A stretch of 64,000 bases of DNA from Microbacterium sp. LWS13-1.2 (lineage in GTDB: Bacteria; Actinomycetota; Actinomycetes; Actinomycetales; Microbacteriaceae), in NCBI RefSeq assembly GCF_040144835.1, contig NZ_CP151632.1, positions 1,364,001 to 1,428,000 of the forward strand, read 5' to 3'. A model generated the notes under the pieces. That model was not told where the DNA came from. It searched no databases and was given only the letters and a program-made list of their open reading frames with translations. Both the position numbers and the translations under genes were made by a program. Shown here in pieces: positions 1 through 64,000 of this stretch. Position 1 is the stretch's first letter, and the number at the start of each line of letters is the position of its first letter.

Positions 1-1
1 T

Positions 2-445
2 CTCGTGCTGCAGTCGGCCGGACTCATCGAGCTGGCAGACGGCGGCTCGGTGTTCTCCACCGTCGCCGACGTGCTCCCCGAGTCGACGGTGAAGGTCGAG
101 GCGCTCGACGCCGCGTTCACCGCGACATCCCTGCCCGACGTCGCCGCGTCGATCGTGAACAATGACTTCCTCGCAGACGCCGGCCTCACGCCCGAGGACG
201 CGATCGCGACCGACGACCCGTCGGACCCGAACGCGTTCCCGTACATCAACATCTTCGCGGCCAAGGCCGAGGACGCCGACAACCCGACGTACCTCAAGCT
301 CGTGGAGATCTACCAGAACACGCAGGACGTGCTCGATGGCGTCGTCGAGGCGTCGGGCGGCACCGCCGTGCTCGTCAAGACGCCTGTCGACGAGCTCCTC
401 ACGTCGCTCACCGACGTCGAGGACGACATCCGCGCCAACTCGTAA
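2..445 (+). CDS. metQ: Methionine ABC transporter substrate-binding lipoprotein, C-terminal part
   Basis: Partial gene that enters from the left edge; the reading frame is open from base 2, so the GTG at base 5 is internal. The visible 147 residues match the second lobe of NlpA/MetQ lipoproteins, with the typical stretch VNNDFLADAGL and a late segment NPTYLKLVEIYQ. In this family the lipoprotein captures D/L-methionine outside the membrane and hands it to MetNI. It is followed after 87 bases by metN and metI in the usual order, which supports the assignment more than the fragment alone does. The lipobox and any upstream SAM or methionine control element lie outside the window. Confidence 0.88.
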   Translation, partial: LVLQSAGLIELADGGSVFSTVADVLPESTVKVEALDAAFTATSLPDVAASIVNNDFLADAGLTPEDAIATDDPSDPNAFPYINIFAAKAEDADNPTYLKLVEIYQNTQDVLDGVVEASGGTAVLVKTPVDELLTSLTDVEDDIRANS

Positions 446-532
446 GACCGCCACACCGCGTCACTCGCCTGTGCGGCCCGTCGGCGCCTCGTTCGCCCGG
501 GCCGCACACGCGCGTTCCGCCGAGGAGCATCC

Positions 533-1570
533 ATGACCCTCATCCGCCTGAACGGCGTGACCAAGACCTTCCCGGCGTCCGCCAAGGACGCCCCGCCCAT
601 CGTCGCCGTCGACGACGTCTCGCTCGACGTCGCGGCCGGCGAGGTGTGCGGCATCATCGGCTACTCCGGCGCCGGCAAGAGCACCGTGCTGCGCTTGGTG
701 AACGCACTGGAGACCCCGACCAGCGGCACCGTCGAGATCGACGGCCGCGACATCACCCGGCTTCGCGAGCGCGAACTGCGTGAACTGCGCGGCGACATCG
801 GCATGATCTTCCAGCAGTTCAATCTCTTCGACTCGCGCACGGTGGCGAAGAACGTCGCCTACCCCCTCGAGGTCGCCGGCCGCTCGCGGGCCGAGATCGC
901 AGCGCGCGTGGACGACCTGCTGCGCTTCGTCGGCCTGGCCGACAAGGCGCGCAGCTATCCCGAGCAGCTCTCGGGCGGGCAGAAGCAGCGCGTCGGCATC
1001 GCCCGGGCGCTCGCGACGAGCCCGCGCATCCTGCTGGCCGATGAGGCGACGAGCGCGCTCGATCCCGACACCACCCAGGAGGTGCTCGCCCTCCTCGCAC
1101 GCATCAACGCGGAGCTCGGCGTCACGATCCTCGTCATCACCCACGAGATGGACGTCATCCGCACGCTCGCCGACCGCGTGGTCGTGATGGAGAACGGGCG
1201 CATCATCGAGAGCGGAGCGGTCTTCGACGTACTGTCGGCACCCCGCCACGCGGCGACGCGCCGGTTCGTCGCGAGCATCATCGAGGACGTGCCCGCCGGC
1301 GACCAGCTGCGGACGCTCCGGGATCGACACCCCGGGCGGATCGTGACGTTCACGGTGCGCGAGGGCGACGTCACCCAGGCGGACGTGTTCGCCGCTCTGT
1401 CATCTCACGGTGTGCGGTTCGAACTCATCCACGGCGGAATCAACGACATCGCCGGCCGTGTGTTCGGGCATCTCACCCTGGCACTGACCGGAGAGCCGGA
1501 TGCCGTGCAGCAGGCGATCGACGCCGCTTCGGCGTTCGCGCCGCTCATCGAGGAGGACGCCCGTGGATAG
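533..1570 (+). CDS. metN: Methionine ABC transporter ATP-binding protein MetN
   Basis: ATPase subunit, 345 residues, that powers methionine import with MetI and MetQ. Walker A is GYSGAGKS at residues 43-50, the signature LSGGQ at 146-150, and Walker B ILLADE follows at about 167-172, with the switch His in VITHEMD. The C-terminal part (about residues 270-340, beginning GRIVTFTVREGD) is the NIL/ACT-like domain that in E. coli MetN binds methionine and inhibits transport. Length and domain order are normal. The stop overlaps the first 8 bases of metI, which indicates translational coupling. Confidence 0.95.
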   Translation: MTLIRLNGVTKTFPASAKDAPPIVAVDDVSLDVAAGEVCGIIGYSGAGKSTVLRLVNALETPTSGTVEIDGRDITRLRERELRELRGDIGMIFQQFNLFDSRTVAKNVAYPLEVAGRSRAEIAARVDDLLRFVGLADKARSYPEQLSGGQKQRVGIARALATSPRILLADEATSALDPDTTQEVLALLARINAELGVTILVITHEMDVIRTLADRVVVMENGRIIESGAVFDVLSAPRHAATRRFVASIIEDVPAGDQLRTLRDRHPGRIVTFTVREGDVTQADVFAALSSHGVRFELIHGGINDIAGRVFGHLTLALTGEPDAVQQAIDAASAFAPLIEEDARG

Positions 1571-2222
1571 GCTCGTCGATCTGCTTCCCGAGCTCTGGGC
1601 CGCAACGGCCGAGACGCTGTACGTGGTGTCGCTCAGCCTCGTGTTCGGCGGCATCGCCGGCTTGTTCGTCGGCTTGGCGCTGTACGCGACGCGACCCGGA
1701 AGCCTCTTCCCCAACCGGTTCCTCTTCGGGACCATCAACGTGATCGTCAACTTCTTCCGGCCGATCCCGTTCGTGATCCTGCTCGCCGCGGTGCAGCCGA
1801 TCGCCCGCAGCCTCGGCATCCCCGGGATCGGCCCCGAGTTCGGGATCTTCGCGATCACCATCGCGTCGCTGTTCGCCATCAGCCGCATCGTCGAGCAGAA
1901 CCTGCTCACGGTACGCCCCGGTGTCGTCGAGGCGGCCCGGGCCACCGGCGCGAGCCGCTCGCGGATCCTCCTGCGCCTGCTCCCCCGCGAGGCGCTCGGC
2001 CCGCTGATCCTCGGCTACACGTTCATCGTCGTGGCGCTGGTCGATATGACCGCCATCGCCGGCGCGGTGGCGGCCGGCGGCCTCGGCGAGTTCGCGATCG
2101 TCTACGGCTTCAAGCAGTTCAACCCCTGGGTCACCTGGGCGGCCGTGCTCGTCATCATCGTGATAGTGCAGGCCGTGCAGTTCATCGGCAACGCTCTCGC
2201 CCGCCGGGTGCTGCGGCGCTGA
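1563..2222 (+). CDS. metI: Methionine ABC transporter permease MetI
   Basis: Inner-membrane permease of 219 residues with about five hydrophobic segments. The conserved EAA loop that contacts MetN is seen as EAARATGASRSRILLRLLPREALGP. I chose the GTG at 1563 because it overlaps the end of metN and gives the usual N-terminus VDRLVDLLPELWAATAETLYV. The open frame upstream inside metN encodes only Arg-rich shadow sequence. A strong palindromic terminator follows at 2244-2288, closing the operon. Confidence 0.93.
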   Translation: MDRLVDLLPELWAATAETLYVVSLSLVFGGIAGLFVGLALYATRPGSLFPNRFLFGTINVIVNFFRPIPFVILLAAVQPIARSLGIPGIGPEFGIFAITIASLFAISRIVEQNLLTVRPGVVEAARATGASRSRILLRLLPREALGPLILGYTFIVVALVDMTAIAGAVAAGGLGEFAIVYGFKQFNPWVTWAAVLVIIVIVQAVQFIGNALARRVLRR

Positions 2223-2243
2223 GCGCTTCGGCGGTCCACCGCC

Positions 2244-2288
2244 ATGAGAGAAGCGGATGCCGTGTGCTGCGGCATCCGCTTCTCTCAT
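2244..2288. terminator. Bidirectional terminator between metI and the convergent peptidase gene
   Basis: Perfect 19-bp inverted repeat (2244-2262 against 2270-2288) with a 7-base loop, lying between two genes that point at each other. The stem contains the genome-frequent octamer GGATGCCG. There is no long T-tract, as is common for actinobacterial terminators. Confidence 0.85.
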
Positions 2289-2298
2289 GCGTCGGTAT

Positions 2299-3891
2299 TC
2301 ACTCGCAGCGCAGACCGTCCTCGTGCGGTGTGCCGTCGAGGAGGTAGGTCTCCACCGCGGAGTCGACGCAGGCGTTGCCCTTGTTGTAGCCGGTGTGGCC
2401 CTCGCCGACACGGGTCACCAGGACGCCGGACGACAGCTGCTCCGCCAGCGAGACCGACCACTCGTACGGGGTGGCGGGATCGTTCGTGGTGCCCACGACG
2501 ACGATGGGCGCGGCGCCCTCGGCGGTGATGCGCTCGCGGACGCCGGTCGCCGGGTACGGCCAGACCTCGCAGGGGTCGGGACCGCTCCAGTACGGGGCGA
2601 CGGTCGGCGCCTCGGCGGCGAGCAGCGCCTCTGCCGCGGCCTGCTCCTCCTCGGTCGCGTCGACCGGGTAGTCCATGCAGTTGTACGCGCGGAACGCCTC
2701 GGTCTGGTTGTCGAGGTAGGCGCCGTTCTGACGGTTGTAGTAGAAGTCGGCGAGCTGGAACGCCACCTCGGCGTTGCCTTCGAGCACGTCGCTCAGCGCC
2801 GTGGTCAGGTAGCCCCAGCTGTCCTGCGAGTACAGGGCGGCGACGATCGCCGTCATGAGCGAGTCGGCGCCCAGCAAGCGCCCGTCGCCGTTGGGGATCG
2901 GGTCGCGGTCGACGCTCGCCAGCAGCGTCCCGAGATCGGCCATCGCCTCGTCCACGGTGCCGCGGAACGGGCACTCGTCGTCGGTGAGGCAGTCCGCCAT
3001 GTAGGCGCGGAGGGCCGATTCGAAGCCGATGCCCTGAGTGATGCCGACGTCGAGCCCCGGGATCGAGGGATCGATGGCGCCGTCGAGCACGAGGCGCCCG
3101 ACCTTCTCGGGGAACAGCTTCGCGTACGTGGCTCCCAGGAACGTGCCGTACGAGTAGCCGAGGTAGTTCAGTTCCTTGTCGCCGAGCACAGCGCGGAGCA
3201 GGTCCATGTCGCGGGCGGCGTTGTCGGTCGTGATGTACGGCAGGATGCCGTCGCTGTTCGCCTCGCACGCCTCGCCGAACTCCTGGTGCCGGGCGAGCAG
3301 CTCTTCGCTCCAGGCATCCGTTCCCCGTGCGTCCTGCGGGATGTCGAAGAGGTACGCGTCCATCGCGCTCGCGTCGAAGCAGGTGACGGCCGTCGACTCG
3401 CCGACGCCGCGCGGATCGAACCCGATCACGTCGAAGCGCTGGCGCACCGGGTCGCTCACGGCGAACGAGACCGAGTCGCGGATGAGGCCCACGCCGCTCG
3501 CACCGGGTCCGCCCGGGTTGGTGAGCAGCGACCCGATGGGCTCGCCGCTCCCCTCGGCACGACTGCGGATGACGGACAGCTCGATCTCGCCCTTCGACGG
3601 GTCCGCCCAGTCCAGCGGGGTGGTCACCGTGGTGCAGTCGAAGCCGTCGCAGTCGGTCCAGGCGAGGTCCTGCTCGTAGAACGGCAGCAGGTCTGCCGGC
3701 ACGCCGTCGACGTCGGCCGCCTTGCTCGATGTCGGACGCGGCGACGCGTCGGGGATCATCGCGGAGAGACAGCCGCTCAGGAGGACGGATGCCGCAGCCA
3801 GGCCGGCCACGAGGGCAGGGGTCCTCCACCGGTCGCCGAGTCTGTCGAAGCGCGGTGGCCGAGGGCCTCGGCGGGGGCGGGTCTGGTTCAC
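2299..3891 (-). CDS. Secreted lipoprotein alpha/beta hydrolase, tripeptidyl-aminopeptidase type
   Basis: 530-residue serine hydrolase of the S33/TAP family (like Streptomyces SlpD and mycobacterial CaeA), predicted to trim peptides at the outer face of the membrane. A positively charged N-terminus is followed by a hydrophobic stretch and the lipobox LLSGC (Cys41). The nucleophile lies in GYSYG (Ser247); the oxyanion region LLTNPGGPGASG precedes it; a late Asp (TTNDPATPYEW) and His (GEGHTGY) complete the triad within a TAP-like C-terminal domain. The GTG start overlaps the holB stop as GTGA, so it is probably translated from the holB transcript. Codons for RFDRLGDR before the signal segment resemble a dispersed repeat (see findings). 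Peptide specificity is unknown. Confidence 0.85.
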   Translation of the reverse strand: MNQTRPRRGPRPPRFDRLGDRWRTPALVAGLAAASVLLSGCLSAMIPDASPRPTSSKAADVDGVPADLLPFYEQDLAWTDCDGFDCTTVTTPLDWADPSKGEIELSVIRSRAEGSGEPIGSLLTNPGGPGASGVGLIRDSVSFAVSDPVRQRFDVIGFDPRGVGESTAVTCFDASAMDAYLFDIPQDARGTDAWSEELLARHQEFGEACEANSDGILPYITTDNAARDMDLLRAVLGDKELNYLGYSYGTFLGATYAKLFPEKVGRLVLDGAIDPSIPGLDVGITQGIGFESALRAYMADCLTDDECPFRGTVDEAMADLGTLLASVDRDPIPNGDGRLLGADSLMTAIVAALYSQDSWGYLTTALSDVLEGNAEVAFQLADFYYNRQNGAYLDNQTEAFRAYNCMDYPVDATEEEQAAAEALLAAEAPTVAPYWSGPDPCEVWPYPATGVRERITAEGAAPIVVVGTTNDPATPYEWSVSLAEQLSSGVLVTRVGEGHTGYNKGNACVDSAVETYLLDGTPHEDGLRCE

Positions 3892-5090
3892 GGGGTCCTT
3901 CCGCTTGCGACGGTGACGAGCATGCTCTCCAGCGCCAGCGCCGGCGCGGCGTTCAGTTCGAGATTCTCACGGGTGACGCCGATGCGATCCACGACGGTCA
4001 GGGTGCGCTCCGGTGTCCACGCGACGGCGAGCGCATGCAGGTCGGGCTCGAGCTCGCGGTTGATGAGGACGGCGTCGCGGCCGAACTGCAGCATCAGCAC
4101 ATCGCGGAACATGGACTCGAGGTCGGTGAGCACGCGATCGATGCCGTCGCGCAGGCTGCGCGTGGCGCGGCGCTTCTGATCGTCCTCGAGGGCGGACAGC
4201 TGTGAGCGCACCGCCGGTGGGATCGCACCGCCTTCGGCGATGCCGAGGGTGCGCAGGAGCGAGGCACGCTCCGCCTCGTCGCGTTCCGCGGTGAGCGCCT
4301 TGGCGTCGTCGGTCGCCGCGGCGACGATCGCTCCGGCCACCTCGACGGCGTCTCCGACGCCCCGCACAGCCAGGACCCCCCGCAGCGTGGCGTCGCGGCG
4401 CGCGCGGGCCGCGGCATCCGTCGCCAGCCGCTGGGCCATGCCGATGTGACGCTGGGCGTGCCGCGCCGACTGCTCGGCGATCACCGGATCGACGCCGCTG
4501 CGCCGCACGATGAGATCGGCGACGTCGGCGATGTCGGGCTCCCGCAGCCGCAGCGTGCGCACGCGCGAGCGGATCGTGGGCAGGAGGTCGGCGTCGCTCG
4601 GCGCGCACAGCACCCACACGGTTCGCTCGGGAGGCTCCTCGAGCGCCTTGAGCAGAACGTTCGACGTGCGCTCGGCCATGCGGTCGGCGTCTTCCATGAC
4701 GATGACCCGGTAGCGGCCCAACGACGGTGAGAAGTACGAGCGCTCGACGAGGGCCCGGGCGTCCTTGATGGAGATGATGACGCCTTCGGTGCGCAGCGCC
4801 GTCAGATCGGGATGGGTGCCCGCCAGCACCTGGTGCATCGCCCGCTCGTCGCCCGGCTCGGCGATGAGGGCCGCCGCGAACGCGTGCGCCAGCGTCGAGC
4901 GGCCCGACCCCGGGGGGCCGGTGATGAGCCACGCGTGCGTCATCGACGCGGGGTCGGATGCCGCCTCACGCAGTGCGGCGACCGCCTCGGGCTGTCCCCA
5001 CACATCGCCCCACGGCAGGGCCGCTCCGCTGCCCGCGCCGTCGCGCGCGTCGCGCTCGTGCGCGCTGGCAGGCTGGGTCGCGGCATCCAT
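3888..5090 (-). CDS. holB: DNA polymerase III delta prime subunit
   Basis: 400-residue clamp-loader subunit. Residues 27-60 (WGDVWGQPEAVAAL...HAWLITGPPGSGR) and the later EEPPERTVWVLCAPS are typical of delta prime/DnaX relatives. The P-loop is GPPGSGRS (58-65) with Arg where ATP-binding paralogues have Lys, fitting a subunit that need not hydrolyse ATP. No zinc-binding Cys cluster is visible. The ATG sits 7 nt after a TANNNT element (5098-5103) with no Shine-Dalgarno, suggesting leaderless initiation. The following peptidase gene overlaps by 4 bases. M. tuberculosis also has delta prime (Rv3644c) next to topA. Confidence 0.92.
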   Translation of the reverse strand: MDAATQPASAHERDARDGAGSGAALPWGDVWGQPEAVAALREAASDPASMTHAWLITGPPGSGRSTLAHAFAAALIAEPGDERAMHQVLAGTHPDLTALRTEGVIISIKDARALVERSYFSPSLGRYRVIVMEDADRMAERTSNVLLKALEEPPERTVWVLCAPSDADLLPTIRSRVRTLRLREPDIADVADLIVRRSGVDPVIAEQSARHAQRHIGMAQRLATDAAARARRDATLRGVLAVRGVGDAVEVAGAIVAAATDDAKALTAERDEAERASLLRTLGIAEGGAIPPAVRSQLSALEDDQKRRATRSLRDGIDRVLTDLESMFRDVLMLQFGRDAVLINRELEPDLHALAVAWTPERTLTVVDRIGVTRENLELNAAPALALESMLVTVASGRTP

Positions 5091-5097
5091 CCCGCCC

Positions 5098-5103
5098 AGC
5101 CTA
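5098..5103 (-). promoter_or_regulatory. -10 element for leaderless holB
   Basis: TAGGCT on the minus strand, 7 nt before the holB ATG. A start site at the usual distance would fall on or next to the A of the ATG. No clear -35 hexamer is seen. Confidence 0.55.
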
Positions 5104-5158
5104 ACCGCGGGGGCTGACAGCGCGCGCCTCGGTCGATAGCCTCCGCGACCACGTCTCC

Positions 5159-5230
5159 AGATCAGGTGATGTGGCGAAGGCAGGACGATTTGCGGGCCAA
5201 GCGTCCTACCCCGGTGAAATCACCTGATCT
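5159..5230. repeat. 72-bp palindromic intergenic repeat, copy 1
   Basis: Ends in perfect 12-bp inverted repeats AGATCAGGTGAT/ATCACCTGATCT and carries an inner pair AGGACG...CGTCCT. A nearly identical copy lies at 5432-5502 and a diverged one at 31798-31862. No coding capacity is supported. Confidence 0.85.
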
Positions 5231-5263
5231 CGCAGCAGACACGAGCGCGGGAGCCACTCCGTA

Positions 5264-5420
5264 CCGGGGACGTCCGTCCGCACCGGGGCATCCCTCCCCG
5301 AGCATCCGTCGCACCGGGCATCCGTCGGGGCATCCCTCCTCGAGCACCGTCCGCACCGGGACGTCCGTCCGCACCGGGACGTCCGTCCGCACCGGGGACG
5401 TCCGTCCTCACCGGGGCATC
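5264..5420. repeat. Degenerate 18-19-bp tandem repeats between the two palindromes
   Basis: The unit GCACCGGGACGTCCGTCC recurs with small variations about seven times; the best copies run from about 5353 to 5409, while the left part is interrupted by variant units with GCATCCGTC or GCATCCCTCC. This block is sandwiched between palindrome copies 1 and 2. No gene is supported here. Confidence 0.75.
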
Positions 5421-5431
5421 TGCGAGTCACC

Positions 5432-5502
5432 AGATCAGGTGATGTGGCGAAGGCAGGACGATCTGCGCGCAAGCGTCCTACCCCGGTGAAATCACCTGAA
5501 CT
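5432..5502. repeat. Palindromic intergenic repeat, copy 2
   Basis: Begins with the same AGATCAGGTGATGTGGCGAA as copy 1 and matches it along its length, ending ATCACCTGAACT. Its right arm is also the first unit of the adjoining 39-bp tandem array. Confidence 0.85.
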
Positions 5503-5640
5503 CGGAACGGATGCCCGCGGCCTGGTGAAATCACCCGAACTCGGAACGGATGCCCGCGGCCTGGTGAAATCACCCGAACTCGGAACGGATGCCGGCTGCC
5601 CGGTGAAATCACCTGAACTCGGAACGGATGCCGGCCGTCC
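5485..5640. repeat. Four tandem copies of a 39-bp unit
   Basis: Units begin GGTGAAATCACCYGAACTCG at 5485, 5524, 5563 and 5602, an exact 39-bp period. Because 39 is divisible by three, the array reads as a repeated peptide in one frame, but that frame has no start signal and runs antisense into tmk, so I do not call it coding. There are no unique spacers, so it is not a CRISPR. Confidence 0.88.
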
Positions 5641-5649
5641 GGCGTACGG

Positions 5650-6327
5650 TCAGCCCAGCATGGTGGCCACACGCTCGCGCACGGCGGCGGCGAGCTCGTC
5701 GACGGGGCGGGACGCGTCGAGTACGAGGAAGCGGGCGGGTTCGGCGGTCGCGAGTGCCAGGAACTCCTCGCGCACGCGGGCGTGGAAGTGCTCCTTCTCG
5801 GCCTCGAGCCGGTCGAACGGCTTGTCGTCGGCGTCGAGCCGCGCGCGCGCCGTCGCGGGGTCGAGGTCGAGCAGCACGGTCACGTCGGGCAGCAGGCCGT
5901 CCGTCGCCCACAGCGACAGCTGGCGCACCTCATCACGGCCGAGCACGCGTCCGGCGCCCTGGTAGGCGACGGAAGAGTCCAGGTAACGGTCCTGGATCAC
6001 GACCTCGCCGCGCGCGAGCGCGGGACGCACCAGCGTCTCGACGTGGTGCGCGCGATCCGCGGCGTACAGCAGGGCTTCGGCGCGGGCGGCGACCTCGCCC
6101 CGGTGGTGCAGGACGATGTCGCGGATGAGCACGCCCACCTCGGTGCCGCCCGGCTCACGCGTGCGCACCACGGTGCGTCCGGCATCCGTCAGCCACTCGT
6201 CGAGGAGCGCCGCCTGGGTGGTCTTGCCGACCCCGTCGCCGCCCTCGAAAGTGACGAACAGTCCGGTCGCCGACGGCCGCCCTTCGGAGGGCTCAGGAAC
6301 CGATCGGGGCTCGGTGTCCGCCGTCAC
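5650..6327 (-). CDS. tmk: Thymidylate kinase
   Basis: 225-residue dTMP kinase making dTDP for DNA synthesis. The P-loop FEGGDGVGKTT lies at residues 27-37, the DR(Y/H) substrate motif is in DRYLDSSVAYQGAGR, and TREPGG is conserved. The first 20 residues are a variable extension. The GTG start overlaps the topA stop by 4 bases (GTGA), so the gene is probably translated from a topA-tmk transcript. Downstream lies the composite repeat region, then holB. A tmk-holB pairing is common in bacteria; here the repeats have come between them. Confidence 0.95.
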   Translation of the reverse strand: MTADTEPRSVPEPSEGRPSATGLFVTFEGGDGVGKTTQAALLDEWLTDAGRTVVRTREPGGTEVGVLIRDIVLHHRGEVAARAEALLYAADRAHHVETLVRPALARGEVVIQDRYLDSSVAYQGAGRVLGRDEVRQLSLWATDGLLPDVTVLLDLDPATARARLDADDKPFDRLEAEKEHFHARVREEFLALATAEPARFLVLDASRPVDELAAAVRERVATMLG

Positions 6328-9041
6328 TTCTTCGCCGCGGGCTTGCGCGTGGTCGTCGTGCGCCGCGCCGGACGCTTGGCCGGACCCTTCGCCCGCTTGT
6401 CGGCCAGCAGCTGCACCGCGCGCTCGAACGTGACCTCCATCGCGTCCTCGCCCTTCGGGATCGTCGCGTTCGTCTCGCCGTCGGTGACGTACGGACCGAA
6501 CCGGCCGTCCTTGAGCTTGATCGCCTTGCCGCTCGTGGGGTCGGCTTCGAACTCCTTCAGCGCCGAGGAGGCGCCGCGGGCGCCATACTTCGGCTGCGCG
6601 TACACGGCGAGCGCCTCATCGAGCGTGATGTCGAAGATCTGCTGCTCGCTCTGCAGCGTCCGCGAGTCGGTGCCCTTCTTGAGGTACGGACCGTACCGGC
6701 CGTTCTGCGCGGTGATCGGCTCCTGGGTCTCGGGGTCGAGGCCGACCGTGCGCGGAAGGTCGAGCAGCTGGAGTGCGGTGTCGAGGTCGATGGTGTCGAC
6801 CGACATCGACTTGAAGAGGGACGCCGTCCGCGGTTTGGGCGCTGCCTCTTTCTTCGCGCCGCGCTTCTTCGGCGCGGGCTCGGGCTCGACCGCGACGACT
6901 TCGCCGGTCTCCTCGTCGACCTCTTCCGCCGCCGGCGGGTCGGTCTCCTGCACGTACGGGCCGAAGCGTCCGTCCTTCACGACCACGAGCTTGCCGCTCG
7001 CCGGGTTCTCTCCCAGCACGCGGTCGCCCGCCACGGGCGCGTCGATGAGCTCCTGCGCCCGCGACGGGGTCAGTTCGTCGGGCGCGAGATCCTCGGGGAT
7101 GTTGACGCGGCGGGGCTCGGCATCCGGATTCTCCTTGTCGGGCACCTCGAGGTACGGCCCGTACTTGCCGAACCGCAGGGTCGCGACATCGCCGATCGGC
7201 GTGGAGTTGAGTGCGCGGGCGTCGATCTCGCCGAGGTTCTCGACGATGTTGCGGAGACCGACGTGGTCGGTGGAGCCGAAGTAGAACTCCTGCAGCCAGT
7301 CCTGGCGCTTCTGCTCGCCGCGTGCGATGGCGTCGAGGTCGTCCTCGAGCGCCGCGGTGAAGTCGTAGTCGACGAGGTCGGCGAAGTGCTGTTCGAGCAG
7401 GCGCACCACGCTGAACGCGAGCCAGCTCGGGATCAGGGCCTGGCCGCGCTTGGTGACGTAGCCGCGGTTCAGGATCACGTCGATGATGCTCGCGAAGGTC
7501 GACGGGCGGCCGATGCCCTTCTCCTCCAGCGCCTTGACGAGGCTGGCCTCGGTGTAGCGCGGCTTGGGGCTCGTCGAGTGTCCCTTCGGCTCGACCTCGC
7601 GAAGCCGCAGCACGTCGCCCACGGCCATCGCGGGAAGCGCCTGGTCGTCGGACTTGTCGGCGTCGCTGCGCTTCTCGTCGCGCCCCTCTTCGTAGGCCTC
7701 GAGGAAGCCCTTGAAGGTGTAGACGGTTCCGGAAGCCGTGAACTCGGCACGACGCCCGCCCGCCGCGACCTCGAGGGTCACGGTGGTGGTCTCGTACTTC
7801 GCGTCGGACATCTGGCTCGCCATGGTGCGCTTCCAGATGAGGTCGTACAGGCGGAGCTCGTCGCGGTCGAGCTGACTCGACACGTCGGAGGGCGTGCGGA
7901 AGGTCTCGCCCGACGGGCGGATCGCCTCGTGCGCCTCCTGGGCGTTCTTGCTGTTGTTGCGGTAGGTGCGCGGGTTCAGCGGCACCGACGCGGCGCCGTA
8001 CATCGCGACCGCCTGCTCGCGCGCGGCCTCGATGGCCTGCGTCGACAGTGCGGTCGAGTCCGTGCGCATATAGGTGATGTACCCCTTCTCGTAGAGCCGC
8101 TGTGCGACGCCCATGGCGTGCTTGGCGCTCATCGAGAGCTTGCGCCCGGCCTCCTGCTGGAGCGTGGACGTCGTGAAGGGGGGCTTGGGGCTGCGGGTTC
8201 CGGGCTTGGACTCCAGAGCGGTGACGGATGCCTCGCCCGCAGCTTCGATGGCCGCGGCGAGCTCGCGCACCTGCGCCTCGTCGAGGACGACGACGGCCTT
8301 CTTCAGCTGGCCCTTGTCGTCGAAGTCGGTGCCGCGGGCGAGAACTGCGCCGTCGAGGCGCGCGAGGCGCGTCGAGAACGACTCGTCGATGCCCTGCGGC
8401 CGGTTGGGCGCAGCGAGCGCCTCGATGTCCCAGTAGGACGCCGACACGAAAGCCATCCGCTCGCGCTCGCGGTCGACCACGAGGCGGGTGGCGGCCGACT
8501 GCACACGGCCCGCCGAGGTGCCCTGCTGAACCTTGTACCAGAGCACGGGGCTGACGTCCCAGCCGTACAGGCGGTCGAGGATGCGCCGGGTCTCCTGGGC
8601 ATCGACGAGCGCGAGGTCGAGTTCGCGCGTGTTGCCGACGGCGGCCTGGATCGCGTCCTTGGTGATCTCGTGGAACACCATGCGCTTGACCGGGACCTTG
8701 GGCTTGAGCGTCTGGAGCAGGTGCCACGCGATGGCTTCGCCTTCGCGATCTTCATCGGTGGCGAGCAGGAGTTCGTCCGCCCCCTTCAGCGCGCGCTTGA
8801 GCTCGGCGACGGTCTTCTTGCCGCGCTCGCTCTCGACGTAGTAGGGGTCGAAGCCGTTCTCGACGTCGATCGAGTACTTCCCGTACGCCTGCTTCTTGTC
8901 TGCCGGGATGTCGCGCTTATCCGCGAGGTCGCGGATGTGGCCGACCGAGCTCAGCACCTCGTAGCCGTCGCCGAGATACCCCTGGATCGACCTCATCTTC
9001 GTCGGTGACTCGACGATGACGAGCTTCTTGCCTTCTGCCAA
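6324..9041 (-). CDS. topA: DNA topoisomerase I
   Basis: Type IA topoisomerase of about 905 residues that relaxes negative supercoils. TOPRIM features are at the N-terminus (KLVIVESPTK, then DEDREGEA); the catalytic Tyr is Tyr324 in ITYMRTDS, counted from my start. The C-terminus has several actinobacterial repeats (KDGRFGPYV and similar) instead of zinc fingers and ends in a Lys/Arg-rich tail. I prefer the TTG at 9041 because AGAAAGGA lies about 9 nt upstream and it yields the usual start (M)AEGKKLVIVESPTK; an in-frame ATG at 9071 would add ten atypical residues. A possible -10 (TATGGT) just upstream gives a short leader. Confidence 0.95.
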   Translation of the reverse strand: MAEGKKLVIVESPTKMRSIQGYLGDGYEVLSSVGHIRDLADKRDIPADKKQAYGKYSIDVENGFDPYYVESERGKKTVAELKRALKGADELLLATDEDREGEAIAWHLLQTLKPKVPVKRMVFHEITKDAIQAAVGNTRELDLALVDAQETRRILDRLYGWDVSPVLWYKVQQGTSAGRVQSAATRLVVDRERERMAFVSASYWDIEALAAPNRPQGIDESFSTRLARLDGAVLARGTDFDDKGQLKKAVVVLDEAQVRELAAAIEAAGEASVTALESKPGTRSPKPPFTTSTLQQEAGRKLSMSAKHAMGVAQRLYEKGYITYMRTDSTALSTQAIEAAREQAVAMYGAASVPLNPRTYRNNSKNAQEAHEAIRPSGETFRTPSDVSSQLDRDELRLYDLIWKRTMASQMSDAKYETTTVTLEVAAGGRRAEFTASGTVYTFKGFLEAYEEGRDEKRSDADKSDDQALPAMAVGDVLRLREVEPKGHSTSPKPRYTEASLVKALEEKGIGRPSTFASIIDVILNRGYVTKRGQALIPSWLAFSVVRLLEQHFADLVDYDFTAALEDDLDAIARGEQKRQDWLQEFYFGSTDHVGLRNIVENLGEIDARALNSTPIGDVATLRFGKYGPYLEVPDKENPDAEPRRVNIPEDLAPDELTPSRAQELIDAPVAGDRVLGENPASGKLVVVKDGRFGPYVQETDPPAAEEVDEETGEVVAVEPEPAPKKRGAKKEAAPKPRTASLFKSMSVDTIDLDTALQLLDLPRTVGLDPETQEPITAQNGRYGPYLKKGTDSRTLQSEQQIFDITLDEALAVYAQPKYGARGASSALKEFEADPTSGKAIKLKDGRFGPYVTDGETNATIPKGEDAMEVTFERAVQLLADKRAKGPAKRPARRTTTTRKPAAKK

Positions 9042-9108
9042 CGGGGGCGTCCTTTCTTCGACGCAAACCATACACGCCAGTTATCGGTACAGGCGCTGTG
9101 AGCCGGGA

Positions 9109-9426
9109 TCACGGCGGTGGGCCTGCGCGTGCCGCGGCCCGCGCGGTCACCGGTCCCAGCTGCGCGGAGACGGTGATCGTCGCGATGAGCCCGTCCAGTC
9201 GGCAGTCCTCCACGGTTGCTCCGAACGTGCCGGCGACCTCGGCTGCACGCTCGCACGGAACTCCCGGGATCGCGCCCGATGCAGCGTCCGCTGCGGCAAG
9301 GGCACCGGCGTCCGCCGCGGATGCCAGCCGCTGCCCGGCGACCGCCGCGCCGCCGACCATCGCGAGACCTGACGCGAGGACCGCCGCGGCGGCCACGATA
9401 CCGGTGACCGCCATCGTTCCCGGCAT
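9109..9426 (-). CDS. Rv3654c-type TadE-like small exported protein
   Basis: 105 residues with one N-terminal hydrophobic helix (VTGIVAAAAVLASGLAMVGGAAVAGQRLASAADAGALAAADAA). This matches the actinobacterial Rv3654c family, which closes Tad pilus clusters and is thought to be a minor pilin or pilus-associated protein. A stop codon five codons upstream limits the start. It is the last gene of the minus-strand tad group, separated by about 120 bases holding a hairpin. Role inferred from family and position. Confidence 0.75.
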   Translation of the reverse strand: MPGTMAVTGIVAAAAVLASGLAMVGGAAVAGQRLASAADAGALAAADAASGAIPGVPCERAAEVAGTFGATVEDCRLDGLIATITVSAQLGPVTARAAARAGPPP

Positions 9427-9503
9427 CAGCGGCCGCCCTCAGTCGGCCCGACGCCGCGGCGCGGAGCGGACACCGCGCCCGATCGACGAGGCCGCGGAGC
9501 GGA

Positions 9504-9531
9504 CACCTCGCCCCCCGGGGCGGGCGAGGTG
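9504..9531 (-). terminator. GC-rich hairpin between tadE-like and Rv3654c-like genes
   Basis: Inverted repeat CACCTCGCCC/GGGCGAGGTG with an 8-base centre. It could attenuate transcription into the last gene or protect the upstream mRNA. Two copies of GCGGAGCGGACACC flank its left side (about 9459-9506). No T-tract. Confidence 0.4.
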
Positions 9532-9547
9532 CGACCCCCGCGCCGTG

Positions 9548-9883
9548 TCACAGGCCGCCGCCCAGCGCGCAGCCGGTGGCGGTGATCCGGAGCCCGAACA
9601 GCGCCGACGCGGACGCGCTCACGCACACCAGCTCGCCGCGCGGGACGATGTCGACGGATGCCCCGACCACCGCCGCCGACACGGCGGAACGCGCACGCTC
9701 GTCCGACTCGCCGCGCGCGCTCAGGCGCGCGGCGTCCGCCACGGCATCCTGCAGGCGCACTTGCCGCGACGCGCCGGCGAGCGCTCCGACTCCGACGACG
9801 AGCACGAGCACGAGGGCGGGCAGCGCGACCGCGAACTCGGCGACGACCGACCCGCGGTCGTCGCCCAGCCGCGGGCGGCTCAT
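9548..9883 (-). CDS. TadE family minor pilin
   Basis: 111 residues. The N-terminus DDRGSVVAEFAVALPALVLVLVVGVGAL is a class III prepilin signature: Gly followed by Glu at +5 and Phe at +6 and a hydrophobic helix, so cleavage is expected after the Gly of RGS. TadE-type pseudopilins are part of the Tad pilus. The start at 9883 overlaps the stop of the DUF4244 gene as ATGA; the longer open frame upstream is a shadow. Confidence 0.82.
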   Translation of the reverse strand: MSRPRLGDDRGSVVAEFAVALPALVLVLVVGVGALAGASRQVRLQDAVADAARLSARGESDERARSAVSAAVVGASVDIVPRGELVCVSASASALFGLRITATGCALGGGL

Positions 9884-10122
9884 GCCACCGTGAGCGCGCG
9901 TCGCACGAGGTCCGTGAGGATGCCGCGCACCTCGTCGCTGCGCATGATGACGACCAGGAGGCCCGCGAACGCCACGGCCGCCATCGTCGCTATCGCGTAT
10001 TCGGCCGTCGCGGCGCCCGTGTCGTCGGCCGGCGCGCCGTCGACCCGCTGTGGGCGGAAGAGGCGCTCCGCGCGTCGACGGGTGAGAGTCGGCAACGAGG
10101 GCTTGCTCCAGGGGAAGGACAT
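9880..10122 (-). CDS. DUF4244 protein, probable Flp-type major pilin
   Basis: 80 residues. After a charged leader of about 37 residues comes DDTGAATAEYAIATMAAVAFAGLLVVIM, which carries the Flp prepilin pattern G/xxxxEY followed by a hydrophobic helix. DUF4244 proteins occupy the pilin position of actinobacterial tad loci (Rv3656c in M. tuberculosis), so this is likely the major subunit after processing by a TadV-type peptidase, which is not in this window. It overlaps the tadE-like gene by 4 bases. Confidence 0.82.
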   Translation of the reverse strand: MSFPWSKPSLPTLTRRRAERLFRPQRVDGAPADDTGAATAEYAIATMAAVAFAGLLVVIMRSDEVRGILTDLVRRALTVA

Positions 10123-10233
10123 GATTTCTCCGTTCGATCGAAGGGTGTGCGGGCACGGTTCAGGGAGTCGGGACGCGGTGAGCCGAGCGCCCGCCGTCGC
10201 GTGCCGGGCCGGAGGCCTTAGGCGCCGACGCCG

Positions 10234-11274
10234 TCACAGCGAGACCGACATCGTCGACATGACGCTCAGCATCATCGGGGCGACTCCGAGCAGGAGGAAC
10301 GCGGGCAGCGTGCAGACTCCGAGCGGGAGCAGCAGTCGCGATGAGAGTCGCGCGACGCGGAGCCGCCCGTCGATGCGGGCCCGGTGGCGCTCGTGGGAGG
10401 CGGACGCGCGCAGCAGCTCCACCGCCGGCACGCCGGCCGTGCGGGAGAGCGCCAGCACGGCATCCACGTCATAGCTTCCGGCCTCGCGAGCGGCGTCGGC
10501 GTGACGTGGCGCCGGCGCAAGCCCGACGCCGACGCCCTCGGCCGTCGGCGGCCGCGCGGCGCGGGATGCGCGGGCATCGCGGACGACCGAGCGCGCCCGA
10601 TCGATCGAGACACCACCCGTCAGCGCGATCGCGATCAGCTCGGCTTCGAGACCCGGGATGTCATCGGACGCGTGGGCGCCGCGCACCAGGCGCGACGTCC
10701 AGCGCTGCGCCACCACCATGAGGATCGCACCACCGGCGAGGCAGGCGAGTCCCAGGGGGTTGGTGAAGAGTGTCCCGAACGTGTCGAAGCCCAGCGCTGC
10801 TCCCAATCCGACCGCCACGAGCGGCAACCAGCTCATCAGCCGCGCCGTCCCGGCCGGTTCGGCGAGCGCGACACGCACATCGTCGGCCGCCTCGTGCGCG
10901 TCGCGCAACGCGACGGCCAGCCCGCGCAGGCACTCGGCGAGGGGCGCTCCGACGACGAGGGCGACCTGACAGGCCGCCGCGACATCGGGCCATGCGCCCG
11001 GTCCGGCTGCCGCCACCGCCGCGGGCAGGGGCATCCCCGCGTCGATCGACGACACGACCAGTGCCGCCGATGGATCGCCCGCGTCGGCGAGGTGCTGCCA
11101 CGCCCTGGCGGGAGACACCCCGGCCTGCAGCAGCACGGCGAGCCGCAGCACCGTCGCAGCGACATCCGCGGCCGGCGACGGGGCCGACTGCCCGCGCCGC
11201 CGCAGCAAGCGCCCCCGCGACGCCAGACCGCCGAACCGGCCCGACCTATCGGACGCCGGCTGCGGGCGCGTCAT
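10234..11274 (-). CDS. Tad pilus inner-membrane platform protein (type II secretion F family)
   Basis: 346 residues with hydrophobic segments near LMSWLPLVAVGLGAALGF, LACLAGGAILMVVA and the C-terminal LLLPLGVCTLPAFLLLGVAPMML. Two four-helix T2SSF-like blocks are seen (RLAVLLQAGVSPARAWQHLA and LEAELIAIALTGGVSIDRAR), so one polypeptide seems to cover the roles split between TadB and TadC elsewhere. Start chosen at 11274 because it overlaps the tadA stop (ATGA). It presumably forms the membrane platform worked by the TadA ATPase. Confidence 0.82.
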   Translation of the reverse strand: MTRPQPASDRSGRFGGLASRGRLLRRRGQSAPSPAADVAATVLRLAVLLQAGVSPARAWQHLADAGDPSAALVVSSIDAGMPLPAAVAAAGPGAWPDVAAACQVALVVGAPLAECLRGLAVALRDAHEAADDVRVALAEPAGTARLMSWLPLVAVGLGAALGFDTFGTLFTNPLGLACLAGGAILMVVAQRWTSRLVRGAHASDDIPGLEAELIAIALTGGVSIDRARSVVRDARASRAARPPTAEGVGVGLAPAPRHADAAREAGSYDVDAVLALSRTAGVPAVELLRASASHERHRARIDGRLRVARLSSRLLLPLGVCTLPAFLLLGVAPMMLSVMSTMSVSL

Positions 11275-12617
11275 CGCTCGCCGACCCATCGCGCCTCCTC
11301 GATGGCGAGGCGACCGTCGCCGTCCATCACCGGGCGCCCGGCCGCGACGATGCGCCGCGCTCCGTCCGCGCCCCTCTCGACGTGCAGCACCAGCCCGATC
11401 GCGCTGGCCGCCTGGCGTGCCAGGGCATGATCGTCGAGCCCCGCGAGGGCGCCGAGCGCCTCGAGCCGGACGGGCACGTCCCGCAGGCTGTTCGCGTGCA
11501 CCGTCCCGGCGCCGCCGTCGTGACCGGTGTTGAGCGCCGACAGCAGCTCGCGCACCTCGTCGCCGCGGCACTCGCCGACCACGAGCCGGTCAGGGCGCAT
11601 GCGCAGGGCTTCGCGCACCAGCCGCGCCAGACCGATGCCACCGGCGCCCTCGATGTTGGGCTGGCGCGCCTCCAGCCGGACGTGATGCGGGTGCACGATC
11701 CGCAGCTCCGCGACATCCTCGATCGTCACGATCCGCTCATGGTCGGGAGCCTCGGCGAGCAGTGCGGCGAGCAGGGTGGTCTTCCCGGCGCCGGCCGCGC
11801 CGGAGACCAGGAGATTCGCTCGCGCCGCGATCGCCTCGCCGAGCCGGCGCCGCATGCGTTCGTCGAACATGCCCGTACGCTGCAGGTCGTCGAGCGTCGC
11901 GACCTCCAGACGCGGCACGCGGATCGAGAGCACTGTCCCCTCCGGTGCGATCGGCGGCAGGACGGCGTGCACGCGTATGCCTCCCTCGAGCCGCACGTCG
12001 ACGCACGGCGTCGCGTCGTCGATGTGCCGCCCGCCCGCACCGATGATTGCGACGGCGAGATCGCGTACCTCTTCTTCTGTGGCCCGCCACTCGCGTGCCG
12101 CGACGACCCCCGCACCGCGGTCGACGAAGAGTCCCGCGCCGCCGTTGACGAAGAGGTCCGTGACGTCGGGTTCGTCGAGGTACGCCGCGAAGGGCGCGAG
12201 CACCGCGGGCCGCTCTTCGGCGGTTCTCCGCGCGGGAGGCGGCGCCTCGCGGCGATCGCGCAGTCCATCGCCGCGCGGGGGCGGCGTCTCCGAGCCGCCG
12301 TTGCGAAGCACGCCCGCGAGTGCCGTGTCGTCCGCGGCAGCGCCGCGCTCCGGCACCCAGGAACCACGCGCTGACCGCCCTGCGAGTGCTGTGCCGGCGC
12401 GTTCGACAGGTGTGACGGCGCGCGACGCGCGATCAGCCACCGCGTGCTGGACCGTTCCCCGCTCGGCAGCCGCGCTCTTCGCCACCGGACGCCAAGCCAC
12501 CATGCCTCCCACGTCAGCACCCTCACGGGCAGAGCGGGTCCCTGCATCCCATCCGTCCTTCACCGCCGGCGCAGCGCCGACACCGGAGCGGGGGCGGGCG
12601 ACGAAGGGAGCGGACAT
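11271..12617 (-). CDS. tadA: TadA-family pilus assembly ATPase
   Basis: 448 residues. The ATPase core starts near residue 138 (VLAPFAAYLDEPDVTDLFVNG); Walker A is GAAGAGKT at 273-280, the Asp/Walker B region LVVGECRGDE at 345-354, and the His box GTVHANS at 371-377. CpaF/TadA proteins power assembly of Flp pili. The first 135 residues are low-complexity and Arg/Ala-rich, longer than usual; the start is nonetheless supported by a TANNNT element exactly 6 nt upstream. No septum-site/TadZ gene precedes it, unlike Rv3660c in M. tuberculosis, so this is the promoter-proximal gene of a tadA, tadBC-like, DUF4244, tadE, Rv3654c operon. Confidence 0.9.
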   Translation of the reverse strand: MSAPFVARPRSGVGAAPAVKDGWDAGTRSAREGADVGGMVAWRPVAKSAAAERGTVQHAVADRASRAVTPVERAGTALAGRSARGSWVPERGAAADDTALAGVLRNGGSETPPPRGDGLRDRREAPPPARRTAEERPAVLAPFAAYLDEPDVTDLFVNGGAGLFVDRGAGVVAAREWRATEEEVRDLAVAIIGAGGRHIDDATPCVDVRLEGGIRVHAVLPPIAPEGTVLSIRVPRLEVATLDDLQRTGMFDERMRRRLGEAIAARANLLVSGAAGAGKTTLLAALLAEAPDHERIVTIEDVAELRIVHPHHVRLEARQPNIEGAGGIGLARLVREALRMRPDRLVVGECRGDEVRELLSALNTGHDGGAGTVHANSLRDVPVRLEALGALAGLDDHALARQAASAIGLVLHVERGADGARRIVAAGRPVMDGDGRLAIEEARWVGER

Positions 12618-12623
12618 GCCCCG

Positions 12624-12629
12624 ACGCTA
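12624..12629 (-). promoter_or_regulatory. -10 element for leaderless tadA
   Basis: TAGCGT on the minus strand with a 6-nt spacer to the tadA ATG. It decides in favour of the long N-terminus over internal starts. Confidence 0.5.
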
Positions 12630-12718
12630 TGAGTTGACCTACCGTCGTCTGACGGCGAACCGAGCGATCCGTGGATGACTCACGCCCACCAGCGGTTGGG
12701 GAGGAGCGGGTGACAAGT

Positions 12719-12734
12719 GGAGCGGTACCGCTCC
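12719..12734. promoter_or_regulatory. Perfect 16-bp palindrome, candidate operator
   Basis: GGAGCGGTACCGCTCC is fully self-complementary. The half-site GGAGCG resembles actinobacterial LacI-family operators (GGGAGCGCTCCC type) but with extra central bases. It lies about 100 bp upstream of tadA and 305 bp upstream of acs. No regulator gene is adjacent. Confidence 0.45.
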
Positions 12735-12745
12735 CAAAAATTAGA

Positions 12746-12778
12746 GGCGGCATCCCATGGGGGGAATGGGATGCCGCC
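12746..12778. terminator. Hairpin with 13-bp perfect stem in the tadA-acs gap
   Basis: GGCGGCATCCCAT pairs with ATGGGATGCCGCC around a 7-base purine loop. It looks like the other terminators of this genome (same GGATGCCG core) but lies upstream of both neighbouring genes, so it may isolate the divergent promoters or attenuate an upstream transcript. Confidence 0.6.
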
Positions 12779-13039
12779 AAGCGCGGGCCCGAATTCGGGG
12801 GGTGACGTCGGGCGCCGCAATGCCAGAATCGAAGTTCGGCCAACGGTCAGCATATGCGAGGTAGGGGGCCCGACAAAACGAAAAGGAGAGGATTCTCACT
12901 GATATATCGGTCCGAGTCCAACATCACCTCGCCACCTACTATCGGGGGTAGTCGCGTCCGGCGCCTCTGGGTACATTTCCTGGCAGACTCGCCGACACCC
13001 CTCGGCGTCCACCTCAAGCCCGCAAAGGAGCGCGCTCCC

Positions 13040-15034
13040 ATGAGCGAACAGTCACCTGTCACGCAGTCCGGAGGCAGCCAGATCGACCACCTGCTCACCG
13101 AGAAGCGGCACTTCGCACCCACGACCGAGTTCGCCGAGAACGCGGTCGCGACGGCCGAGCTCTACGAGCAGGCGAAGACCGACCGGCTCGGATTCTGGGC
13201 CGACAAGGCGCGCGACCTCCACTGGCACACGCCGTTCACCGAGGTCCTGGACTGGTCGAATCCGCCGTTCGCGAAGTGGTTCGCCGACGGTGAGCTCAAC
13301 GTCGCGTACAACTGCCTCGACCGTCACGTCGAAGCAGGCAACGGCGACCGCGTCGCGCTGCTCTGGGAGGGCGAGCCCGGCGACGAGCGTCGCGTCACGT
13401 ACGCCGAGCTCACCGACGAGGTCAAGCGCCTGGCGAACGTGCTCGAGGGGCTCGGGATCGGCCAGGGCGACCGCGTCGCGATCTACCTGCCGATGATCCC
13501 CGAGGCGGTCGCCTCGATGCTGGCGGTCGCCCGCGTCGGCGCCATCCACTCGGTCGTCTTCGGCGGCTTCTCTGCTGACAGCCTGCGCGCCCGCATCGAC
13601 GACGCCGGAGCCAAGCTCGTCATCACCGCTGACGGCGGCTACCGCAAGGGCAAGGTCTCCCCGCTCAAGCCCGCCGTCGACCTCGCCCTCGGCGATCGCG
13701 GAACCGGCGAGCAGGAGACCGTCGAGCACGTTCTCGTCGTCAAGCGCGGCGACAACGAGGTCGACTGGACCGACGGTCGCGACCTGTGGTGGCACGATGT
13801 CATCCCGGCCGCGTCCGGCGAGCACGAGGCGCAGGCCTTCCCTGCAGAGAACCCGCTGTTCATCCTCTATACGTCGGGCACGACTGGGAAGCCGAAGGGG
13901 ATCCTCCACACCTCCGGCGGCTACCTCACGCAGTCGGCCTTCACCAACAAGGTCGTCCACGACATCCACCCCGAGACCGACGTGTACTGGTGCACCGCCG
14001 ACATCGGCTGGGTGACCGGCCATTCCTACGTCACCTACGGTCCGCTCGCGAACGGTGCGACCCAGGTGCTCTACGAGGGAACGCCCGACACCCCGCACCC
14101 GGGCCGGTGGTGGGAGATCGTGCAGAAGTACGGGGTCACCGTGCTGTACACCGCGCCCACGGCGATCCGCTCCTTCATGAAGCTCGGGCGGGCGATCCCC
14201 AAGCAGTTCGACCTGTCGTCGCTGCGGCTGCTCGGATCAGTGGGCGAGCCCATCAACCCCGAGGCGTGGATGTGGTACCGCAAGATCATCGGCGGCAAGA
14301 CCGCGCCGATCGTCGACACATGGTGGCAGACCGAGACCGGGTCGATCATGGTGTCGGCGCTGCCCGGCGTCACCGAGACGAAGCCCGGCTCGGCGCAGGT
14401 CCCCCTGCCCGGCATCTCGATCGACGTCGTCGACGAGGACGGCACCCATGTGGGCAACGGCAACGGCGGGCTCCTCGTGGTCACCGAGCCGTGGCCGTCG
14501 ATGCTGCGCGGCATCTGGGGCGACCCCGACCGCTTCGTCGAGACGTACTGGGAGAAATTCCAGACGCAGGGCTACTACTTCGCCGGCGACGGCGCGCGAC
14601 TCGACGACGACGGCGACGTCTGGCTGCTCGGCCGCGTGGACGACGTCATGAACGTGTCCGGCCACCGGCTGTCGACCACCGAGATCGAGTCGGCGCTGGT
14701 CGGCAACGAAGCCGTCGCCGAGGCTGCCGTCGTGGGCGCGTCCGATGAGACGACGGGCCAGGCGGTCGTGGCGTTCGTCATCATCAAGCAGTCGTACCTG
14801 TCCGCCCACGCCCCCGACGGCCTCGCGCAGAGCCTGCGCCTGTGGGTCGGCGAGCAGATCGGACCGATCGCGCGTCCTCGCGACGTCTACATCGTGGGCG
14901 AGCTGCCCAAGACCCGCTCCGGCAAGATCATGCGGCGCCTGCTGCGCGATGTCGCCGAGGGCCGCGAGGTCGGCGACACGACGACCCTCGCCGACACGGC
15001 GGTCATGTCCGTGATCTCGGCCCAGGTCAAGTAA
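13040..15034 (+). CDS. acs: Acetyl-coenzyme A synthetase
   Basis: 664-residue AMP-forming acetate:CoA ligase that feeds acetate into acetyl-CoA. The adenylation motif is YTSGTTGKPKG (in LFILYTSGTTGKPKGILH), followed by the WWQTETG and GRVDDVMNVSGHR motifs; the C-terminal KTRSGKIMRR contains the Lys that is acetylated in known Acs enzymes. Start chosen at the ATG 9 nt after AAAGGAG; the upstream open frame is unsupported. Transcribed alone, with a palindromic repeat directly after its stop. It complements ackA-pta at 44.4-47.9 kb, giving high- and low-affinity acetate routes. Confidence 0.96.
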   Translation: MSEQSPVTQSGGSQIDHLLTEKRHFAPTTEFAENAVATAELYEQAKTDRLGFWADKARDLHWHTPFTEVLDWSNPPFAKWFADGELNVAYNCLDRHVEAGNGDRVALLWEGEPGDERRVTYAELTDEVKRLANVLEGLGIGQGDRVAIYLPMIPEAVASMLAVARVGAIHSVVFGGFSADSLRARIDDAGAKLVITADGGYRKGKVSPLKPAVDLALGDRGTGEQETVEHVLVVKRGDNEVDWTDGRDLWWHDVIPAASGEHEAQAFPAENPLFILYTSGTTGKPKGILHTSGGYLTQSAFTNKVVHDIHPETDVYWCTADIGWVTGHSYVTYGPLANGATQVLYEGTPDTPHPGRWWEIVQKYGVTVLYTAPTAIRSFMKLGRAIPKQFDLSSLRLLGSVGEPINPEAWMWYRKIIGGKTAPIVDTWWQTETGSIMVSALPGVTETKPGSAQVPLPGISIDVVDEDGTHVGNGNGGLLVVTEPWPSMLRGIWGDPDRFVETYWEKFQTQGYYFAGDGARLDDDGDVWLLGRVDDVMNVSGHRLSTTEIESALVGNEAVAEAAVVGASDETTGQAVVAFVIIKQSYLSAHAPDGLAQSLRLWVGEQIGPIARPRDVYIVGELPKTRSGKIMRRLLRDVAEGREVGDTTTLADTAVMSVISAQVK

Positions 15035-15039
15035 GACCC

Positions 15040-15147
15040 CGGTCGTTGAGCGAAGGGCGCTCTAGCGTCCGCAGACGAAACGCCCCGGGACAGTGCGGAG
15101 AGTCCGGGGCGTTTCGTCTCGCTCGTTCCTCACTCGCTCAACGACCG
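15040..15147. repeat. Long palindromic repeat after acs, likely terminator
   Basis: Outer arms CGGTCGTTGAGCGA and TCGCTCAACGACCG enclose an inner stem AGACGAAACGCCCCGG(G)GAC/GTCCGGGGCGTTTCGTCT (15073-15091 against 15102-15119) with one bulged G. The same sequence family makes up the tandem array at 22391-22900 and a fragment at 45711-45735. Confidence 0.85.
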
Positions 15148-15164
15148 ACATCGGGCGAACGAGA

Positions 15165-15203
15165 AGAGCGGATGCCGCAGCCCAGGGCTGCGGCATCCGC
15201 TCT
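15165..15203. terminator. Terminator between convergent acs and ridA
   Basis: Perfect 39-base palindrome, 19 bp each side of a single central A, containing GCGGATGCCGC. It ends 11 bases before the ridA stop on the opposite strand, so it serves ridA and can also stop acs read-through. Confidence 0.85.
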
Positions 15204-15213
15204 GTCGTTGGTG

Positions 15214-15681
15214 TCAGGCGTACGAGAAGACGACCTCGACCTCGACGGGGGCGTCGAGCGGCAGCACGGGAACGCCGACCGCCGATCGCGCGTGCCTCCC
15301 CGCGTCGCCGAAGACCTCACCGAGGACCTCGCTGGCGCCGTTGATCACGCCCGGCTGGCCGGTGAACTCGGGAATGGATGCGACGAAGCCGGTGACCTTG
15401 ACCACGCCGGTGAGGCGGTCGACCCCGCCGACGGCGGCCGCCGCCGCGGCGATGGCGTTGAGGGCGCTCTGGCGGGCGTATCCCTTGGCGTCGGCCGCGG
15501 GGACGAGTCCTTCACCCTCGCCCACCTTGCCGGTCGCGGGCAGCGCGCCCGAGACCATCGGCAGCTGGCCGGCGGTGTAGACGAGGTCGCCGTACGCCTT
15601 GGCGGGCACGTACGCGGCGACGGGCGGGACGACGTCGGGAAGGGCGATGCCGAGTTCGGCGAGACGGTCGCTGACGGCCAT
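15214..15681 (-). CDS. RidA family protein (Rv3678c-like)
   Basis: 155 residues of the YjgF/YER057c/UK114 fold. RidA relatives hydrolyse reactive enamine/imine intermediates made by PLP enzymes; this long actinobacterial subgroup (MAVSDRLAELGIALPDVVPPVAAYVPA...GDLVYTAGQLPM) has an uncertain substrate. It starts 2 bases after the DUF4177 stop, so the two are cotranscribed, and both are divergent from ponA2, an arrangement I recall from M. tuberculosis Rv3678c/Rv3678A/Rv3682. Confidence 0.9.
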   Translation of the reverse strand: MAVSDRLAELGIALPDVVPPVAAYVPAKAYGDLVYTAGQLPMVSGALPATGKVGEGEGLVPAADAKGYARQSALNAIAAAAAAVGGVDRLTGVVKVTGFVASIPEFTGQPGVINGASEVLGEVFGDAGRHARSAVGVPVLPLDAPVEVEVVFSYA

Positions 15682-15683
15682 GG

Positions 15684-15899
15684 TCAGGCCCCCTCGAACT
15701 GCTGGGCGGCCTGGGCTGCGGCATCCAGTCCCGCGTTCTGCTCTCCCCCGCCGACAGGGCGCTTCAGGTACGCGACGAGACCGCCCTCGGGACCTGGGAC
15801 GACCTGGACGAGCTCCCAGCCCTGCTTGCCCCAGTTATTGAGGATGGCAGCGGTGTTGTGGATCAGAAGGGGCGTGGTGAGGTACTCCCACGTCGTCAT
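15684..15899 (-). CDS. DUF4177 small protein
   Basis: 71 residues, MTTWEYLTTPLLIHNTAAILNNWGKQGWELVQVVPG, the typical DUF4177 core (WEY...L...G.EGWELV). GAGGAG lies 6-7 nt upstream of the ATG. Function unknown; cotranscribed with ridA. The longer open frame upstream is a shadow across the ponA2 promoter. Confidence 0.85.
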   Translation of the reverse strand: MTTWEYLTTPLLIHNTAAILNNWGKQGWELVQVVPGPEGGLVAYLKRPVGGGEQNAGLDAAAQAAQQFEGA

Positions 15900-15995
15900 C
15901 GCGACTCCTCGGGTATGCGGAAAGGACGGCAGGTGAAGGCTGGGAAACACCTCAGCGGGCGCACGTCTCTGAGGGAATCGCCCAGGTATCTCCCC

Positions 15996-16001
15996 TACGA
16001 T
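15996..16001 (+). promoter_or_regulatory. -10 element for leaderless ponA2
   Basis: TACGAT 7 nt before the ATG, with no Shine-Dalgarno in the gap. Confidence 0.5.
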
Positions 16002-16008
16002 CAAGCCT

Positions 16009-18816
16009 ATGCCTGATACCAAACGCACGGCCACAGGTGTGCTCGGCGGACTCGCCGGGCTCGTGGGCCTCAGCGCCGCAGCCGGTGTCCTCATCGCAGC
16101 GACGATCACTCCCGCGGTCGCCATCACGAGCACTGCGGCCGAGCGCGCGATCACGATGTTCGACAATCTGCCGAGCTCGCTCGAGATCGACAAGCTCATG
16201 CTTCCGAGCAACTTCTACTACACCGATCCCGCCACGGGTCAGCCGAGCCTGATGACGCAGTTCCTCGAGCAGGACCGCACCCCGGTGTCCTTCGACCAGA
16301 TCAACCCCGTCATGTACGACGCGCTCCTGTCCAGCGAGGACCCGCGCTACTACCAGCACGGCGGCATCGACCTCATCGGCACGACACGCGCTCTGCTCTC
16401 CAACGCGGGGGGCGCCTCGGAGACGCAGGGCGGCTCTTCGATCAGCCAGCAGTACGTGAAGAACGTGCTGATCCAGAAGTGCGAGCAGAACGCCGAGACG
16501 GAGTACGAGACCGACGAGGCCGGCGAGCCGGTCCTCGACGAGAGCGGTGCGGCGGTGGTCAAGGTCAGTCGAGACCAGGCGCTCCTCAACTGCTGGACCG
16601 ATGCGACGACCGCAGAGGGCTCCGAGGGCTACACGCGCAAGCTGCAGGAGATGCGCTACGCGATCGCCCTCGAGCAGAAGTACTCGAAGAACGACATCCT
16701 TCTCGGCTATCTCAACATCGCGAACTTCGGCGGCATCACTTACGGCATCGAGGCCGCCGCGCGCTACTACTTCACCACCAGCGCCGCGAACCTCACCGTG
16801 GCGCAGGCGGCAACGCTGGCCGGCATGGTGCAGAACCCCAACAATTACCGCATCGACAAAGCGGGCGGCTCGATCTTCGGCGCCGACGGTGCGACGTTCA
16901 ACAAGGCGCCGGACGGAGTCATCGACGAAGGCGCGAACCTCACCGTGCTCGACGACCTCGTAGCCTCGGGTGAGATCACCGAGGAACAGAAGCTCGCCGC
17001 GGCCGACGGCTACACCTCCACGAAGGTCCGCCAGCTGTACGTGCTGAGTCGCATGCTCGACGACGGCAAGATCACACGCGAGCAGTACGTCGAGGCCGCG
17101 GTCTGGCCGATCACGCCGGCAATCAACCCGCCCAAGACCGGCTGCGCCAACGCCGGCGGCGCCGCCTACTTCTGCCAGTACGTCAAGTACGTCATCCTCA
17201 ATGACCCGGCATTCGGCGAGACCGCCGAGGACCGCCAGGAGACGCTCCAGCGTGGTGGCCTCAACGTCTACACGACACTCGACCCGCGCGTCCAGGCCCC
17301 GGCCGAGCAGGCTATGGCCACTTACGCGCCGTCATCGATCGAGATGCGCCAGGGCACGACTGTTCCTTCCCCCGGTCGTTTCGGTTCCACCACCGTGAGC
17401 GTTGAGGCCGGCACCGGCCGAATCCTCGCGATGGCGCAGAACACCAAGTTCAGTGAGGACGCCTCCGTCGCGCCCGACTTGAATTACTCGGCGCAGGTTT
17501 ATGCCGGCGATCTGCAGTTCGGCAACTCGACCGGCTTCAACGCCGGGTCGACATTCAAGCTCTTCACACTCCTCGACTGGCTCGAGAAGGGCAAGTCCGT
17601 GAACGAGACGCTCAACGGCACGCTGCGCCTGTTCAAGAAGCTGACCGTCTGCGGCGAGACGTGGACGAACACGGCGACGAAGCCCACAGGGAACTTCGGC
17701 GGAGATCGAGGCCGCGTGGGTACGCCGATGCAGTTCACCGCGTCTTCGCTGAACACCGGCTACTTCGCCATGGCGGAGAAGCTCGACCTCTGCGACATCG
17801 CAAACGTCGCCACGAAGATGGGCGTCACGCAGGGCAACGGCGATCCCATCAAGATGGAGAATCTCAACTCGGTGATCGGCACCGCGAACGTCTCGCCCCT
17901 CGCGATGGCCGAGGCGTATGCGACAGTCGCCAACAACGGCATCTACTGCCAGCCGCAGGTGATCGACCGAGTCACCGACTCCGATGGCAACGACCTGCCG
18001 AAGCCCGAGCGGACGTGCAACCAGGTTCTCGAGCCCCGTGTTGCGGCGACTGCGGCATATGCCCTTCAGGGCGTGATGAACGGTGGCACCGGAAATCAGG
18101 GCAACCCGCGCGACGGCACGCCTCTCATCGGAAAGACCGGCACGCACGAAGAGATCCAGTCGTGGCTCATCGAGTCGAGCACGAAGGTTGCGACGGCGAC
18201 GTGGGCAGGCAACGTCCAGGGCGGCGGCGACATCTTCAAGACGTCGTACAACGGCGTCCGCCTGTCCGACATCCGGTATCGCATCACGCGGGACGTGCAG
18301 GCAGCAGCGAACGCAGCCTATGGCGGCGACAGGTTCGCGGGCCCGGATTCCGAGCTGACCAAGCAGGTGCTCACCGACCTCCCCAACGTCATCGGTCAGA
18401 CGGTCGAACAGGCGACCAAGACGCTCGAGGACGCCGGCTTCAGCGTGAGCGTCGGCGACCCGGTCGACTCCGATCAGCCCGCGGGTGTCGTAGGCGCTCA
18501 GAACCCGGGCGCAGGCAAGGTCGCGGGCGGCAGCACCGTCACCATCAACCCCAGCAACGGAGAGGGTCTCACGATCCCCAACGTATCGGGGAGCACGCTC
18601 GAGGACGCCAAGAAGGCGTTGCGCAGCGCGGGCTTCGGCAACGTGAGCGACGGCAGCTGTACGGCCGACGCCGCACTGGGCGCTCAGACGAGAGCGGGCG
18701 CGACCAACCCGTCCGCCGGCAGCGTGGTGAACCGCAACACGTCGATCGCCGTCGACTACACGGCCGCAGTCTGCGGCGGCGGGGGCCGCGGGCCTGGCGG
18801 CGGTGACGACGACTAG
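16009..18816 (+). CDS. ponA2: Bifunctional class A penicillin-binding protein with PASTA domains
   Basis: 935 residues. A short cytoplasmic tail and one TM helix (about 11-40) anchor it. The glycosyltransferase catalytic Glu110 is in SSEDPRYYQHGG, followed by GGSSISQQYVKN. The transpeptidase has Ser514 in STFK, then SLNTGYF (SxN) and Lys709 in KTGT. Two PASTA repeats follow (DLPNVIGQTVEQATKTLEDAGF and LTIPNVSGSTLEDAKKALRSAGF), then a Gly/Asp tail. It polymerises and cross-links peptidoglycan; PASTA domains suggest sensing of muropeptides. The next gene starts on the last base of its stop codon, as in the M. tuberculosis ponA2-Rv3683 pair. Confidence 0.94.
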   Translation: MPDTKRTATGVLGGLAGLVGLSAAAGVLIAATITPAVAITSTAAERAITMFDNLPSSLEIDKLMLPSNFYYTDPATGQPSLMTQFLEQDRTPVSFDQINPVMYDALLSSEDPRYYQHGGIDLIGTTRALLSNAGGASETQGGSSISQQYVKNVLIQKCEQNAETEYETDEAGEPVLDESGAAVVKVSRDQALLNCWTDATTAEGSEGYTRKLQEMRYAIALEQKYSKNDILLGYLNIANFGGITYGIEAAARYYFTTSAANLTVAQAATLAGMVQNPNNYRIDKAGGSIFGADGATFNKAPDGVIDEGANLTVLDDLVASGEITEEQKLAAADGYTSTKVRQLYVLSRMLDDGKITREQYVEAAVWPITPAINPPKTGCANAGGAAYFCQYVKYVILNDPAFGETAEDRQETLQRGGLNVYTTLDPRVQAPAEQAMATYAPSSIEMRQGTTVPSPGRFGSTTVSVEAGTGRILAMAQNTKFSEDASVAPDLNYSAQVYAGDLQFGNSTGFNAGSTFKLFTLLDWLEKGKSVNETLNGTLRLFKKLTVCGETWTNTATKPTGNFGGDRGRVGTPMQFTASSLNTGYFAMAEKLDLCDIANVATKMGVTQGNGDPIKMENLNSVIGTANVSPLAMAEAYATVANNGIYCQPQVIDRVTDSDGNDLPKPERTCNQVLEPRVAATAAYALQGVMNGGTGNQGNPRDGTPLIGKTGTHEEIQSWLIESSTKVATATWAGNVQGGGDIFKTSYNGVRLSDIRYRITRDVQAAANAAYGGDRFAGPDSELTKQVLTDLPNVIGQTVEQATKTLEDAGFSVSVGDPVDSDQPAGVVGAQNPGAGKVAGGSTVTINPSNGEGLTIPNVSGSTLEDAKKALRSAGFGNVSDGSCTADAALGAQTRAGATNPSAGSVVNRNTSIAVDYTAAVCGGGGRGPGGGDDD

Positions 18817-19748
18817 TGCCGCCTGCAGCAACTCGCACCGCCCTCACCGTGCTCGGCACGGTGGGGGCGGTCGGCGCGGGCGCCGCGATCTGGGGCGTCG
18901 GCATCGAGCGCTACCTGTTCACGGTCCGCTTCCATGACGTTCCGATGCTTCCCGCCGGTTCCGCGCCGATCAGGGTCCTCCATCTCTCCGACGCGCACAT
19001 GGCGCCGTGGCAGCATCGCAAGCAGGAGTGGATCGCGGCCCTGGCCGAGCTCGAGCCCGACCTCGTCGTGAACACCGGCGACAACATGGGTCACGTCGAC
19101 GGCCTTCGCGGTCTGCGCGCGGCCTTCGACCCGCTGCGCGGCATCCCGGGCGTCTTCGTCCACGGCTCGAACGACCACGCCGCTCCCTCCCCCCGCAACC
19201 CCCTGAAGTACTTCACCGGGCCGTCGAAGGTCAAGCACACGTCCGAGCCGCTCGACACCCAGGCGCTCGACGAGTACCTCACCGACGAGCTCGGCTGGCT
19301 CGACCTCAACAACCGCGTCGGAACGATGGATGCCGCGGGCCGCCGTATCGCGGCGTTCGGCGTCAGCGACGCCCACCGCGAGTGGGACAAGCTCGACGCC
19401 CTCCCCGGCCCGCTGTCGGCGCTGCGCAGCCAGGAGTCCGCCGACCTCACGCTCGGTGTGACGCACGCCCCCTACCGGCGCGTGCTCGACGACTTCGTCG
19501 ACCTCGGCGCCGACGCCGTCTTCGCCGGTCACACGCACGGCGGTCAGGTGCGCATCCCCGGCTTCGGCGCTCTTGTCGCGAACTGCGACATCCCACTGAA
19601 GCAGGCGCGCGGACTCAGCTCGTGGACGCACGGCGGGCGCACGGTGCCGTTGAACGTCAGCGCGGGTCTCGGACACTCGATCTACGCACCCGTGCGCTTC
19701 GCGTGCCGGCCCGAGGCGTCGCTTCTGACCCTCGTGGCTCAGGCGTAG
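18816..19748 (+). CDS. Membrane-linked metallophosphoesterase
   Basis: 310 residues. An N-terminal hydrophobic segment (ALTVLGTVGAVGAGAAIWGVGI) is followed by calcineurin-like metal motifs: HLSDAHM (DxH), NTGDN (GD), GSNDH (GNH variant with Ser) and GHTHGG (GHxH). The likely substrate is an envelope phosphoester, but it is unknown. The GTG start shares one base with the ponA2 stop, so translation is coupled and a cell-wall-related role is plausible. Confidence 0.88.
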   Translation: MPPAATRTALTVLGTVGAVGAGAAIWGVGIERYLFTVRFHDVPMLPAGSAPIRVLHLSDAHMAPWQHRKQEWIAALAELEPDLVVNTGDNMGHVDGLRGLRAAFDPLRGIPGVFVHGSNDHAAPSPRNPLKYFTGPSKVKHTSEPLDTQALDEYLTDELGWLDLNNRVGTMDAAGRRIAAFGVSDAHREWDKLDALPGPLSALRSQESADLTLGVTHAPYRRVLDDFVDLGADAVFAGHTHGGQVRIPGFGALVANCDIPLKQARGLSSWTHGGRTVPLNVSAGLGHSIYAPVRFACRPEASLLTLVAQA

Positions 19749-19843
19749 CGCTCAACTCCTCCCCAAGCGGGGCTTCGCGCGCTTGGTCCACAGATCGGCG
19801 CGACGGTGGTCCAGGGAACACACGGGGCGGGCAGTCTCGCAAT

Positions 19844-21442
19844 GTGCCGAGAACAGAACCTCCGTCCTTCCCCCTGACACCGCGTCGCCCCTCCCGCCTC
19901 GTGCGCTTGCTTCGATCGCGCACTCTCCCTCTGCCCGCCTATATCCTCGTCATCGTCGTCCTGGCGGTGCTCTTCGTCATAGACGTCGCAGCACCGCCGC
20001 GCGCCGACGCCGCCGAGCGCGGTACCGGATTCGGCACGTGGGCACCGATCTCGGCCTACGGATGGCATGGCTCGATGCTGATCGACGGCGTGCATACGTA
20101 CTGCATCACCCCGGGTGCGCCTGCTCCCACCGGGCCGAGCAGCGACCACGGCATCAGCGGATCGGCCGCCGGGCTGTCGTCGCAGCAGCTCGCCGGGATC
20201 AATCTCCTGGTGTCCGCCTACGGGCAGACCGATGATCCCGTCCAGGCTGCCGCGGTGGCGTGGGCCGTCAAAGCGATCGCGAACCGCGAGGAGACGCTCC
20301 ACGCGTTCGGATACCGGGGCGACTCGCTTGCCGGAGCGATCCACTGGACGATGTCTGCACTCGCGCCGCAGCATGACCTGGCCGTCCAGGAGCGGGCTGT
20401 CGCCTACTACGACGAGGCCGTCCGCGCGGCGCAGAACGCGGTCGACGCGAGCGGAAGTCTGGCGTTCTCGACCGACCCCGCAGACCACCGGACCGGCACC
20501 GTGCGCGTCGACGCCACGAGCGCCGCGACCGGGACGGTGACCCTTGTGAACGCCGTCTTCGCCACGACGGGTTCACCCACGCTGGAGGGCGCAACGGCGG
20601 GCACGACCTACGCCATCCGCACGGTCCAGCCTGAGCCGGGCCGCGCGTACACCGTCAGCGGCACAGGCCGCTTGACCGCCGGCCTTCCCGCCGCAGTGCG
20701 CCACTACACCACGCCGGGCGGCCAGCAGACCGCCGGTCCCGCCGGCGCTGTGCCGTTCGACATCGCGGGAGCCGATGCCGCCCCGCGCGTCCCCCCGTTC
20801 TCGCCGTCCATCGCGACACAGGTGCCGGCGCGGGAGACGGCTCCAGGTCCGTACATCGACCAGGTCACGTTCGCCGCAGAGGACGGATCGTGGCCCCGTT
20901 CCGGGGACGGCTCATATCTGCCCGTGACCGCCCGTGCGGTCGTCTACCGCACCGATGCTGAGCCGGCTCCGAACTCGGAGATTCCCGAAGGCGCGACCGT
21001 CGCAGGAACCCTGCAGGTCACGACCGATCCCGTCCTCGGTCCGACAGCGGCGTACACCGTCGCATCACCGTGGGAGATGACGGCCCCCGGCTTCTACACA
21101 GCGGTGTGGAGCGTCAGCGGTGCCGACCAGATCGCCACGGTGGCGGCCCACACCGGACCGGACTTCGTGTGGACCGAGCGTTTCGGCGAACCGTCGCAGG
21201 TCGCCGTCGTCGCGCCGCCTGCGGTGGAGCCGACGCCCGCCCCGACGCCCGCTGTGACGACGCCTGGCCCCGCCGCTGCCGACGTCGCTCCGAGTCCTCC
21301 GCCGGCCGCGCTCGCCGCGACCGGGCTCGATGTCAGTGCCGTCCGCACGCCCCTGGCGATCGCCATCGGCCTGGTCAGCATCGGCGTCGCGATCGTCGCG
21401 TCCCGACGCCCTCGGTTCGGAGCACGGCTCACGATCAGGTAG
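19844..21442 (+). CDS. Probable sortase-anchored surface protein with thioester-domain-like N-terminus
   Basis: 532 residues from the GTG at 19844 (start uncertain, weak ribosome binding site; the frame stays open upstream inside the phosphoesterase gene). Signal segment LPLPAYILVIVVLAVLFVIDVAAPPRADAA at about 29-57. Residues 84-94, HTYCITPGAPA, with Cys87, and VQAAAVAWAVKA, with Gln134, resemble the Cys and Gln pair that form the isopeptide-like thioester in TQXA/thioester adhesin domains. A Pro/Thr-rich stalk leads to LAATG (490-494), a hydrophobic helix and a basic tail, which is a class E sortase signal (LAxTG). No sortase gene is in the window. Role in adhesion is inferred. Confidence 0.62.
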   Translation: MPRTEPPSFPLTPRRPSRLVRLLRSRTLPLPAYILVIVVLAVLFVIDVAAPPRADAAERGTGFGTWAPISAYGWHGSMLIDGVHTYCITPGAPAPTGPSSDHGISGSAAGLSSQQLAGINLLVSAYGQTDDPVQAAAVAWAVKAIANREETLHAFGYRGDSLAGAIHWTMSALAPQHDLAVQERAVAYYDEAVRAAQNAVDASGSLAFSTDPADHRTGTVRVDATSAATGTVTLVNAVFATTGSPTLEGATAGTTYAIRTVQPEPGRAYTVSGTGRLTAGLPAAVRHYTTPGGQQTAGPAGAVPFDIAGADAAPRVPPFSPSIATQVPARETAPGPYIDQVTFAAEDGSWPRSGDGSYLPVTARAVVYRTDAEPAPNSEIPEGATVAGTLQVTTDPVLGPTAAYTVASPWEMTAPGFYTAVWSVSGADQIATVAAHTGPDFVWTERFGEPSQVAVVAPPAVEPTPAPTPAVTTPGPAAADVAPSPPPAALAATGLDVSAVRTPLAIAIGLVSIGVAIVASRRPRFGARLTIR

Positions 21443-21445
21443 ACT
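21440..21445 (+). promoter_or_regulatory. -10 element for tRNA-Pro
   Basis: TAGACT 14 bases before the tRNA 5' end, overlapping the stop codon of the preceding gene. Confidence 0.5.
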
Positions 21446-21459
21446 CATGGGGTTGTCGA

Positions 21460-21533
<74 letters not shown>

Positions 21534-21539
21534 CAGCGA

Positions 21540-21567
21540 AGAGGCTCCGCCGCGAGGCGGAGCCTCT
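21540..21567 (+). terminator. Terminator of tRNA-Pro
   Basis: 12-bp perfect stem AGAGGCTCCGCC/GGCGGAGCCTCT with a GCGA tetraloop, 6 bases after the tRNA. Confidence 0.85.
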
Positions 21568-21587
21568 GGCATGAAAGGACGGACACC

Positions 21588-22364
21588 GTGACGGACAGCA
21601 TCCCGCCCCTTCTCGTCGCCTTCGACCTCGACGACACCCTCGCACCCTCCAAGAGCCAGATCGACGAGCGCATCGGCGGGCTGCTCATCGCGCTGGCCGA
21701 GCGCGTCGAGGTGGCGATCATCTCCGGTGGTCAGCTCGGTCAGTTCACGACGCAGGTCGTCGACCGGCTTCCGGAGGCGTCCCCTGCCGCGCTCGCTCGA
21801 CTGCACCTGCTGCCGACCTGCGGCACCCAGTACTACCGCCTGACCGAGGACGAGGTCGTCACGGTCTACAAGCGCTCGCTCACCGACGATCAGAAGTCGC
21901 GGGCACTCGCTGCCGTCGAGGGTGAGGCGCGTCGCCTCGGGCTCTGGGAATCCGAGACGTGGGGCGACATCCTCGAGGACCGCGGCTCGCAGATCACCTT
22001 CTCGGCGCTCGGCCAGCAGGCTCCTGTCTCCGCCAAGACCGCGTGGGACCCGACCGGCGAGAAGAAGAACGCCCTGCGCGCCGCGGTGGCTGCGCTGCTG
22101 CCCGACCTCGAGGTGCGCTCGGGCGGCTCGACGTCTGTCGACATCACCGAGCAGGGCATCGACAAGGCCTACGGCATGCGCCAGCTCGCCGAGCAGACCG
22201 GCATCGCACTCGACGACATGCTCTTCGTCGGCGACCGCCTCGACCCGGACGGCAACGACTACCCCGTCCTCGCGATCGGCGTGCGCTGCCATGCGGTCGA
22301 GGGCTGGGAAGACACCGCCGACTACCTCGAAGAGCTCATCCCCACGCTTCCCGTCCGCGTCTGA
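21588..22364 (+). CDS. HAD-IIB family hydrolase, phosphomannomutase-like
   Basis: 258 residues. Motif I is AFDLDDTLAPSK (nucleophile DxD), motif II IISGG, and the late motif FVGDRLDPDGNDYPVL holds the Mg-binding Asp residues; KAYGMRQL supplies the Lys. The layout follows the type-IIB cap group that includes eukaryotic-type phosphomannomutase and sucrose-phosphatase relatives. The natural sugar phosphate is not evident. GTG start with GAAAGGA about 10 nt upstream. Its 3' side runs into a tandem repeat array. Confidence 0.85.
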   Translation: MTDSIPPLLVAFDLDDTLAPSKSQIDERIGGLLIALAERVEVAIISGGQLGQFTTQVVDRLPEASPAALARLHLLPTCGTQYYRLTEDEVVTVYKRSLTDDQKSRALAAVEGEARRLGLWESETWGDILEDRGSQITFSALGQQAPVSAKTAWDPTGEKKNALRAAVAALLPDLEVRSGGSTSVDITEQGIDKAYGMRQLAEQTGIALDDMLFVGDRLDPDGNDYPVLAIGVRCHAVEGWEDTADYLEELIPTLPVRV

Positions 22365-22390
22365 CGCGTTTGCCGGGGGCCGGCGTGAGC

Positions 22391-22900
22391 CCCGCGCGTT
22401 TCGTCTCGCTCGTTCCTCGCTCGCTCAACGACCGAAATCCTCGCTCGCCCTCGCTCGCTCAACGACCGGAACGCGACCACCCGCTCCCCCGGACCATCGA
22501 GCACGCGACGCAGACCCCCGGTCGTTGAGCGAGGGAGCGCCAGCGACCGAGACGAAACGCCCCGAGCTTCGCGACTGCGCCGGAACCCGCGCGTTTCGTC
22601 TCGCTCGTTCCTCGCTCGCTCAACGACCGAAATCCTCGCTCGCCCTCGCTCGCTCAACGACCCGAATGCGACGACCCGCTCCCCCGGACCATCGAGCACG
22701 CGACGCAGACCCCCCCGGTCGTTGAGCGAGGGAGCGCCAGCGACCGAGACGAAACGCCCCGAGCTTCGCGACTGCGCCGGAACCCGCGCGTTTCGTCTCG
22801 CTCGTTCCTCGCTCGCTCAACGACCGAAATCCTCGCTCGCCCTCGCTCGCTCAACGACCGACGAGACCGGTGCGGGCGTTGAGCGAGCGAAGCGTCGAAC
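22391..22900. repeat. About 2.5 tandem copies of a 195-197-bp palindrome-rich unit
   Basis: Units start CCCGCGCGTTTCGTCTCGCT at 22391, 22586 and 22783. Each unit holds the arms GCTCAACGACCG and CGGTCGTTGAGC plus GTTTCGTCTCG/CGAGACGAAAC, so the block is nested inverted repeats inside direct repeats. The copies differ by only a few bases (for example a longer C-run before the second CGGTCGTTGAG), indicating recent duplication. It fills the 539-base gap between the convergent HAD and lactate dehydrogenase genes; no coding frame is credible. Confidence 0.92.
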
Positions 22901-22903
22901 GGA

Positions 22904-24301
22904 TCAGCCCTGGGGGCGCGACGTGGTGCCCTTCGACGCCGTGGTCTTCGCCGGACGGGATGCCGCAGCATCCGTCTTGCCGTTCGCCGTCGTCCTCGGA
23001 GCCCGCGCCGCCGCGCCGGACGCGACGCGCACGCGCGGTGCACCGCCGCCGACAGCCTCAGCCGGCGCGCCCGCCAGCGGCATCAGGCGCGTGAGCTGGG
23101 TGACGTGGCGCGGCTCCAGCTCGGCGAGGGTGGAGACGCCGAGCAGCTTCATGGTGCGCTCGATCTCGCTGCGCAGGATCTCGATCGTGCGGTCGACGCC
23201 CTGGCGGCCACCCGCCATGAGGCCGTAGAGGTACGCGCGGCCGATGAGGGTGAACTTCGCACCGAGCGCGATCGAGGCGACGATGTCGGCGCCGTTCATG
23301 ATGCCCGTGTCGACCATGACGGTCGCATCCTTGCCGACCTCGCGCACCACCTCGGGCAGGAGCCGGAAGGGGATCGGCGCGCGGTCGAGCTGGCGCCCGC
23401 CGTGGTTCGAGAGGATGATGCCGTCGACGCCGGCATCGATGAGCCGCTTCGAGTCGGCGACGTTCTGCACGCCCTTGACCACGATCTTGCCCGGCCAGAT
23501 GTCGCGGATGATCGCGAGGTCGTCGTAGCTGATCGTCGGGTCCATCGCCGAGTTCAGCAGCTCGCCCACCGTGCCGCCGGTGGTCGAGAGCGAGGCGAAC
23601 TCGAGCTTCGGCGTGGTGAGGAAGTCGTACCACCACCACGGCCGCGGGATGGCGTTGATGATCGTGCCCAGAGTCAGCTGCGGCGGGATCGAGAAGCCGT
23701 TGCGCTTGTCGCGCAGGCGGGCACCGGCGACAGGCGTGTCGACGGTGAACTGCAGCGTGTCGAAGCCGGCTGCGGCCGCACGGCGGGCGAGTCCGTACGA
23801 GACCTCGCGATCGCGCATGACGTACAACTGGAACCAGTTGCGCCCGTGCGGGTTGGCCTTCTTCACGTCCTCGATCGACGTGGTGCCGAGCGTCGAGAGC
23901 GTGAACGGGATTCCTGCGGCACCGGCTGCGCCCGCGCCGGCGGTCTCACCCTCGGTCTGCATGAGGCGCGTGAAGCCGGTCGGCGCGATGCCGAAGGGCA
24001 GCGCCGACGGACCCCCGAGGATCTCGGTGGACATGTCGACGTGCTCGGCCGGTCGCAGGATGTCGGGGTGGAACTCGACGTCCTCGAACGCCTGGCGCGC
24101 ACGCGCGAGCGAGAACTCGCCCTCGGCGGCGCCGTCGGTGTAGTCGAAGGCCGCCTTGGGCGTGCGACGCTTCGCGATCGTCCGCAGGTCGTGGATCGTG
24201 AGCGCCGCCTCGAGCCGGCGCTTGCGCCCGTCGAGTTCGGGCTTCTTGAATTGCATGAGCTCGAGCATCTCAGCAGGCTTGGGGAGCTGACGCTGGACCA
24301 T
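22904..24301 (-). CDS. lldD: FMN-dependent L-lactate dehydrogenase (LldD type)
   Basis: 465 residues of the alpha-hydroxy-acid oxidase/dehydrogenase TIM barrel. Seen motifs: PFGIAPTGF near the flavin, [24 protein letters not shown], the Lys in KIVVKGV, and the catalytic [12 protein letters not shown]. It oxidises L-lactate to pyruvate and passes electrons to quinone in this subgroup. The last roughly 60 residues are a low-complexity Ala/Thr/Arg/Lys tail not found in typical LldD. Start chosen after GAAAGG, 11 bases beyond the regulator stop. Cotranscribed with the FadR-type regulator and controlled by the operators at 25141-25172. Confidence 0.9.
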
Positions 24302-24312
24302 GGGGTTGCCTT

Positions 24313-25086
24313 TCAGAAGGTCGGACCCGTCGCAGCGGATCCGGGGACGGGGTCGGCGGCGGAGCGCGCGAGGCCCGCCGAGGCGTAGTAGCCGACGATG
24401 TGGTCGTGGACGAGGGTTCGGGCGCGGGCCGCATCGCCCGCGTCGACGGCGTCGAGGATCGCGTGGTGCTCGCGGCGGAGGCGGTCGGCAGCGGCATCCC
24501 ATTGCGCGATGCCGGCGGCACCCGCCTGCACGTACGACTCGATGGCCGTGCGCAGGCCCGCCATCATGGCGGCGATCACGACGTTGCCCGACGCCTCGGC
24601 GAGGGCGAGGTGCAGCTGCGCGTCGAGCGCGAGGAACTCCGGCGCGGTGAGGTCGACGGCATCCATCGCGTCGAGGACGTCACGGGCGCGCGCCGTGGAC
24701 AGCGCCGGGTCGGTCGCGACCGCGTCCACGACGGCGGATTCGAGCACGAGACGGGTCGCGACGACGTCGTCGAAGGGGAAGCCCTGCGCGGCGACCTGCA
24801 GCCGCAGCAGGGCCGACATGCCGCCCTCGGGTGTCGCGATGATGATGGCGCCGGACGTCGGCCCCGAGCCGGTGCCGGTGCGGATCAGGCCCATCACCTC
24901 GAGCACGCGCAGCGCCTCGCGCACGCTGGACCGACCGACCCCGAGGGTGGCGGCGAGCTCGCGCTCGGGGGCGAGCCGATCGCCCGGGCGCAGCGTGCCG
25001 TCGAGCAGGTCGGTCTCGATCCTCTCGAGCACGACACGCCAGGCGCGCGCCGGTGCGATCGCCGGGGGAGTGGGGGTCCCTGCCAC
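24313..25086 (-). CDS. FadR/GntR family regulator, LldR-like
   Basis: 257 residues. The winged helix (about 13-78) has [35 protein letters not shown]; the FCD ligand domain (about 90-230) has the metal-type residues in [25 protein letters not shown] and VHDHI. GTG start with GAGGAG upstream. First gene of a regulator-lldD operon with two FadR-type operators just upstream, so it likely represses its own operon and is relieved by lactate. Confidence 0.88.
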
Positions 25087-25140
25087 GGATCTCCTCGTCG
25101 ATGTCGGATCCGCCTGCCCTCCTCGATGAAGAGCACGGTG

Positions 25141-25172
25141 TGGTCAGACCACGATAACGTGTGGTCCGACCA
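25141..25172. promoter_or_regulatory. Paired FadR/LldR-type operators
   Basis: TGGTCAGACCA (25141-25151) and TGGTCCGACCA (25162-25172) both fit the FadR-subfamily pattern TnGTnnnACnA. Their centres are 21 bp apart, two helical turns, so two dimers can bind one face of the DNA. They lie between the regulator gene and the divergent DUF1295 gene. Confidence 0.8.
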
Positions 25173-25211
25173 CAGACAACCCGTGTGACGCGCGATGTCG
25201 CCCGGGAGCGA

Positions 25212-25217
25212 TACTCT
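25212..25217 (+). promoter_or_regulatory. -10 element for leaderless DUF1295 gene
   Basis: TACTCT with a 6-nt spacer to the ATG at 25224; no ribosome binding site in the gap. Confidence 0.5.
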
Positions 25218-25223
25218 GACCGC

Positions 25224-26054
25224 ATGGATCCCCTCCCCCTCGTCCTCATCGTCGCGGGCGTCGCTGCCGCGTTCTGCTGGATCACCTCGCTCATCACGAA
25301 CGAGACGTCGTGGATCGACCGGATCTGGTCGATCGTCCCGGTCATCTACGTGTGGATCTTCGCCGGGGCCGCCCTCGCCGCCGGAGCCGACGCCACGCGC
25401 TTGGTCGTGATGGCGGTGCTGGTGACCGCCTGGGGTGTGCGGCTGACCTTCAACTTCGCGCGCAAGGGCGGCTACACCGGCATGGAGGACTACCGCTGGG
25501 CGGTCCTGCGCGGGCGGATGAAGCGGTGGCAGTTCCAGGTGTTCAACCTGCTCTTCATCGTCGGGTTTCAGAGCGCCCTGTTGGTGCTCATCACGCTGCC
25601 GGCCCTCATCGCCTGGCAGCATCCAGCGCCTTTCAACGGGTGGGATGCCGCACTCGCCGTGGTCTTCGCGGCGCTCCTGGTGGGCGAGACCGTGGCCGAC
25701 CAGCAGCAGTGGAACTTCCACCAGGCGAAGAAGGCGGCCGGCGGCACGCTCGAACCGCCCTTCCTCACGACCGGCCTGTTCGCCTACAGCCGCCACCCGA
25801 ACTTCTTCTTCGAGCAGGCTCAGTGGTGGGCGTTCTACGCGCTCGGTGCGGTTGCTCTCGTCGCCGACGGCGGCGGCTGGCTCAACTGGACCATCGCCGG
25901 GCCCGCGCTGCTCACGGTCCTCTTCATCGGCTCGACGATCTTCACCGAGTCGATCTCCGCCGCGAAGTACCCCGCGTATCGGGACTACCAGCGAACGACC
26001 TCGATGCTGGTGCCTCTCCCTCGTCGCCGCGGACGCGCGCCCGAGACCGCCTGA
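25224..26054 (+). CDS. DUF1295 membrane protein (steroid 5-alpha-reductase-like fold)
   Basis: 276 residues with about seven hydrophobic segments. The C-terminal part has the family signature GLFAYSRHPNFFFEQAQWWAFY and AAKYPAYRDYQRTTSMLVP, shared with isoprenylcysteine methyltransferase and 5-alpha-reductase families. Catalytic role unknown. Start preferred at 25224 over the open frame upstream because of the leaderless promoter and because it removes residues that overlap the operators. Convergent with tdk, leaving 18 bases between stops. Confidence 0.82.
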   Translation: MDPLPLVLIVAGVAAAFCWITSLITNETSWIDRIWSIVPVIYVWIFAGAALAAGADATRLVVMAVLVTAWGVRLTFNFARKGGYTGMEDYRWAVLRGRMKRWQFQVFNLLFIVGFQSALLVLITLPALIAWQHPAPFNGWDAALAVVFAALLVGETVADQQQWNFHQAKKAAGGTLEPPFLTTGLFAYSRHPNFFFEQAQWWAFYALGAVALVADGGGWLNWTIAGPALLTVLFIGSTIFTESISAAKYPAYRDYQRTTSMLVPLPRRRGRAPETA

Positions 26055-26072
26055 GCGCCGCCCGCCCGGTGG

Positions 26073-26720
26073 TCACTCCAGGCGCCCGCCCGACGCGCGC
26101 AGGTAGTCCTCGGCGCACAGCGATTCGTACGTGATGCGGTCCGCAGTGAGCTCGTCGATGGCGACCTGGTCACCGTCGAAGACGAACCGGCCGCCGACCA
26201 GGCGGGCGTTGAACAGCGCCTTACGACCGCAGCGGCAGATCGTCTTGAGCTCTTCGAGGCTGTGGGCCAGCTCCAGCAGCCGCGCCGAGCCGGGGAACGC
26301 CTGCGTCTGGAAGTCGGTGCGGATGCCGTAGGCCAGCACGGGGACGCCGTCGAACACGACGATACGCAGCAGGTCGTCCACCTGCTCGCGGGTGAGGAAC
26401 TGCGCCTCGTCGATGAGGAAGCATGCGACGTCGACCTCGTGCTCCTCGGATTCCGGAACCAGCGTGGCCGCGGCATCCGCCCTCACACGCGCGCGGTGCT
26501 CGGCGAACAGGGCACGGATGTCGTCGTCGGGGCCGACGAGGAAGTCGACCGTGCGCTTGACGCCGAGGCGGCTGTCGATCTGGTCGGCACCCTTGGTGTC
26601 GATCAAGGGCTTGGCGAGCAGCACATGCTGACCGCGCTCCTCGTAGTTGTAGGCGGCCTGCAGGAGCGACGTCGACTTGCCGGAGTTCATCGCCCCATAG
26701 CGGAAGTAGAGCTTGGCCAC
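26073..26720 (-). CDS. tdk: Thymidine kinase
   Basis: 215-residue type II thymidine kinase for nucleoside salvage. P-loop YGAMNSGKST near the N-terminus, Walker B-type FLIDEAQFL, and a zinc site including CRCGRKALFN. The GTG start gives (M)AKLYFRYGAMNSGKS and lies 6 nt after a TANNNT element; the longer open frame to 26987 overlaps the DUF2207 gene and is not supported. Confidence 0.93.
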   Translation of the reverse strand: MAKLYFRYGAMNSGKSTSLLQAAYNYEERGQHVLLAKPLIDTKGADQIDSRLGVKRTVDFLVGPDDDIRALFAEHRARVRADAAATLVPESEEHEVDVACFLIDEAQFLTREQVDDLLRIVVFDGVPVLAYGIRTDFQTQAFPGSARLLELAHSLEELKTICRCGRKALFNARLVGGRFVFDGDQVAIDELTADRITYESLCAEDYLRASGGRLE

Positions 26721-26726
26721 GGATCG

Positions 26727-26732
26727 AGCGTA
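26727..26732 (-). promoter_or_regulatory. -10 element for leaderless tdk
   Basis: TACGCT on the minus strand with a 6-nt spacer to the GTG. It decides the start of tdk. Confidence 0.5.
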
Positions 26733-26745
26733 GTCGGTGGCGGCG

Positions 26746-28782
26746 TCACCGCCCGCCGAAGCCGCCACCTCCTCCCCCGCCGCCCGAGAATCCGCCGCCG
26801 GAGGAACCGCCCGACGATGACCAGCTGCTCGAGAACGACGACCCGGACGAGCTCGAGGAGCTTCCGCGCGAGACGGGTGTGGCGGCGAGGCGTCCGATGG
26901 ACGAGGACGCATTCGACAGCGAGTCGGACGTGACCGAGTCGAACAGGGCGACGCGTGCCACGGGCGTTTCGGCGGGCTGCGCAGCACGGATCACCGAGAC
27001 CCACTCGCCCTGCATGCCGAACAGCACCGCGTACGGCAGGAGCCGCTCGTACAGGTTGACGACCTCCGCACCGGGTGCGTTCGGGGCGTCGGTGTAGGCG
27101 CGGCGTCCGCCCGACACGAGGTCGGCGGTCCGCGGTGTCTGCGCCGCCCGGAGGCGATCCTCCTCAGCCAGGCGGAGGTACGCGCGGATGCCCTCCAGGT
27201 ACGTCTTGTGCGTGCCGCCGGCGAGCGTGAGTGTCGTCTTTGGGAGGCCGATGCACGGCAGCACGATGAATGCGCCGAACGCACTCGCGATCGAGAGGAA
27301 ATTGATCCAGCCGCCGAGTGCCCCGAGATCCGCCAGCACCGACGGCACCGCGTCCAGGAAGAACGTCAGCATCACGGCGACCGCCAGGCCGCCGAACTGC
27401 AGCAGGCCGCGAACCCCGCCGACCCAGCCCGGGGTCTTGCTGCGATAGCCGCGATCGACCGTCGCGTCCTCGATCCGCCGCACATATGTCACCGCTCGGA
27501 CCGGCGGCTTCTTGGCGAACACCCCCAGGTCCACGCGGTCGCCCGGTGCGGCATCCCTTCCGAACAGCGTCGTCACGATGCGTCTGTCGTCGTGCTCGAG
27601 CCCGTTCGCATCCCGCAGGATCACGTCGAAATCGTCCGCGTCGGACCGATCGCCGGATGCCGTGATCTCGACCTTGTCTCGCACCGCGAGGTCGACGACA
27701 TGGGCGGCGAGCGCCTTCGCGGGCACGCCGAGGACACCGGCCGACAACGTTGGCGACTCATCGACCGGTGGCGAGTACTGCACGATGACCGGCGAGCGAT
27801 CGGGATTGCGGCGCAGGAAGCGCCTCATCGCGAGGACGAACAACAGTCCGCCGAACCCGGCGAGAAGCCCCAGGACGGGCAGGATCCACTCCCACCAGGG
27901 GTACGGCGGAGGCGGTGGCGGTGTCGGCGCCGAGAACGTGCCCAGTTCGAAGCCGATCGCCACGGTGACGTTCTCGTCTCGCCCGACGCCTGCTTCGGCT
28001 GCGGTGAAGGCGAGCTGCCGCTCCCCCGCTGCCGTGATGCCATGCCCCAGAGCCCACACCGCGATCTCATCGGGAGGCGCGGTCGGTGGCGCCGCCTGGA
28101 TGTCGCAGGGCTCGGTCGATTCGGCGGGTCCGCTGTAGCAGGAGACCCGGTCGGGCTGCAGCCCTGCGGCCGCGTCGCCCAGGACGTGCACGTGCGCACT
28201 CACCTCGCCGAACGGCTGTGTGTGGTCGGTGCCGACGGTGTCCCAGTAGAACTCATCGGCGTCGGTGTCTTCGTAGCGCAGCACGACGTCGCTCATCGTG
28301 TAGGTGATGACGTAGGTCTGCGTCCCCTGCACGTAGGTGTCGTCGCCGGTCAGGACATAGACGAATTCCTCGTCCTCCTCGGTCCACCAGGGGATCGGTT
28401 CGCCGCCGGCACCCGTGACGCTGACGATCACGGTGTCGTGCGCGATGCCCGAATCCGCCTGCGGGATCCACCGGACGATGCCCTTGTTCTGGTCGAAGTC
28501 CGGGAAGCGGGCGACGATCGTCTCGGTCGTGTAGAGCTGGCTCCGGCCGCCGGCATCCCTTCCGAGCCAGTAATCGGCCTCGAACGAGTCGTACGCGAAG
28601 TCGTCGACGGATGCCGCCACCCGCAGTGCCGCCGCGCCACCGGCGCTCGATCGCAAGGCGACTCCCCCGGCGCCACCGTCGGACGCCGCCGCGCGGACGA
28701 GAACGACGGCACCGGCCACCACGACGACGAGGATCAGGGCGACGGCGATCGCCCAGACGCGCCAGGTGAGCCGTGCTCGCAT
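26746..28782 (-). CDS. DUF2207 domain membrane protein
   Basis: 678 residues. N-terminal TM helix (about 10-30), an extracellular beta-rich DUF2207 domain (about 55-290, with Cys in [17 protein letters not shown]), a TM helix near 300-322, cytoplasmic segment, two further hydrophobic segments and a Ser/Gly-rich end ...[15 protein letters not shown]2207 proteins are widespread, with no established function. The poly-Gly/Ser tail is typical of the family. The ATG lies 6 nt after a TANNNT box. Confidence 0.85.
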
Positions 28783-28788
28783 GCCCCC

Positions 28789-28794
28789 ACCCTA
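28789..28794 (-). promoter_or_regulatory. -10 element for leaderless DUF2207 gene
   Basis: TAGGGT on the minus strand, 6-nt spacer to the ATG. Confidence 0.5.
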
Positions 28795-28873
28795 GGGGGC
28801 GAGCACTCGCGCTCCCACGGTCGGGCGTTCCGGTCGAGGCTCGACGGATGCAGCGACCACTGCCCCACGCGCG

Positions 28874-30397
28874 CTACGCGGTGAGGGCAAGTGTCTCCGC
28901 GGTCTCGCCGAGCAGCTCCTGCGCGACCTCGGGCCGAGCGTTGAGGGTGTCGCCGTAGGTCGGGATGAGCTCGCGCAGACGCGGCTCCCACGCGTCGATG
29001 CGGTCGGGGAAGCAGGTCTTCAGCAGACCGAGCATGATCGACACCGCGGTCGACGCCCCCGGTGACGCACCCAGCAGGCCGGCGATGGTGCCGTCGGCGC
29101 CGGTGACGACCTCGGTGCCGAACTGCAGCACGCCGCCCTTCTCCGGGTCCTTCTTCATGACCTGGGCGCGCTGGCCGGCCTGGATGATCTCCCAGTCCTC
29201 GTCCTTCGCGGTCGGCATGAAGACGCGGAGGCTGTCGACCTTCTTGGCGTGGTTCTTCAGCAGCTCACCGACGAGATAGGTGATGAGGCTCGGGTTGTCC
29301 CACGCGACCTTGAGCATCGGACCCAGGTTGCCGGGCCGCACCTGGCCGACGATGTCGAACCACGAGCCGGTCTTGAGGAATTTGGGGCTGAACGTCGCGA
29401 ACGGGCCGAAGAGAAGAGACGCCTCGCCGTCGACGACGCGCGTGTCGAGGTGCGGCACCGACATCGGCGGGGCGCCCACCGACGCCTGCGAGTACACCTT
29501 GGCCTTGTGCTGAGCGACGACCGCCGGGTTCGAGGTCTTCAGGAACTGCCCCCCGATCGGGAACACGCCGTAGCCGGAGATCTCCGGGATCCCGGAGCGC
29601 TGCAGCAGCTTCAGCGCCCAGCCGCCGGCGCCCACGAAGACGAACTTCGCGCGGATCTCGCCGGGCGTGCGACCGACGGTGCGACGGTACTTGACGCGCC
29701 ACGAGCCGTCGGGCAGGCGCTTCAGGCGACGGACCTCGGTGTTGAGGCGGACGTCGGCGCCGTTCTCGGCGAGCCGGTCGATGAGCTGATGGGTCAGCGC
29801 ACCGAAGTCGACGTCGGTGCCCGCCGGCATCCGGGTCGCCGCGAACGGCTCCCCCTTGCGGCGCTTCTGCATGAGCAGCGGCGCCCACTGGTTGATGACC
29901 CGGGAGTCCTCGCTGTACTCGATGCCGGCGAACAGCGGTTCGTCCCTCAGCGCTTCGTAGCGCTTCTTGAGGTAAGCGACGTCCTTCTCACCGCGCACGA
30001 AGGTCATGTGCGGGGTGGAGTTGATGAACGTCGACGGCGCGTCGAGCACGCCGGCCTCGACGAGCGACGACCACAGCTGACGGCTCTGCTGGAACTGCTC
30101 GTTGATCGAGATCGCCTTGGCGGGATCGACCGTGCCGTCCTTGCCCTCGGGCATGTAGTTCAGCTCGCAGAGCGCTGCGTGGCCGGTGCCGGCGTTGTTC
30201 CAGGGGTTGGAGCTCTCCTGCGCGACATCGCTCAACCGTTCGAAGACCGCGATCTTGAGGTCGGGCTGCAGCTGCTGCAGCAGCGTGCCGAGCGTCGCAC
30301 TCATGATGCCGCCGCCGATCAGCAGAACGTCGACCGTCCCCGTGGGGAGATCGCTGTCGTCAGGGCTGGGCAGGGCGTCGGAGGGCGTTTCGGTCAC
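28874..30397 (-). CDS. mqo: Malate:quinone oxidoreductase
   Basis: 507 residues, membrane-associated FAD enzyme oxidising L-malate to oxaloacetate and reducing quinone in the TCA cycle. FAD-binding start VDVLLIGGGIMSATLGTLL (about 22-40) and the conserved SSNPWNNAGTGHAALCELNY are present, as is LLGASPGASTAVSIMLGLL near the end. The GTG start follows a TANNNT element by 6 nt. Together with lldD it feeds electrons to the quinone pool. Monocistronic. Confidence 0.95.
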   Translation of the reverse strand: MTETPSDALPSPDDSDLPTGTVDVLLIGGGIMSATLGTLLQQLQPDLKIAVFERLSDVAQESSNPWNNAGTGHAALCELNYMPEGKDGTVDPAKAISINEQFQQSRQLWSSLVEAGVLDAPSTFINSTPHMTFVRGEKDVAYLKKRYEALRDEPLFAGIEYSEDSRVINQWAPLLMQKRRKGEPFAATRMPAGTDVDFGALTHQLIDRLAENGADVRLNTEVRRLKRLPDGSWRVKYRRTVGRTPGEIRAKFVFVGAGGWALKLLQRSGIPEISGYGVFPIGGQFLKTSNPAVVAQHKAKVYSQASVGAPPMSVPHLDTRVVDGEASLLFGPFATFSPKFLKTGSWFDIVGQVRPGNLGPMLKVAWDNPSLITYLVGELLKNHAKKVDSLRVFMPTAKDEDWEIIQAGQRAQVMKKDPEKGGVLQFGTEVVTGADGTIAGLLGASPGASTAVSIMLGLLKTCFPDRIDAWEPRLRELIPTYGDTLNARPEVAQELLGETAETLALTA

Positions 30398-30403
30398 CAG
30401 ATG

Positions 30404-30409
30404 ATTCTA
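30404..30409 (-). promoter_or_regulatory. -10 element for leaderless mqo
   Basis: TAGAAT on the minus strand (close to the TATAAT ideal), 6-nt spacer to the GTG. Confidence 0.55.
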
Positions 30410-30482
30410 GTTCCGCCGGAAAGCACCCCCGACCGGGCGCCGGCTCCTCCCCCGAAAGTCCTGCGGTTCTTGCCGAAACGAG

Positions 30483-30520
30483 AAGCGAGCGGATGCCGCG
30501 GCCGCGGCATCCGCTCGCTT
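30483..30520. terminator. Terminator after asd
   Basis: Perfect 38-base palindrome (19 bp each side, no spacer) with the core GCGGATGCCGCGG, 20 bases beyond the asd stop on the minus strand. Confidence 0.85.
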
Positions 30521-30540
30521 TCGAGTCGTCGAAGGGAAGG

Positions 30541-31683
<1,143 letters not shown>

Positions 31684-31797
31684 CTACCGCCCTGCCGCTG
31701 CGGCGAGGTCCGCCGTTACGGGCTGCTCCAGGGCTGCGCGTTGTCGCGAGGCGGGCGCGGCGCCAGCTGCTGCCCGCGGGCGGCGGGCGTCACGGGG

Positions 31798-31862
31798 TCA
31801 GGTGATCTCACGAGGACAGGACGTTGCGCGAGGGATCCTCCTGCACCGGTGACATCACCTGA
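31798..31862. repeat. Palindromic intergenic repeat, copy 3 (lysC-asd gap)
   Basis: Outer arms TCAGGTGAT/ATCACCTGA and the internal GGACAGGACG and CCGGTGACATCACC match the 72-bp palindrome found twice near 5.2-5.5 kb. The rest of the 292-base gap shows no gene. Confidence 0.78.
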
Positions 31863-31903
31863 TCTCGTGGCATGAGACGGGATCGCCGCCGAGCGAGTCG
31901 GGG

Positions 31904-32422
31904 TCAGCGGCCGGTGCCGGCGTAGACGGTGGCCTCGATGTCGCCGTCCAGGCCGTACGCGGTGTGGACGACGCGCGCGGCCTCGGCCAGATCGTCGCCG
32001 CGCACCACGACCGAGATGCGGATCTCGGACGTCGAGATCATCTCGATGTTGATGCCGGCGACGCTGAGCGCCTCGAACAGCGTGGCAGAGACACCCGAAT
32101 GCGTGCGCATGCCCGCGCCGACGACCGAGAGCTTGCCGATCTGGTCGTCGTGGACGAGGTTCTCGAAGCCGATGTCGGACTGGTCGCCGGCGAGCGCCTT
32201 CAGCGCGGTCGCGGCATCGGTCTTGGGGAGCGTGAACGAGATGTCGGTGCGGCCGGTCGCGGCGGCCGACACGTTCTGCACGATCATGTCGACGTTCGCC
32301 CCGGACTTCGCGATGACCTTGAAGATCTCTGCCGCCTTGCCCGGCACGTCAGGCACGCCGATGACGGTGATCTTGGCCTGACCCAGGTCGGTGGCGACCC
32401 CGGCGACGATCGGCTCTTCCAT
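31904..32422 (-). CDS. Aspartate kinase beta subunit from an internal start
   Basis: In-frame ATG within lysC preceded by AAGGGAGAAGAG, a strong Shine-Dalgarno inside coding sequence. The product would be 172 residues ([23 protein letters not shown]...), just the ACT domains, the same size as the known C. glutamicum beta subunit. Family knowledge says alpha2-beta2 enzymes use such internal starts. Confidence 0.75.
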
Positions 32423-33190
32423 CTCTTCTCCCTTTTCGCCCTCGGGGACGCTCATCCCCGGGCCGAGCACATAGGTCCCCACGCCCGAGCTGAACGTGGA
32501 GCGGGCGTGGATCAGCACGCGGTGGCGCCGCGCGTACTCGACGGCGCGGATGTACAGCACCTTCGCGCCGTTGGCGGCGAGCTCGAGCATCTCCTCCGCC
32601 GACACGACGGTCAGCTTCTTCGCCTTCGGCACGACGCGGGGGTCGGCGGTGAAGATGCCGTCGACGTCGCTGTAGATCTCGCAGACGTCGGCCTGGAGTG
32701 CCGCCGCCAGCGCGACGGCGGTGGTGTCGGAACCCCCGCGGCCGAGCGTCGTGATGTCGCGTGTGTCGCGGTTGAACCCCTGGAAGCCGGCGACGATGAC
32801 GATCGCGCCCTCGTCGAGGGCCTCACGCAGGCGGATCGGCGTGACGTCGACGATGCGCGCGGAGCCGTGATCGGCGGTCGTGATCATGCCGGCCTGGCTG
32901 CCGGTGAACGAGCGGGCCTCGAATCCCATCGAGTGGATGGCCATGGCGAGCAGCGCCATCGAGATGCGCTCACCGCTCGAGAGCAGCATGTCGAGCTCGC
33001 GCGGTGCGGGGATCGGCGCGACCTGCCCCGCCAGATCGAGCAGCTCGTCGGTGGTGTCGCCCATCGCGCTCACGGCGACGACGACGTCGTGCCCGGCGCG
33101 GCGCGTGTCGACGATGCGCTTCGCGACGCGCTTGATGCTCTCGGCATCCGTGACCGACGATCCGCCGTACTTCTGGACGATCAGCGCCAC
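31904..33190 (-). CDS. lysC: Aspartate kinase (alpha subunit; beta subunit nested)
   Basis: 428 residues. It phosphorylates aspartate as the first step of the aspartate family. Starts (M)[25 protein letters not shown]; the kinase segment has [16 protein letters not shown]; two ACT domains follow from about residue 260 ([19 protein letters not shown] and [19 protein letters not shown]) for Lys/Thr feedback. The GTG at 33190 has GGAG upstream. An internal ATG at 32422 with a strong ribosome binding site should give a separate beta subunit, as in Corynebacterium. Upstream of asd. Confidence 0.95.
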
Positions 33191-33312
33191 ATCGAACTCC
33201 ACGCGTATGTCAGGGGTGGGCGAGAACGGATGCCGCACCAGAGCTTCTGAACTTCACCCGACGCTCCATCTTACGGACGCTCCCATGCGCCACCGGCCAT
33301 GTGTCTCGGCGC

Positions 33313-33318
33313 TAGCAT
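33313..33318 (+). promoter_or_regulatory. -10 element for leaderless membrane-protein gene
   Basis: TAGCAT with a 6-nt spacer to the ATG at 33325. Confidence 0.5.
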
Positions 33319-33324
33319 CCGAGC

Positions 33325-33813
33325 ATGGAGCAGATCGAGGCATGGTCGGAGTTCAACGTCGCGATGGTCGGCGCGACGGCGGCTCTGGCCGGTCTCGTCA
33401 TCGTCGCGGCGAGCGTCAACATCGGCGACATCATCAAAGAGGCTTCTCTCACGGCGCGTCTCGCCGCGGGCATCTCCGGTCTCGTCCTCGCGCTCATCGG
33501 GTCGGCGGTCGGACTCATCCCCGAGGTCGGCGCGCTCCCCTACGGGGTCGCGATGATCGTGCTCGCGCTCGGCGCCGGCGTCTTTCAGGTGCAGGCGGCA
33601 CGGCGGATCTTCGAGAACCGGCATCCGGCCAACCGGCTTCGCGCCGGCAAGTCCGCGGTAGGCTTCATCGCTCCGCTCGCCTACTTGGTCGGCGGCGCGC
33701 TGCTGGCGGCGGATCAGCCGGGCGGACTGCTGTGGTTCGCGTCCGGCTCCCTCATCGCGGTGGTCGCGGCGCTGCTGGTGTCATGGATCGTGCTCGTCGA
33801 AGTGCTCCGCTGA
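33325..33813 (+). CDS. Four-helix membrane protein, function unknown
   Basis: 162 residues with four hydrophobic segments (about 12-31, 45-65, 70-88, 111-160 as two helices), short loops and a basic loop after the third helix (QAARRIFENRHPANRLRAGKSA). I do not recognise a family beyond small actinobacterial membrane proteins. It stands alone, divergent from lysC and convergent with the EamA gene, with a leaderless start. Confidence 0.75.
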   Translation: MEQIEAWSEFNVAMVGATAALAGLVIVAASVNIGDIIKEASLTARLAAGISGLVLALIGSAVGLIPEVGALPYGVAMIVLALGAGVFQVQAARRIFENRHPANRLRAGKSAVGFIAPLAYLVGGALLAADQPGGLLWFASGSLIAVVAALLVSWIVLVEVLR

Positions 33814-33824
33814 CGCGGGGAGGA

Positions 33825-33844
33825 TGCCGGCGGCCGCGCCGGCA
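33825..33844. terminator. Terminator between convergent membrane-protein and EamA genes
   Basis: 8-bp stem TGCCGGCG/CGCCGGCA with a GCCG loop, again preceded by the GGATGCCG word. It lies in the 35-base gap between the two stops. Confidence 0.65.
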
Positions 33845-33848
33845 GCGG

Positions 33849-34778
33849 TCAGCTCGGGCCGATCGGCGGCAGGTCGGCCGTCGCCTTGCGAGCTCGCACC
33901 GTGCCGCCGGTGGCGGCGAGCCAGCACCCGGCGATCACCAGCGGGAATCCGATCAGCAGGCCGAGGGTGAGCGGCTCGCCGAGGATGAGCGTGCCGAGCA
34001 CGATCGCGACGACGGGGTTGACGTACGTGAACAGCGGCGCCCGCACCGGGCCCACGCGCGCGATCAGCGCGAAGAACGTGATGAACGCCACCGCCGTGCA
34101 CAGGACGGCCAGCGCGATGAGCGACAGCGTGCCCTCGAGGGTTGGCACCTGGTGCTGCGTCAGGAACGCGATCGGCGTGTAGAAGATCCCGACAGCGAGG
34201 AGCGCGAGGGTGATGGAGCCGAGCGAGGGCACGTCGCGCAGCTTGGTAGCGATGACGAACGGCGCGATCGCGTACAGCAGCGCGACCAGCAGGACTTCGC
34301 CGACCGCGATGAGACCGCCGCCGCCTTCGACCGCGAGGCCGGGGCCTGCGACGATCACGAAGACGCCGACGAAGCCGACGAAGAGGCCGATGCTGCGCGC
34401 CGGGCTGAGAACCGAACGGTCACCTCCGCCGAACGCGATGATCGCCGCGAACAGCGGAACGGTCGCGACGAGCCGACCGGTGAGCCCCGACGGCAGCGTC
34501 TGCTCGGCATGACCGAGGAGCAGGAAGGGCCCAGCCATCTCGATGGCGCCGAACAGCAGCACCCAGCCGATCTTGGCGAACGCGGGGCGCAGCGCCTTCT
34601 GCCGGATCGCGAACGGCAGGAGCAGCACGGCGCCGAGAAGCGTGCGGCCCGCCACCACCGCAGCCGGAGAATACGACTCCACGGCGATGCTGATGAAGAG
34701 ATAGGGAATGCCCCACAGCACTGCCATCGCGGCGAACAGCAGCCACGCGCGCGTGTCGAAGCGCTGCGAGGAGTTCAT
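33849..34778 (-). CDS. EamA/DMT family transporter
   Basis: 309 residues with ten predicted TM helices arranged as two EamA repeats (first WLLFAAMAVLWGIPYLFISIAVESYSP, second from about VLLVALLYAIAPFVIA). Drug/metabolite transporters of this type export amino acids, sugars or small drugs; the substrate cannot be read from sequence. GGAGAG precedes the ATG at 34778; the 23-residue extension upstream is not supported. It may be cotranscribed after recR/dnaX, but 139 bases separate it from recR's stop. Confidence 0.85.
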   Translation of the reverse strand: MNSSQRFDTRAWLLFAAMAVLWGIPYLFISIAVESYSPAAVVAGRTLLGAVLLLPFAIRQKALRPAFAKIGWVLLFGAIEMAGPFLLLGHAEQTLPSGLTGRLVATVPLFAAIIAFGGGDRSVLSPARSIGLFVGFVGVFVIVAGPGLAVEGGGGLIAVGEVLLVALLYAIAPFVIATKLRDVPSLGSITLALLAVGIFYTPIAFLTQHQVPTLEGTLSLIALAVLCTAVAFITFFALIARVGPVRAPLFTYVNPVVAIVLGTLILGEPLTLGLLIGFPLVIAGCWLAATGGTVRARKATADLPPIGPS

Positions 34779-34917
34779 ATGGTGTCTCTCCGTCAAGTGA
34801 TCGTCCGCCGCGGCACGGATCGGTGCGCAGGCCTCGGGATTCAGCATCCGGGAACCGGCACCCCGGCGCGAGGCGGGCGACCGCCAATCTACGGCGGAGT
34901 TCCGACATCCGTCGAGA

Positions 34918-35511
34918 TCAGACCGAGCGTCGGCCCTCGAACGCCCGGCCCAGCGTGACCTCGTCGGCGTACTCCAGGTCGCCTCCGACGGGAAGGCCCG
35001 ACGCCAGACGGGTGACCGAGATCTCGAGCGTGTGCAGCAGCCGGCTCAGGTAGGTCGCAGTCGCCTCGCCCTCGAGATTCGGGTTCGTGGCGAGGATGAC
35101 CTCCTGCACCGTGCCGTCGGCGAGCCGCTGCATCAGCTGGGTGATGCGCAGGTCGTCCGGACCGATGCCGGCGATCGGGCTGATCGCGCCGCCGAGCACG
35201 TGATAGAGCCCGCGGAACTCCCGCGTGCGCTCGATCGCGGCGACGTCCTTCGCGTCTTCGACGACGCAGATGAGGGTCAGGTTGCGGCGGGGGTCGCGGC
35301 AGATCGAGCAGCGCTCCTGCTCGGAGACGTTGCCGCAGACCTCGCAGAAGCGCACCCTCTCGCGCACGACGCTGAGCAGCTCGGCGAGATGCGACACGTC
35401 GAAGTTGGGCGTCTGCAGGATGTGGAAGGCGATGCGCTGCGCCGACTTCGGGCCGATCCCGGGCAGGCGGCCGAATTCGTCGATGAGATCTTGGACGATG
35501 CCGTCGTACAT
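34918..35511 (-). CDS. recR: Recombination mediator protein RecR
   Basis: 197 residues. N-terminal helix-hairpin-helix ([24 protein letters not shown]), C4 zinc finger [16 protein letters not shown], Toprim domain ([16 protein letters not shown]). RecR with RecO and RecF loads RecA at gaps. It starts 3 bases after the dnaX stop, the classical dnaX-recR operon. Confidence 0.96.
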
Positions 35512-35514
35512 GGG

Positions 35515-37809
35515 CTAGCTGAACCTCGTCGGCGGCTCGTAGGGCTCCTCGCGCACGAAGGTGGCGCCGAGAACCTGGCGCACCACCGCCTCGCCGTAGC
35601 GCTGCACGCCGCCGTTGCGCGTCGTGACCACCGGAGTCAGGGGCGGCGCGACCGTCGGCGGCACCGGGACGTCGGCGACGGCATCCGGCTCGTCTTCGGG
35701 CTCGTCGTCGTCGCGCTCGATCGAGGGGACGACCTCGGTGCGCGGAAGAACGTCTCCCTCGCGCGGGGGCGCCAGGGTCGCGACGCGCGCCATCGAGGTC
35801 GCCGCGTCTTCGGGCTCGTCGTCGACCGCGAACTGGCCGGGCGTCTCGGTCGGCAGCGCCGCCGGCCCCGGGTCGAGCGGCGGGGCGTCGTCGTCGGACG
35901 GGATCGCCGCGACGGCCCAGTCGGTCACGGGGGCGGCCGCAGCCGACGCTGTCGACGCAGCCCCGGATGCCGAGGCGCGGGGCGCCGAGACCAGGCCGCG
36001 CTGGGTGGGACCGGATGCCGACGCACGGGGTCCTGACGAGTTCGAGGGTCGTGCTGCGGCGGGGGCGGCAGGTGCCGTCGCAGGCGTTCGCGGAGCGGCG
36101 GGGGTCTCAGGTGCGGCGGTGCGCGGGGGCGCCTCGCGTGCGGGACCCGTCGGCGAAGGGCTCGCCGGACCGGATCCGGCCGCGCCACCCGGGCCGCCGC
36201 CCGCGTCGTGGCGGGCGATGTACTTCACACGGATGCCGAGCACGGCCAGGATCGCCTGGCGCAGGTCTTCGCTCGGGCCCTTGCCGGCGGCGAGCTGCTT
36301 GAACTTCGCGACGTCGCTCTGGCTCGAGAAGGTGAGCGTGAGCACGTCGTCGTCGAGTGCCGCGATACGTGCGCCGGAGGCGAGCATCCACGACGAGCGA
36401 CTGACGTTCTCGAGCTGACCGAGCACCTGCGGCCAGGCCTGCTGCAGGCGCTCCAGCGTGACCGGTCCCGCGGGAACCGGAGGGGCTTCGACGGGAGCGG
36501 GTGCCGGCGCTGCGGCCGCGGGTGACGGCGTGGGCTCGCTCGGAGACGCGGGCGCCGAGGCCGCAGCAGGACGATCGCTCGTCGCGCCTACCGGCGCCGG
36601 TGCGCTCGACGCGGGCGCAGCCGCCGGCGCGGCAGCAGCGGCGGCCGCCGGCGCCGCGGCAGCCGCAGGCACTGTCGGCCCCGCACTGCCCGCTCCGCGA
36701 GCCAGCACGCGAGCGACCATGAGCTCGAGCTGGAGCCGAGGCGAGGTCGCACCCGTCATGTCGTCGAGGGTCGCGATCACGAGGTCGGCGATGTGCGACA
36801 GGCGCGACGTGCCGAAGGCATCGGCCTGGCGCTGCATGCGGGCGAGGTCTTCCGCCGAGACGCCGCGCAGCACCGCGGCGGCGCCCTGACCGGTCGCCGA
36901 CACGACGATGAGGTCGCGCAGGCGCTCGAGCAGGTCGTCGACGAACCGGCGTGGGTCCTGGCCCGTCTGCACGACCCGGTCGACCGCGGCGAACGCGGCC
37001 GCCGCGTCGGAGGCGGCGAACGCGTCGACCACCTCGTCGAGCAGCTCGGCGTGGGTGTAGCCGAGCAGCGCGACGGCGCGGGCGTACGTCACGAGAATGG
37101 TCCCTGAGCCTGCCGAAGGGTCGGACCCGGCGATGAGCTGGTCGAGCAGCGACAGCGTGTCTCGCGGCGACCCGCCGCCCGCACGCACGACGAGCGGCAG
37201 CACGCCCTTCTCCACCTCGACGCCCTCCTGCCCGCAGAGCTGCTCGACGTACTCGAGCATGGCCGCGGGCGGCACGAGGCGGAACGGATAGTGGTGCGTG
37301 CGCGAGCGGATCGTGCCGATGACCTTCTCGGGCTCGGTCGTCGCGAAGATGAACTTGACGTGGTCGGGCGGCTCTTCGACGAGCTTGAGCAGGGCGTTGA
37401 AGCCCTGCGGCGTGACCATGTGGGCCTCGTCGAGGATGAAGATCTTGAAGCGGTCGCGCGCGGGGGCGAACACGGCGCGCTCGCGCAGGTCGCGGGCGTC
37501 GTCGACGCCATTGTGGCTCGCGGCGTCGATCTCGACGACGTCGAGCGAGCCGCCACCGCCGCGCCCCAGCTCGACGCAGCTGTCGCAGGTGCCGCAGGGC
37601 GTGTCGGTCGGCCCCTGCGCGCAGTTGAGACAGCGCGCCAGGATGCGGGCCGACGTCGTCTTGCCGCACCCGCGCGGGCCGGAGAACAGGTAGGCGTGCC
37701 CGACCCGGTCGCTGCGCAGCGCCGTCATCAGGGGTTCGGTGACCTGCGACTGCCCGATCATCTCGCCGAACGACTCGGGCCGGTAGCGGCGGTAGAGGGC
37801 GGTGGTCAC
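35515..37809 (-). CDS. dnaX: DNA polymerase III gamma/tau subunit
   Basis: 764-residue clamp-loader ATPase. Walker A GPRGCGKT (44-51), zinc cluster Cys60, 63, 72, 75, 78, Walker B region FILDEAH (124-130), sensor 1 ATTEP, sensor 2 GGGSPRD. The C-terminal third is Pro/Ala-rich with a short tau-like end. Residues 229-238 (SDPSAGSGTI) are encoded by a copy of a dispersed repeat, so the gene carries an in-frame insertion. The GTG start lies 6 nt after TAGGCT. No frameshift slippery run is evident to me. Confidence 0.95.
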   Translation of the reverse strand: MTTALYRRYRPESFGEMIGQSQVTEPLMTALRSDRVGHAYLFSGPRGCGKTTSARILARCLNCAQGPTDTPCGTCDSCVELGRGGGGSLDVVEIDAASHNGVDDARDLRERAVFAPARDRFKIFILDEAHMVTPQGFNALLKLVEEPPDHVKFIFATTEPEKVIGTIRSRTHHYPFRLVPPAAMLEYVEQLCGQEGVEVEKGVLPLVVRAGGGSPRDTLSLLDQLIAGSDPSAGSGTILVTYARAVALLGYTHAELLDEVVDAFAASDAAAAFAAVDRVVQTGQDPRRFVDDLLERLRDLIVVSATGQGAAAVLRGVSAEDLARMQRQADAFGTSRLSHIADLVIATLDDMTGATSPRLQLELMVARVLARGAGSAGPTVPAAAAAPAAAAAAAPAAAPASSAPAPVGATSDRPAAASAPASPSEPTPSPAAAAPAPAPVEAPPVPAGPVTLERLQQAWPQVLGQLENVSRSSWMLASGARIAALDDDVLTLTFSSQSDVAKFKQLAAGKGPSEDLRQAILAVLGIRVKYIARHDAGGGPGGAAGSGPASPSPTGPAREAPPRTAAPETPAAPRTPATAPAAPAAARPSNSSGPRASASGPTQRGLVSAPRASASGAASTASAAAAPVTDWAVAAIPSDDDAPPLDPGPAALPTETPGQFAVDDEPEDAATSMARVATLAPPREGDVLPRTEVVPSIERDDDEPEDEPDAVADVPVPPTVAPPLTPVVTTRNGGVQRYGEAVVRQVLGATFVREEPYEPPTRFS
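37099..37127. repeat. REP-like dispersed repeat inside dnaX
   Basis: GGTCCCTGAGCCTGCCGAAG and following GGTC, closed by GGACC so that GGTCC...GGACC form short arms. This word is a common intergenic repeat in many high-GC bacteria (from memory); here it is in frame between LLDQLIAG and the LVTYARAVALLG helix of dnaX. Confidence 0.75.
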
Positions 37810-37815
37810 TCCCCC

Positions 37816-37821
37816 AGCCTA
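37816..37821 (-). promoter_or_regulatory. -10 element for dnaX
   Basis: TAGGCT on the minus strand, 6-nt spacer GGGGGA to the GTG. The spacer is purine-rich but too close to act as a normal ribosome binding site. Confidence 0.5.
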
Positions 37822-37863
37822 CGGCGTGACGCCGACATCGCGGTGGCCGCTCCCGCGGCCTGC

Positions 37864-37869
37864 TAGATT
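37864..37869 (+). promoter_or_regulatory. -10 element of the thiamine operon
   Basis: TAGATT ending about 11 bases before the TPP aptamer, placing the transcript start just upstream of the aptamer. Confidence 0.5.
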
Positions 37870-37879
37870 GCTCGGCAGT

Positions 37880-37950
37880 GACACGGGGTGCCCGCGCGAC
37901 GGGCTGAGAACACACCCGTCGAACCTGATCTCGATCATGCGAGCGAAGGG
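37880..37950 (+). ncRNA. TPP riboswitch (THI element)
   Basis: Conserved aptamer elements in order: GGGGTGCCC, the invariant CTGAGA (37904-37909), an ACCCGTCGAACCTGATC segment (ACCTGATC at 37923-37930) and the closing GCGAGCGAAGGGA. The thiM start is only 9 bases further on, and the ribosome binding site GAAGGGA is within the closing strand, so control is probably at translation initiation. High thiamine diphosphate should turn off thiM-thiE-thiD. Confidence 0.95.
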
Positions 37951-37958
37951 ATGTCGCG

Positions 37959-38777
37959 ATGAACGCGCGCACCGAACCCCACCTGTCCGCCCTCTCCCCC
38001 GCCGCCGCGCTGACGGCGCTGCGGGAGGCCTCACCCCTGGTGCAGTGCATCACCAATGCGGTGGTGACGAACTTCACCGCCAACGCCCTCCTCGCCGTCG
38101 GCGCGGCCCCGGCGATGTGCGACATCCCCGGTGAGGCAGGGCTGTTCGCAGGCGTCGCAGACGGCGTGCTTGTCAACCTCGGCACCCCGACCGCGGAGCA
38201 GCGCGATGCCGCCCGCGAGGCCGTGCGTCACACGTCGCGGTGGGTGCTCGACCCCGTCGCGGTCGGTGTGCTCCCGGTGCGCACGGCTCTCGCGGCCGAG
38301 CTGATCGATCACCGACCGACGATCATCCGCGGCAACGCCTCCGAGATCCTGGCGCTGGCAGGCGCGGGCGCCGGCGGTCGCGGTGTCGACGCGACGGACG
38401 GGACGGATGCCGCGGCCGGCGCCGCGCGATCGCTCGCGTTGCGCACCGGCGGCGTGGTCGCCGTGTCCGGCCCGGTCGATCTCGTCACCGACGGCGAGCG
38501 GGTCGTGCGGATCCATGGCGGCGACGCGCTCCTCACCCGCGTCACCGGCGGCGGCTGCTCGCTCGGCGCGGTGATGGCCGCGCTGCTCGGTGTGTGCGCC
38601 CCGCTGGAGGCGGCGGTGGCGGCATCCGCCCTCTACGCGGTCGCCTCGGAACGGGCCGCGGCGCGGTCGGAGGGGCCGGGGTCTTTCGCCGTGGCGTTCC
38701 TCGATGCGCTCGACGCCGTGGTGGCGGCGCCCGCCGACCTCGATGCACGCGTCGCCGACGCGCTCGCGGCTCGATGA
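37959..38777 (+). CDS. thiM: Hydroxyethylthiazole kinase
   Basis: 272 residues. It phosphorylates the thiazole salvage product 4-methyl-5-hydroxyethylthiazole. Seen: [26 protein letters not shown], the WVLDPVAVG and [12 protein letters not shown] segments, and the anion hole/catalytic region [19 protein letters not shown]. First gene after the TPP riboswitch; its stop overlaps the thiE start as ATGA. Confidence 0.95.
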
Positions 38778-39451
38778 TCCGCGCCGCGCGCCTCGCGGTG
38801 CATCTCGTGACCGACGACCGCGTGCCGTTCGACCGGCTGGTCGACGTCGTCGACGCCGCAGTCGGCGCCGGAGTCGACGTCGTGCAGCTGCGCGCCAAGT
38901 CCATCAGCGCGCGCGAGCTGCTGCGGCAGGCGGTGGCGATGTCGGACGTCATCGACCGCCGCTGCCTGCTCCTGCTCAACGACCGCGTCGACGTCGCCGT
39001 CGCCGCGCGCGAGGCGGGGGCGCTCGTCGACGGCGTCCACCTCGGCCAGGCCGACGTGCCGCCCGAGACGGCGCGACGCCTGCTCGGCGCGCACGCCGTC
39101 ATCGGATGGACGGCGAACTCGCCGGAGCACCGGGTCGCGGCATCCGCTCTGCGTTCCGGCACGGTCGACTACCTCGGAGTCGGGGTGATCCGGCCGACCT
39201 CGACCAAGCCCGACCACCCGCCGGCGCTCGGCATCGACGGCTTCGCGGCGTTCGCGACGAGCACGACCGTGCCCTGCGTCGCGATCGGCGGAGTGCGCCT
39301 GAGCGACGTCGCACCGCTGCGGGAAGCCGGCGCAGCGGGTATCGCGGTGATCTCGGCCATCTGCGGCGCCGACGATCCCGCAGCGGCGTCGCGCGCTTTC
39401 CGCAGCGCCGCCGACGTGCTCGCGCTCGAGGCCGAGGGGGTCGCTCGGTGA
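38774..39451 (+). CDS. thiE: Thiamine-phosphate synthase
   Basis: 225 residues. It joins the HMP-PP pyrimidine to thiazole phosphate to give thiamine phosphate. TIM-barrel motifs [28 protein letters not shown], the phosphate site [18 protein letters not shown] and VAIGGV. In many ThiE the motif is GPxxxTxTK; here IRPTSTK is a close variant. Overlaps both neighbours by 4 bases, so the operon is tightly coupled. Confidence 0.94.
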
Positions 39452-40983
39452 GCGACGTGTCCGTCGCGCAGACCGTGACGGCGCCGCATCGCCCGCAGGC
39501 GATCCCGCGCGTGCTGAGCATCGCCGGCACCGACCCGACGGGCGGCGCGGGCATCCAGGCCGATCTCAAGTCCATCGGCGCACTCGGCGGCTACGGCATG
39601 GCGGTGGTGACCGCCCTCGTCGCGCAGAACACGCACGGCGTGCGCGAGGTGCACGTGCCGCCGACGGCGTTCCTCGCCGCGCAGCTCGACGCCGTATCGG
39701 ATGACGTCCAGATCGATGCGGTGAAGATCGGGATGCTGCAGTCGGCCGAGATCATCGAGACCGTGCGGGAGTGGCTCGCCCGCGTGCGCCCGCCGGTCGT
39801 CGTGCTCGACCCGGTCATGGTGGCGACCAGCGGCGATCGGCTGCTCGACCCCGCCGCCGAGGACGCGCTGCGCACGCTCGCGACCGCGGTGGACCTCATC
39901 ACCCCGAACCTCGCGGAGCTGGCCGTGCTCGTCCGGCGCCCACGAGCGACGGCATGGGAGCAGGCTCTCGACGACGCGTGGGCTCTCGCGAGCGCGACGG
40001 GAACGGCCGTGCTGCTCAAGGGCGGGCATCTCGACGGCGCGGACTGCCCCGATGCGGTCGTCGCGGCCGACGGCGCGGTCCACGAGGTCGGCGGCACCCG
40101 CGTCGCAACCCGGAACACCCACGGCACCGGCTGCTCGCTCTCGTCGGCGATGGCGACCCTGCGCGCGGGCGGTGCGGCCTGGCCCGACGCATTGGTGCGC
40201 GCGAAGACGTGGCTCACCGGCGCACTCGCACACGCCGATGCCCTGGGTGTGGGTGGAGGCAACGGCCCGATCGACCACTTCCACGAACAGCGGGTCGCGG
40301 CTGAGCCCACGCGGCCGGAGGCTCCGCGCGACGCGCCGGCGGTGCGTGGCGGGGCCGTGGGGAGCGCCCCCGCCGCCTCTTGGGCGGCGCAGGTGTGGGA
40401 TGCCGCGGCCGCCGTGCGCGCCGACGTCGACGCCCTCGCCTTCGTCCGAGGGCTGGCCGACGGCAGCCTGCCGCGCGCGACGTTCCTGCGCTACCTCGCC
40501 CAGGACGCGCTCTACCTCGGCGAGTACTCCCGCGTGCTGGCGAAGGCGAGCGCGCTCGCGCCGACCTCCGCGGAGCAGGCGTTCTGGGCACGCGCGGCCG
40601 AGTCCTCGATCGTCGAGGAGAGGCGGCTGCATGAGTCGCATCTCGGGTCGCCCCCCGACGCGCCCGCACCGCAGACCCTGGCCTACACGAACCACCTGCA
40701 CGCCTCGGCGCGGTCATACGGCGAGCTCGTCGCCGCGCTGCTGCCGTGCTTCTGGCTGTACACCGACCTCGGCGTCCGTCTGGCGGCCTGGCGCCATGAC
40801 GCGCACCCGTACGACGACTGGCTCGCGATGTACGGCGACCCCGCCTTCACGGCCGCGACCGCGCGGGCGGCCGACATCGCCGACGCAGCGGCGCGGGAGG
40901 CCGGACCGCACGAGCGGGCGCGCATGAGCGCTGCGTTCGCCCGCTCGATGGAGCACGAACTGGAGTTCTTCGCCCGCGCGTGA
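39448..40983 (+). CDS. thiD: ThiD-TenA fusion: HMP/HMP-P kinase with thiaminase II-like domain
   Basis: 511 residues in two enzymes. Residues about 22-275 are ThiD (VLSIAGTDPTGGAGIQADLKSIGALGGYGMAVVTALVAQNTHGV; catalytic region NTHGTGCSLSSAMAT), which phosphorylates hydroxymethylpyrimidine twice. A Pro/Ala linker leads to a TenA domain (about 305-511: YLAQDALYLGEYSRVLAKAS, LLPCFWLYTDLG with Cys434, and a terminal Glu in HELEFFARA). The Cys places it in the TenA_C group that hydrolyses aminopyrimidine salvage products or thiamine. The GTG start overlaps the thiE stop. The fusion links salvage of the pyrimidine directly to its activation. Confidence 0.93.
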   Translation: MSDVSVAQTVTAPHRPQAIPRVLSIAGTDPTGGAGIQADLKSIGALGGYGMAVVTALVAQNTHGVREVHVPPTAFLAAQLDAVSDDVQIDAVKIGMLQSAEIIETVREWLARVRPPVVVLDPVMVATSGDRLLDPAAEDALRTLATAVDLITPNLAELAVLVRRPRATAWEQALDDAWALASATGTAVLLKGGHLDGADCPDAVVAADGAVHEVGGTRVATRNTHGTGCSLSSAMATLRAGGAAWPDALVRAKTWLTGALAHADALGVGGGNGPIDHFHEQRVAAEPTRPEAPRDAPAVRGGAVGSAPAASWAAQVWDAAAAVRADVDALAFVRGLADGSLPRATFLRYLAQDALYLGEYSRVLAKASALAPTSAEQAFWARAAESSIVEERRLHESHLGSPPDAPAPQTLAYTNHLHASARSYGELVAALLPCFWLYTDLGVRLAAWRHDAHPYDDWLAMYGDPAFTAATARAADIADAAAREAGPHERARMSAAFARSMEHELEFFARA

Positions 40984-41017
40984 TGCGTCCGGCCCGCCGC
41001 GCACTCGCCCGAGAGCA

Positions 41018-41086
41018 GGAGATCCGGCGGAGACAGGACGGATCGGCTCGGATCGTCCCGTTCTCGCCGTATCTCCGGTGCTCGCG
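41018..41086. terminator. Imperfect long palindrome between convergent thiD-tenA and GH65 genes
   Basis: Arms GGAGAT(N)CGGCG...AGA...GGACG.ATC and their complement pair with several mismatches around a GGCTC centre. Likely a two-way terminator; it also shares the AGGACG element of the 72-bp palindrome family. Confidence 0.55.
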
Positions 41087-41092
41087 AGACCG

Positions 41093-43618
41093 TCAGACGT
41101 CCGCCCCGTGCTCGACGTCCGCCGCTCCCACGATGATCGGGATCGTCGAGGTGACGGTGGGCACGGACGCCGACAGCAGGGAGCCGTCCTCGCGGCGGGC
41201 GTCGCCGAGCTCGCGCAGCGACGGGCGCCCGGCGATGACGGGTCCCTGCCCGTCGAGAGCGGCCACTACCTCTTCGCCCGGGCCGACGACGTAGCCGACG
41301 CCGCGCACGCTGAAGCCGACGGGGTCGCCCTCCATCGCGCGCACGCGCAGCTCGTCGCGGGTTACGGTGACGAGCAGGCGCGTGCCGTGCCAGTGCAGCA
41401 CGAACTCGAGCGAGGGCCACGCCTCGGGCAGCCGCGGGTCGAAGGACAGCTCGCCGAAGTGGTCGCGCATGCCTCCGAAGCCCGAGACCAACGCCGTCCA
41501 CACGCCGCCGGCAGACGCGACGTGCACGCCGTCGGCGGCGTTGTGGTGCAGGTCGCCGAGGTCGACGAAGATCGACTCGCGGAAGTACTCGAGCGCCAGG
41601 TCCTGGTAGCCGACCTCCGCCGCGAGGATCGCCTGCACGACCGCCGACAGCGTCGAGTCGCCCGTGGTCAGCGGGTCGTAGTACTCGAAGTCGGCGAGCT
41701 TGTCCTCGTCGGAGAAGTGGTTGCCCTGCAGGAACAGCGCCAGCACCACGTCCGCCTGCTTCAGCACCTGATAGCGGTAGATCACCAGCGGGTGGAAGTG
41801 CAGCAGCAGCGGCCGCTTGTCGGGCGGCGTGTTCTCGAGGTCCCAGATCTCCCGCTCGAGGAACACGTGATCCTGCGGGTGGATGCCGAGGCTCGGGCTG
41901 AACGGGATGTGCATGGCCTCCGCGGCCCGCTCCCACGCCTCGGGCTCGCCGGGCTCCAGGGCGAGGCGGTCCACCATCTGCCGGTAGACCTCGCCGTCGA
42001 CCTCGGCCATCTCGCGCACCGTGCGCGCGGCGAAGCGGAGGTTGAACCGCGCCATGACGTTCGTGAACAGGTTGTCGTTCACGACGGTGGTGTACTCGTC
42101 GGGCCCGGTGACGCCGTGAATGTGGAAGGTGTCTCCTTCGCCGTCGATCATGCCGTCGCTCGAGCGCCAGAAGCCGAGGGTCGCCCACAGCCGCGCCGTC
42201 TCGACCGCGATGTCGACGCCCTCGCGGAACAGGAACTCTTCGTCGCCGGTGGCACGGACGTACTTCGCGAGGGCGAAGCTCACGTCGGCGTTGATGTGGT
42301 ACTGCGCGGTGCCGGCCGCATAGTAGGCCGACGCTTCTTCGCCGTTGATGGTGCGCCAGGGGAACAGGGCACCGGCCTCGTTCAGCTGGAACGCGCGACG
42401 GCGCGCGGCGGGCAGCATGAGGTACCGCATGCGCAGTGCGTTACGGGCCCACAGCGGCGTCGTGTACGCGAGGAACGGGAGCACGTAGATCTCGGTGTCC
42501 CAGAAGTAGTGCCCCGAGTAGCCCGAGCCCGTCATGCCTTTCGCCGGCACGCCGAGGCCATCCGCCCGGGCGGTGGCCTGCGCGAGCTGGAACAGGCACC
42601 AGCGCGTGGCCTGCTGCAGGTCGGCGTGCCCGGCGATCCGCACGTCCGAGCGCTCCCAGAACGCGTCGAGCCAGGACCGCTGCCGCGTGCGGATGGCGTC
42701 GACGCCCTCGCTCAGCGCCCGGTCGAGGGTGCGCCGGCAGCGGTCCACCAGTTCCCGCGCTGGAACGCCGCGCGAGGTGTGGTAGCTGACGAGCTTGGTG
42801 ACACGGATCGGCACGCCGGCCTTGGCCTGCACGCGGAAGACGTTCTTCGCGATGTCGGGTTCGATGAGCGTGCGCGACGTGTACTCGTTCTCGGTGTCGA
42901 CGAGATGATCGGCGACGACGGCGATGGTCATCCCGGAGTCGGTGACGCGGTACGACAGCGCCGAGCGCAGCTTGTCCTGCCAGTACTCCTGCGGCTGCAG
43001 CACGCGCTCGTGGAGCTTCTCGGTCTTGCGGGGGTCGAAGCCGGCCTTGCGCGAAGCGGTGGGGGTGCCGCCGTAGACGTCTTCGCCGTCCTGCCGGTTG
43101 ATGATCTGGCTGGCGATGGTGACGGGAGCGTCGGCGTTCAGCACGGTGACCTCGATCGTCATCAGCGCGAGGTGCTTCTCCTCGAACGACACCAGTCGCT
43201 CCATGCCGATCATGACGTCCTTGCCGGACGGCGTCGTCCACCGCACGTGGCGGCGCAGGATCCCGTCGCGCATGTCGAGCTCCCGCTCGTACTCGCGGAC
43301 GTCGGCGACGTCGAGCGACAGCGGCTCGTCGTCGACGTACACGCGCATGACCTTCGCGTCCGGGGCGTTGATGATCGCCTGTCCGACCTCGGCGAAGCCG
43401 TACGCCTGCTCGGCGTGGCGGATCGGGAACGTCTCGTGGAACCCGTTGATGAACGTGCCGTCCTCGTGCGCGAACCGCCCTTCCGAGTGGTTTCCGCGCA
43501 GGCCGAGATAGCCGTTGCCCACGGCGAACAGCGTCTCGGTGACACCGGAGTCGTCGAGGTCGAACGACGACTCGATCAGCCGCCACTCGTCGACGGGGAA
43601 GCGGTCGCGGTCGATCAT
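41093..43618 (-). CDS. Glycoside hydrolase family 65 disaccharide phosphorylase
   Basis: 841 residues with the GH65 order: N-terminal beta-sandwich (NGYLGLRGNHSEG), (alpha/alpha)6 barrel with FWDTEIYVLPFLAYTTP, the catalytic acid Glu508 in HGVTGPDEYTTVVNDN, phosphate-pocket region QADVVLALF, and C-terminal sheet. GH65 phosphorylases split maltose, trehalose or kojibiose with phosphate to give beta-glucose 1-phosphate. The paired beta-phosphoglucomutase (overlapping start/stop ATGA) would turn that into glucose 6-phosphate; the same pair occurs as Rv3400-Rv3401 in M. tuberculosis (recalled). Exact disaccharide unknown. Confidence 0.92.
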   Translation of the reverse strand: MIDRDRFPVDEWRLIESSFDLDDSGVTETLFAVGNGYLGLRGNHSEGRFAHEDGTFINGFHETFPIRHAEQAYGFAEVGQAIINAPDAKVMRVYVDDEPLSLDVADVREYERELDMRDGILRRHVRWTTPSGKDVMIGMERLVSFEEKHLALMTIEVTVLNADAPVTIASQIINRQDGEDVYGGTPTASRKAGFDPRKTEKLHERVLQPQEYWQDKLRSALSYRVTDSGMTIAVVADHLVDTENEYTSRTLIEPDIAKNVFRVQAKAGVPIRVTKLVSYHTSRGVPARELVDRCRRTLDRALSEGVDAIRTRQRSWLDAFWERSDVRIAGHADLQQATRWCLFQLAQATARADGLGVPAKGMTGSGYSGHYFWDTEIYVLPFLAYTTPLWARNALRMRYLMLPAARRRAFQLNEAGALFPWRTINGEEASAYYAAGTAQYHINADVSFALAKYVRATGDEEFLFREGVDIAVETARLWATLGFWRSSDGMIDGEGDTFHIHGVTGPDEYTTVVNDNLFTNVMARFNLRFAARTVREMAEVDGEVYRQMVDRLALEPGEPEAWERAAEAMHIPFSPSLGIHPQDHVFLEREIWDLENTPPDKRPLLLHFHPLVIYRYQVLKQADVVLALFLQGNHFSDEDKLADFEYYDPLTTGDSTLSAVVQAILAAEVGYQDLALEYFRESIFVDLGDLHHNAADGVHVASAGGVWTALVSGFGGMRDHFGELSFDPRLPEAWPSLEFVLHWHGTRLLVTVTRDELRVRAMEGDPVGFSVRGVGYVVGPGEEVVAALDGQGPVIAGRPSLRELGDARREDGSLLSASVPTVTSTIPIIVGAADVEHGADV

Positions 43619-44346
43619 CGTACGAATTCCTCCAGGTCCTGAACCACGATGTGGGCGCCGGCGTCGATGAGGTCCTGCACCCCGACGCCGCGGTCCACGC
43701 CCACGACGAGTCCGAAGCCGCCGGCCGCCGCCGAGCGCACGCCGCTGATGGCGTCCTCCACCGCGGCGCTGCGGGCGGGCTCGACCTCCAGCATCCGGGC
43801 CGCCTCCACGAACACGTCCGGCGCAGGCTTGGAGGCGAGGTGGTCGCGTTCGGCGATGACGCCGTCCATCACGACAGTGAATCGATCACGGATGCCGGCT
43901 GCCGTCAGCACCTCCTCCGCGTTCTTGGAGCTGGACACCACTGCGACACGGGTGCCGGCATCCGCCAGCGTGTCGAGCAGGCGCAGCGATCCCGGGTAGG
44001 GCGCGATGCCCTCCGCCCGCAGGACGCGCTCGAAGACCGCGTTCTTGCGGTTGCCGATGCCGCACACCGTGTCGGCGGTCGGAGGATCGGACGGATCGCC
44101 CCACGGCACCTCCACGTCGCGCGAGCGCAGCAGGCTGGCCACGCCGTCGTAGCGCTTCTTGCCGTCCAGGTGGTCGAAGTAGTCCCGCTCGGTGTACGGC
44201 GGCGTGATGTCCCACGCGGTGAAGAGCTCCTCGAACATGGTCTGCCACGCGTGCATGTGCACTTCGGCCGTGGGCGTCAGGACGCCGTCCAGATCGAACA
44301 GCACGGCGTCGAAGGCGGTCAGATCGGGCAGGGCGTCGTGGGCCAC
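43615..44346 (-). CDS. Beta-phosphoglucomutase family HAD phosphatase/mutase
   Basis: 243 residues. Motif I VLFDLDGVLTPTAEVHMHAW (nucleophile and acid Asp), motif II VVSSS, Lys in ASKPAPDVF, motif IV VEDAISGVRSAAAGGFGLVVGVDRG. The GTG at 44346 has GGAGG at a good spacing; the upstream frame to 44436 is not needed. Coupled to the GH65 gene, so it probably isomerises beta-glucose 1-phosphate to glucose 6-phosphate. Confidence 0.9.
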   Translation of the reverse strand: MAHDALPDLTAFDAVLFDLDGVLTPTAEVHMHAWQTMFEELFTAWDITPPYTERDYFDHLDGKKRYDGVASLLRSRDVEVPWGDPSDPPTADTVCGIGNRKNAVFERVLRAEGIAPYPGSLRLLDTLADAGTRVAVVSSSKNAEEVLTAAGIRDRFTVVMDGVIAERDHLASKPAPDVFVEAARMLEVEPARSAAVEDAISGVRSAAAGGFGLVVGVDRGVGVQDLIDAGAHIVVQDLEEFVR

Positions 44347-44446
44347 AGAACCTCCGGGGGCGAGTGCGGGTGTGTGTGCTCGGCACTCCGTCGCGCCGCT
44401 CAGCAAGCGTAATGCGGACGGGCGCCCGCTCGACACCCCGAGAGGG

Positions 44447-45691
44447 TTACGGACGGGCGACGCTCAGAGTCTGGCGGGCGATCTCGAGCTCCTCGTCGGT
44501 CGGCACGACGAGGACGGTGACGGCCGACGCGTCGGTCGAGATGACACGGATGCCGCGCTCGGCGCTCTCGTTGCGCTCATGGTCGATCTCCACGCCGGCG
44601 AATCCGAGCGTCTCGAGCGCCCCGGCGCGTACGCCGGGCGCGTTCTCTCCGACACCGGCCGTGAACGAGATGACGTCGGCGCCGCCGAGCTGGGCGAGAT
44701 AGGCGCCGGCGTAGGCGCGCAGCCGGTGGACGTAGACCTCGAAGGCGAGGAGCGCCCGCGGCTCGCCCCGCCCGATCGCCGCGCGGATGTCTCGCAGGTC
44801 GTTGGATCCCGCGAGGCCGAGCAGGCCGCTGCGCTTGTTGAGGAGGTCGTCGAGGTCGTCGACCGACATGCCGGCGCGCCGCTCGAGCTGGAAGAGCACC
44901 GCGGGGTCGATGTCGCCCGACCTCGTGCCCATGACGAGTCCCTCGAGCGGAGTGAAGCCCATGGACGTGTCGATGGACCGGCCGCCGTCGATCGCGGTGA
45001 CCGATGCGCCGTTGCCCAGGTGGAAGACGATCTGCTTCAACTCGACCAGGGGTCGTGCGAGGAAGGCTGCCGCCGCCTCGCTGACGAACTTGTGCGACGT
45101 GCCGTGGAACCCGTACCGGCGGATGCGATGGGCTGCCGCGACCTCCGTGTCGATCGCGTAGGTGTACGCCGCCGGCGCGAGGGTCTGGTGGAAGGCCGTG
45201 TCGAAGACGGCGACATGGGGCACATCGGGGAACGCCGTCCGGGCGGCGACGATCCCGGCGAGGTTCGCCGGATTGTGCAATGGCGCGAGCACCGAGAGCT
45301 CGTCGATGTTGATCTCGACGAGCGGGGTGATGAGCGTGGGCTCGAAGAACCGCGCGCCGCCGTGGACCACCCGGTGACCGACCGCGACCGGCGGCGTCTC
45401 GGTGAGCGACGGACCGTAGGACGCGAACGCGTCCAGCATGACTTCGAAGCCCGCCGTGTGGTCGGGGATCGGCAGCTCGCGTGTGCGCGTCGCGTCGAGG
45501 AAGGTGGGCGTGCCCGCCACGCCCCCTGTCGCCGCCGGAGCGGGCGTCGCGTAGACCGTGTGACGGGCGACGCCGATCGGCTCGCCGATGCGCTCGACGA
45601 GGCCGGAGGCGAGCGTGCGCTCGGTGTCCATGTCGAGCAGCTGGTACTTGAACGACGAGGAGCCGCTGTTGATGACGAGCACGGGGGTCAT
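44447..45691 (-). CDS. ackA: Acetate kinase
   Basis: 414 residues. It interconverts acetyl phosphate + ADP and acetate + ATP. Motifs VLVINSGSSSFKYQL, VGHRVVHGG, FDTAFHQT, RRYGFHGTSH and SFTAGVGENAP are all present. The ATG at 45691 follows GGGAG; the open frame upstream runs through a repeat and is not coding. Downstream of pta with 56 bases between them, which hold a repeat fragment. Confidence 0.96.
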   Translation of the reverse strand: MTPVLVINSGSSSFKYQLLDMDTERTLASGLVERIGEPIGVARHTVYATPAPAATGGVAGTPTFLDATRTRELPIPDHTAGFEVMLDAFASYGPSLTETPPVAVGHRVVHGGARFFEPTLITPLVEINIDELSVLAPLHNPANLAGIVAARTAFPDVPHVAVFDTAFHQTLAPAAYTYAIDTEVAAAHRIRRYGFHGTSHKFVSEAAAAFLARPLVELKQIVFHLGNGASVTAIDGGRSIDTSMGFTPLEGLVMGTRSGDIDPAVLFQLERRAGMSVDDLDDLLNKRSGLLGLAGSNDLRDIRAAIGRGEPRALLAFEVYVHRLRAYAGAYLAQLGGADVISFTAGVGENAPGVRAGALETLGFAGVEIDHERNESAERGIRVISTDASAVTVLVVPTDEELEIARQTLSVARP

Positions 45692-45710
45692 GCGGTTCAC
45701 TCCCGGATTC

Positions 45711-45735
45711 CGGTCGTTGAGCGAGCGAGGAACGC
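45711..45735. repeat. Fragment of the GGTCGTTGAGCGAGCGA repeat between pta and ackA
   Basis: CGGTCGTTGAGCGAGCGAGG plus AACGC, matching one arm of the elements at 15040-15147 and 22391-22900. It occupies half of the pta-ackA gap, just upstream of the ackA ribosome binding site. Confidence 0.75.
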
Positions 45736-45747
45736 CCGAGAGTGGCA

Positions 45748-47892
45748 TCACTCCCCCTGCGCCTGGATCGCGGTGATCGCGATCGTGTTGATGATGTCGT
45801 CCACCAGGGCGCCGCGCGACAGGTCGTTGATGGGCTTGTTGAGGCCCTGCAGCACCGGTCCGATCGCGACGGCGCCGGCCGAGCGCTGCACCGCCTTGTA
45901 CGTGTTGTTGCCGGTGTTGAGGTCGGGGAAGACGAACACCGTGGCGCGCCCGGCGACCTCCGAGCCCGGCATCTTCGCCGCCGCCACGGCGGCGTCGGCC
46001 GCCGCGTCGTACTGGATCGGTCCCTCGACGAGCAGCTCGGGCGCCCGCGAGCGGACGAGGGCGGTCGCGTCCCTGACCTTCTCGACCTCGGCGCCCGAGC
46101 CCGATTCGCCCGTCGAGTACGACAGCATCGCCACGCGAGGATCGATGCCGAACTGCGCGGCCGTCGCGGCGGACGAGATCGCGATGTCGGCGAGCTGCTC
46201 GCTGGTGGGGTCGGGGATGACGGCGCAGTCGCCGTAGACCAGCACGCGGTCGGCGAGCGCCATCAGGAACACGCTCGAGACGACCGAGACGCCGGGGCGG
46301 GTCTTGATGATCTCGAACGCCGGGCGGATCGTGTGCGCCGTCGTGTGGGCGGCGCCCGAGACCATGCCGTCGGCGAGGCCCAGGTGCACCATCATCGTGC
46401 CGAAGTACGACACGTCGGTCACGGTGTCCGCCGCCTGCGCGACGGTGACGCCCTTGTGCGCGCGCAGTCGGGCGTACTCCTCCGCGAACTTGTGCACGTG
46501 CACCGCGTCGAGCGGCGACAGCACCTCGGCCCCCTGGATGTCGATGCCGAGCTCGATCGCCCGCGCCCGCACCTCGAACGGCTCGCCGAGGATCACGAGG
46601 TCGGCGATGCCGCGCTTGAGCACCGTCGCCGCCGCGCGCAGGACCCGGTCGTCATCCCCCTCGGGCAGCACGATGCGCTTGCGCTGCGCGCGGGCCCGCT
46701 CGATGAGCTGGAACTCGAACATCAGCGGTGTCACCACCGTCGCCCGCGCCAGGCCGACCGAGACGAGCAGTTCATCGGTGTCGACGCTCTGCTCGAACAG
46801 GGCGAGGGCGGTGTCGTAGCGGCGCTGCGAGTCGGCGGCCAGGCGGCCGCGGGTGCCCATGATGCGCACCGCCGTCTCGTACGTACCGAGCTCGGTGGTG
46901 ATGATGGGCACGTTCGACCCCAGGCCGTCGATCAGCCGCGTCACGGGCTCGGGCAGCTCGAACCCGCCGTTCAGCACGATGCCCGAGATCGACGGGAAGG
47001 TGCCCGAGGCATTCGCCAGCAGCGTCGCCAGCAGCACCTCCGACCGGTCGGCGGGGATGATGACCACGGCGCCCTCGAGGAGGCGGGGCAGCACGTTCAC
47101 CATCGACATCCCCGCGACGACGACCGCCAGCGCTTCGCGGGTGAGCAGGTCGGGGTCGCCGGCGAGCAGCTCGCCGTCGACCGAGCGCATGATGCCGCGG
47201 ATCGACGGCGCCACCAGATGCCGATCCTCGGGGATGGCCCAGACCGGCACGGGCGTCGCCGGCACGGTCACCTCGCCGTGGTGCGCGTCGATGGAGCGGC
47301 GGATCGCGGCGATCGTCTCGTCGGCGATGTCCGCCTCCGCGCGGTTGGCCACGACGGCGAACAGTTTCGCACGGCCGTGCCGCAGCTCGGCGAGCGCGAG
47401 ATCCGCGATCTGGCCCATCTCGGCAGGCGTGCGCGGGAGCGAGGACCCGAGCTGCTCGGGCTGCGTCTGGTTCTGCGCCGAGCGCCCGCCGAGCACGAGC
47501 AGGACCGGCGCGCCCAGGTTCGCCGCGATGCGGGCGTTGTACGCGAGCTCGGCGGGGCTGCCGACGTCGGTGTAGTCGCTGCCGACGATGACCACGGCCT
47601 CGCACTGGGCCTCGACCGCCTTGTAGCGCTCGACGATCGTCGCGAGCGCGGCATCCGGATCCTGCCGCACATCGTCGTATGTGACGCCGATGCAGTCGTT
47701 GTAGGGCAGGTCGACGCCGTCGTGGTCGAGCAGCATCTCCAGCACGTAGTCGCGCTCCACGGTCGATCGCGCGATCGCCCGGAACACGCCCACACGCGCG
47801 GTCGCGTGACTCAGGGCATCGAGCACGCCGAGCGCGACCGTCGACTTCCCCGAGTGGCCTTCGGCCGACGTGATGTAGATGCTCTGCGCCAC
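45748..47892 (-). CDS. pta: Phosphate acetyltransferase
   Basis: 714-residue long-form Pta: N-terminal P-loop-like domain (SIYITSAEGHSGKSTVALG), a DRTGG regulatory domain in the middle, and the C-terminal catalytic domain (RKRIVLPEGDDDRVLRAA; VSGAAHTTAHTIRPAFEII). It converts acetyl-CoA and phosphate to acetyl phosphate. There are two adjacent GTG codons; I take the second, 47892, because it sits exactly 6 nt after TAGGCT and gives (M)AQSIYITSAEG, the usual start. Confidence 0.95.
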   Translation of the reverse strand: MAQSIYITSAEGHSGKSTVALGVLDALSHATARVGVFRAIARSTVERDYVLEMLLDHDGVDLPYNDCIGVTYDDVRQDPDAALATIVERYKAVEAQCEAVVIVGSDYTDVGSPAELAYNARIAANLGAPVLLVLGGRSAQNQTQPEQLGSSLPRTPAEMGQIADLALAELRHGRAKLFAVVANRAEADIADETIAAIRRSIDAHHGEVTVPATPVPVWAIPEDRHLVAPSIRGIMRSVDGELLAGDPDLLTREALAVVVAGMSMVNVLPRLLEGAVVIIPADRSEVLLATLLANASGTFPSISGIVLNGGFELPEPVTRLIDGLGSNVPIITTELGTYETAVRIMGTRGRLAADSQRRYDTALALFEQSVDTDELLVSVGLARATVVTPLMFEFQLIERARAQRKRIVLPEGDDDRVLRAAATVLKRGIADLVILGEPFEVRARAIELGIDIQGAEVLSPLDAVHVHKFAEEYARLRAHKGVTVAQAADTVTDVSYFGTMMVHLGLADGMVSGAAHTTAHTIRPAFEIIKTRPGVSVVSSVFLMALADRVLVYGDCAVIPDPTSEQLADIAISSAATAAQFGIDPRVAMLSYSTGESGSGAEVEKVRDATALVRSRAPELLVEGPIQYDAAADAAVAAAKMPGSEVAGRATVFVFPDLNTGNNTYKAVQRSAGAVAIGPVLQGLNKPINDLSRGALVDDIINTIAITAIQAQGE

Positions 47893-47898
47893 CACCCC

Positions 47899-47904
47899 AG
47901 CCTA
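47899..47904 (-). promoter_or_regulatory. -10 element for leaderless pta
   Basis: TAGGCT on the minus strand; its 6-nt distance picks the second of two GTG codons. Confidence 0.5.
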
Positions 47905-47989
47905 TGGGCGGAGGAGGCGCTCCGTCTCGGCCTCGCTCCGCGCGAGCCCCCGGGACAGGGGCCCTCGGAGTGCGCCGAGGGCGCGCGGC

Positions 47990-47995
47990 TACGCT
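47990..47995 (+). promoter_or_regulatory. -10 element for leaderless nudK
   Basis: TACGCT, 6-nt spacer to the ATG at 48002. Confidence 0.5.
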
Positions 47996-48001
47996 CGAGG
48001 C

Positions 48002-48673
48002 ATGGATGCTCCCCGACCCGGAATCGACGTTCCCGACCATCGCGGCCGCACGGGACTGGATCGGATCGGGCGCGATCTGCAGCGCAATCCGGACGTTCGG
48101 GTGACGGACGTCGAGGTGCTTGCCTCCGCCTGGCATGTGCTGCGCCGCACGACGCTCGAATACCGCGATCCGTCGGGCGGATGGGAGACCCAGCAGCGCG
48201 AGACCTACGATCGCGGCAACGGGGCGACGGTGCTGCTCTACGATCCGGATCGGCGCACGGTGCTGCTCACCAGGCAGTTCCGCTACCCGGTCTACGTCAA
48301 CGACCACCCCGACGGGATGCTCATCGAGACGGCGGCGGGACTGCTCGATGACGACGATCCGGCGACGGCGATCCGCCGGGAGGCGGTCGAAGAGACAGGC
48401 GTCGAAGTGGGCGAGCTCGAGCACGTCTGGGACGTGTACATGAGCCCGGGCTCGGTCACCGAGCGGCTCCACTTCTTCGCCGCCCGCTACGACGGCTCGA
48501 CACGCACCGCAGACCGAGGCGGGCTCCCGGAGGAGGGCGAGCACATCGAGCTGCTCGAGATCGGGATCGGCGACGCGCTGGCGATGGTGCGTGATGGGCG
48601 GATCCAGGATGCGAAGACCATCATGCTGCTGCAGTGGGCGGTGCTCGACGGCCCCTTCGCCGCCGGTCGCTGA
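48002..48673 (+). CDS. nudK: Nudix hydrolase, GDP-mannose pyrophosphatase NudK type
   Basis: 223 residues. Nudix helix AGLLDDDDPATAIRREAVEETGVEVG; the stretch through YMSPGSVTERLHFFAARY and the ending DGRIQDAKTIMLLQWAVL follow E. coli NudK closely. The Nudix loop is one residue shorter than the general consensus, as in NudK. NudK hydrolyses GDP-mannose to GMP and mannose 1-phosphate. The N-terminal about 30 residues are extra. Monocistronic, divergent from pta. Confidence 0.85.
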   Translation: MDAPRPGIDVPDHRGRTGLDRIGRDLQRNPDVRVTDVEVLASAWHVLRRTTLEYRDPSGGWETQQRETYDRGNGATVLLYDPDRRTVLLTRQFRYPVYVNDHPDGMLIETAAGLLDDDDPATAIRREAVEETGVEVGELEHVWDVYMSPGSVTERLHFFAARYDGSTRTADRGGLPEEGEHIELLEIGIGDALAMVRDGRIQDAKTIMLLQWAVLDGPFAAGR

Positions 48674-48715
48674 CCGGATCCGGGCACTCGCCTGATCGAA
48701 GCGCCCGGGAAGATT

Positions 48716-48805
48716 AAGACTCTCCGCGAACCCGGCAGAGCCTGGTTACCCTTGCTACGTTTCCGTCCTGGGGGAGTTGGCCTGGATGCCGCCTCGCGGA
48801 GAGCT
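48716..48805 (-). ncRNA. ffs: 4.5S signal recognition particle RNA
   Basis: Minus-strand RNA of about 90 nt. Ends pair as CTCTCCGCGA (48720-48729) with TCGCGGAGAG (48794-48803). The domain IV apex, read on the minus strand, is CAGG-ACG-GAAA-CGT-AGCA: a GNRA tetraloop (48760-48763), a 3-bp stem and the symmetric loop formed by CAGG (48767-48770) and AGCA (48753-48756) that binds Ffh. A TAGACT -10 (48812-48817) places the 5' end near 48805, and the sequence after the closing stem is AT-rich. No protein is expected here. Confidence 0.88.
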
Positions 48806-48811
48806 TCTGAC

Positions 48812-48817
48812 AGTCTA
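48812..48817 (-). promoter_or_regulatory. -10 element of the SRP RNA gene
   Basis: TAGACT on the minus strand, about 7 nt before the predicted RNA 5' end. It lies just beyond the iclR-type gene, whose stop is at 48840. Confidence 0.5.
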
Positions 48818-48839
48818 CCCGCTCTGCGCGGGGCTGACG

Positions 48840-49538
48840 TCACACCACCAGGGGGCCCAGCTGCGCGGCAGCCGGCTGCAGCACCGCCAGCACCGCCGCC
48901 GGCTCGTCCACCCGGTGGCGTGGCCCCGAGAACCCGACCGCTCCGGCGAACCGACCGCTGCCGTCGAGGATCGGCACCGCGACACAGCCGTATCCGGGGG
49001 CGAGCTCGCCCCGCTGGCGAGTGGCGCCCAGTTCGGCGAAGTCCCCGCGCGACGCGCTCTCGGCAGTCCCCTGCTCGATCGTCAGCAGCCGCCCGATCGC
49101 GAACCGCGCCGGCTCGCGGGCGAGACGGACCTCGTCCGACAGCGGGAAGTCGGGATCCGCGTCGATCACCGAGATGCGACCGTCGACGAAGAAGACGACA
49201 TGCACGCCACCGCGCAGCGCCGAGCGCGCCTCGGCGACCACTCCCCTGGCCGCCGACGTCAGACGTGCCGGCGGCGCAGCCACGGCGGCGAGCTGCACGA
49301 CCTTGGCGCCCAGCGCGAACCCCGCGAGGTCGGGGGTGCGCACGAGGTACTCGTCCTGCACGAGCAGGTTCAGGAGGCGGTAGGTGGTGGCCCGCGGCAG
49401 CCCGAGCTCGAGCGAGATCTCGCGCGCGGTCGCACCGGCGCCCAGGTGCGCCACGGCCTCGAGCACCGTCAGTGCGCTGTGGACCGCCTTCGGCTGACGC
49501 GCCGTCAGGGTCGGCCCCGGCGACACCCTCTCAGGCAC
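48840..49538 (-). CDS. IclR family regulator of the amine locus
   Basis: 232 residues. Winged helix ALTVLEAVAHLGAGATAREISLELGLPRATTYRLLNLLVQDEYLVR (about 18-62); IclR effector domain follows (VHVVFFVDGRISVID, ELAPGYGCVAVPILDGSGRFAGAVGFSG). The GTG at 49538 follows GGAGG and sits just upstream of the permease stop, overlapping it. Given its place beside two permeases and an amine oxidase it probably senses an amine or a breakdown product such as an aryl acetate. Confidence 0.85.
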   Translation of the reverse strand: MPERVSPGPTLTARQPKAVHSALTVLEAVAHLGAGATAREISLELGLPRATTYRLLNLLVQDEYLVRTPDLAGFALGAKVVQLAAVAAPPARLTSAARGVVAEARSALRGGVHVVFFVDGRISVIDADPDFPLSDEVRLAREPARFAIGRLLTIEQGTAESASRGDFAELGATRQRGELAPGYGCVAVPILDGSGRFAGAVGFSGPRHRVDEPAAVLAVLQPAAAQLGPLVV

Positions 49539-51030
49539 CGCCCCTCCGCTCCCGCCGGGCGATGCCGCCCAGCACCTCCGAGGCGACGGGCTCGTCGTAC
49601 GACCCGACGCGCGCGAGCGACGGCGTGCCGCGGCGCAGCCGGACGAGCACCGCGATCGCGGCCACGGCGCCGACCGCGAGCACCACCCAGACCGCGACGC
49701 TGCCCGCGGCGGCGTCGACCACGAAGAACGTGACGAGCGCACCGGTGAGCACGACCGCCGACACGGTCGCCGTGATCGCCGATCCGGTCGTGAGCTCGCC
49801 GATGCGCCGCAGGAAGACCGGTGCGGCGATGCACACCAGGATGTAGGCCACGATGTACCCCGCGCCGCCGACGGCGATGGTGGCATGCATCGCGCCGCGC
49901 ACGTCGACGCCCGACAAGAGGAGCAGGAACGGCACGCCGGCGATGAGCGGGAAGGCCAGCGCGACCGCGCCGATGGGCGTGCCGAATCGCGGATGCGCAC
50001 GGCCCGCCGGCGACGGCAGCACGCGGTCGCGCCCCATGGTGAACAGCACGCGGGTGAGGGCGGTGGTGGACCCGATGGCGCACGCGAGGAACGAGGCCGC
50101 GATGCCGATGTCGGCCACGACCCCCCAGCCGCCCAGACCGTACGCCGACGCGAGCTCGTTGATCGGCGAGGCGCTGGCGGCGAGCGAGGCACCCATCGCG
50201 TCGAAGCCGGCGACCTGGGCGACCGCCGCCAGGACATACAGACCGCCAGACAGCAGCACCGTCCACACGATCGCCCTCGGCACATTGCGCAGCGGGGCGC
50301 GGGCCTCGACGCCGAGCGTCGACGCGCTCTCGAAGCCGACGAAGGCGGTGAGCGCGATGACCGAGCCCGCGGCGAGCGCCGCGGGGTCGATCCCGCCGAG
50401 CCCGAGCATGCGACCGGGGTCGATCGGGCCGATCCGGATCAGGAGCACGACGAGGAGCACGGCGATGAGGGCCACCGAGAGCACCTCGACCACGAGGGCG
50501 ATGCGCGAGGACAGCCGGATGCCGCGCACGAGCACGACGGCGACGAAGGCCGCCTCGGCGGCGAGCACGGCGGCGAGCGTCCCCGGGCCTCCTGCCGCGG
50601 GCCACGCCGATTCCAGGAGGAACGTGACGTAGTACGCCCCGCCGAGCAGGGCGAACATCGCGATCGCGCCGTAGCCGACGAGGATCGCCGCCCCGGAGGC
50701 GAGTCCGGCACCCGGCCCCAGGCCGCGTGCGGTGTAGGTGTAGGTCGAACCTGCAGCGGCCAGCCGCCTCGCGAACTGCGAGATGGTGCGTGCCACGAGA
50801 AGGCTGAGAACGCCGGCGAGCACGATCGAGAGCACCGTCGCCGAGGGCGAGATGCCGGCGACGAGCAGCACGACGGTGGTCGCCGCGGCAGCCGGGGCGA
50901 CGGCGGCCACGGACTGGGCGAGGACGTCGAAGAAGCCCACGCTGCGGCGATCCAGCCCGTCCAGCGGTGAACGCGCCCCGAAGTCGTGGACGGGGTCGGG
51001 TCGCGCGATCGCGCGCTCGAGTGCGGTCAT
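49531..51030 (-). CDS. APC family amino acid/amine permease 1
   Basis: 499 residues, about twelve TM helices, AmpA/APC superfamily features near the N-terminus (VGFFDVLAQSVAAVAPAAAATTVVLLVAG) and the mid-protein GFESASTLGVEARAPLRNVPRAI. Cytoplasmic N-tail of about 30 residues. Overlaps the iclR gene at its 3' end, so the two form an operon divergent from the second permease. Substrate inferred to be an amine or amino acid. Confidence 0.88.
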   Translation of the reverse strand: MTALERAIARPDPVHDFGARSPLDGLDRRSVGFFDVLAQSVAAVAPAAAATTVVLLVAGISPSATVLSIVLAGVLSLLVARTISQFARRLAAAGSTYTYTARGLGPGAGLASGAAILVGYGAIAMFALLGGAYYVTFLLESAWPAAGGPGTLAAVLAAEAAFVAVVLVRGIRLSSRIALVVEVLSVALIAVLLVVLLIRIGPIDPGRMLGLGGIDPAALAAGSVIALTAFVGFESASTLGVEARAPLRNVPRAIVWTVLLSGGLYVLAAVAQVAGFDAMGASLAASASPINELASAYGLGGWGVVADIGIAASFLACAIGSTTALTRVLFTMGRDRVLPSPAGRAHPRFGTPIGAVALAFPLIAGVPFLLLLSGVDVRGAMHATIAVGGAGYIVAYILVCIAAPVFLRRIGELTTGSAITATVSAVVLTGALVTFFVVDAAAGSVAVWVVLAVGAVAAIAVLVRLRRGTPSLARVGSYDEPVASEVLGGIARRERRGGA

Positions 51031-51110
51031 GTCGCCTCCGGTGGTGCGCGTGAGACGTTACGCGGGCGCGGTTGCCGGGCCGCTACCCGCGTGTTTCGCC
51101 CGTGTGTCAC

Positions 51111-51145
51111 CCGAATGAGACGGCCGCGCCGGCCGATCTCACTCG
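51111..51145. promoter_or_regulatory. Palindrome in the divergent permease promoter region, candidate IclR operator
   Basis: Arms CCGAATGAGA and TCTCACTCGG (one mismatch) flank an inner GGCCG/CGGCC pair. It sits between the two divergent transcription units, about 80 bp from one start and 95 bp from the other. Confidence 0.5.
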
Positions 51146-51240
51146 GTGTGCACGAGGTTTCACCGGCGCGCGACGGCGCCGCAACGCGGTGCCGCGAGGC
51201 TCAGGGCATCCCGTTCCCGCGTTCGCCCGGAGGTTCTGCC

Positions 51241-52716
51241 ATGACCCAGCTCGAATCGAAGGGAGTCGAGGCGTCCGCGAAGCGGACGCTGACCGGCTCG
51301 CTCGGAGTCACCGCCATCGTCTTCATGGTGGTGGCCGCCGCATCCCCCCTCACCGTGATCGGCGGCGCCGCGCCGCTCGGCATGCTCCTGGGCAACGGGA
51401 TCGGCTTCCCCGCGCTCTACGCCATCAGCGCCGTCATCCTGCTGCTGTTCTCGGTGGGCCTCGCCGCGATGACCCGCCACGTGCCCAGACCGGGCGCCTT
51501 CTTCACGTACGTCGGTTACGGTCTCGGCCGCTCCACCGGCCTCGCGAGCGCGTGGATCGCGATGCTCACTTACACCACGATCCAGGTGTCGGTGTACGGA
51601 TACATCGGCTACATCCTGTCGGTGACGGTCCAGTCGATCGGTGGCCCTGCCCTGCCCTGGTGGCTGATGTCGCTCGCCACGATCGCGGTCGTCGGCGTGC
51701 TGGGCTACCGCCACATCGACCTGTCGAGCAAGGTGCTCGGCGTGCTGCTCGTCGCCGAGGTCGGGATCGTCCTGGCGATGGTGGTCGTCGTGGTCGCCAG
51801 CGGCGGGCCCGAGGGCCTGAGTCTCGCACCGTTCGAGCCTGCGAACGTCGCGAGCGGCTCCCCCGGCGTCGGACTGATGTTCGCGATCGCCGCATTCATC
51901 GGCTTCGAGGCCACCGCGATCTTCCGCGACGAGGCCAAGGACCCGAACCGGACCATCCCTCGCGCCACGTACGCCGCGGTGATCGGCATCGGCGTCTTCT
52001 ACACGCTGGCCGCATGGGGGCTGGTGATGGCGTGGGGGCCGAGCAATGTCCTCGACGCCATCGCGGAGGACCCCGGGACGTTCATCATCACGACGATGGC
52101 CCGCTACCTCGGCTCGTTCGGCGAGATCGCCGTCAACATCCTGCTGATCACCGCGATGTTCGCCTGCGTCCTGTCGTTCCACAACGTCGTCACGCGCTAT
52201 CAGCACTCCATGGCGAACGCCGGCGTCCTTCCGGACAAGATGGGCGCGGTGCACGCCAAGCACCTCTCGCCGCACGTGTCGTCGCTCGTGCAGACGGGCA
52301 CGGCGGTCGTGCTGATCGCGGTCTTCGCGGTACTCGGCCTCGACCCCGTGCTGCAGGTCTTCACCTGGTTCGCCGGTGTCGCGACCCTCGCCATCGCGAT
52401 CCTCATGGCTCTGACGTCGGTCGCGGTGATCGTCTATTTCGTCAGGACCAAGAAGGACCGGCGCGTGTGGAACACGGTCGTCGCCCCCGCCCTCGGATTC
52501 GTGGGGCTCATGCTCTCGGCCGCCCTCATCGTCGCCTACTTCCCGATCATGGTCGGCGACGTCGATGCCGACGGCAACCCGGTTTTCGCCGCCGTCAGCT
52601 GGTTCCTGCTCGGACTCGTGGTGGTCGTGCCCGTCATCGGGTACGTCCAGGCCGCCTGGATCAAGAACCGCCACCCCGCCGCCTACGCGAAGCTCACCGA
52701 CTCGATCGCCGGCTGA
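51241..52716 (+). CDS. APC family amino acid/amine permease 2
   Basis: 491 residues, about twelve TM helices: first helix GSLGVTAIVFMVVAAASPLTVIGGAAPLG, consensus region AIAAFIGFEATAIFRDEAKDPNRTIPRATY. GGAGG lies 8 nt before the ATG; the frame upstream is not supported. 40 bases before the amine oxidase gene, so it most likely imports the oxidase substrate (phenethylamine, tyramine or similar). Confidence 0.9.
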   Translation: MTQLESKGVEASAKRTLTGSLGVTAIVFMVVAAASPLTVIGGAAPLGMLLGNGIGFPALYAISAVILLLFSVGLAAMTRHVPRPGAFFTYVGYGLGRSTGLASAWIAMLTYTTIQVSVYGYIGYILSVTVQSIGGPALPWWLMSLATIAVVGVLGYRHIDLSSKVLGVLLVAEVGIVLAMVVVVVASGGPEGLSLAPFEPANVASGSPGVGLMFAIAAFIGFEATAIFRDEAKDPNRTIPRATYAAVIGIGVFYTLAAWGLVMAWGPSNVLDAIAEDPGTFIITTMARYLGSFGEIAVNILLITAMFACVLSFHNVVTRYQHSMANAGVLPDKMGAVHAKHLSPHVSSLVQTGTAVVLIAVFAVLGLDPVLQVFTWFAGVATLAIAILMALTSVAVIVYFVRTKKDRRVWNTVVAPALGFVGLMLSAALIVAYFPIMVGDVDADGNPVFAAVSWFLLGLVVVVPVIGYVQAAWIKNRHPAAYAKLTDSIAG

Positions 52717-52756
52717 CGCACCGCGCCGACATCCATCCCCGCACCGAAGGAGCACC

Positions 52757-54838
52757 ATGACCATCACCGACATCGCCACCGCCTCGGGCTTCGCGGCGCC
52801 GCCCGCGCCCCGGCATCCGCTCGCCTCACTGACGCCCGCCGAGATCGAAGCGGTCCGCGCGGTCGTGCTCGGACTGGACACGACGACGGAGGCGACACGA
52901 TTCGCCTACGTCGGTCTCGAAGAGGCGCCGAAGCCGGAGATCCTGGCGTGGGAGGCGGGCACCGGCCCAGTCCCCGAGCGCCGGGCACGCGTGCAGCTGC
53001 TCGACATGCGATCGGCCCGATCGCTCGACCTGGTCGTCTCGCTGGCCGACGGCGAGGTGGTCTCGACCGTCGAGCTCGACGGCACCGCGGGCCAGCTGCC
53101 GATCCTCGACGCCGAGTTCGAAGAGGTGGGCGTGATCGCCAACGAGAACGCGGAGTGGGTGGCCGCTCTCGCCGCTCGCGGGCTGACGCCGGAGGACGTC
53201 GTGCTCGTGCCGCTGTCGGCGGGCAGCTACGGGTACGAGGACGAGGCCGGGCGCCGCATCCTGCGCACGTTCGCGTTCCAGCAGTTCCACGCCGCCGACC
53301 ATCCGTGGGCGCACCCGGTGGACGGACTCACCGCCTACATCGACGTCGCCGCCCGCTCGGTCATCAAGGTCGTCGACAACCCGGGGTACGACATCCCCCA
53401 GACGAGCGGCAACTACGACGACCCCGCCCTGCAGGGCGCGCCCCTCGAGGGCCTCAAGCCCATCGTGATCACGCAGCCCGAAGGATCGAGCCTGAACGTC
53501 GACGGCGAGCACGTCACGTGGGGCGAGTGGGACCTCCGGATCGGCTTCGACACGCGCGAGGGCCTGATCCTGCGACAGCTCTCGTTCGCGGGACGCCCGG
53601 TGATGTACCGGGGGTCGATCAGCGAGATGGTGGTGCCCTACGCCGACCCGCAGCCGAACCGGTTCTGGCAGAACTACTTCGACACCGGCGAATATCTCTT
53701 CGGCCGGTACACCAACGAGCTCGAGCTGGGCTGCGACTGCGTGGGCGACATCACGTACGTCGATGCGATCCTCGCCGACGAGCTCGGGATGCCGCGCACC
53801 GTGCGCAACGGCGTGTGCATGCACGAAGAGGACTTCGGCTCGCTCTGGAAGCACACCGATCTGTTCACCGGCGCATCGGAGGTGCGGCGGTCGCGGCGGC
53901 TGGTGATCTCGTTCTTCACCACCGTCGGCAACTACGACTACGGGTTCTTCTGGTACCTCTACCTCGACGGCACCATCGAGTGCGAGGCGAAGCTCACGGG
54001 CATCCTGTTCACCTCCGCGTACCCGGGCGTGAACGAGGACGGATCCCCCTACCCGTTCGCCTCGGAGGTCGCCCCGGGTCTCGGCGCCCCGTACCACCAG
54101 CACCTGTTCTCGGCGCGGCTCGACATGACCGTCGACGGCGTCGCCAACGTCGTGAACGAGATCGACGCCGTGCGGGTGCCGATCTCGGCCGAGAACCCGG
54201 CCGGCAACGCGTTCACCAAGAGAGTCGTGCCGATCGCGTCCGAGAAGGTCTCGGGCCGCGTCGCCGACGGCGCCCGCAACCGCGTCTGGCAGATCGCCTC
54301 CACCGAGAAGACCACCTCGATGGGTCAGCCCACCTCCTACGTGCTCTTCCCCACCGAGACGCCGGTGCTCCTCGCCGACGATGCGTCGTCGATCGCCTCG
54401 CGCGCCGCGTTCGCGACGAAGAACCTGTTCGTGACGAAGTACGACCCCGCCGAGCGGTACGCGGCCGGCGACTTCGTCAACCAGCACCCGGGCGGAGGCG
54501 GTCTGCCGGCCTTCATCGCCGGGGACGAGCCCCTGATCGGCGAGGACGTCGTGCTCTGGCACACGTTCGGGCTCACCCACTTCCCCCGCAACGAGGACTG
54601 GCCGGTGATGCCCATGGACTACGCCAAGTTCACCCTGAAGCCGTACAACTTCTTCGAGCGCAACCCCACGCTGCACGTGCCGGCACCCGAGTCGGCGCAC
54701 TGCGCAGCGGGCACGGGTCACGTGCACGCCGCGACGGGCGGCTACGGACCGACCCCGGGCGCCCACGCGCATGACGCCGGTGGCCACGGTCAGGGCGAGC
54801 ACGGGCACGCGCACGACGCGCACCACCACCACGGCTGA
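52757..54838 (+). CDS. Copper-containing primary amine oxidase
   Basis: 693 residues, very close in layout to Arthrobacter globiformis phenylethylamine oxidase. The topaquinone precursor is Tyr393 in TTVGNYDYGFFWYLYLDGT; the catalytic base Asp is in QNYFDTGEYLFG; copper ligands are the His pair in APYHQHLFSARLDM and the His in FGLTHFPRNEDWP. It oxidises primary amines to aldehydes with H2O2 and ammonia. No signal peptide, as in related cytosolic enzymes. The final about 45 residues are a His-rich tail (HAHDAGGHGQGEHGHAHDA and following His) absent from the Arthrobacter enzyme. Start set by GAAGGAG. Confidence 0.95.
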   Translation: MTITDIATASGFAAPPAPRHPLASLTPAEIEAVRAVVLGLDTTTEATRFAYVGLEEAPKPEILAWEAGTGPVPERRARVQLLDMRSARSLDLVVSLADGEVVSTVELDGTAGQLPILDAEFEEVGVIANENAEWVAALAARGLTPEDVVLVPLSAGSYGYEDEAGRRILRTFAFQQFHAADHPWAHPVDGLTAYIDVAARSVIKVVDNPGYDIPQTSGNYDDPALQGAPLEGLKPIVITQPEGSSLNVDGEHVTWGEWDLRIGFDTREGLILRQLSFAGRPVMYRGSISEMVVPYADPQPNRFWQNYFDTGEYLFGRYTNELELGCDCVGDITYVDAILADELGMPRTVRNGVCMHEEDFGSLWKHTDLFTGASEVRRSRRLVISFFTTVGNYDYGFFWYLYLDGTIECEAKLTGILFTSAYPGVNEDGSPYPFASEVAPGLGAPYHQHLFSARLDMTVDGVANVVNEIDAVRVPISAENPAGNAFTKRVVPIASEKVSGRVADGARNRVWQIASTEKTTSMGQPTSYVLFPTETPVLLADDASSIASRAAFATKNLFVTKYDPAERYAAGDFVNQHPGGGGLPAFIAGDEPLIGEDVVLWHTFGLTHFPRNEDWPVMPMDYAKFTLKPYNFFERNPTLHVPAPESAHCAAGTGHVHAATGGYGPTPGAHAHDAGGHGQGEHGHAHDAHHHHG

Positions 54839-54841
54839 TCC

Positions 54842-55369
54842 GTGACCGAACTGCTCCACGCCTGGGCCATCGCCCCGGCCGCGATCGGCGCCTGCTGTCT
54901 GGCAGCCGACCGCGGCCGGGCGCGGTGGCCCGACGCCGCGGCATCCGTCCTCATGCTGGTCGCGATGCTCGACGCCGCCCTCACCCGGCTTGTCGCCCCG
55001 GTGTACTGGACCGCGCTCCTCATCGCCGCCGCGATGGCGCTGGCCGCCTGGCGGCGTCCGCGCGGACGGGCGGCGTCGGGCACGCACCCCCGGCCGGGCG
55101 TCGGCATGGCGGTGCACACGGGCCTCGGGCTGATCGCGATGGCCGCTCTGCAGCTGAGCATGGGGCACGACCCGGTCGCCGCGGCAGGCGGCGCGGCGCA
55201 CGGGCACGGAGGCGGGGGCACGCTGCTCCTGGCCGTCCTCCTGGGCGGCGCGGTCGCGTATGCCGCCTTCTCGACGCTCCTCCTGGCGCGGGCCCACCGG
55301 TCTCTCGACCGGGCACAGCTCGCCTGCATGGGTGTCTCGGTGCTGCTGATGGCGGCAGCGTCGGTGTAG
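54842..55369 (+). CDS. His-containing membrane protein next to amine oxidase
   Basis: 175 residues, five or six hydrophobic segments; GTG start 3 bases after the oxidase stop, so cotranscribed. A loop near residues 105-130 reads SMGHDPVAAAGGAAHGHGGGG and another His is near VAVHTG-like segment GMAVHTGLGL. The layout recalls actinobacterial DUF5134-type proteins, but I am not sure of the family. Metal (copper) handling for the oxidase is a guess based on the His residues and position. Confidence 0.6.
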   Translation: MTELLHAWAIAPAAIGACCLAADRGRARWPDAAASVLMLVAMLDAALTRLVAPVYWTALLIAAAMALAAWRRPRGRAASGTHPRPGVGMAVHTGLGLIAMAALQLSMGHDPVAAAGGAAHGHGGGGTLLLAVLLGGAVAYAAFSTLLLARAHRSLDRAQLACMGVSVLLMAAASV

Positions 55370-55509
55370 GCGGCCGACGGCGGGCGGCCGGCATCCAGCG
55401 TTCTCCCAGTGCCGCACCGCGCGCGCCGTGGTTAGGATCGAGCCGTGGGCGAAGACGCTCGCACCTACCCGCCGGACCCGCCCGCTCGCAGGCGGAACAG
55501 GAGGCCTCG

Positions 55510-56532
55510 ATGGTCGATACTGCGACGGATGCCCGGACGGGACCCGACGCCCCGGCCGGCGCGCTCACGGCGGAGGGGTTCGCCCGCATCACCGACGCGA
55601 TCCTCGACGCGGTCGGCACCGTCATCGACGGCAAGCCCGACGCGGTGCGCAGCTCGCTGGTGTGCCTGCTCGCGGAGGGGCACCTCCTCATCGAGGACGT
55701 GCCCGGTGTCGGCAAGACCATGCTGGCGCGGGCGCTGGCCACATCGGTCGACGCCACCGTCCGTCGCATCCAGTTCACGCCCGACCTGCTCCCGGGCGAC
55801 GTGACGGGAGTGAGCGTCTTCAACCCGGTGGAACGCGAGTTCGAGTTCAAGCCCGGCGCCATCTTCGCGAACATCGTCATCGCCGACGAGATCAACCGCT
55901 CGTCGCCCAAGACCCAGTCAGCTCTCCTCGAGGCGATGGAGGAGCGCCAGGTCACCGTCGATGGCCGCACGCACTACGTGCCCGAGCCGTTCCTGGTGGT
56001 CGCGACGCAGAACCCGCTCGAGATGGAGGGGACGTACGCCCTCCCCGAGGCGCAGCGGGACCGCTTCATGATGCGCATCTCGATGGGCTACCCGGATGCG
56101 CGGTCGGAGGCTCTGATGCTTCGCCAGCGCGACACCGCGAATCCCCTCGACCAGCTGGCGCCGGTGGTGTCGGCCGACGAGGTGTCGGGACTCGTGGCGT
56201 GGGCCCGGGCGGTGCACGTGGCTCCCGCGATCGAGGACTACGCGGTCGCCCTCGCGCAGGCCACCCGCACCCACAGCGATCTACGGCTGGGCGCGAGCCC
56301 TCGTGCGACCCTGCAGCTGGTGCGCGCGGCCAAGGTGTGGGCGGCTCTCGACGGACGCGCGTTCGTCATCCCCGACGACATCACCGCTCTCTTGGCGGCC
56401 GTGTTCGCGCACCGTCTGATCCCGACGCGCGCCGCGGGCGGCGCGCGGGGCACCAGCGCCGCCGACGCGATCGCGACGATCCTGGAGCGCATCGCGGCGA
56501 ACGTGCGGGTGCCGATCGCCTCCCGTCAGTGA
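55510..56532 (+). CDS. MoxR family AAA+ ATPase
   Basis: 340 residues. Walker A EDVPGVGKT (62-70), Walker B VIADEINRSSPKTQSALLEAMEE, sensor 1 VATQNPLEMEGTYALPEAQRDRF. MoxR ATPases act as chaperones for von Willebrand/DUF58 partners. A strong AGGAGG is 7 nt before the ATG; TAGGAT at 55433-55438 may be its promoter. First of a MoxR-DUF58-transglutaminase operon. Confidence 0.92.
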   Translation: MVDTATDARTGPDAPAGALTAEGFARITDAILDAVGTVIDGKPDAVRSSLVCLLAEGHLLIEDVPGVGKTMLARALATSVDATVRRIQFTPDLLPGDVTGVSVFNPVEREFEFKPGAIFANIVIADEINRSSPKTQSALLEAMEERQVTVDGRTHYVPEPFLVVATQNPLEMEGTYALPEAQRDRFMMRISMGYPDARSEALMLRQRDTANPLDQLAPVVSADEVSGLVAWARAVHVAPAIEDYAVALAQATRTHSDLRLGASPRATLQLVRAAKVWAALDGRAFVIPDDITALLAAVFAHRLIPTRAAGGARGTSAADAIATILERIAANVRVPIASRQ

Positions 56533-56539
56533 GCAGACG

Positions 56540-57799
56540 ATGAGACGCGTGTGGCCGCTGACTGTCCGGGGAACCGGAGCGCTGGTCCTCGCGATCGCAT
56601 GCTTCATCGTCGCCAACGAGGCGGGACTCGCCGAGCTGATGTACTTCGGCATCCTGCTGCTGGCCGTCGTCGCGGCGAGCGTCGCATCGCTGTACGTGGG
56701 CCGTCGCACCGACGCGGTCACCCGATCGCTCGTGCCCGACGTCGCCTCTGTGGGGCGCGACGCGCGCGTGTCGGTGCGGGTCGAGGTTCGCACCGCACTG
56801 CCGACGGCGCCGGGCACCTGGCGGGACACCGTGCCGAAAGGACTCCGCGGAAAGGCGGAGGGCGCCTTTCCGGCTCTCGGCTCGGGACTGCGCGGCGGCG
56901 AGCGCGGCGGCGTCCGCAGCATCGACCTCGTGTACACCCTCATCGGTGCACGGCGAGGTGTGCATTCCATCGGCCCGCTCACGGTGCGGTCGTCCGACCC
57001 GTTCGGGCTCGCCCGGCGCACGGTCGTCTTCAACCAGCGGACACCCGTCACCGTCGCCCCGGCGGTCGTCGATCTGCCACCGCTGATCGACTACGCCGGG
57101 GCCACCGGAGGGATGCTGCACACCACGACGGATCAGCTGGGCCAGGGCGCCGACAACCTGGTCGCCCGCCCCTACGCCTCAGGCGACTCGATGCGCCGCA
57201 TCCACTGGCGCGCGACCGCTCATCGCGACGAGCTGATGGTGCGGCAGGAGGAGCAGGAGTCCACTCCCGAGGCGACCGTCGTGCTCGACCGTGCGGCGCT
57301 GCGCTGGTCGCCCGAGGCGCTGCGAGCACCCGGCGCCGACCCGGGCTTCGAAGCCGGCGTCTCAGCCTGCGTGTCGGCGGTCGCCCGGCTCGTGCACGAC
57401 GGATACGCCGTCGAGGTCCTCGATTCGGAGGGCACCGTGCTCGTCGACCGCATCGAAGGCGGCGACATGACCGACGTGGACGCGATGCTGGTCCAGTTCG
57501 CGACGGTGACGGCCCACCGTGACGACGCCCTCCCCCGGCTGTCGCGGCTGTTCGCCGGACTGTCGACCGGGCCGATCGTGGTGATCGTCGGCCGACTCGA
57601 TCCCGCTGACGCGGTCGCGCTGGGGTCGGTCGCCCACCACAGCACGCTGCCCATCCTCCTCACCGCAGGCCCCGTCGGCGACGCACTCGACATCGCCGCC
57701 GACCACGGCTGGCATGTCGCCTCCATCGGCCCGGACCGCGACCTCGCCATCGCGTGGGCCAACGCGATCGGCCGCGGGGTGCATCATGTCCTCGGCTGA
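56540..57799 (+). CDS. DUF58 membrane protein
   Basis: 419 residues. Two N-terminal TM helices (GTGALVLAIACFIVANEAGLAELMYFGILLLAVVAASVASLYVG), a beta-rich segment, then the DUF58 core ARPYASGDSMRRIHWRATAHRDELMVRQEE. Starts 7 bases after moxR and overlaps the next gene by 14 bases. Probably a partner of the MoxR ATPase in envelope maintenance. Confidence 0.9.
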   Translation: MRRVWPLTVRGTGALVLAIACFIVANEAGLAELMYFGILLLAVVAASVASLYVGRRTDAVTRSLVPDVASVGRDARVSVRVEVRTALPTAPGTWRDTVPKGLRGKAEGAFPALGSGLRGGERGGVRSIDLVYTLIGARRGVHSIGPLTVRSSDPFGLARRTVVFNQRTPVTVAPAVVDLPPLIDYAGATGGMLHTTTDQLGQGADNLVARPYASGDSMRRIHWRATAHRDELMVRQEEQESTPEATVVLDRAALRWSPEALRAPGADPGFEAGVSACVSAVARLVHDGYAVEVLDSEGTVLVDRIEGGDMTDVDAMLVQFATVTAHRDDALPRLSRLFAGLSTGPIVVIVGRLDPADAVALGSVAHHSTLPILLTAGPVGDALDIAADHGWHVASIGPDRDLAIAWANAIGRGVHHVLG

Positions 57800-60065
57800 G
57801 TCGGCGCGGCCCGGCCGCGGACGCGGCGGCGAGCGGCTGCTCACGATCTCGATCCTGGCGGCGCTCCTGGCGGCGCTGCTGCCGGTAGTGCGGGTGATCG
57901 ACCCCGGCTGGTGGCTCATCGGCGCACTCCTGCTGGCGGCGATGATCCTGGCGGCGGGCTATACCGCTCGTCGGTACCGCCTCCCCGCGGTCGCGGTCAC
58001 GCTCATCGAGGCGGCCGTCTGGGCGGTGTTCATGACCCTGGTGTTCCTGCGGGACACCGCGCTGCTGTGGGCGATCCCGACGCTCGATACGATCCGCGCC
58101 GTGCCGCTGCTGGTCGAATCCGCGATGGAGGAGATCACGGTCGGCGCGGCCCCGCTCGAGCCCACGGTGTCGCTGGCGTTCATCGTGGTCGGGGCGATGG
58201 GGCTGCTCACGATCGTCGTCGACCACGTCGTCGTGACGGCGCGGATGCCGCTCCTCGCCTCCGTAGGAATCGTCGCGGTGTCGCTCATCCCCGCGATCGC
58301 GGCGCCGAGCGACGTCGATGTGATCGGCTTCGTGTTCCTCGCGATCACGATCCTCTTCCTCATCCGGTCCGAGACGCGCTCGCGCGAGAAGCCGTTGGAG
58401 CGCGAGGCGGAGCGCACTGCGGGCGTTCCCGCCACGGCGCTCGGCATCGGCGCGATCGCCATCGTCGTAGCGGTGGTCGCCACCCCGGTGCTGCCCCAGC
58501 CGGGCGCACGTGCGGGAACCGGCCTCGGCCCCGGGCCGGGGATCGACGCCACACTGCAGCTCGGCGACGACCTGCGCCGCCCGCAGGACGCCGAGGTGCT
58601 GCGCCTGCGGACGAACGCGCCGTCGGTGCCGTACCTGCGTGCGACGACGCTCTCCCGCTTCGAGGGCGGGGTGTGGTCGCCGGATCGTGCGCAGACCATC
58701 TCGCTCGACGCGGACAGGGCCTTCGGGGCGGTCGACGCCGACGATGACATCCGGGTGACGGACTACTCGGCGAAGGTCGACATCATCAACCTCGACTCGC
58801 CGTGGGCCCCGGTGCCCTACCCGGCGATCGGCATCGACGGTCTGAGCGCCGGCCTGTGGGGCGCCGTCCCTTACAACCACACGGTCGCCTCCACGAACAG
58901 CTCGACCCAGGGACAGTCGTACGAGGTCGCCTACGCCCCCGCGCGGCCTTCGCTCGAGCAGGTGCGCGCCGCATCGGCGGTGGGAGCGCAGGTGCGCGAC
59001 GAGACCACGGAGCTGCCCACCGACATCCCTCAGGTGATCGGAGAGCTCGCTCTGCAGATGACGGCGGAAGCCACTACCGACTACGACCGGCTGACGGCGC
59101 TGCAGCGCTGGTTCCGCGGCGGCGATTTCTTGTACTCGCTGGATTCTCCCGTCGAGGAGGGCTTCGACGGCAGCGGCGCCGATGCCGTGGCCCAATTCCT
59201 CGAGGTGCGCGAGGGCTACTGCGTCCACTTCGCATCGGCGTTCGCCCTCATGGCCCGGACGCTGCACATGCCGTCGCGGATCGTCGTCGGCTATCTGCCC
59301 GGCACGCCCACGACGCAGAGCATCGACGGACAGCCGGTCTTCTCGGTGTACAGCTCGCAACTGCACGCATGGCCCGAGGTGTATTTCGAAGGCATCGGCT
59401 GGATCCCGTTCGAGCCGACGTCGGGTCTCGGCGTGCCGACGACCTTCTCGTCCGAGGCCACGCTGCCCGGCCAGCCCACCGACCCGGATGCCGCCAACCC
59501 GCAGACCGGCGCCACGCCGACGGCACCGGGCGACCAGGCTCAGATCGACCTCGAAGAGCAGCGCGAGAACGCGGCGGGCGATGCATCGCAGACCGGCCTC
59601 GACCCTCTGCCGATCCTCGGCGTGGTCGCGGCGGTGATGGTGCTCCTCTCGCTGCCCTTCCTCATCCGCGAACTGCGTCGTCGCACGCAGGACGCCGCCG
59701 CTCGAGGCGGTGACGCCGCCGCTGCGTGGCAGTCCGTCCAGGAGGCGGCGATCGACGTCGGCATCACGGTTCCCGCCAGCGAGACCCCTCGCGCGTTCGC
59801 ACGCCGGCTGGTCGAGCAGCACGGCGCACCGGCATCCGAGATGGACACGGTCGTCCTCGCCATCGAGCGCGCCAGCTACTCGCGTGCCGGCAACCGTTCG
59901 CAGTGGATGGGGGATGCCGCCGCCGACGCCGCAGGTTCCGTGAGGGTCGCGCTGCTGGCGTCGGTGCCGCCGTCACGGCGGATCCTGGCGCTGCTCGCCC
60001 CGCGATCGCTCATCATCCGTCCGGGCAGCGTCTATGCGGGAAGCGCGCCGGTTCGGGCACGGTAG
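57786..60065 (+). CDS. TgpA-type membrane transglutaminase-like protein
   Basis: 759 residues. About six TM helices within residues 18-240, then a periplasmic/extracellular domain with the transglutaminase core: Cys479 in EGYCVHFASAFALMARTLHMPSRIVVGYLPG, His527 in LHAWPEVYFEGIGWIPFEPT. A C-terminal TM helix (LPILGVVAAVMVLLSLPFLI) and a cytoplasmic tail of about 130 residues (DUF4129-like). In Pseudomonas TgpA is essential and envelope-linked. The ATG at 57786 lies inside the DUF58 gene end, indicating coupling. Confidence 0.92.
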   Translation: MSSAESARPGRGRGGERLLTISILAALLAALLPVVRVIDPGWWLIGALLLAAMILAAGYTARRYRLPAVAVTLIEAAVWAVFMTLVFLRDTALLWAIPTLDTIRAVPLLVESAMEEITVGAAPLEPTVSLAFIVVGAMGLLTIVVDHVVVTARMPLLASVGIVAVSLIPAIAAPSDVDVIGFVFLAITILFLIRSETRSREKPLEREAERTAGVPATALGIGAIAIVVAVVATPVLPQPGARAGTGLGPGPGIDATLQLGDDLRRPQDAEVLRLRTNAPSVPYLRATTLSRFEGGVWSPDRAQTISLDADRAFGAVDADDDIRVTDYSAKVDIINLDSPWAPVPYPAIGIDGLSAGLWGAVPYNHTVASTNSSTQGQSYEVAYAPARPSLEQVRAASAVGAQVRDETTELPTDIPQVIGELALQMTAEATTDYDRLTALQRWFRGGDFLYSLDSPVEEGFDGSGADAVAQFLEVREGYCVHFASAFALMARTLHMPSRIVVGYLPGTPTTQSIDGQPVFSVYSSQLHAWPEVYFEGIGWIPFEPTSGLGVPTTFSSEATLPGQPTDPDAANPQTGATPTAPGDQAQIDLEEQRENAAGDASQTGLDPLPILGVVAAVMVLLSLPFLIRELRRRTQDAAARGGDAAAAWQSVQEAAIDVGITVPASETPRAFARRLVEQHGAPASEMDTVVLAIERASYSRAGNRSQWMGDAAADAAGSVRVALLASVPPSRRILALLAPRSLIIRPGSVYAGSAPVRAR

Positions 60066-60075
60066 CCGCGCAGGG

Positions 60076-60081
60076 TAGGAT
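60076..60081 (+). promoter_or_regulatory. -10 element for tRNA-Ser
   Basis: TAGGAT, 25 bases before the tRNA, leaving a leader of about 18 nt to be trimmed. Confidence 0.5.
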
Positions 60082-60106
60082 GGTCGACGGCCCTCCGGGG
60101 CCTCCT

Positions 60107-60194
60107 GGAGGATTCGCCTAGTGGCCTATGGCGCACGCTTGGAAAGCGTGTTGGGTGCAAGCCCTCGGGGGTTCGAATCCCCCATCCTCCGCCA
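60107..60194 (+). tRNA. tRNA-Ser (GGA anticodon), integration site
   Basis: 88 bases with encoded CCA. Acceptor GGAGGAT/ATCCTCC with discriminator G, anticodon arm CACGC-TTGGAAA-GCGTG giving GGA, long variable arm TTGGGTGCAAGCCCTC, T-arm GGGGGTTCGAATCCCCC. The gene is intact; the element to its right probably regenerated its 3' end on integration. Confidence 0.96.
60150..60194. other. Probable attachment site (att) within tRNA-Ser 3' half
   Basis: Tyrosine integrases of this type commonly recombine within the T-arm and 3' end of a tRNA gene. The element genes start right after, and the partner att copy would lie beyond the right edge, so the exact core cannot be set from this window. Confidence 0.5.
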
Positions 60195-60433
60195 CCGTTC
60201 TGCCTAGAAAACACTGGGATCGCGACCTCGCCCGATCTTGCGTGACACGCGTACTGGCACAGTTATCGTTCACTGTCTGGCCAACGCGGCCGGAAGTCCC
60301 GCTTGCACACCTCTCGTGTCCCGGCCAAATCCGGCCATGGATGAAACGTGACCGCATGTGCGCTAGCGGTCTGCTGACACGCCACGTCCCATTGAGTGAC
60401 AGGTTCGCCTGTACGCCGATTTAGTCGCCACGC

Positions 60434-60455
60434 GCCGAGGAGCGCGCTCTTCGGC
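60434..60455 (-). terminator. Hairpin after the 394-residue cargo gene
   Basis: GCCGAGGAGCGCGCTCTTCGGC folds on itself with one G-T pair, 29 bases beyond the stop of the minus-strand gene. No T-tract. Confidence 0.5.
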
Positions 60456-60483
60456 GATTCAGTTGCTCGCTTCGAAAGTGCGG

Positions 60484-61668
60484 CTACTCGTCGTCCTCGA
60501 GCGCCGAATCATCCCAAACGGTTTGCTGAATTCCGGCGGGTCCCTCAGCGGGCGTTGTCTGGCCAACATCCGATGCGTGATAGAGCCACCAATCTCGTCC
60601 GTCCTTCTCGAGCGTTCCCGAGAGCTTCAGCCATTGGTGGGCGGCGTGGGCCGCCACCGCGGTGTCGTACTGCTCCGGTGTTAGGCGCACACGCACACGT
60701 CGTGCCGCTGCACCCTTCATCACGTCGACGCGAACGAGACGAATCGGCGCGGCGGTCGAGTTGTCGAGGAGGCTAACCTCGCCCACGATCTCAACGGGAG
60801 TCGGTTCAGGAACCTTCGCGAACGAAGCGGCCACTCGGTCCAGAACGGGTGCCTCGACGGCGTCAAACGTAATCTCTCGAGTTGCTGTAGAGGCCTCTCC
60901 TCGCTGAACGGTAACCGCGGCGTCGCCATCTCGTGCCAGGGCGGCGAGAGACCTAATCAACTCGAACGAGACGCCCTCCGGCACGAGGTCTTCGAACATC
61001 TCCATACGAGGCGATCGCTTGTATTCCGTGAGGGCATCCCGCACCGCGGCGATGGAGTTCTCGAACACATCAACGATCGCGCGCCCCGAAACAACATCGG
61101 CCTTGCGTTGATCGACCTTGGCAGCTTCTTCGGACTTCTTTGAGACGTGGAAACGAGTGGACGCGGGCACGTGGGCAGTGACGATGAAGCTGCCGACCTC
61201 TGTCTGCCCCATGAACACCTGCTCCATGAAGGTTTTTGCCAGGTAGCGACTCGCCTTTCCCTGCACCGATCGCTTACTCCGGACTGCACGTGCTGCGGAG
61301 ACAAGCGACTCTCTCGCGGCAGCGTAGATAGCTTCCCCCTCGATCCAAGGGATCAAGCCGGCGTCGACTGACGTCTGTTTCTGCCACTTGGTGGAATCAA
61401 GGTCGGCTGCGGCGGAGATCAGAAGCAGCGCTTCCAGTCGCTCGGCTTCGGCGCCATACCGGCGAAGAATGTGGCGGCGCGCGCGTTCGAGCAGCACGGC
61501 ATAGTCGCCCGCCTCGGGGTTGATCGGGACGATCACCTCGTCAGAATCGGTCTCTTCGGGCGTCCAGACCTCGTAGCGCCCGAGCGCCTTAGAAGCTGGC
61601 GCCCAGGAGAGACGACGCAGGAGTGCGGTTACGATCTCCGCCGCATCGGTGGCGAGCTCCAGGCTCAC
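60484..61668 (-). CDS. Unrecognised cargo protein paired with DUF4365 protein
   Basis: 394 residues, soluble, acidic end (DDSALEDDE). I cannot assign a known domain: there is no P-loop, nuclease or transmembrane motif. It looks built of three parts: an N-terminal region with VIVPINPEAGDYAVLLERARRHIL, a middle with AKTFMEQVFMGQTEVGSFIVTAHVP followed by a Lys/Glu-rich stretch, and a C-terminal beta-type region (RRVRVRLTPEQYDTAVAAHAAHQWLKLSGTLEKDG), perhaps an OB-like fold. I have a vague memory of similar actinobacterial hypothetical proteins. The GTG start overlaps the DUF4365 stop as GTGA, so the two are made together. Confidence 0.8.
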   Translation of the reverse strand: MSLELATDAAEIVTALLRRLSWAPASKALGRYEVWTPEETDSDEVIVPINPEAGDYAVLLERARRHILRRYGAEAERLEALLLISAAADLDSTKWQKQTSVDAGLIPWIEGEAIYAAARESLVSAARAVRSKRSVQGKASRYLAKTFMEQVFMGQTEVGSFIVTAHVPASTRFHVSKKSEEAAKVDQRKADVVSGRAIVDVFENSIAAVRDALTEYKRSPRMEMFEDLVPEGVSFELIRSLAALARDGDAAVTVQRGEASTATREITFDAVEAPVLDRVAASFAKVPEPTPVEIVGEVSLLDNSTAAPIRLVRVDVMKGAAARRVRVRLTPEQYDTAVAAHAAHQWLKLSGTLEKDGRDWWLYHASDVGQTTPAEGPAGIQQTVWDDSALEDDE

Positions 61669-62216
61669 GGCGCACCCCCTTTGCCGATCCGGACCATCAT
61701 GTCGCACAGCGCACGGTCATCGAAGCGTTGCGTGAAAGGTGCCGTGACCGTCGGCTCCGCGGCGGCACTCGACGGCATCCCCTCGAGGTTGACCCAGTAC
61801 GCCGCATTGTGGACCCGCGCACGCTTGTCGGTCGCGTGTATCCAGTCATCTTGGCTGGGGGGTACCGACATTACGATCAGGATCTTCGCGATCGATGGGT
61901 TCGGGGTGCGCAAGTAGTCGTATCGGTCGCGGCTGATCTGGACGCTGAACCCGGTCGTCGTCGACGCGGTGTACGTCGACTTGAGCTGCACTTCCAACCG
62001 CGCGGACTCGACGTGGGTGTGGACGTCACTACGGTGGGTGAGCGTGAGGTCAATGCCCTCGTCGATCTCCGGTCTAGACACCACCACTCCGCTCGCGGCA
62101 GCGATGGCGCGGACCAGTCCCTCCTGATAGGCCTCCATCAGATCGGTGAATCGCTTGGGCGAGCCACGCACGATCGGCGGCAGGGGCAACGGGGCCGGCG
62201 TCCCCACAGTCGACAT
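61665..62216 (-). CDS. DUF4365 protein, PD-(D/E)xK nuclease-like
   Basis: 183 residues. After a Pro-rich start come Glu29, GID (Asp56) and the strand motif LEVQLKST with Glu75, Gln77 and Lys79, the spacing expected for a PD-(D/E)xK-type core; the later AAYWVNLEG also fits DUF4365. Such proteins are suspected nucleases or DNA-binding proteins. I chose the ATG at 62216, 6 nt after a TANNNT box, over the GTG at 62222. First gene of the two-gene cargo unit in the tRNA-Ser element. Confidence 0.75.
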   Translation of the reverse strand: MSTVGTPAPLPLPPIVRGSPKRFTDLMEAYQEGLVRAIAAASGVVVSRPEIDEGIDLTLTHRSDVHTHVESARLEVQLKSTYTASTTTGFSVQISRDRYDYLRTPNPSIAKILIVMSVPPSQDDWIHATDKRARVHNAAYWVNLEGMPSSAAAEPTVTAPFTQRFDDRALCDMMVRIGKGGAP

Positions 62217-62222
62217 GTCCAC

Positions 62223-62228
62223 ATGCTA
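62223..62228 (-). promoter_or_regulatory. -10 element for leaderless DUF4365 gene
   Basis: TAGCAT on the minus strand, 6-nt spacer to the ATG at 62216. It gives the cargo pair its own promoter, separate from the integrase. Confidence 0.5.
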
Positions 62229-62344
62229 GTGGGATGCGCACAGCGCCCCGCGTTGATGTTGCGTCGGGCCGTGCCTACCACGATCGCATCCTTCTGCTCA
62301 GACGCCTGGCATCTCGCGATCTGGCGAGACGGCGGCCAGGTGAT

Positions 62345-63571
62345 TCAGTCCAATGCGACACGCGACGAGTCCCGCGACAGTAGCTCACCCACGAGATCGG
62401 CAGCACCCCGCTGAAGAGTGCGCACGGCGTGCGAGTAGGTGTTCAGGGTGGTCTGGATGTCAGCGTGTCCGAGGCGCTCGGAAACAATCTTCGGGTGAAC
62501 GCCGGCGCGTAGTAGGAGCGTCGCGTGGGTGTGCCGCAGCTCGTGCAGATGCAGAGCGTCGAGATCCGGGTGGGCCTCCCCGGCCTTGGCCATACGCTCG
62601 CGCCACTGACGGGAGAACTGCGTCGGGTTGTGTGGCCGGCCGAACCGGTTACAAAAGATCAGTTGCTCGCCCCGCGCCAGTTCTGGCGCCACTGCTCGGA
62701 GCATATCCCGCTTTGTACGCAGCGTCGACGCAAGCCGCGCGTCGATATCAACGTTTCGCACGCGGCCGCTCTTGGTCGCGTGAAAGTCGATGACCGGCTT
62801 CTTGCCGGATTCCTTCACGTACGACATAGCGCGGGCGATCGTGATGACGTTGTTCTCGAGGTCAACGTCCTTCCACCTCAGCCCGAGCAGTTCGCCACGC
62901 CGCATACCGGTGCCCAGCAGGGTGAGCCATGCGAGCCAGAGGTAGTCGCCGCTCGACTCCGACCAATCGAGGAACAGTCGGGCGTCCTCCGCCGACCAGG
63001 TCATCATCTCGGGTGGCGCGGCCTCCAGCTTGGTCGGCGGCGAGGCCCGCTTGGCGGCGTTGACCCGCACCAGCCCGTCTTCCAGCGCGTGCTGCAGGAT
63101 CTGTGACACCAACACGTGGATGTGCCGGATAGTCGCCGCACCGAGGGGCTCGCCAACGTGTCCCCGGTCTCTCCTGCCGTCGCGCTCCAACTGGCGGTAG
63201 TACCGGTTCAGCTGGTCCTTCGTGATCTCGCTCAGCGGTGTGCGTCCGAGCGAGGCGGGCTCGACATGCACACGGTAGTGCTTCCGGTAGCCGGCGAGGG
63301 TGGTTGGTCGCACCCGTAGGCCGTCGAAGTACTTCGTTGAGTAGGAGTTGAGCGTCTCGCGTGTCTCCTCGACATGGACTCCCCGCCGGATATCGACCTG
63401 CAGCGCCGTCACTTCCTCACGTGCGGCGCGTTCCGTTTCGAAGCCACGGCGGAATCGGCGCACCAACTCGCCATCGGGACGGGCCACCCAGTACGCGATT
63501 CGGTAGCGCGTTTCGCCTAACGGCGTCGTGTAAGGCGAGATGGTGCCTTCGTGGTTCACGCGCCGCGCCAT
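62345..63571 (-). CDS. Tyrosine recombinase (site-specific integrase)
   Basis: 408 residues. N-terminal arm-binding region, core-binding SAM-like domain (about 75-170), catalytic domain with Arg224 in GTGMRRGELLGLRW, Lys267 in HATKSGR, His343 and Arg346 in HLHELRHTHATLLL, His369 in RLGHA and the nucleophile Tyr379 in LNTYSH. All catalytic residues are present, so it should be active. GAGGAGAGG precedes the ATG. It lies next to an HTH gene with an 11-base gap. It most likely drives insertion at the tRNA-Ser gene. Confidence 0.94.
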   Translation of the reverse strand: MARRVNHEGTISPYTTPLGETRYRIAYWVARPDGELVRRFRRGFETERAAREEVTALQVDIRRGVHVEETRETLNSYSTKYFDGLRVRPTTLAGYRKHYRVHVEPASLGRTPLSEITKDQLNRYYRQLERDGRRDRGHVGEPLGAATIRHIHVLVSQILQHALEDGLVRVNAAKRASPPTKLEAAPPEMMTWSAEDARLFLDWSESSGDYLWLAWLTLLGTGMRRGELLGLRWKDVDLENNVITIARAMSYVKESGKKPVIDFHATKSGRVRNVDIDARLASTLRTKRDMLRAVAPELARGEQLIFCNRFGRPHNPTQFSRQWRERMAKAGEAHPDLDALHLHELRHTHATLLLRAGVHPKIVSERLGHADIQTTLNTYSHAVRTLQRGAADLVGELLSRDSSRVALD

Positions 63572-63582
63572 GCTCCCTCTCC

Positions 63583-63999
63583 TCAGTTGATCGATGGCCC
63601 GCTGGTCCGAGACGGGCCGACAACCGGGCCGGTTGCGTCCGCATCCGGGAGACGAATGCCAGCAGCCAAGCCGTCGATGCGGGCACGGTTCATCAATCGC
63701 GTCGCAGTACTCTGACTCACGCCGAGGCAGTCCGACACGGTCTTCAGCGGCGGCAGGTTGACTGCGACCGCAAGCCGATACGTCGCTGCCGCGTCGACCA
63801 CATTCTCGGCAGCTGATCTATCCGTCCGCTCCCGCATGCGCCTAACGTACGCCGCGCCAGTCACGGGCGCCTTGGAACCGTCGGCAACTGTGGAAACTAG
63901 GAGGCCCGTCGCCTGCAGTGCGGCCTGCACGCGCACCTCTCGCAGGGTGAGGCTGGTGACTTCGTCGCCCTCTCCCGCACGTTCGACCGTCACCGACAC
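63583..63999 (-). CDS. Helix-turn-helix protein upstream of integrase (possibly partial)
   Basis: At least 138 residues; the frame is open to the right edge, so the GTG at 63999 may be internal. The C-terminal part has VNLPPLKTVSDCLGVSQSTATRLMNRARIDGL, an HTH of the type seen in actinobacterial integrative elements. Possibly an excisionase-like or replication/regulatory partner of the integrase, cotranscribed with it. Function not established. Confidence 0.65.
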   Translation of the reverse strand: MSVTVERAGEGDEVTSLTLREVRVQAALQATGLLVSTVADGSKAPVTGAAYVRRMRERTDRSAAENVVDAAATYRLAVAVNLPPLKTVSDCLGVSQSTATRLMNRARIDGLAAGIRLPDADATGPVVGPSRTSGPSIN

Positions 64000-64000
64000 C

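Follow-up and report, generated by a model that had tools for sequence, protein, structure and literature searches.

Genes A and B of the window (the whole stretch of DNA that was analysed, 64,000 nucleotides from Microbacterium sp. LWS13-1.2) form a pair that is, as judged by its sequence, already catalogued as the two-gene phage-defence candidate PDC-M02 of PADLOC (PADLOC-DB 2.0.0, 2023). The predicted fold of protein A resembles the DREN nuclease found in SPARDA Argonaute systems, and the C-terminal part of protein B is predicted to be an OB-like domain. We consider this to be a real, conserved nuclease pair that is probably defensive, carried here in the slot of an integrative element.

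Results

Gene pair and its conservation

The chromosome that carries the pair is a single 4.33-Mb contig, and the features discussed below are listed in Table 1. The unit consists of two minus-strand open reading frames that, as the sequence-only reading had described, have four bases in common. An in-frame GTG at 62222 is an alternative start of A and would give 185 residues, the numbering used below; an in-frame GTG upstream of the B start would likewise lengthen B to 407 residues. The G+C content of A, B, and the integrase gene is 0.62–0.65, whereas the 10 kb that precede the tRNA gene have 0.71.

Table 1. Coordinates of the gene pair and its surroundings (positions in the window)
Feature	Position	Strand	Remarks
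tRNA-Ser(GGA), attachment gene	60107..60194	plus	
att-like 22-bp direct repeat, identical to the tRNA 3' end	60171..60192	plus	recurs 37.4 kb downstream, beyond the window
Element end common to six related elements	60195..60265	plus	variable cargo slot starts approximately here
Gene B, 394-aa partner, PDC-M02B	60484..61668	minus	start GTG 61668; predicted C-terminal OB-like domain, residues ~286–378
GTGA, shared by the A stop and the B start	61665..61668	minus	4 bases
Gene A, DUF4365 / DREN-type PD-(D/E)xK nuclease (predicted)	61665..62216	minus	183 aa from ATG 62216
TAGCAT, -10-like box	62223..62228	minus	6 nt upstream of the A start codon ATG; same in the G278 copy
Tyrosine integrase of the element	62345..63571	minus	one open frame; integrase and SAM-like domains

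At all 15 named-genome loci gene A immediately precedes B, and it adjoins B at 45 of the 48 loci that have B, a set that is partly non-independent (B is identical in L020 and L055, and in L017 and L052). Of the three exceptions, L057 begins at a contig end, so that A would lie outside the sequence; at L085 no A was found with B; and on a Pigmentibacter plasmid (L076) B is present and the 110-aa gene upstream of it matches no PDC-M02A model. Pairwise distances of A and B are correlated with r of 0.94 (n=45), against values of at most 0.30 in 2000 permutations, a correlation to which shared ancestry contributes. Comparison of these sequences shows A and B to be a conserved pair, and the co-occurrence at 45 of 48 loci contradicts the proviso of the sequence-only reading that homologues of the two genes might not be found together elsewhere. 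Values of dN/dS were 0.11–0.30 for A (28 pairs with more than 80% identity, among 8 loci) and 0.13–0.21 for B (14 such pairs, also among 8 loci).

The pair had also been credited with its own leaderless promoter and a hairpin terminator. The TAGCAT box is identical in the sole relative aligned (G278), in which the DNA farther upstream diverges, and its position plausibly fits a leaderless transcript of A, but a sigma-70 scan gave no site on the minus strand. The terminator fared worse. There is a palindrome at 60433–60456, yet a terminator scan found nothing on the minus strand and the palindrome stretch folds no better than shuffled sequence (z 0.33), so an intrinsic terminator was rejected.

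Protein A

Protein A belongs to Pfam family DUF4365 (1.3e-21) and matches the PADLOC model PDC-M02A (PDLC04276) at 1.8e-62 over residues 15–185. Sequence searches of solved structures gave nothing convincing. The predicted fold is that of a nuclease, and not the housekeeping fold that would have spoken against one; homologues of A retain a D...QxK motif. The putative site consists of D58, Q79, and K81, conserved among 49 A sequences, in which some loci are represented by two entries (such as L002 and L049); at Q79 the exceptions are alanine in L013 and serine in L019. The E...D...ExQxK pattern reported earlier is therefore retained in its D, Q, and K positions (its Lys79 being our K81) but not in E77, the glutamate of ExQxK, which was rejected as a catalytic residue because it is E in just 12 of 49 homologues. 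Archaeal Hjc resolvases and the homing endonuclease I-Ssp6803I are 9–16% identical to A over the aligned part, and we know of no B-like partner for either.

Protein B

No Pfam or NCBIfam family scored above cut-off with B or with distant copies of it, and no PDB chain matched it by sequence; against PADLOC PDC-M02B (PDLC04310) it scored 1.3e-120 over residues 10–373. The structure model of B (18 sequences, pLDDT 79.5) matched nothing in the PDB at 1e-3, and the near-top domain-level matches were mostly OB folds (SSB 4dam, with probability 0.99 and E 0.13). A second fold comparison, of approximately residues 286–378 alone, reached Z scores up to 9.5 with SilF, toxin B subunits, RPA, and SSB. 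For residues 1–285, a part barely tested by fold, VIA-align listed no family. The earlier description of B as a partner without a nameable domain thus holds for Pfam families above cut-off, but the model gives it the C-terminal OB-like domain. Among viral structure models the best match was Q6NE06 of Leptospira phage LE1 (2.0e-17). The B-like gene of LE1 encodes 381 residues, the same length as Q6NE06, and matches PDC-M02B by sequence (9.9e-65); we take the two to be the same protein, and if they are, the match is an independent check on the B model. In an alignment of 44 B sequences five residues do not vary, namely W22, D55, G159, G232, and G351.

Integrative element and its variable slot

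A tyrosine integrase next to the tRNA 3' end, together with a direct repeat of that end, marks a tRNA-targeting element. The pair does lie beside an intact integrase at a tRNA gene, as had been read from the sequence, with the tRNA gene on its other side. Only the first ~6 kb of the 37.4-kb stretch between the att copies has low G+C, so that the element may be shorter than the whole stretch; the attR flank was matched in 0 of 27 relatives, so that no empty site was shown in that way.

Relatives of the integrase with 80–88% identity were found in 5 of 98 other genomes of the genus, each near tRNA-Ser(GGA). The six elements are alike over their first ~160 bp, tRNA included, after which the window departs from the other five. 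In the window the gap between tRNA and integrase is 2150 nt and the slot holds just A and B. The corresponding gap in three sister elements is 395, 396, and 285 nt, with no gene called except one 74-aa open reading frame; a fourth has a 2578-nt gap with a gene for a FAD-binding monooxygenase-like protein; and the slot of the fifth, in G011 (L047, 6388–18256), extends over 10429 nt with cation-efflux, P-type ATPase, and DsbD-like genes. The pair was found in none of the five in the stretches read. Since the content of the slot varies between sister elements, we regard the pair as a passenger, in agreement with its earlier description as cargo of a tRNA-Ser element.

Next to the integrase, in a stretch that extends past the right end of the window (L021, 4083–5680), there are genes of 212 aa, 78 aa (HTH_17, excisionase-like), and 227 aa. 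The 78-aa gene scored just below the Pfam cut-off and the other two had no Pfam match; genes like this trio adjoin the integrase in most sister elements. Past the second att copy (genome positions 1461594–1461678, L022) an arm-like post-tRNA sequence recurs that may be compared with window positions 60171–60268. It includes TGGCACAGTTATCG, present in just two copies in the whole genome, and could be the trace of another element on the right, either in tandem or older.

Relatives in the genus, in phages, and on plasmids

Matches to B were found in 4 of 295 genomes of the same genus: the window's own, an interrupted copy in G278 with 73–74% identity, and two with 24–25% identity. Defence genes near the pair in the other three genomes were the candidate pair PDC-M65A/B in one, a type IIG restriction-modification system and DRT UG22 in another, and type I HsdM and HsdS in the third, from a scan of ten hand-chosen proteins of which three had no match. 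At four named-genome loci (L007, L008, L017, and L018) a restriction, modification, or Fic gene was shown beside the pair; three neighbours from L009 and L019 matched nothing at 1e-10. When 102 neighbours from 15 loci were pooled, 100 PADLOC models were met at 1e-15, the 25 shown having one member each; these are raw figures without a matched background rate, with models unassigned to loci.

Relatives of the pair occur in two temperate phages. In Leptospira phage LE1 (L089) A and B are next to a type IIG restriction-modification gene (sub-model PDLC03598), and in prophi102-2 they are the first two genes. A type IIG system of the same sub-model is found near the pair in G168 (L050), of the genus of the window, a recurrent association of distant copies. 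No phage was matched by tblastn with B or with A. With the distant plasmid B (L076) four phage records were matched, of which two are of one LE1 genome; a single record of LE1 and another from Mycobacterium were examined. Among viral contigs, A query A2 found none and A query A1 found one locus, which has a B identical to that of a Bifidobacterium copy. Plasmid matches comprised four records, three of them with A.

Streptomyces lineage beside thrS

The PADLOC model best matched by B was found in 54 of 394 genomes of the class (11 of 137 genera) and in 0 of 14 control genomes. Of 150 genomes in the genus of G471, 123 had a match at 1e-30 to the core-type B of that genome (query L066), nearly always a single one, and the remaining 27 had none; accessory-type B (L020) was matched at 1e-60 in 3 of 150. 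We infer that this genus is Streptomyces, with support from G609, which has the same genus label and carries an accessory B identical to the Streptomyces actinomycinicus copy. In a tree (calculated without L049 and L050, where B is broken or partial, and without L057 and L085), the 13 core-type rows form one group (100/100) apart from 6 accessory Streptomycetaceae rows; linkage to thrS was read in five of the 13 (L081–L084 and L086). The window clusters in this tree with P0005 and with P0008, which comes from a Microbacterium.

In all six stretches picked from the matches (L081–L086) B adjoins thrS, the threonyl-tRNA synthetase gene, a neighbourhood checked with Pfam in one of the six, and some stretches share further neighbours: a HIT-domain-type gene is near in four and a DEDDh exonuclease gene is near in four. 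A is present at five of the six loci. Long open frames in Streptomyces had suggested an A-B fusion, which was rejected as the frames merely overlap. Forty neighbours of the six loci met PADLOC models for DEDDh exonuclease (4 members) and PDC-S48 (4) at 1e-15, and no others.

The survey of neighbourhoods proposed in the sequence-only reading therefore has a divided outcome. The pair is conserved and its relatives lie beside restriction-modification, DRT, and other defence genes, but the six thrS loci read in Streptomyces showed no established restriction-type neighbours. Likewise, the pairing, the neighbouring defence genes, and the temperate phages agree with the suggestion that such pairs are typical of phage-defence modules, whereas the near-core, thrS-linked lineage does not. 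It is this lineage that speaks most strongly against explaining the family by defence islands alone, and it would agree equally with an immune nuclease that has been domesticated and with a role in the cell.

Discussion

The reading that we favour, by a modest degree, is that of a two-gene anti-phage cargo unit, with a DREN-type nuclease A and with B as its sensor or activator. In this inferred scheme A acts as the effector, B binds nucleic acid, and phage defence is the outcome. By analogy with the DREN domain of SPARDA, reported to be idle until made to tetramerise, A alone would be idle. B, through its OB-like domain, might sense phage-related nucleic acid, for which ssDNA is the simplest guess, or a replication structure, and would then assemble A and switch it on. 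A could subsequently cut phage DNA and perhaps also that of the host, and infection would be stopped directly or through loss of the cell.

The same genes might instead process or repair cellular DNA, with A cutting junctions or single strands and an OB-fold protein as its loader, core in Streptomyces and accessory elsewhere. The patchy distribution outside Streptomyces (the four copies among 295 same-genus genomes include one broken and two at 24–25% identity) and the settings (the slot of an element, the vicinity of defence genes, and temperate phages) make this rather unlikely. Alternatively, A could be a toxic nuclease and B its inhibitor, a toxin-antitoxin pair that stabilises the element and possibly works via abortive infection; the mobile settings and the tight coupling and co-divergence of A and B speak for it. 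Against it are the large size of B with its OB-like part, and two features that are unusual for addiction modules, namely that A precedes B and that Streptomyces-type genomes retain the pair almost as core. We hold this to be unlikely. That the pair is not cargo at all but serves the integration, replication, or transfer of the element itself could be argued from its position between att and integrase. It was found in none of the five sister elements in the stretches read, four of them having the 227-aa gene, and A and B elsewhere have quite different neighbours, so this explanation is disfavoured as highly improbable.

Returning to the anti-phage unit, it is tempting, if speculative, to picture PDC-M02 as an Argonaute-free cousin of SPARDA in which an OB-fold sensor switches on the DREN nuclease. 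One lineage of it may have left the mobile pool and become fixed beside thrS in most Streptomyces, where it would provide innate immunity constitutively or have been recruited to a cellular task. Two points are of value to specialists: the near-core lineage of Streptomyces and the link to DREN effectors that work free of Argonaute. DREN nucleases are known to be Argonaute-controlled effectors; a widespread pair in which one worked under a non-Argonaute partner would be a case of an effector reused under another sensor. The Streptomyces lineage raises another pertinent question: can an immune candidate become part of the core genome? It also calls for caution, in that a catalogue match to PDC-M02 in a Streptomyces genome is not necessarily the sign of a mobile defence island.

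Within the literature covered (preprints and supplements were outside its scope), we found no experimental test of PDC-M02 and no paper that names it, nor papers on the locus tags SCO1532 and SCO1533, which we presume to be possible S. coelicolor copies. Two studies that applied PADLOC to Streptomyces name no PDC system in their main text, as distinct from their supplementary tables (PMC11536984; PMC10117723). In the parts consulted, PMC12429752 names only PDC systems other than PDC-M02. Papers on DUF4365 include at least four that deal with short Argonautes.

Among known systems, type II restriction-modification differs in that no methyltransferase family was found by Pfam in A, B, or the integrase. 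With SPARDA, as described in the consulted parts of PMC12205087, A has in common the DREN fold and the D...QxK site, both judged here from sequence and predicted fold. The unit differs from SPARDA in having no Argonaute (no Piwi domain in the Pfam scan of A, B, and the integrase), and A is not fused to APAZ but ends after the nuclease domain (185 aa). As to an APAZ-like fold in B, no PDB chain matched B by sequence, and its fold comparison was confined to the OB-like part, approximately residues 286–378. With PDC-M02 the agreement is closest: A and B match the two models over nearly their full length and are adjacent, on the same strand, and in order. What distinguishes the pair from the catalogue entry is its setting, here as cargo in the slot of a tRNA-Ser element, with a related Streptomyces-type lineage that is near-core.
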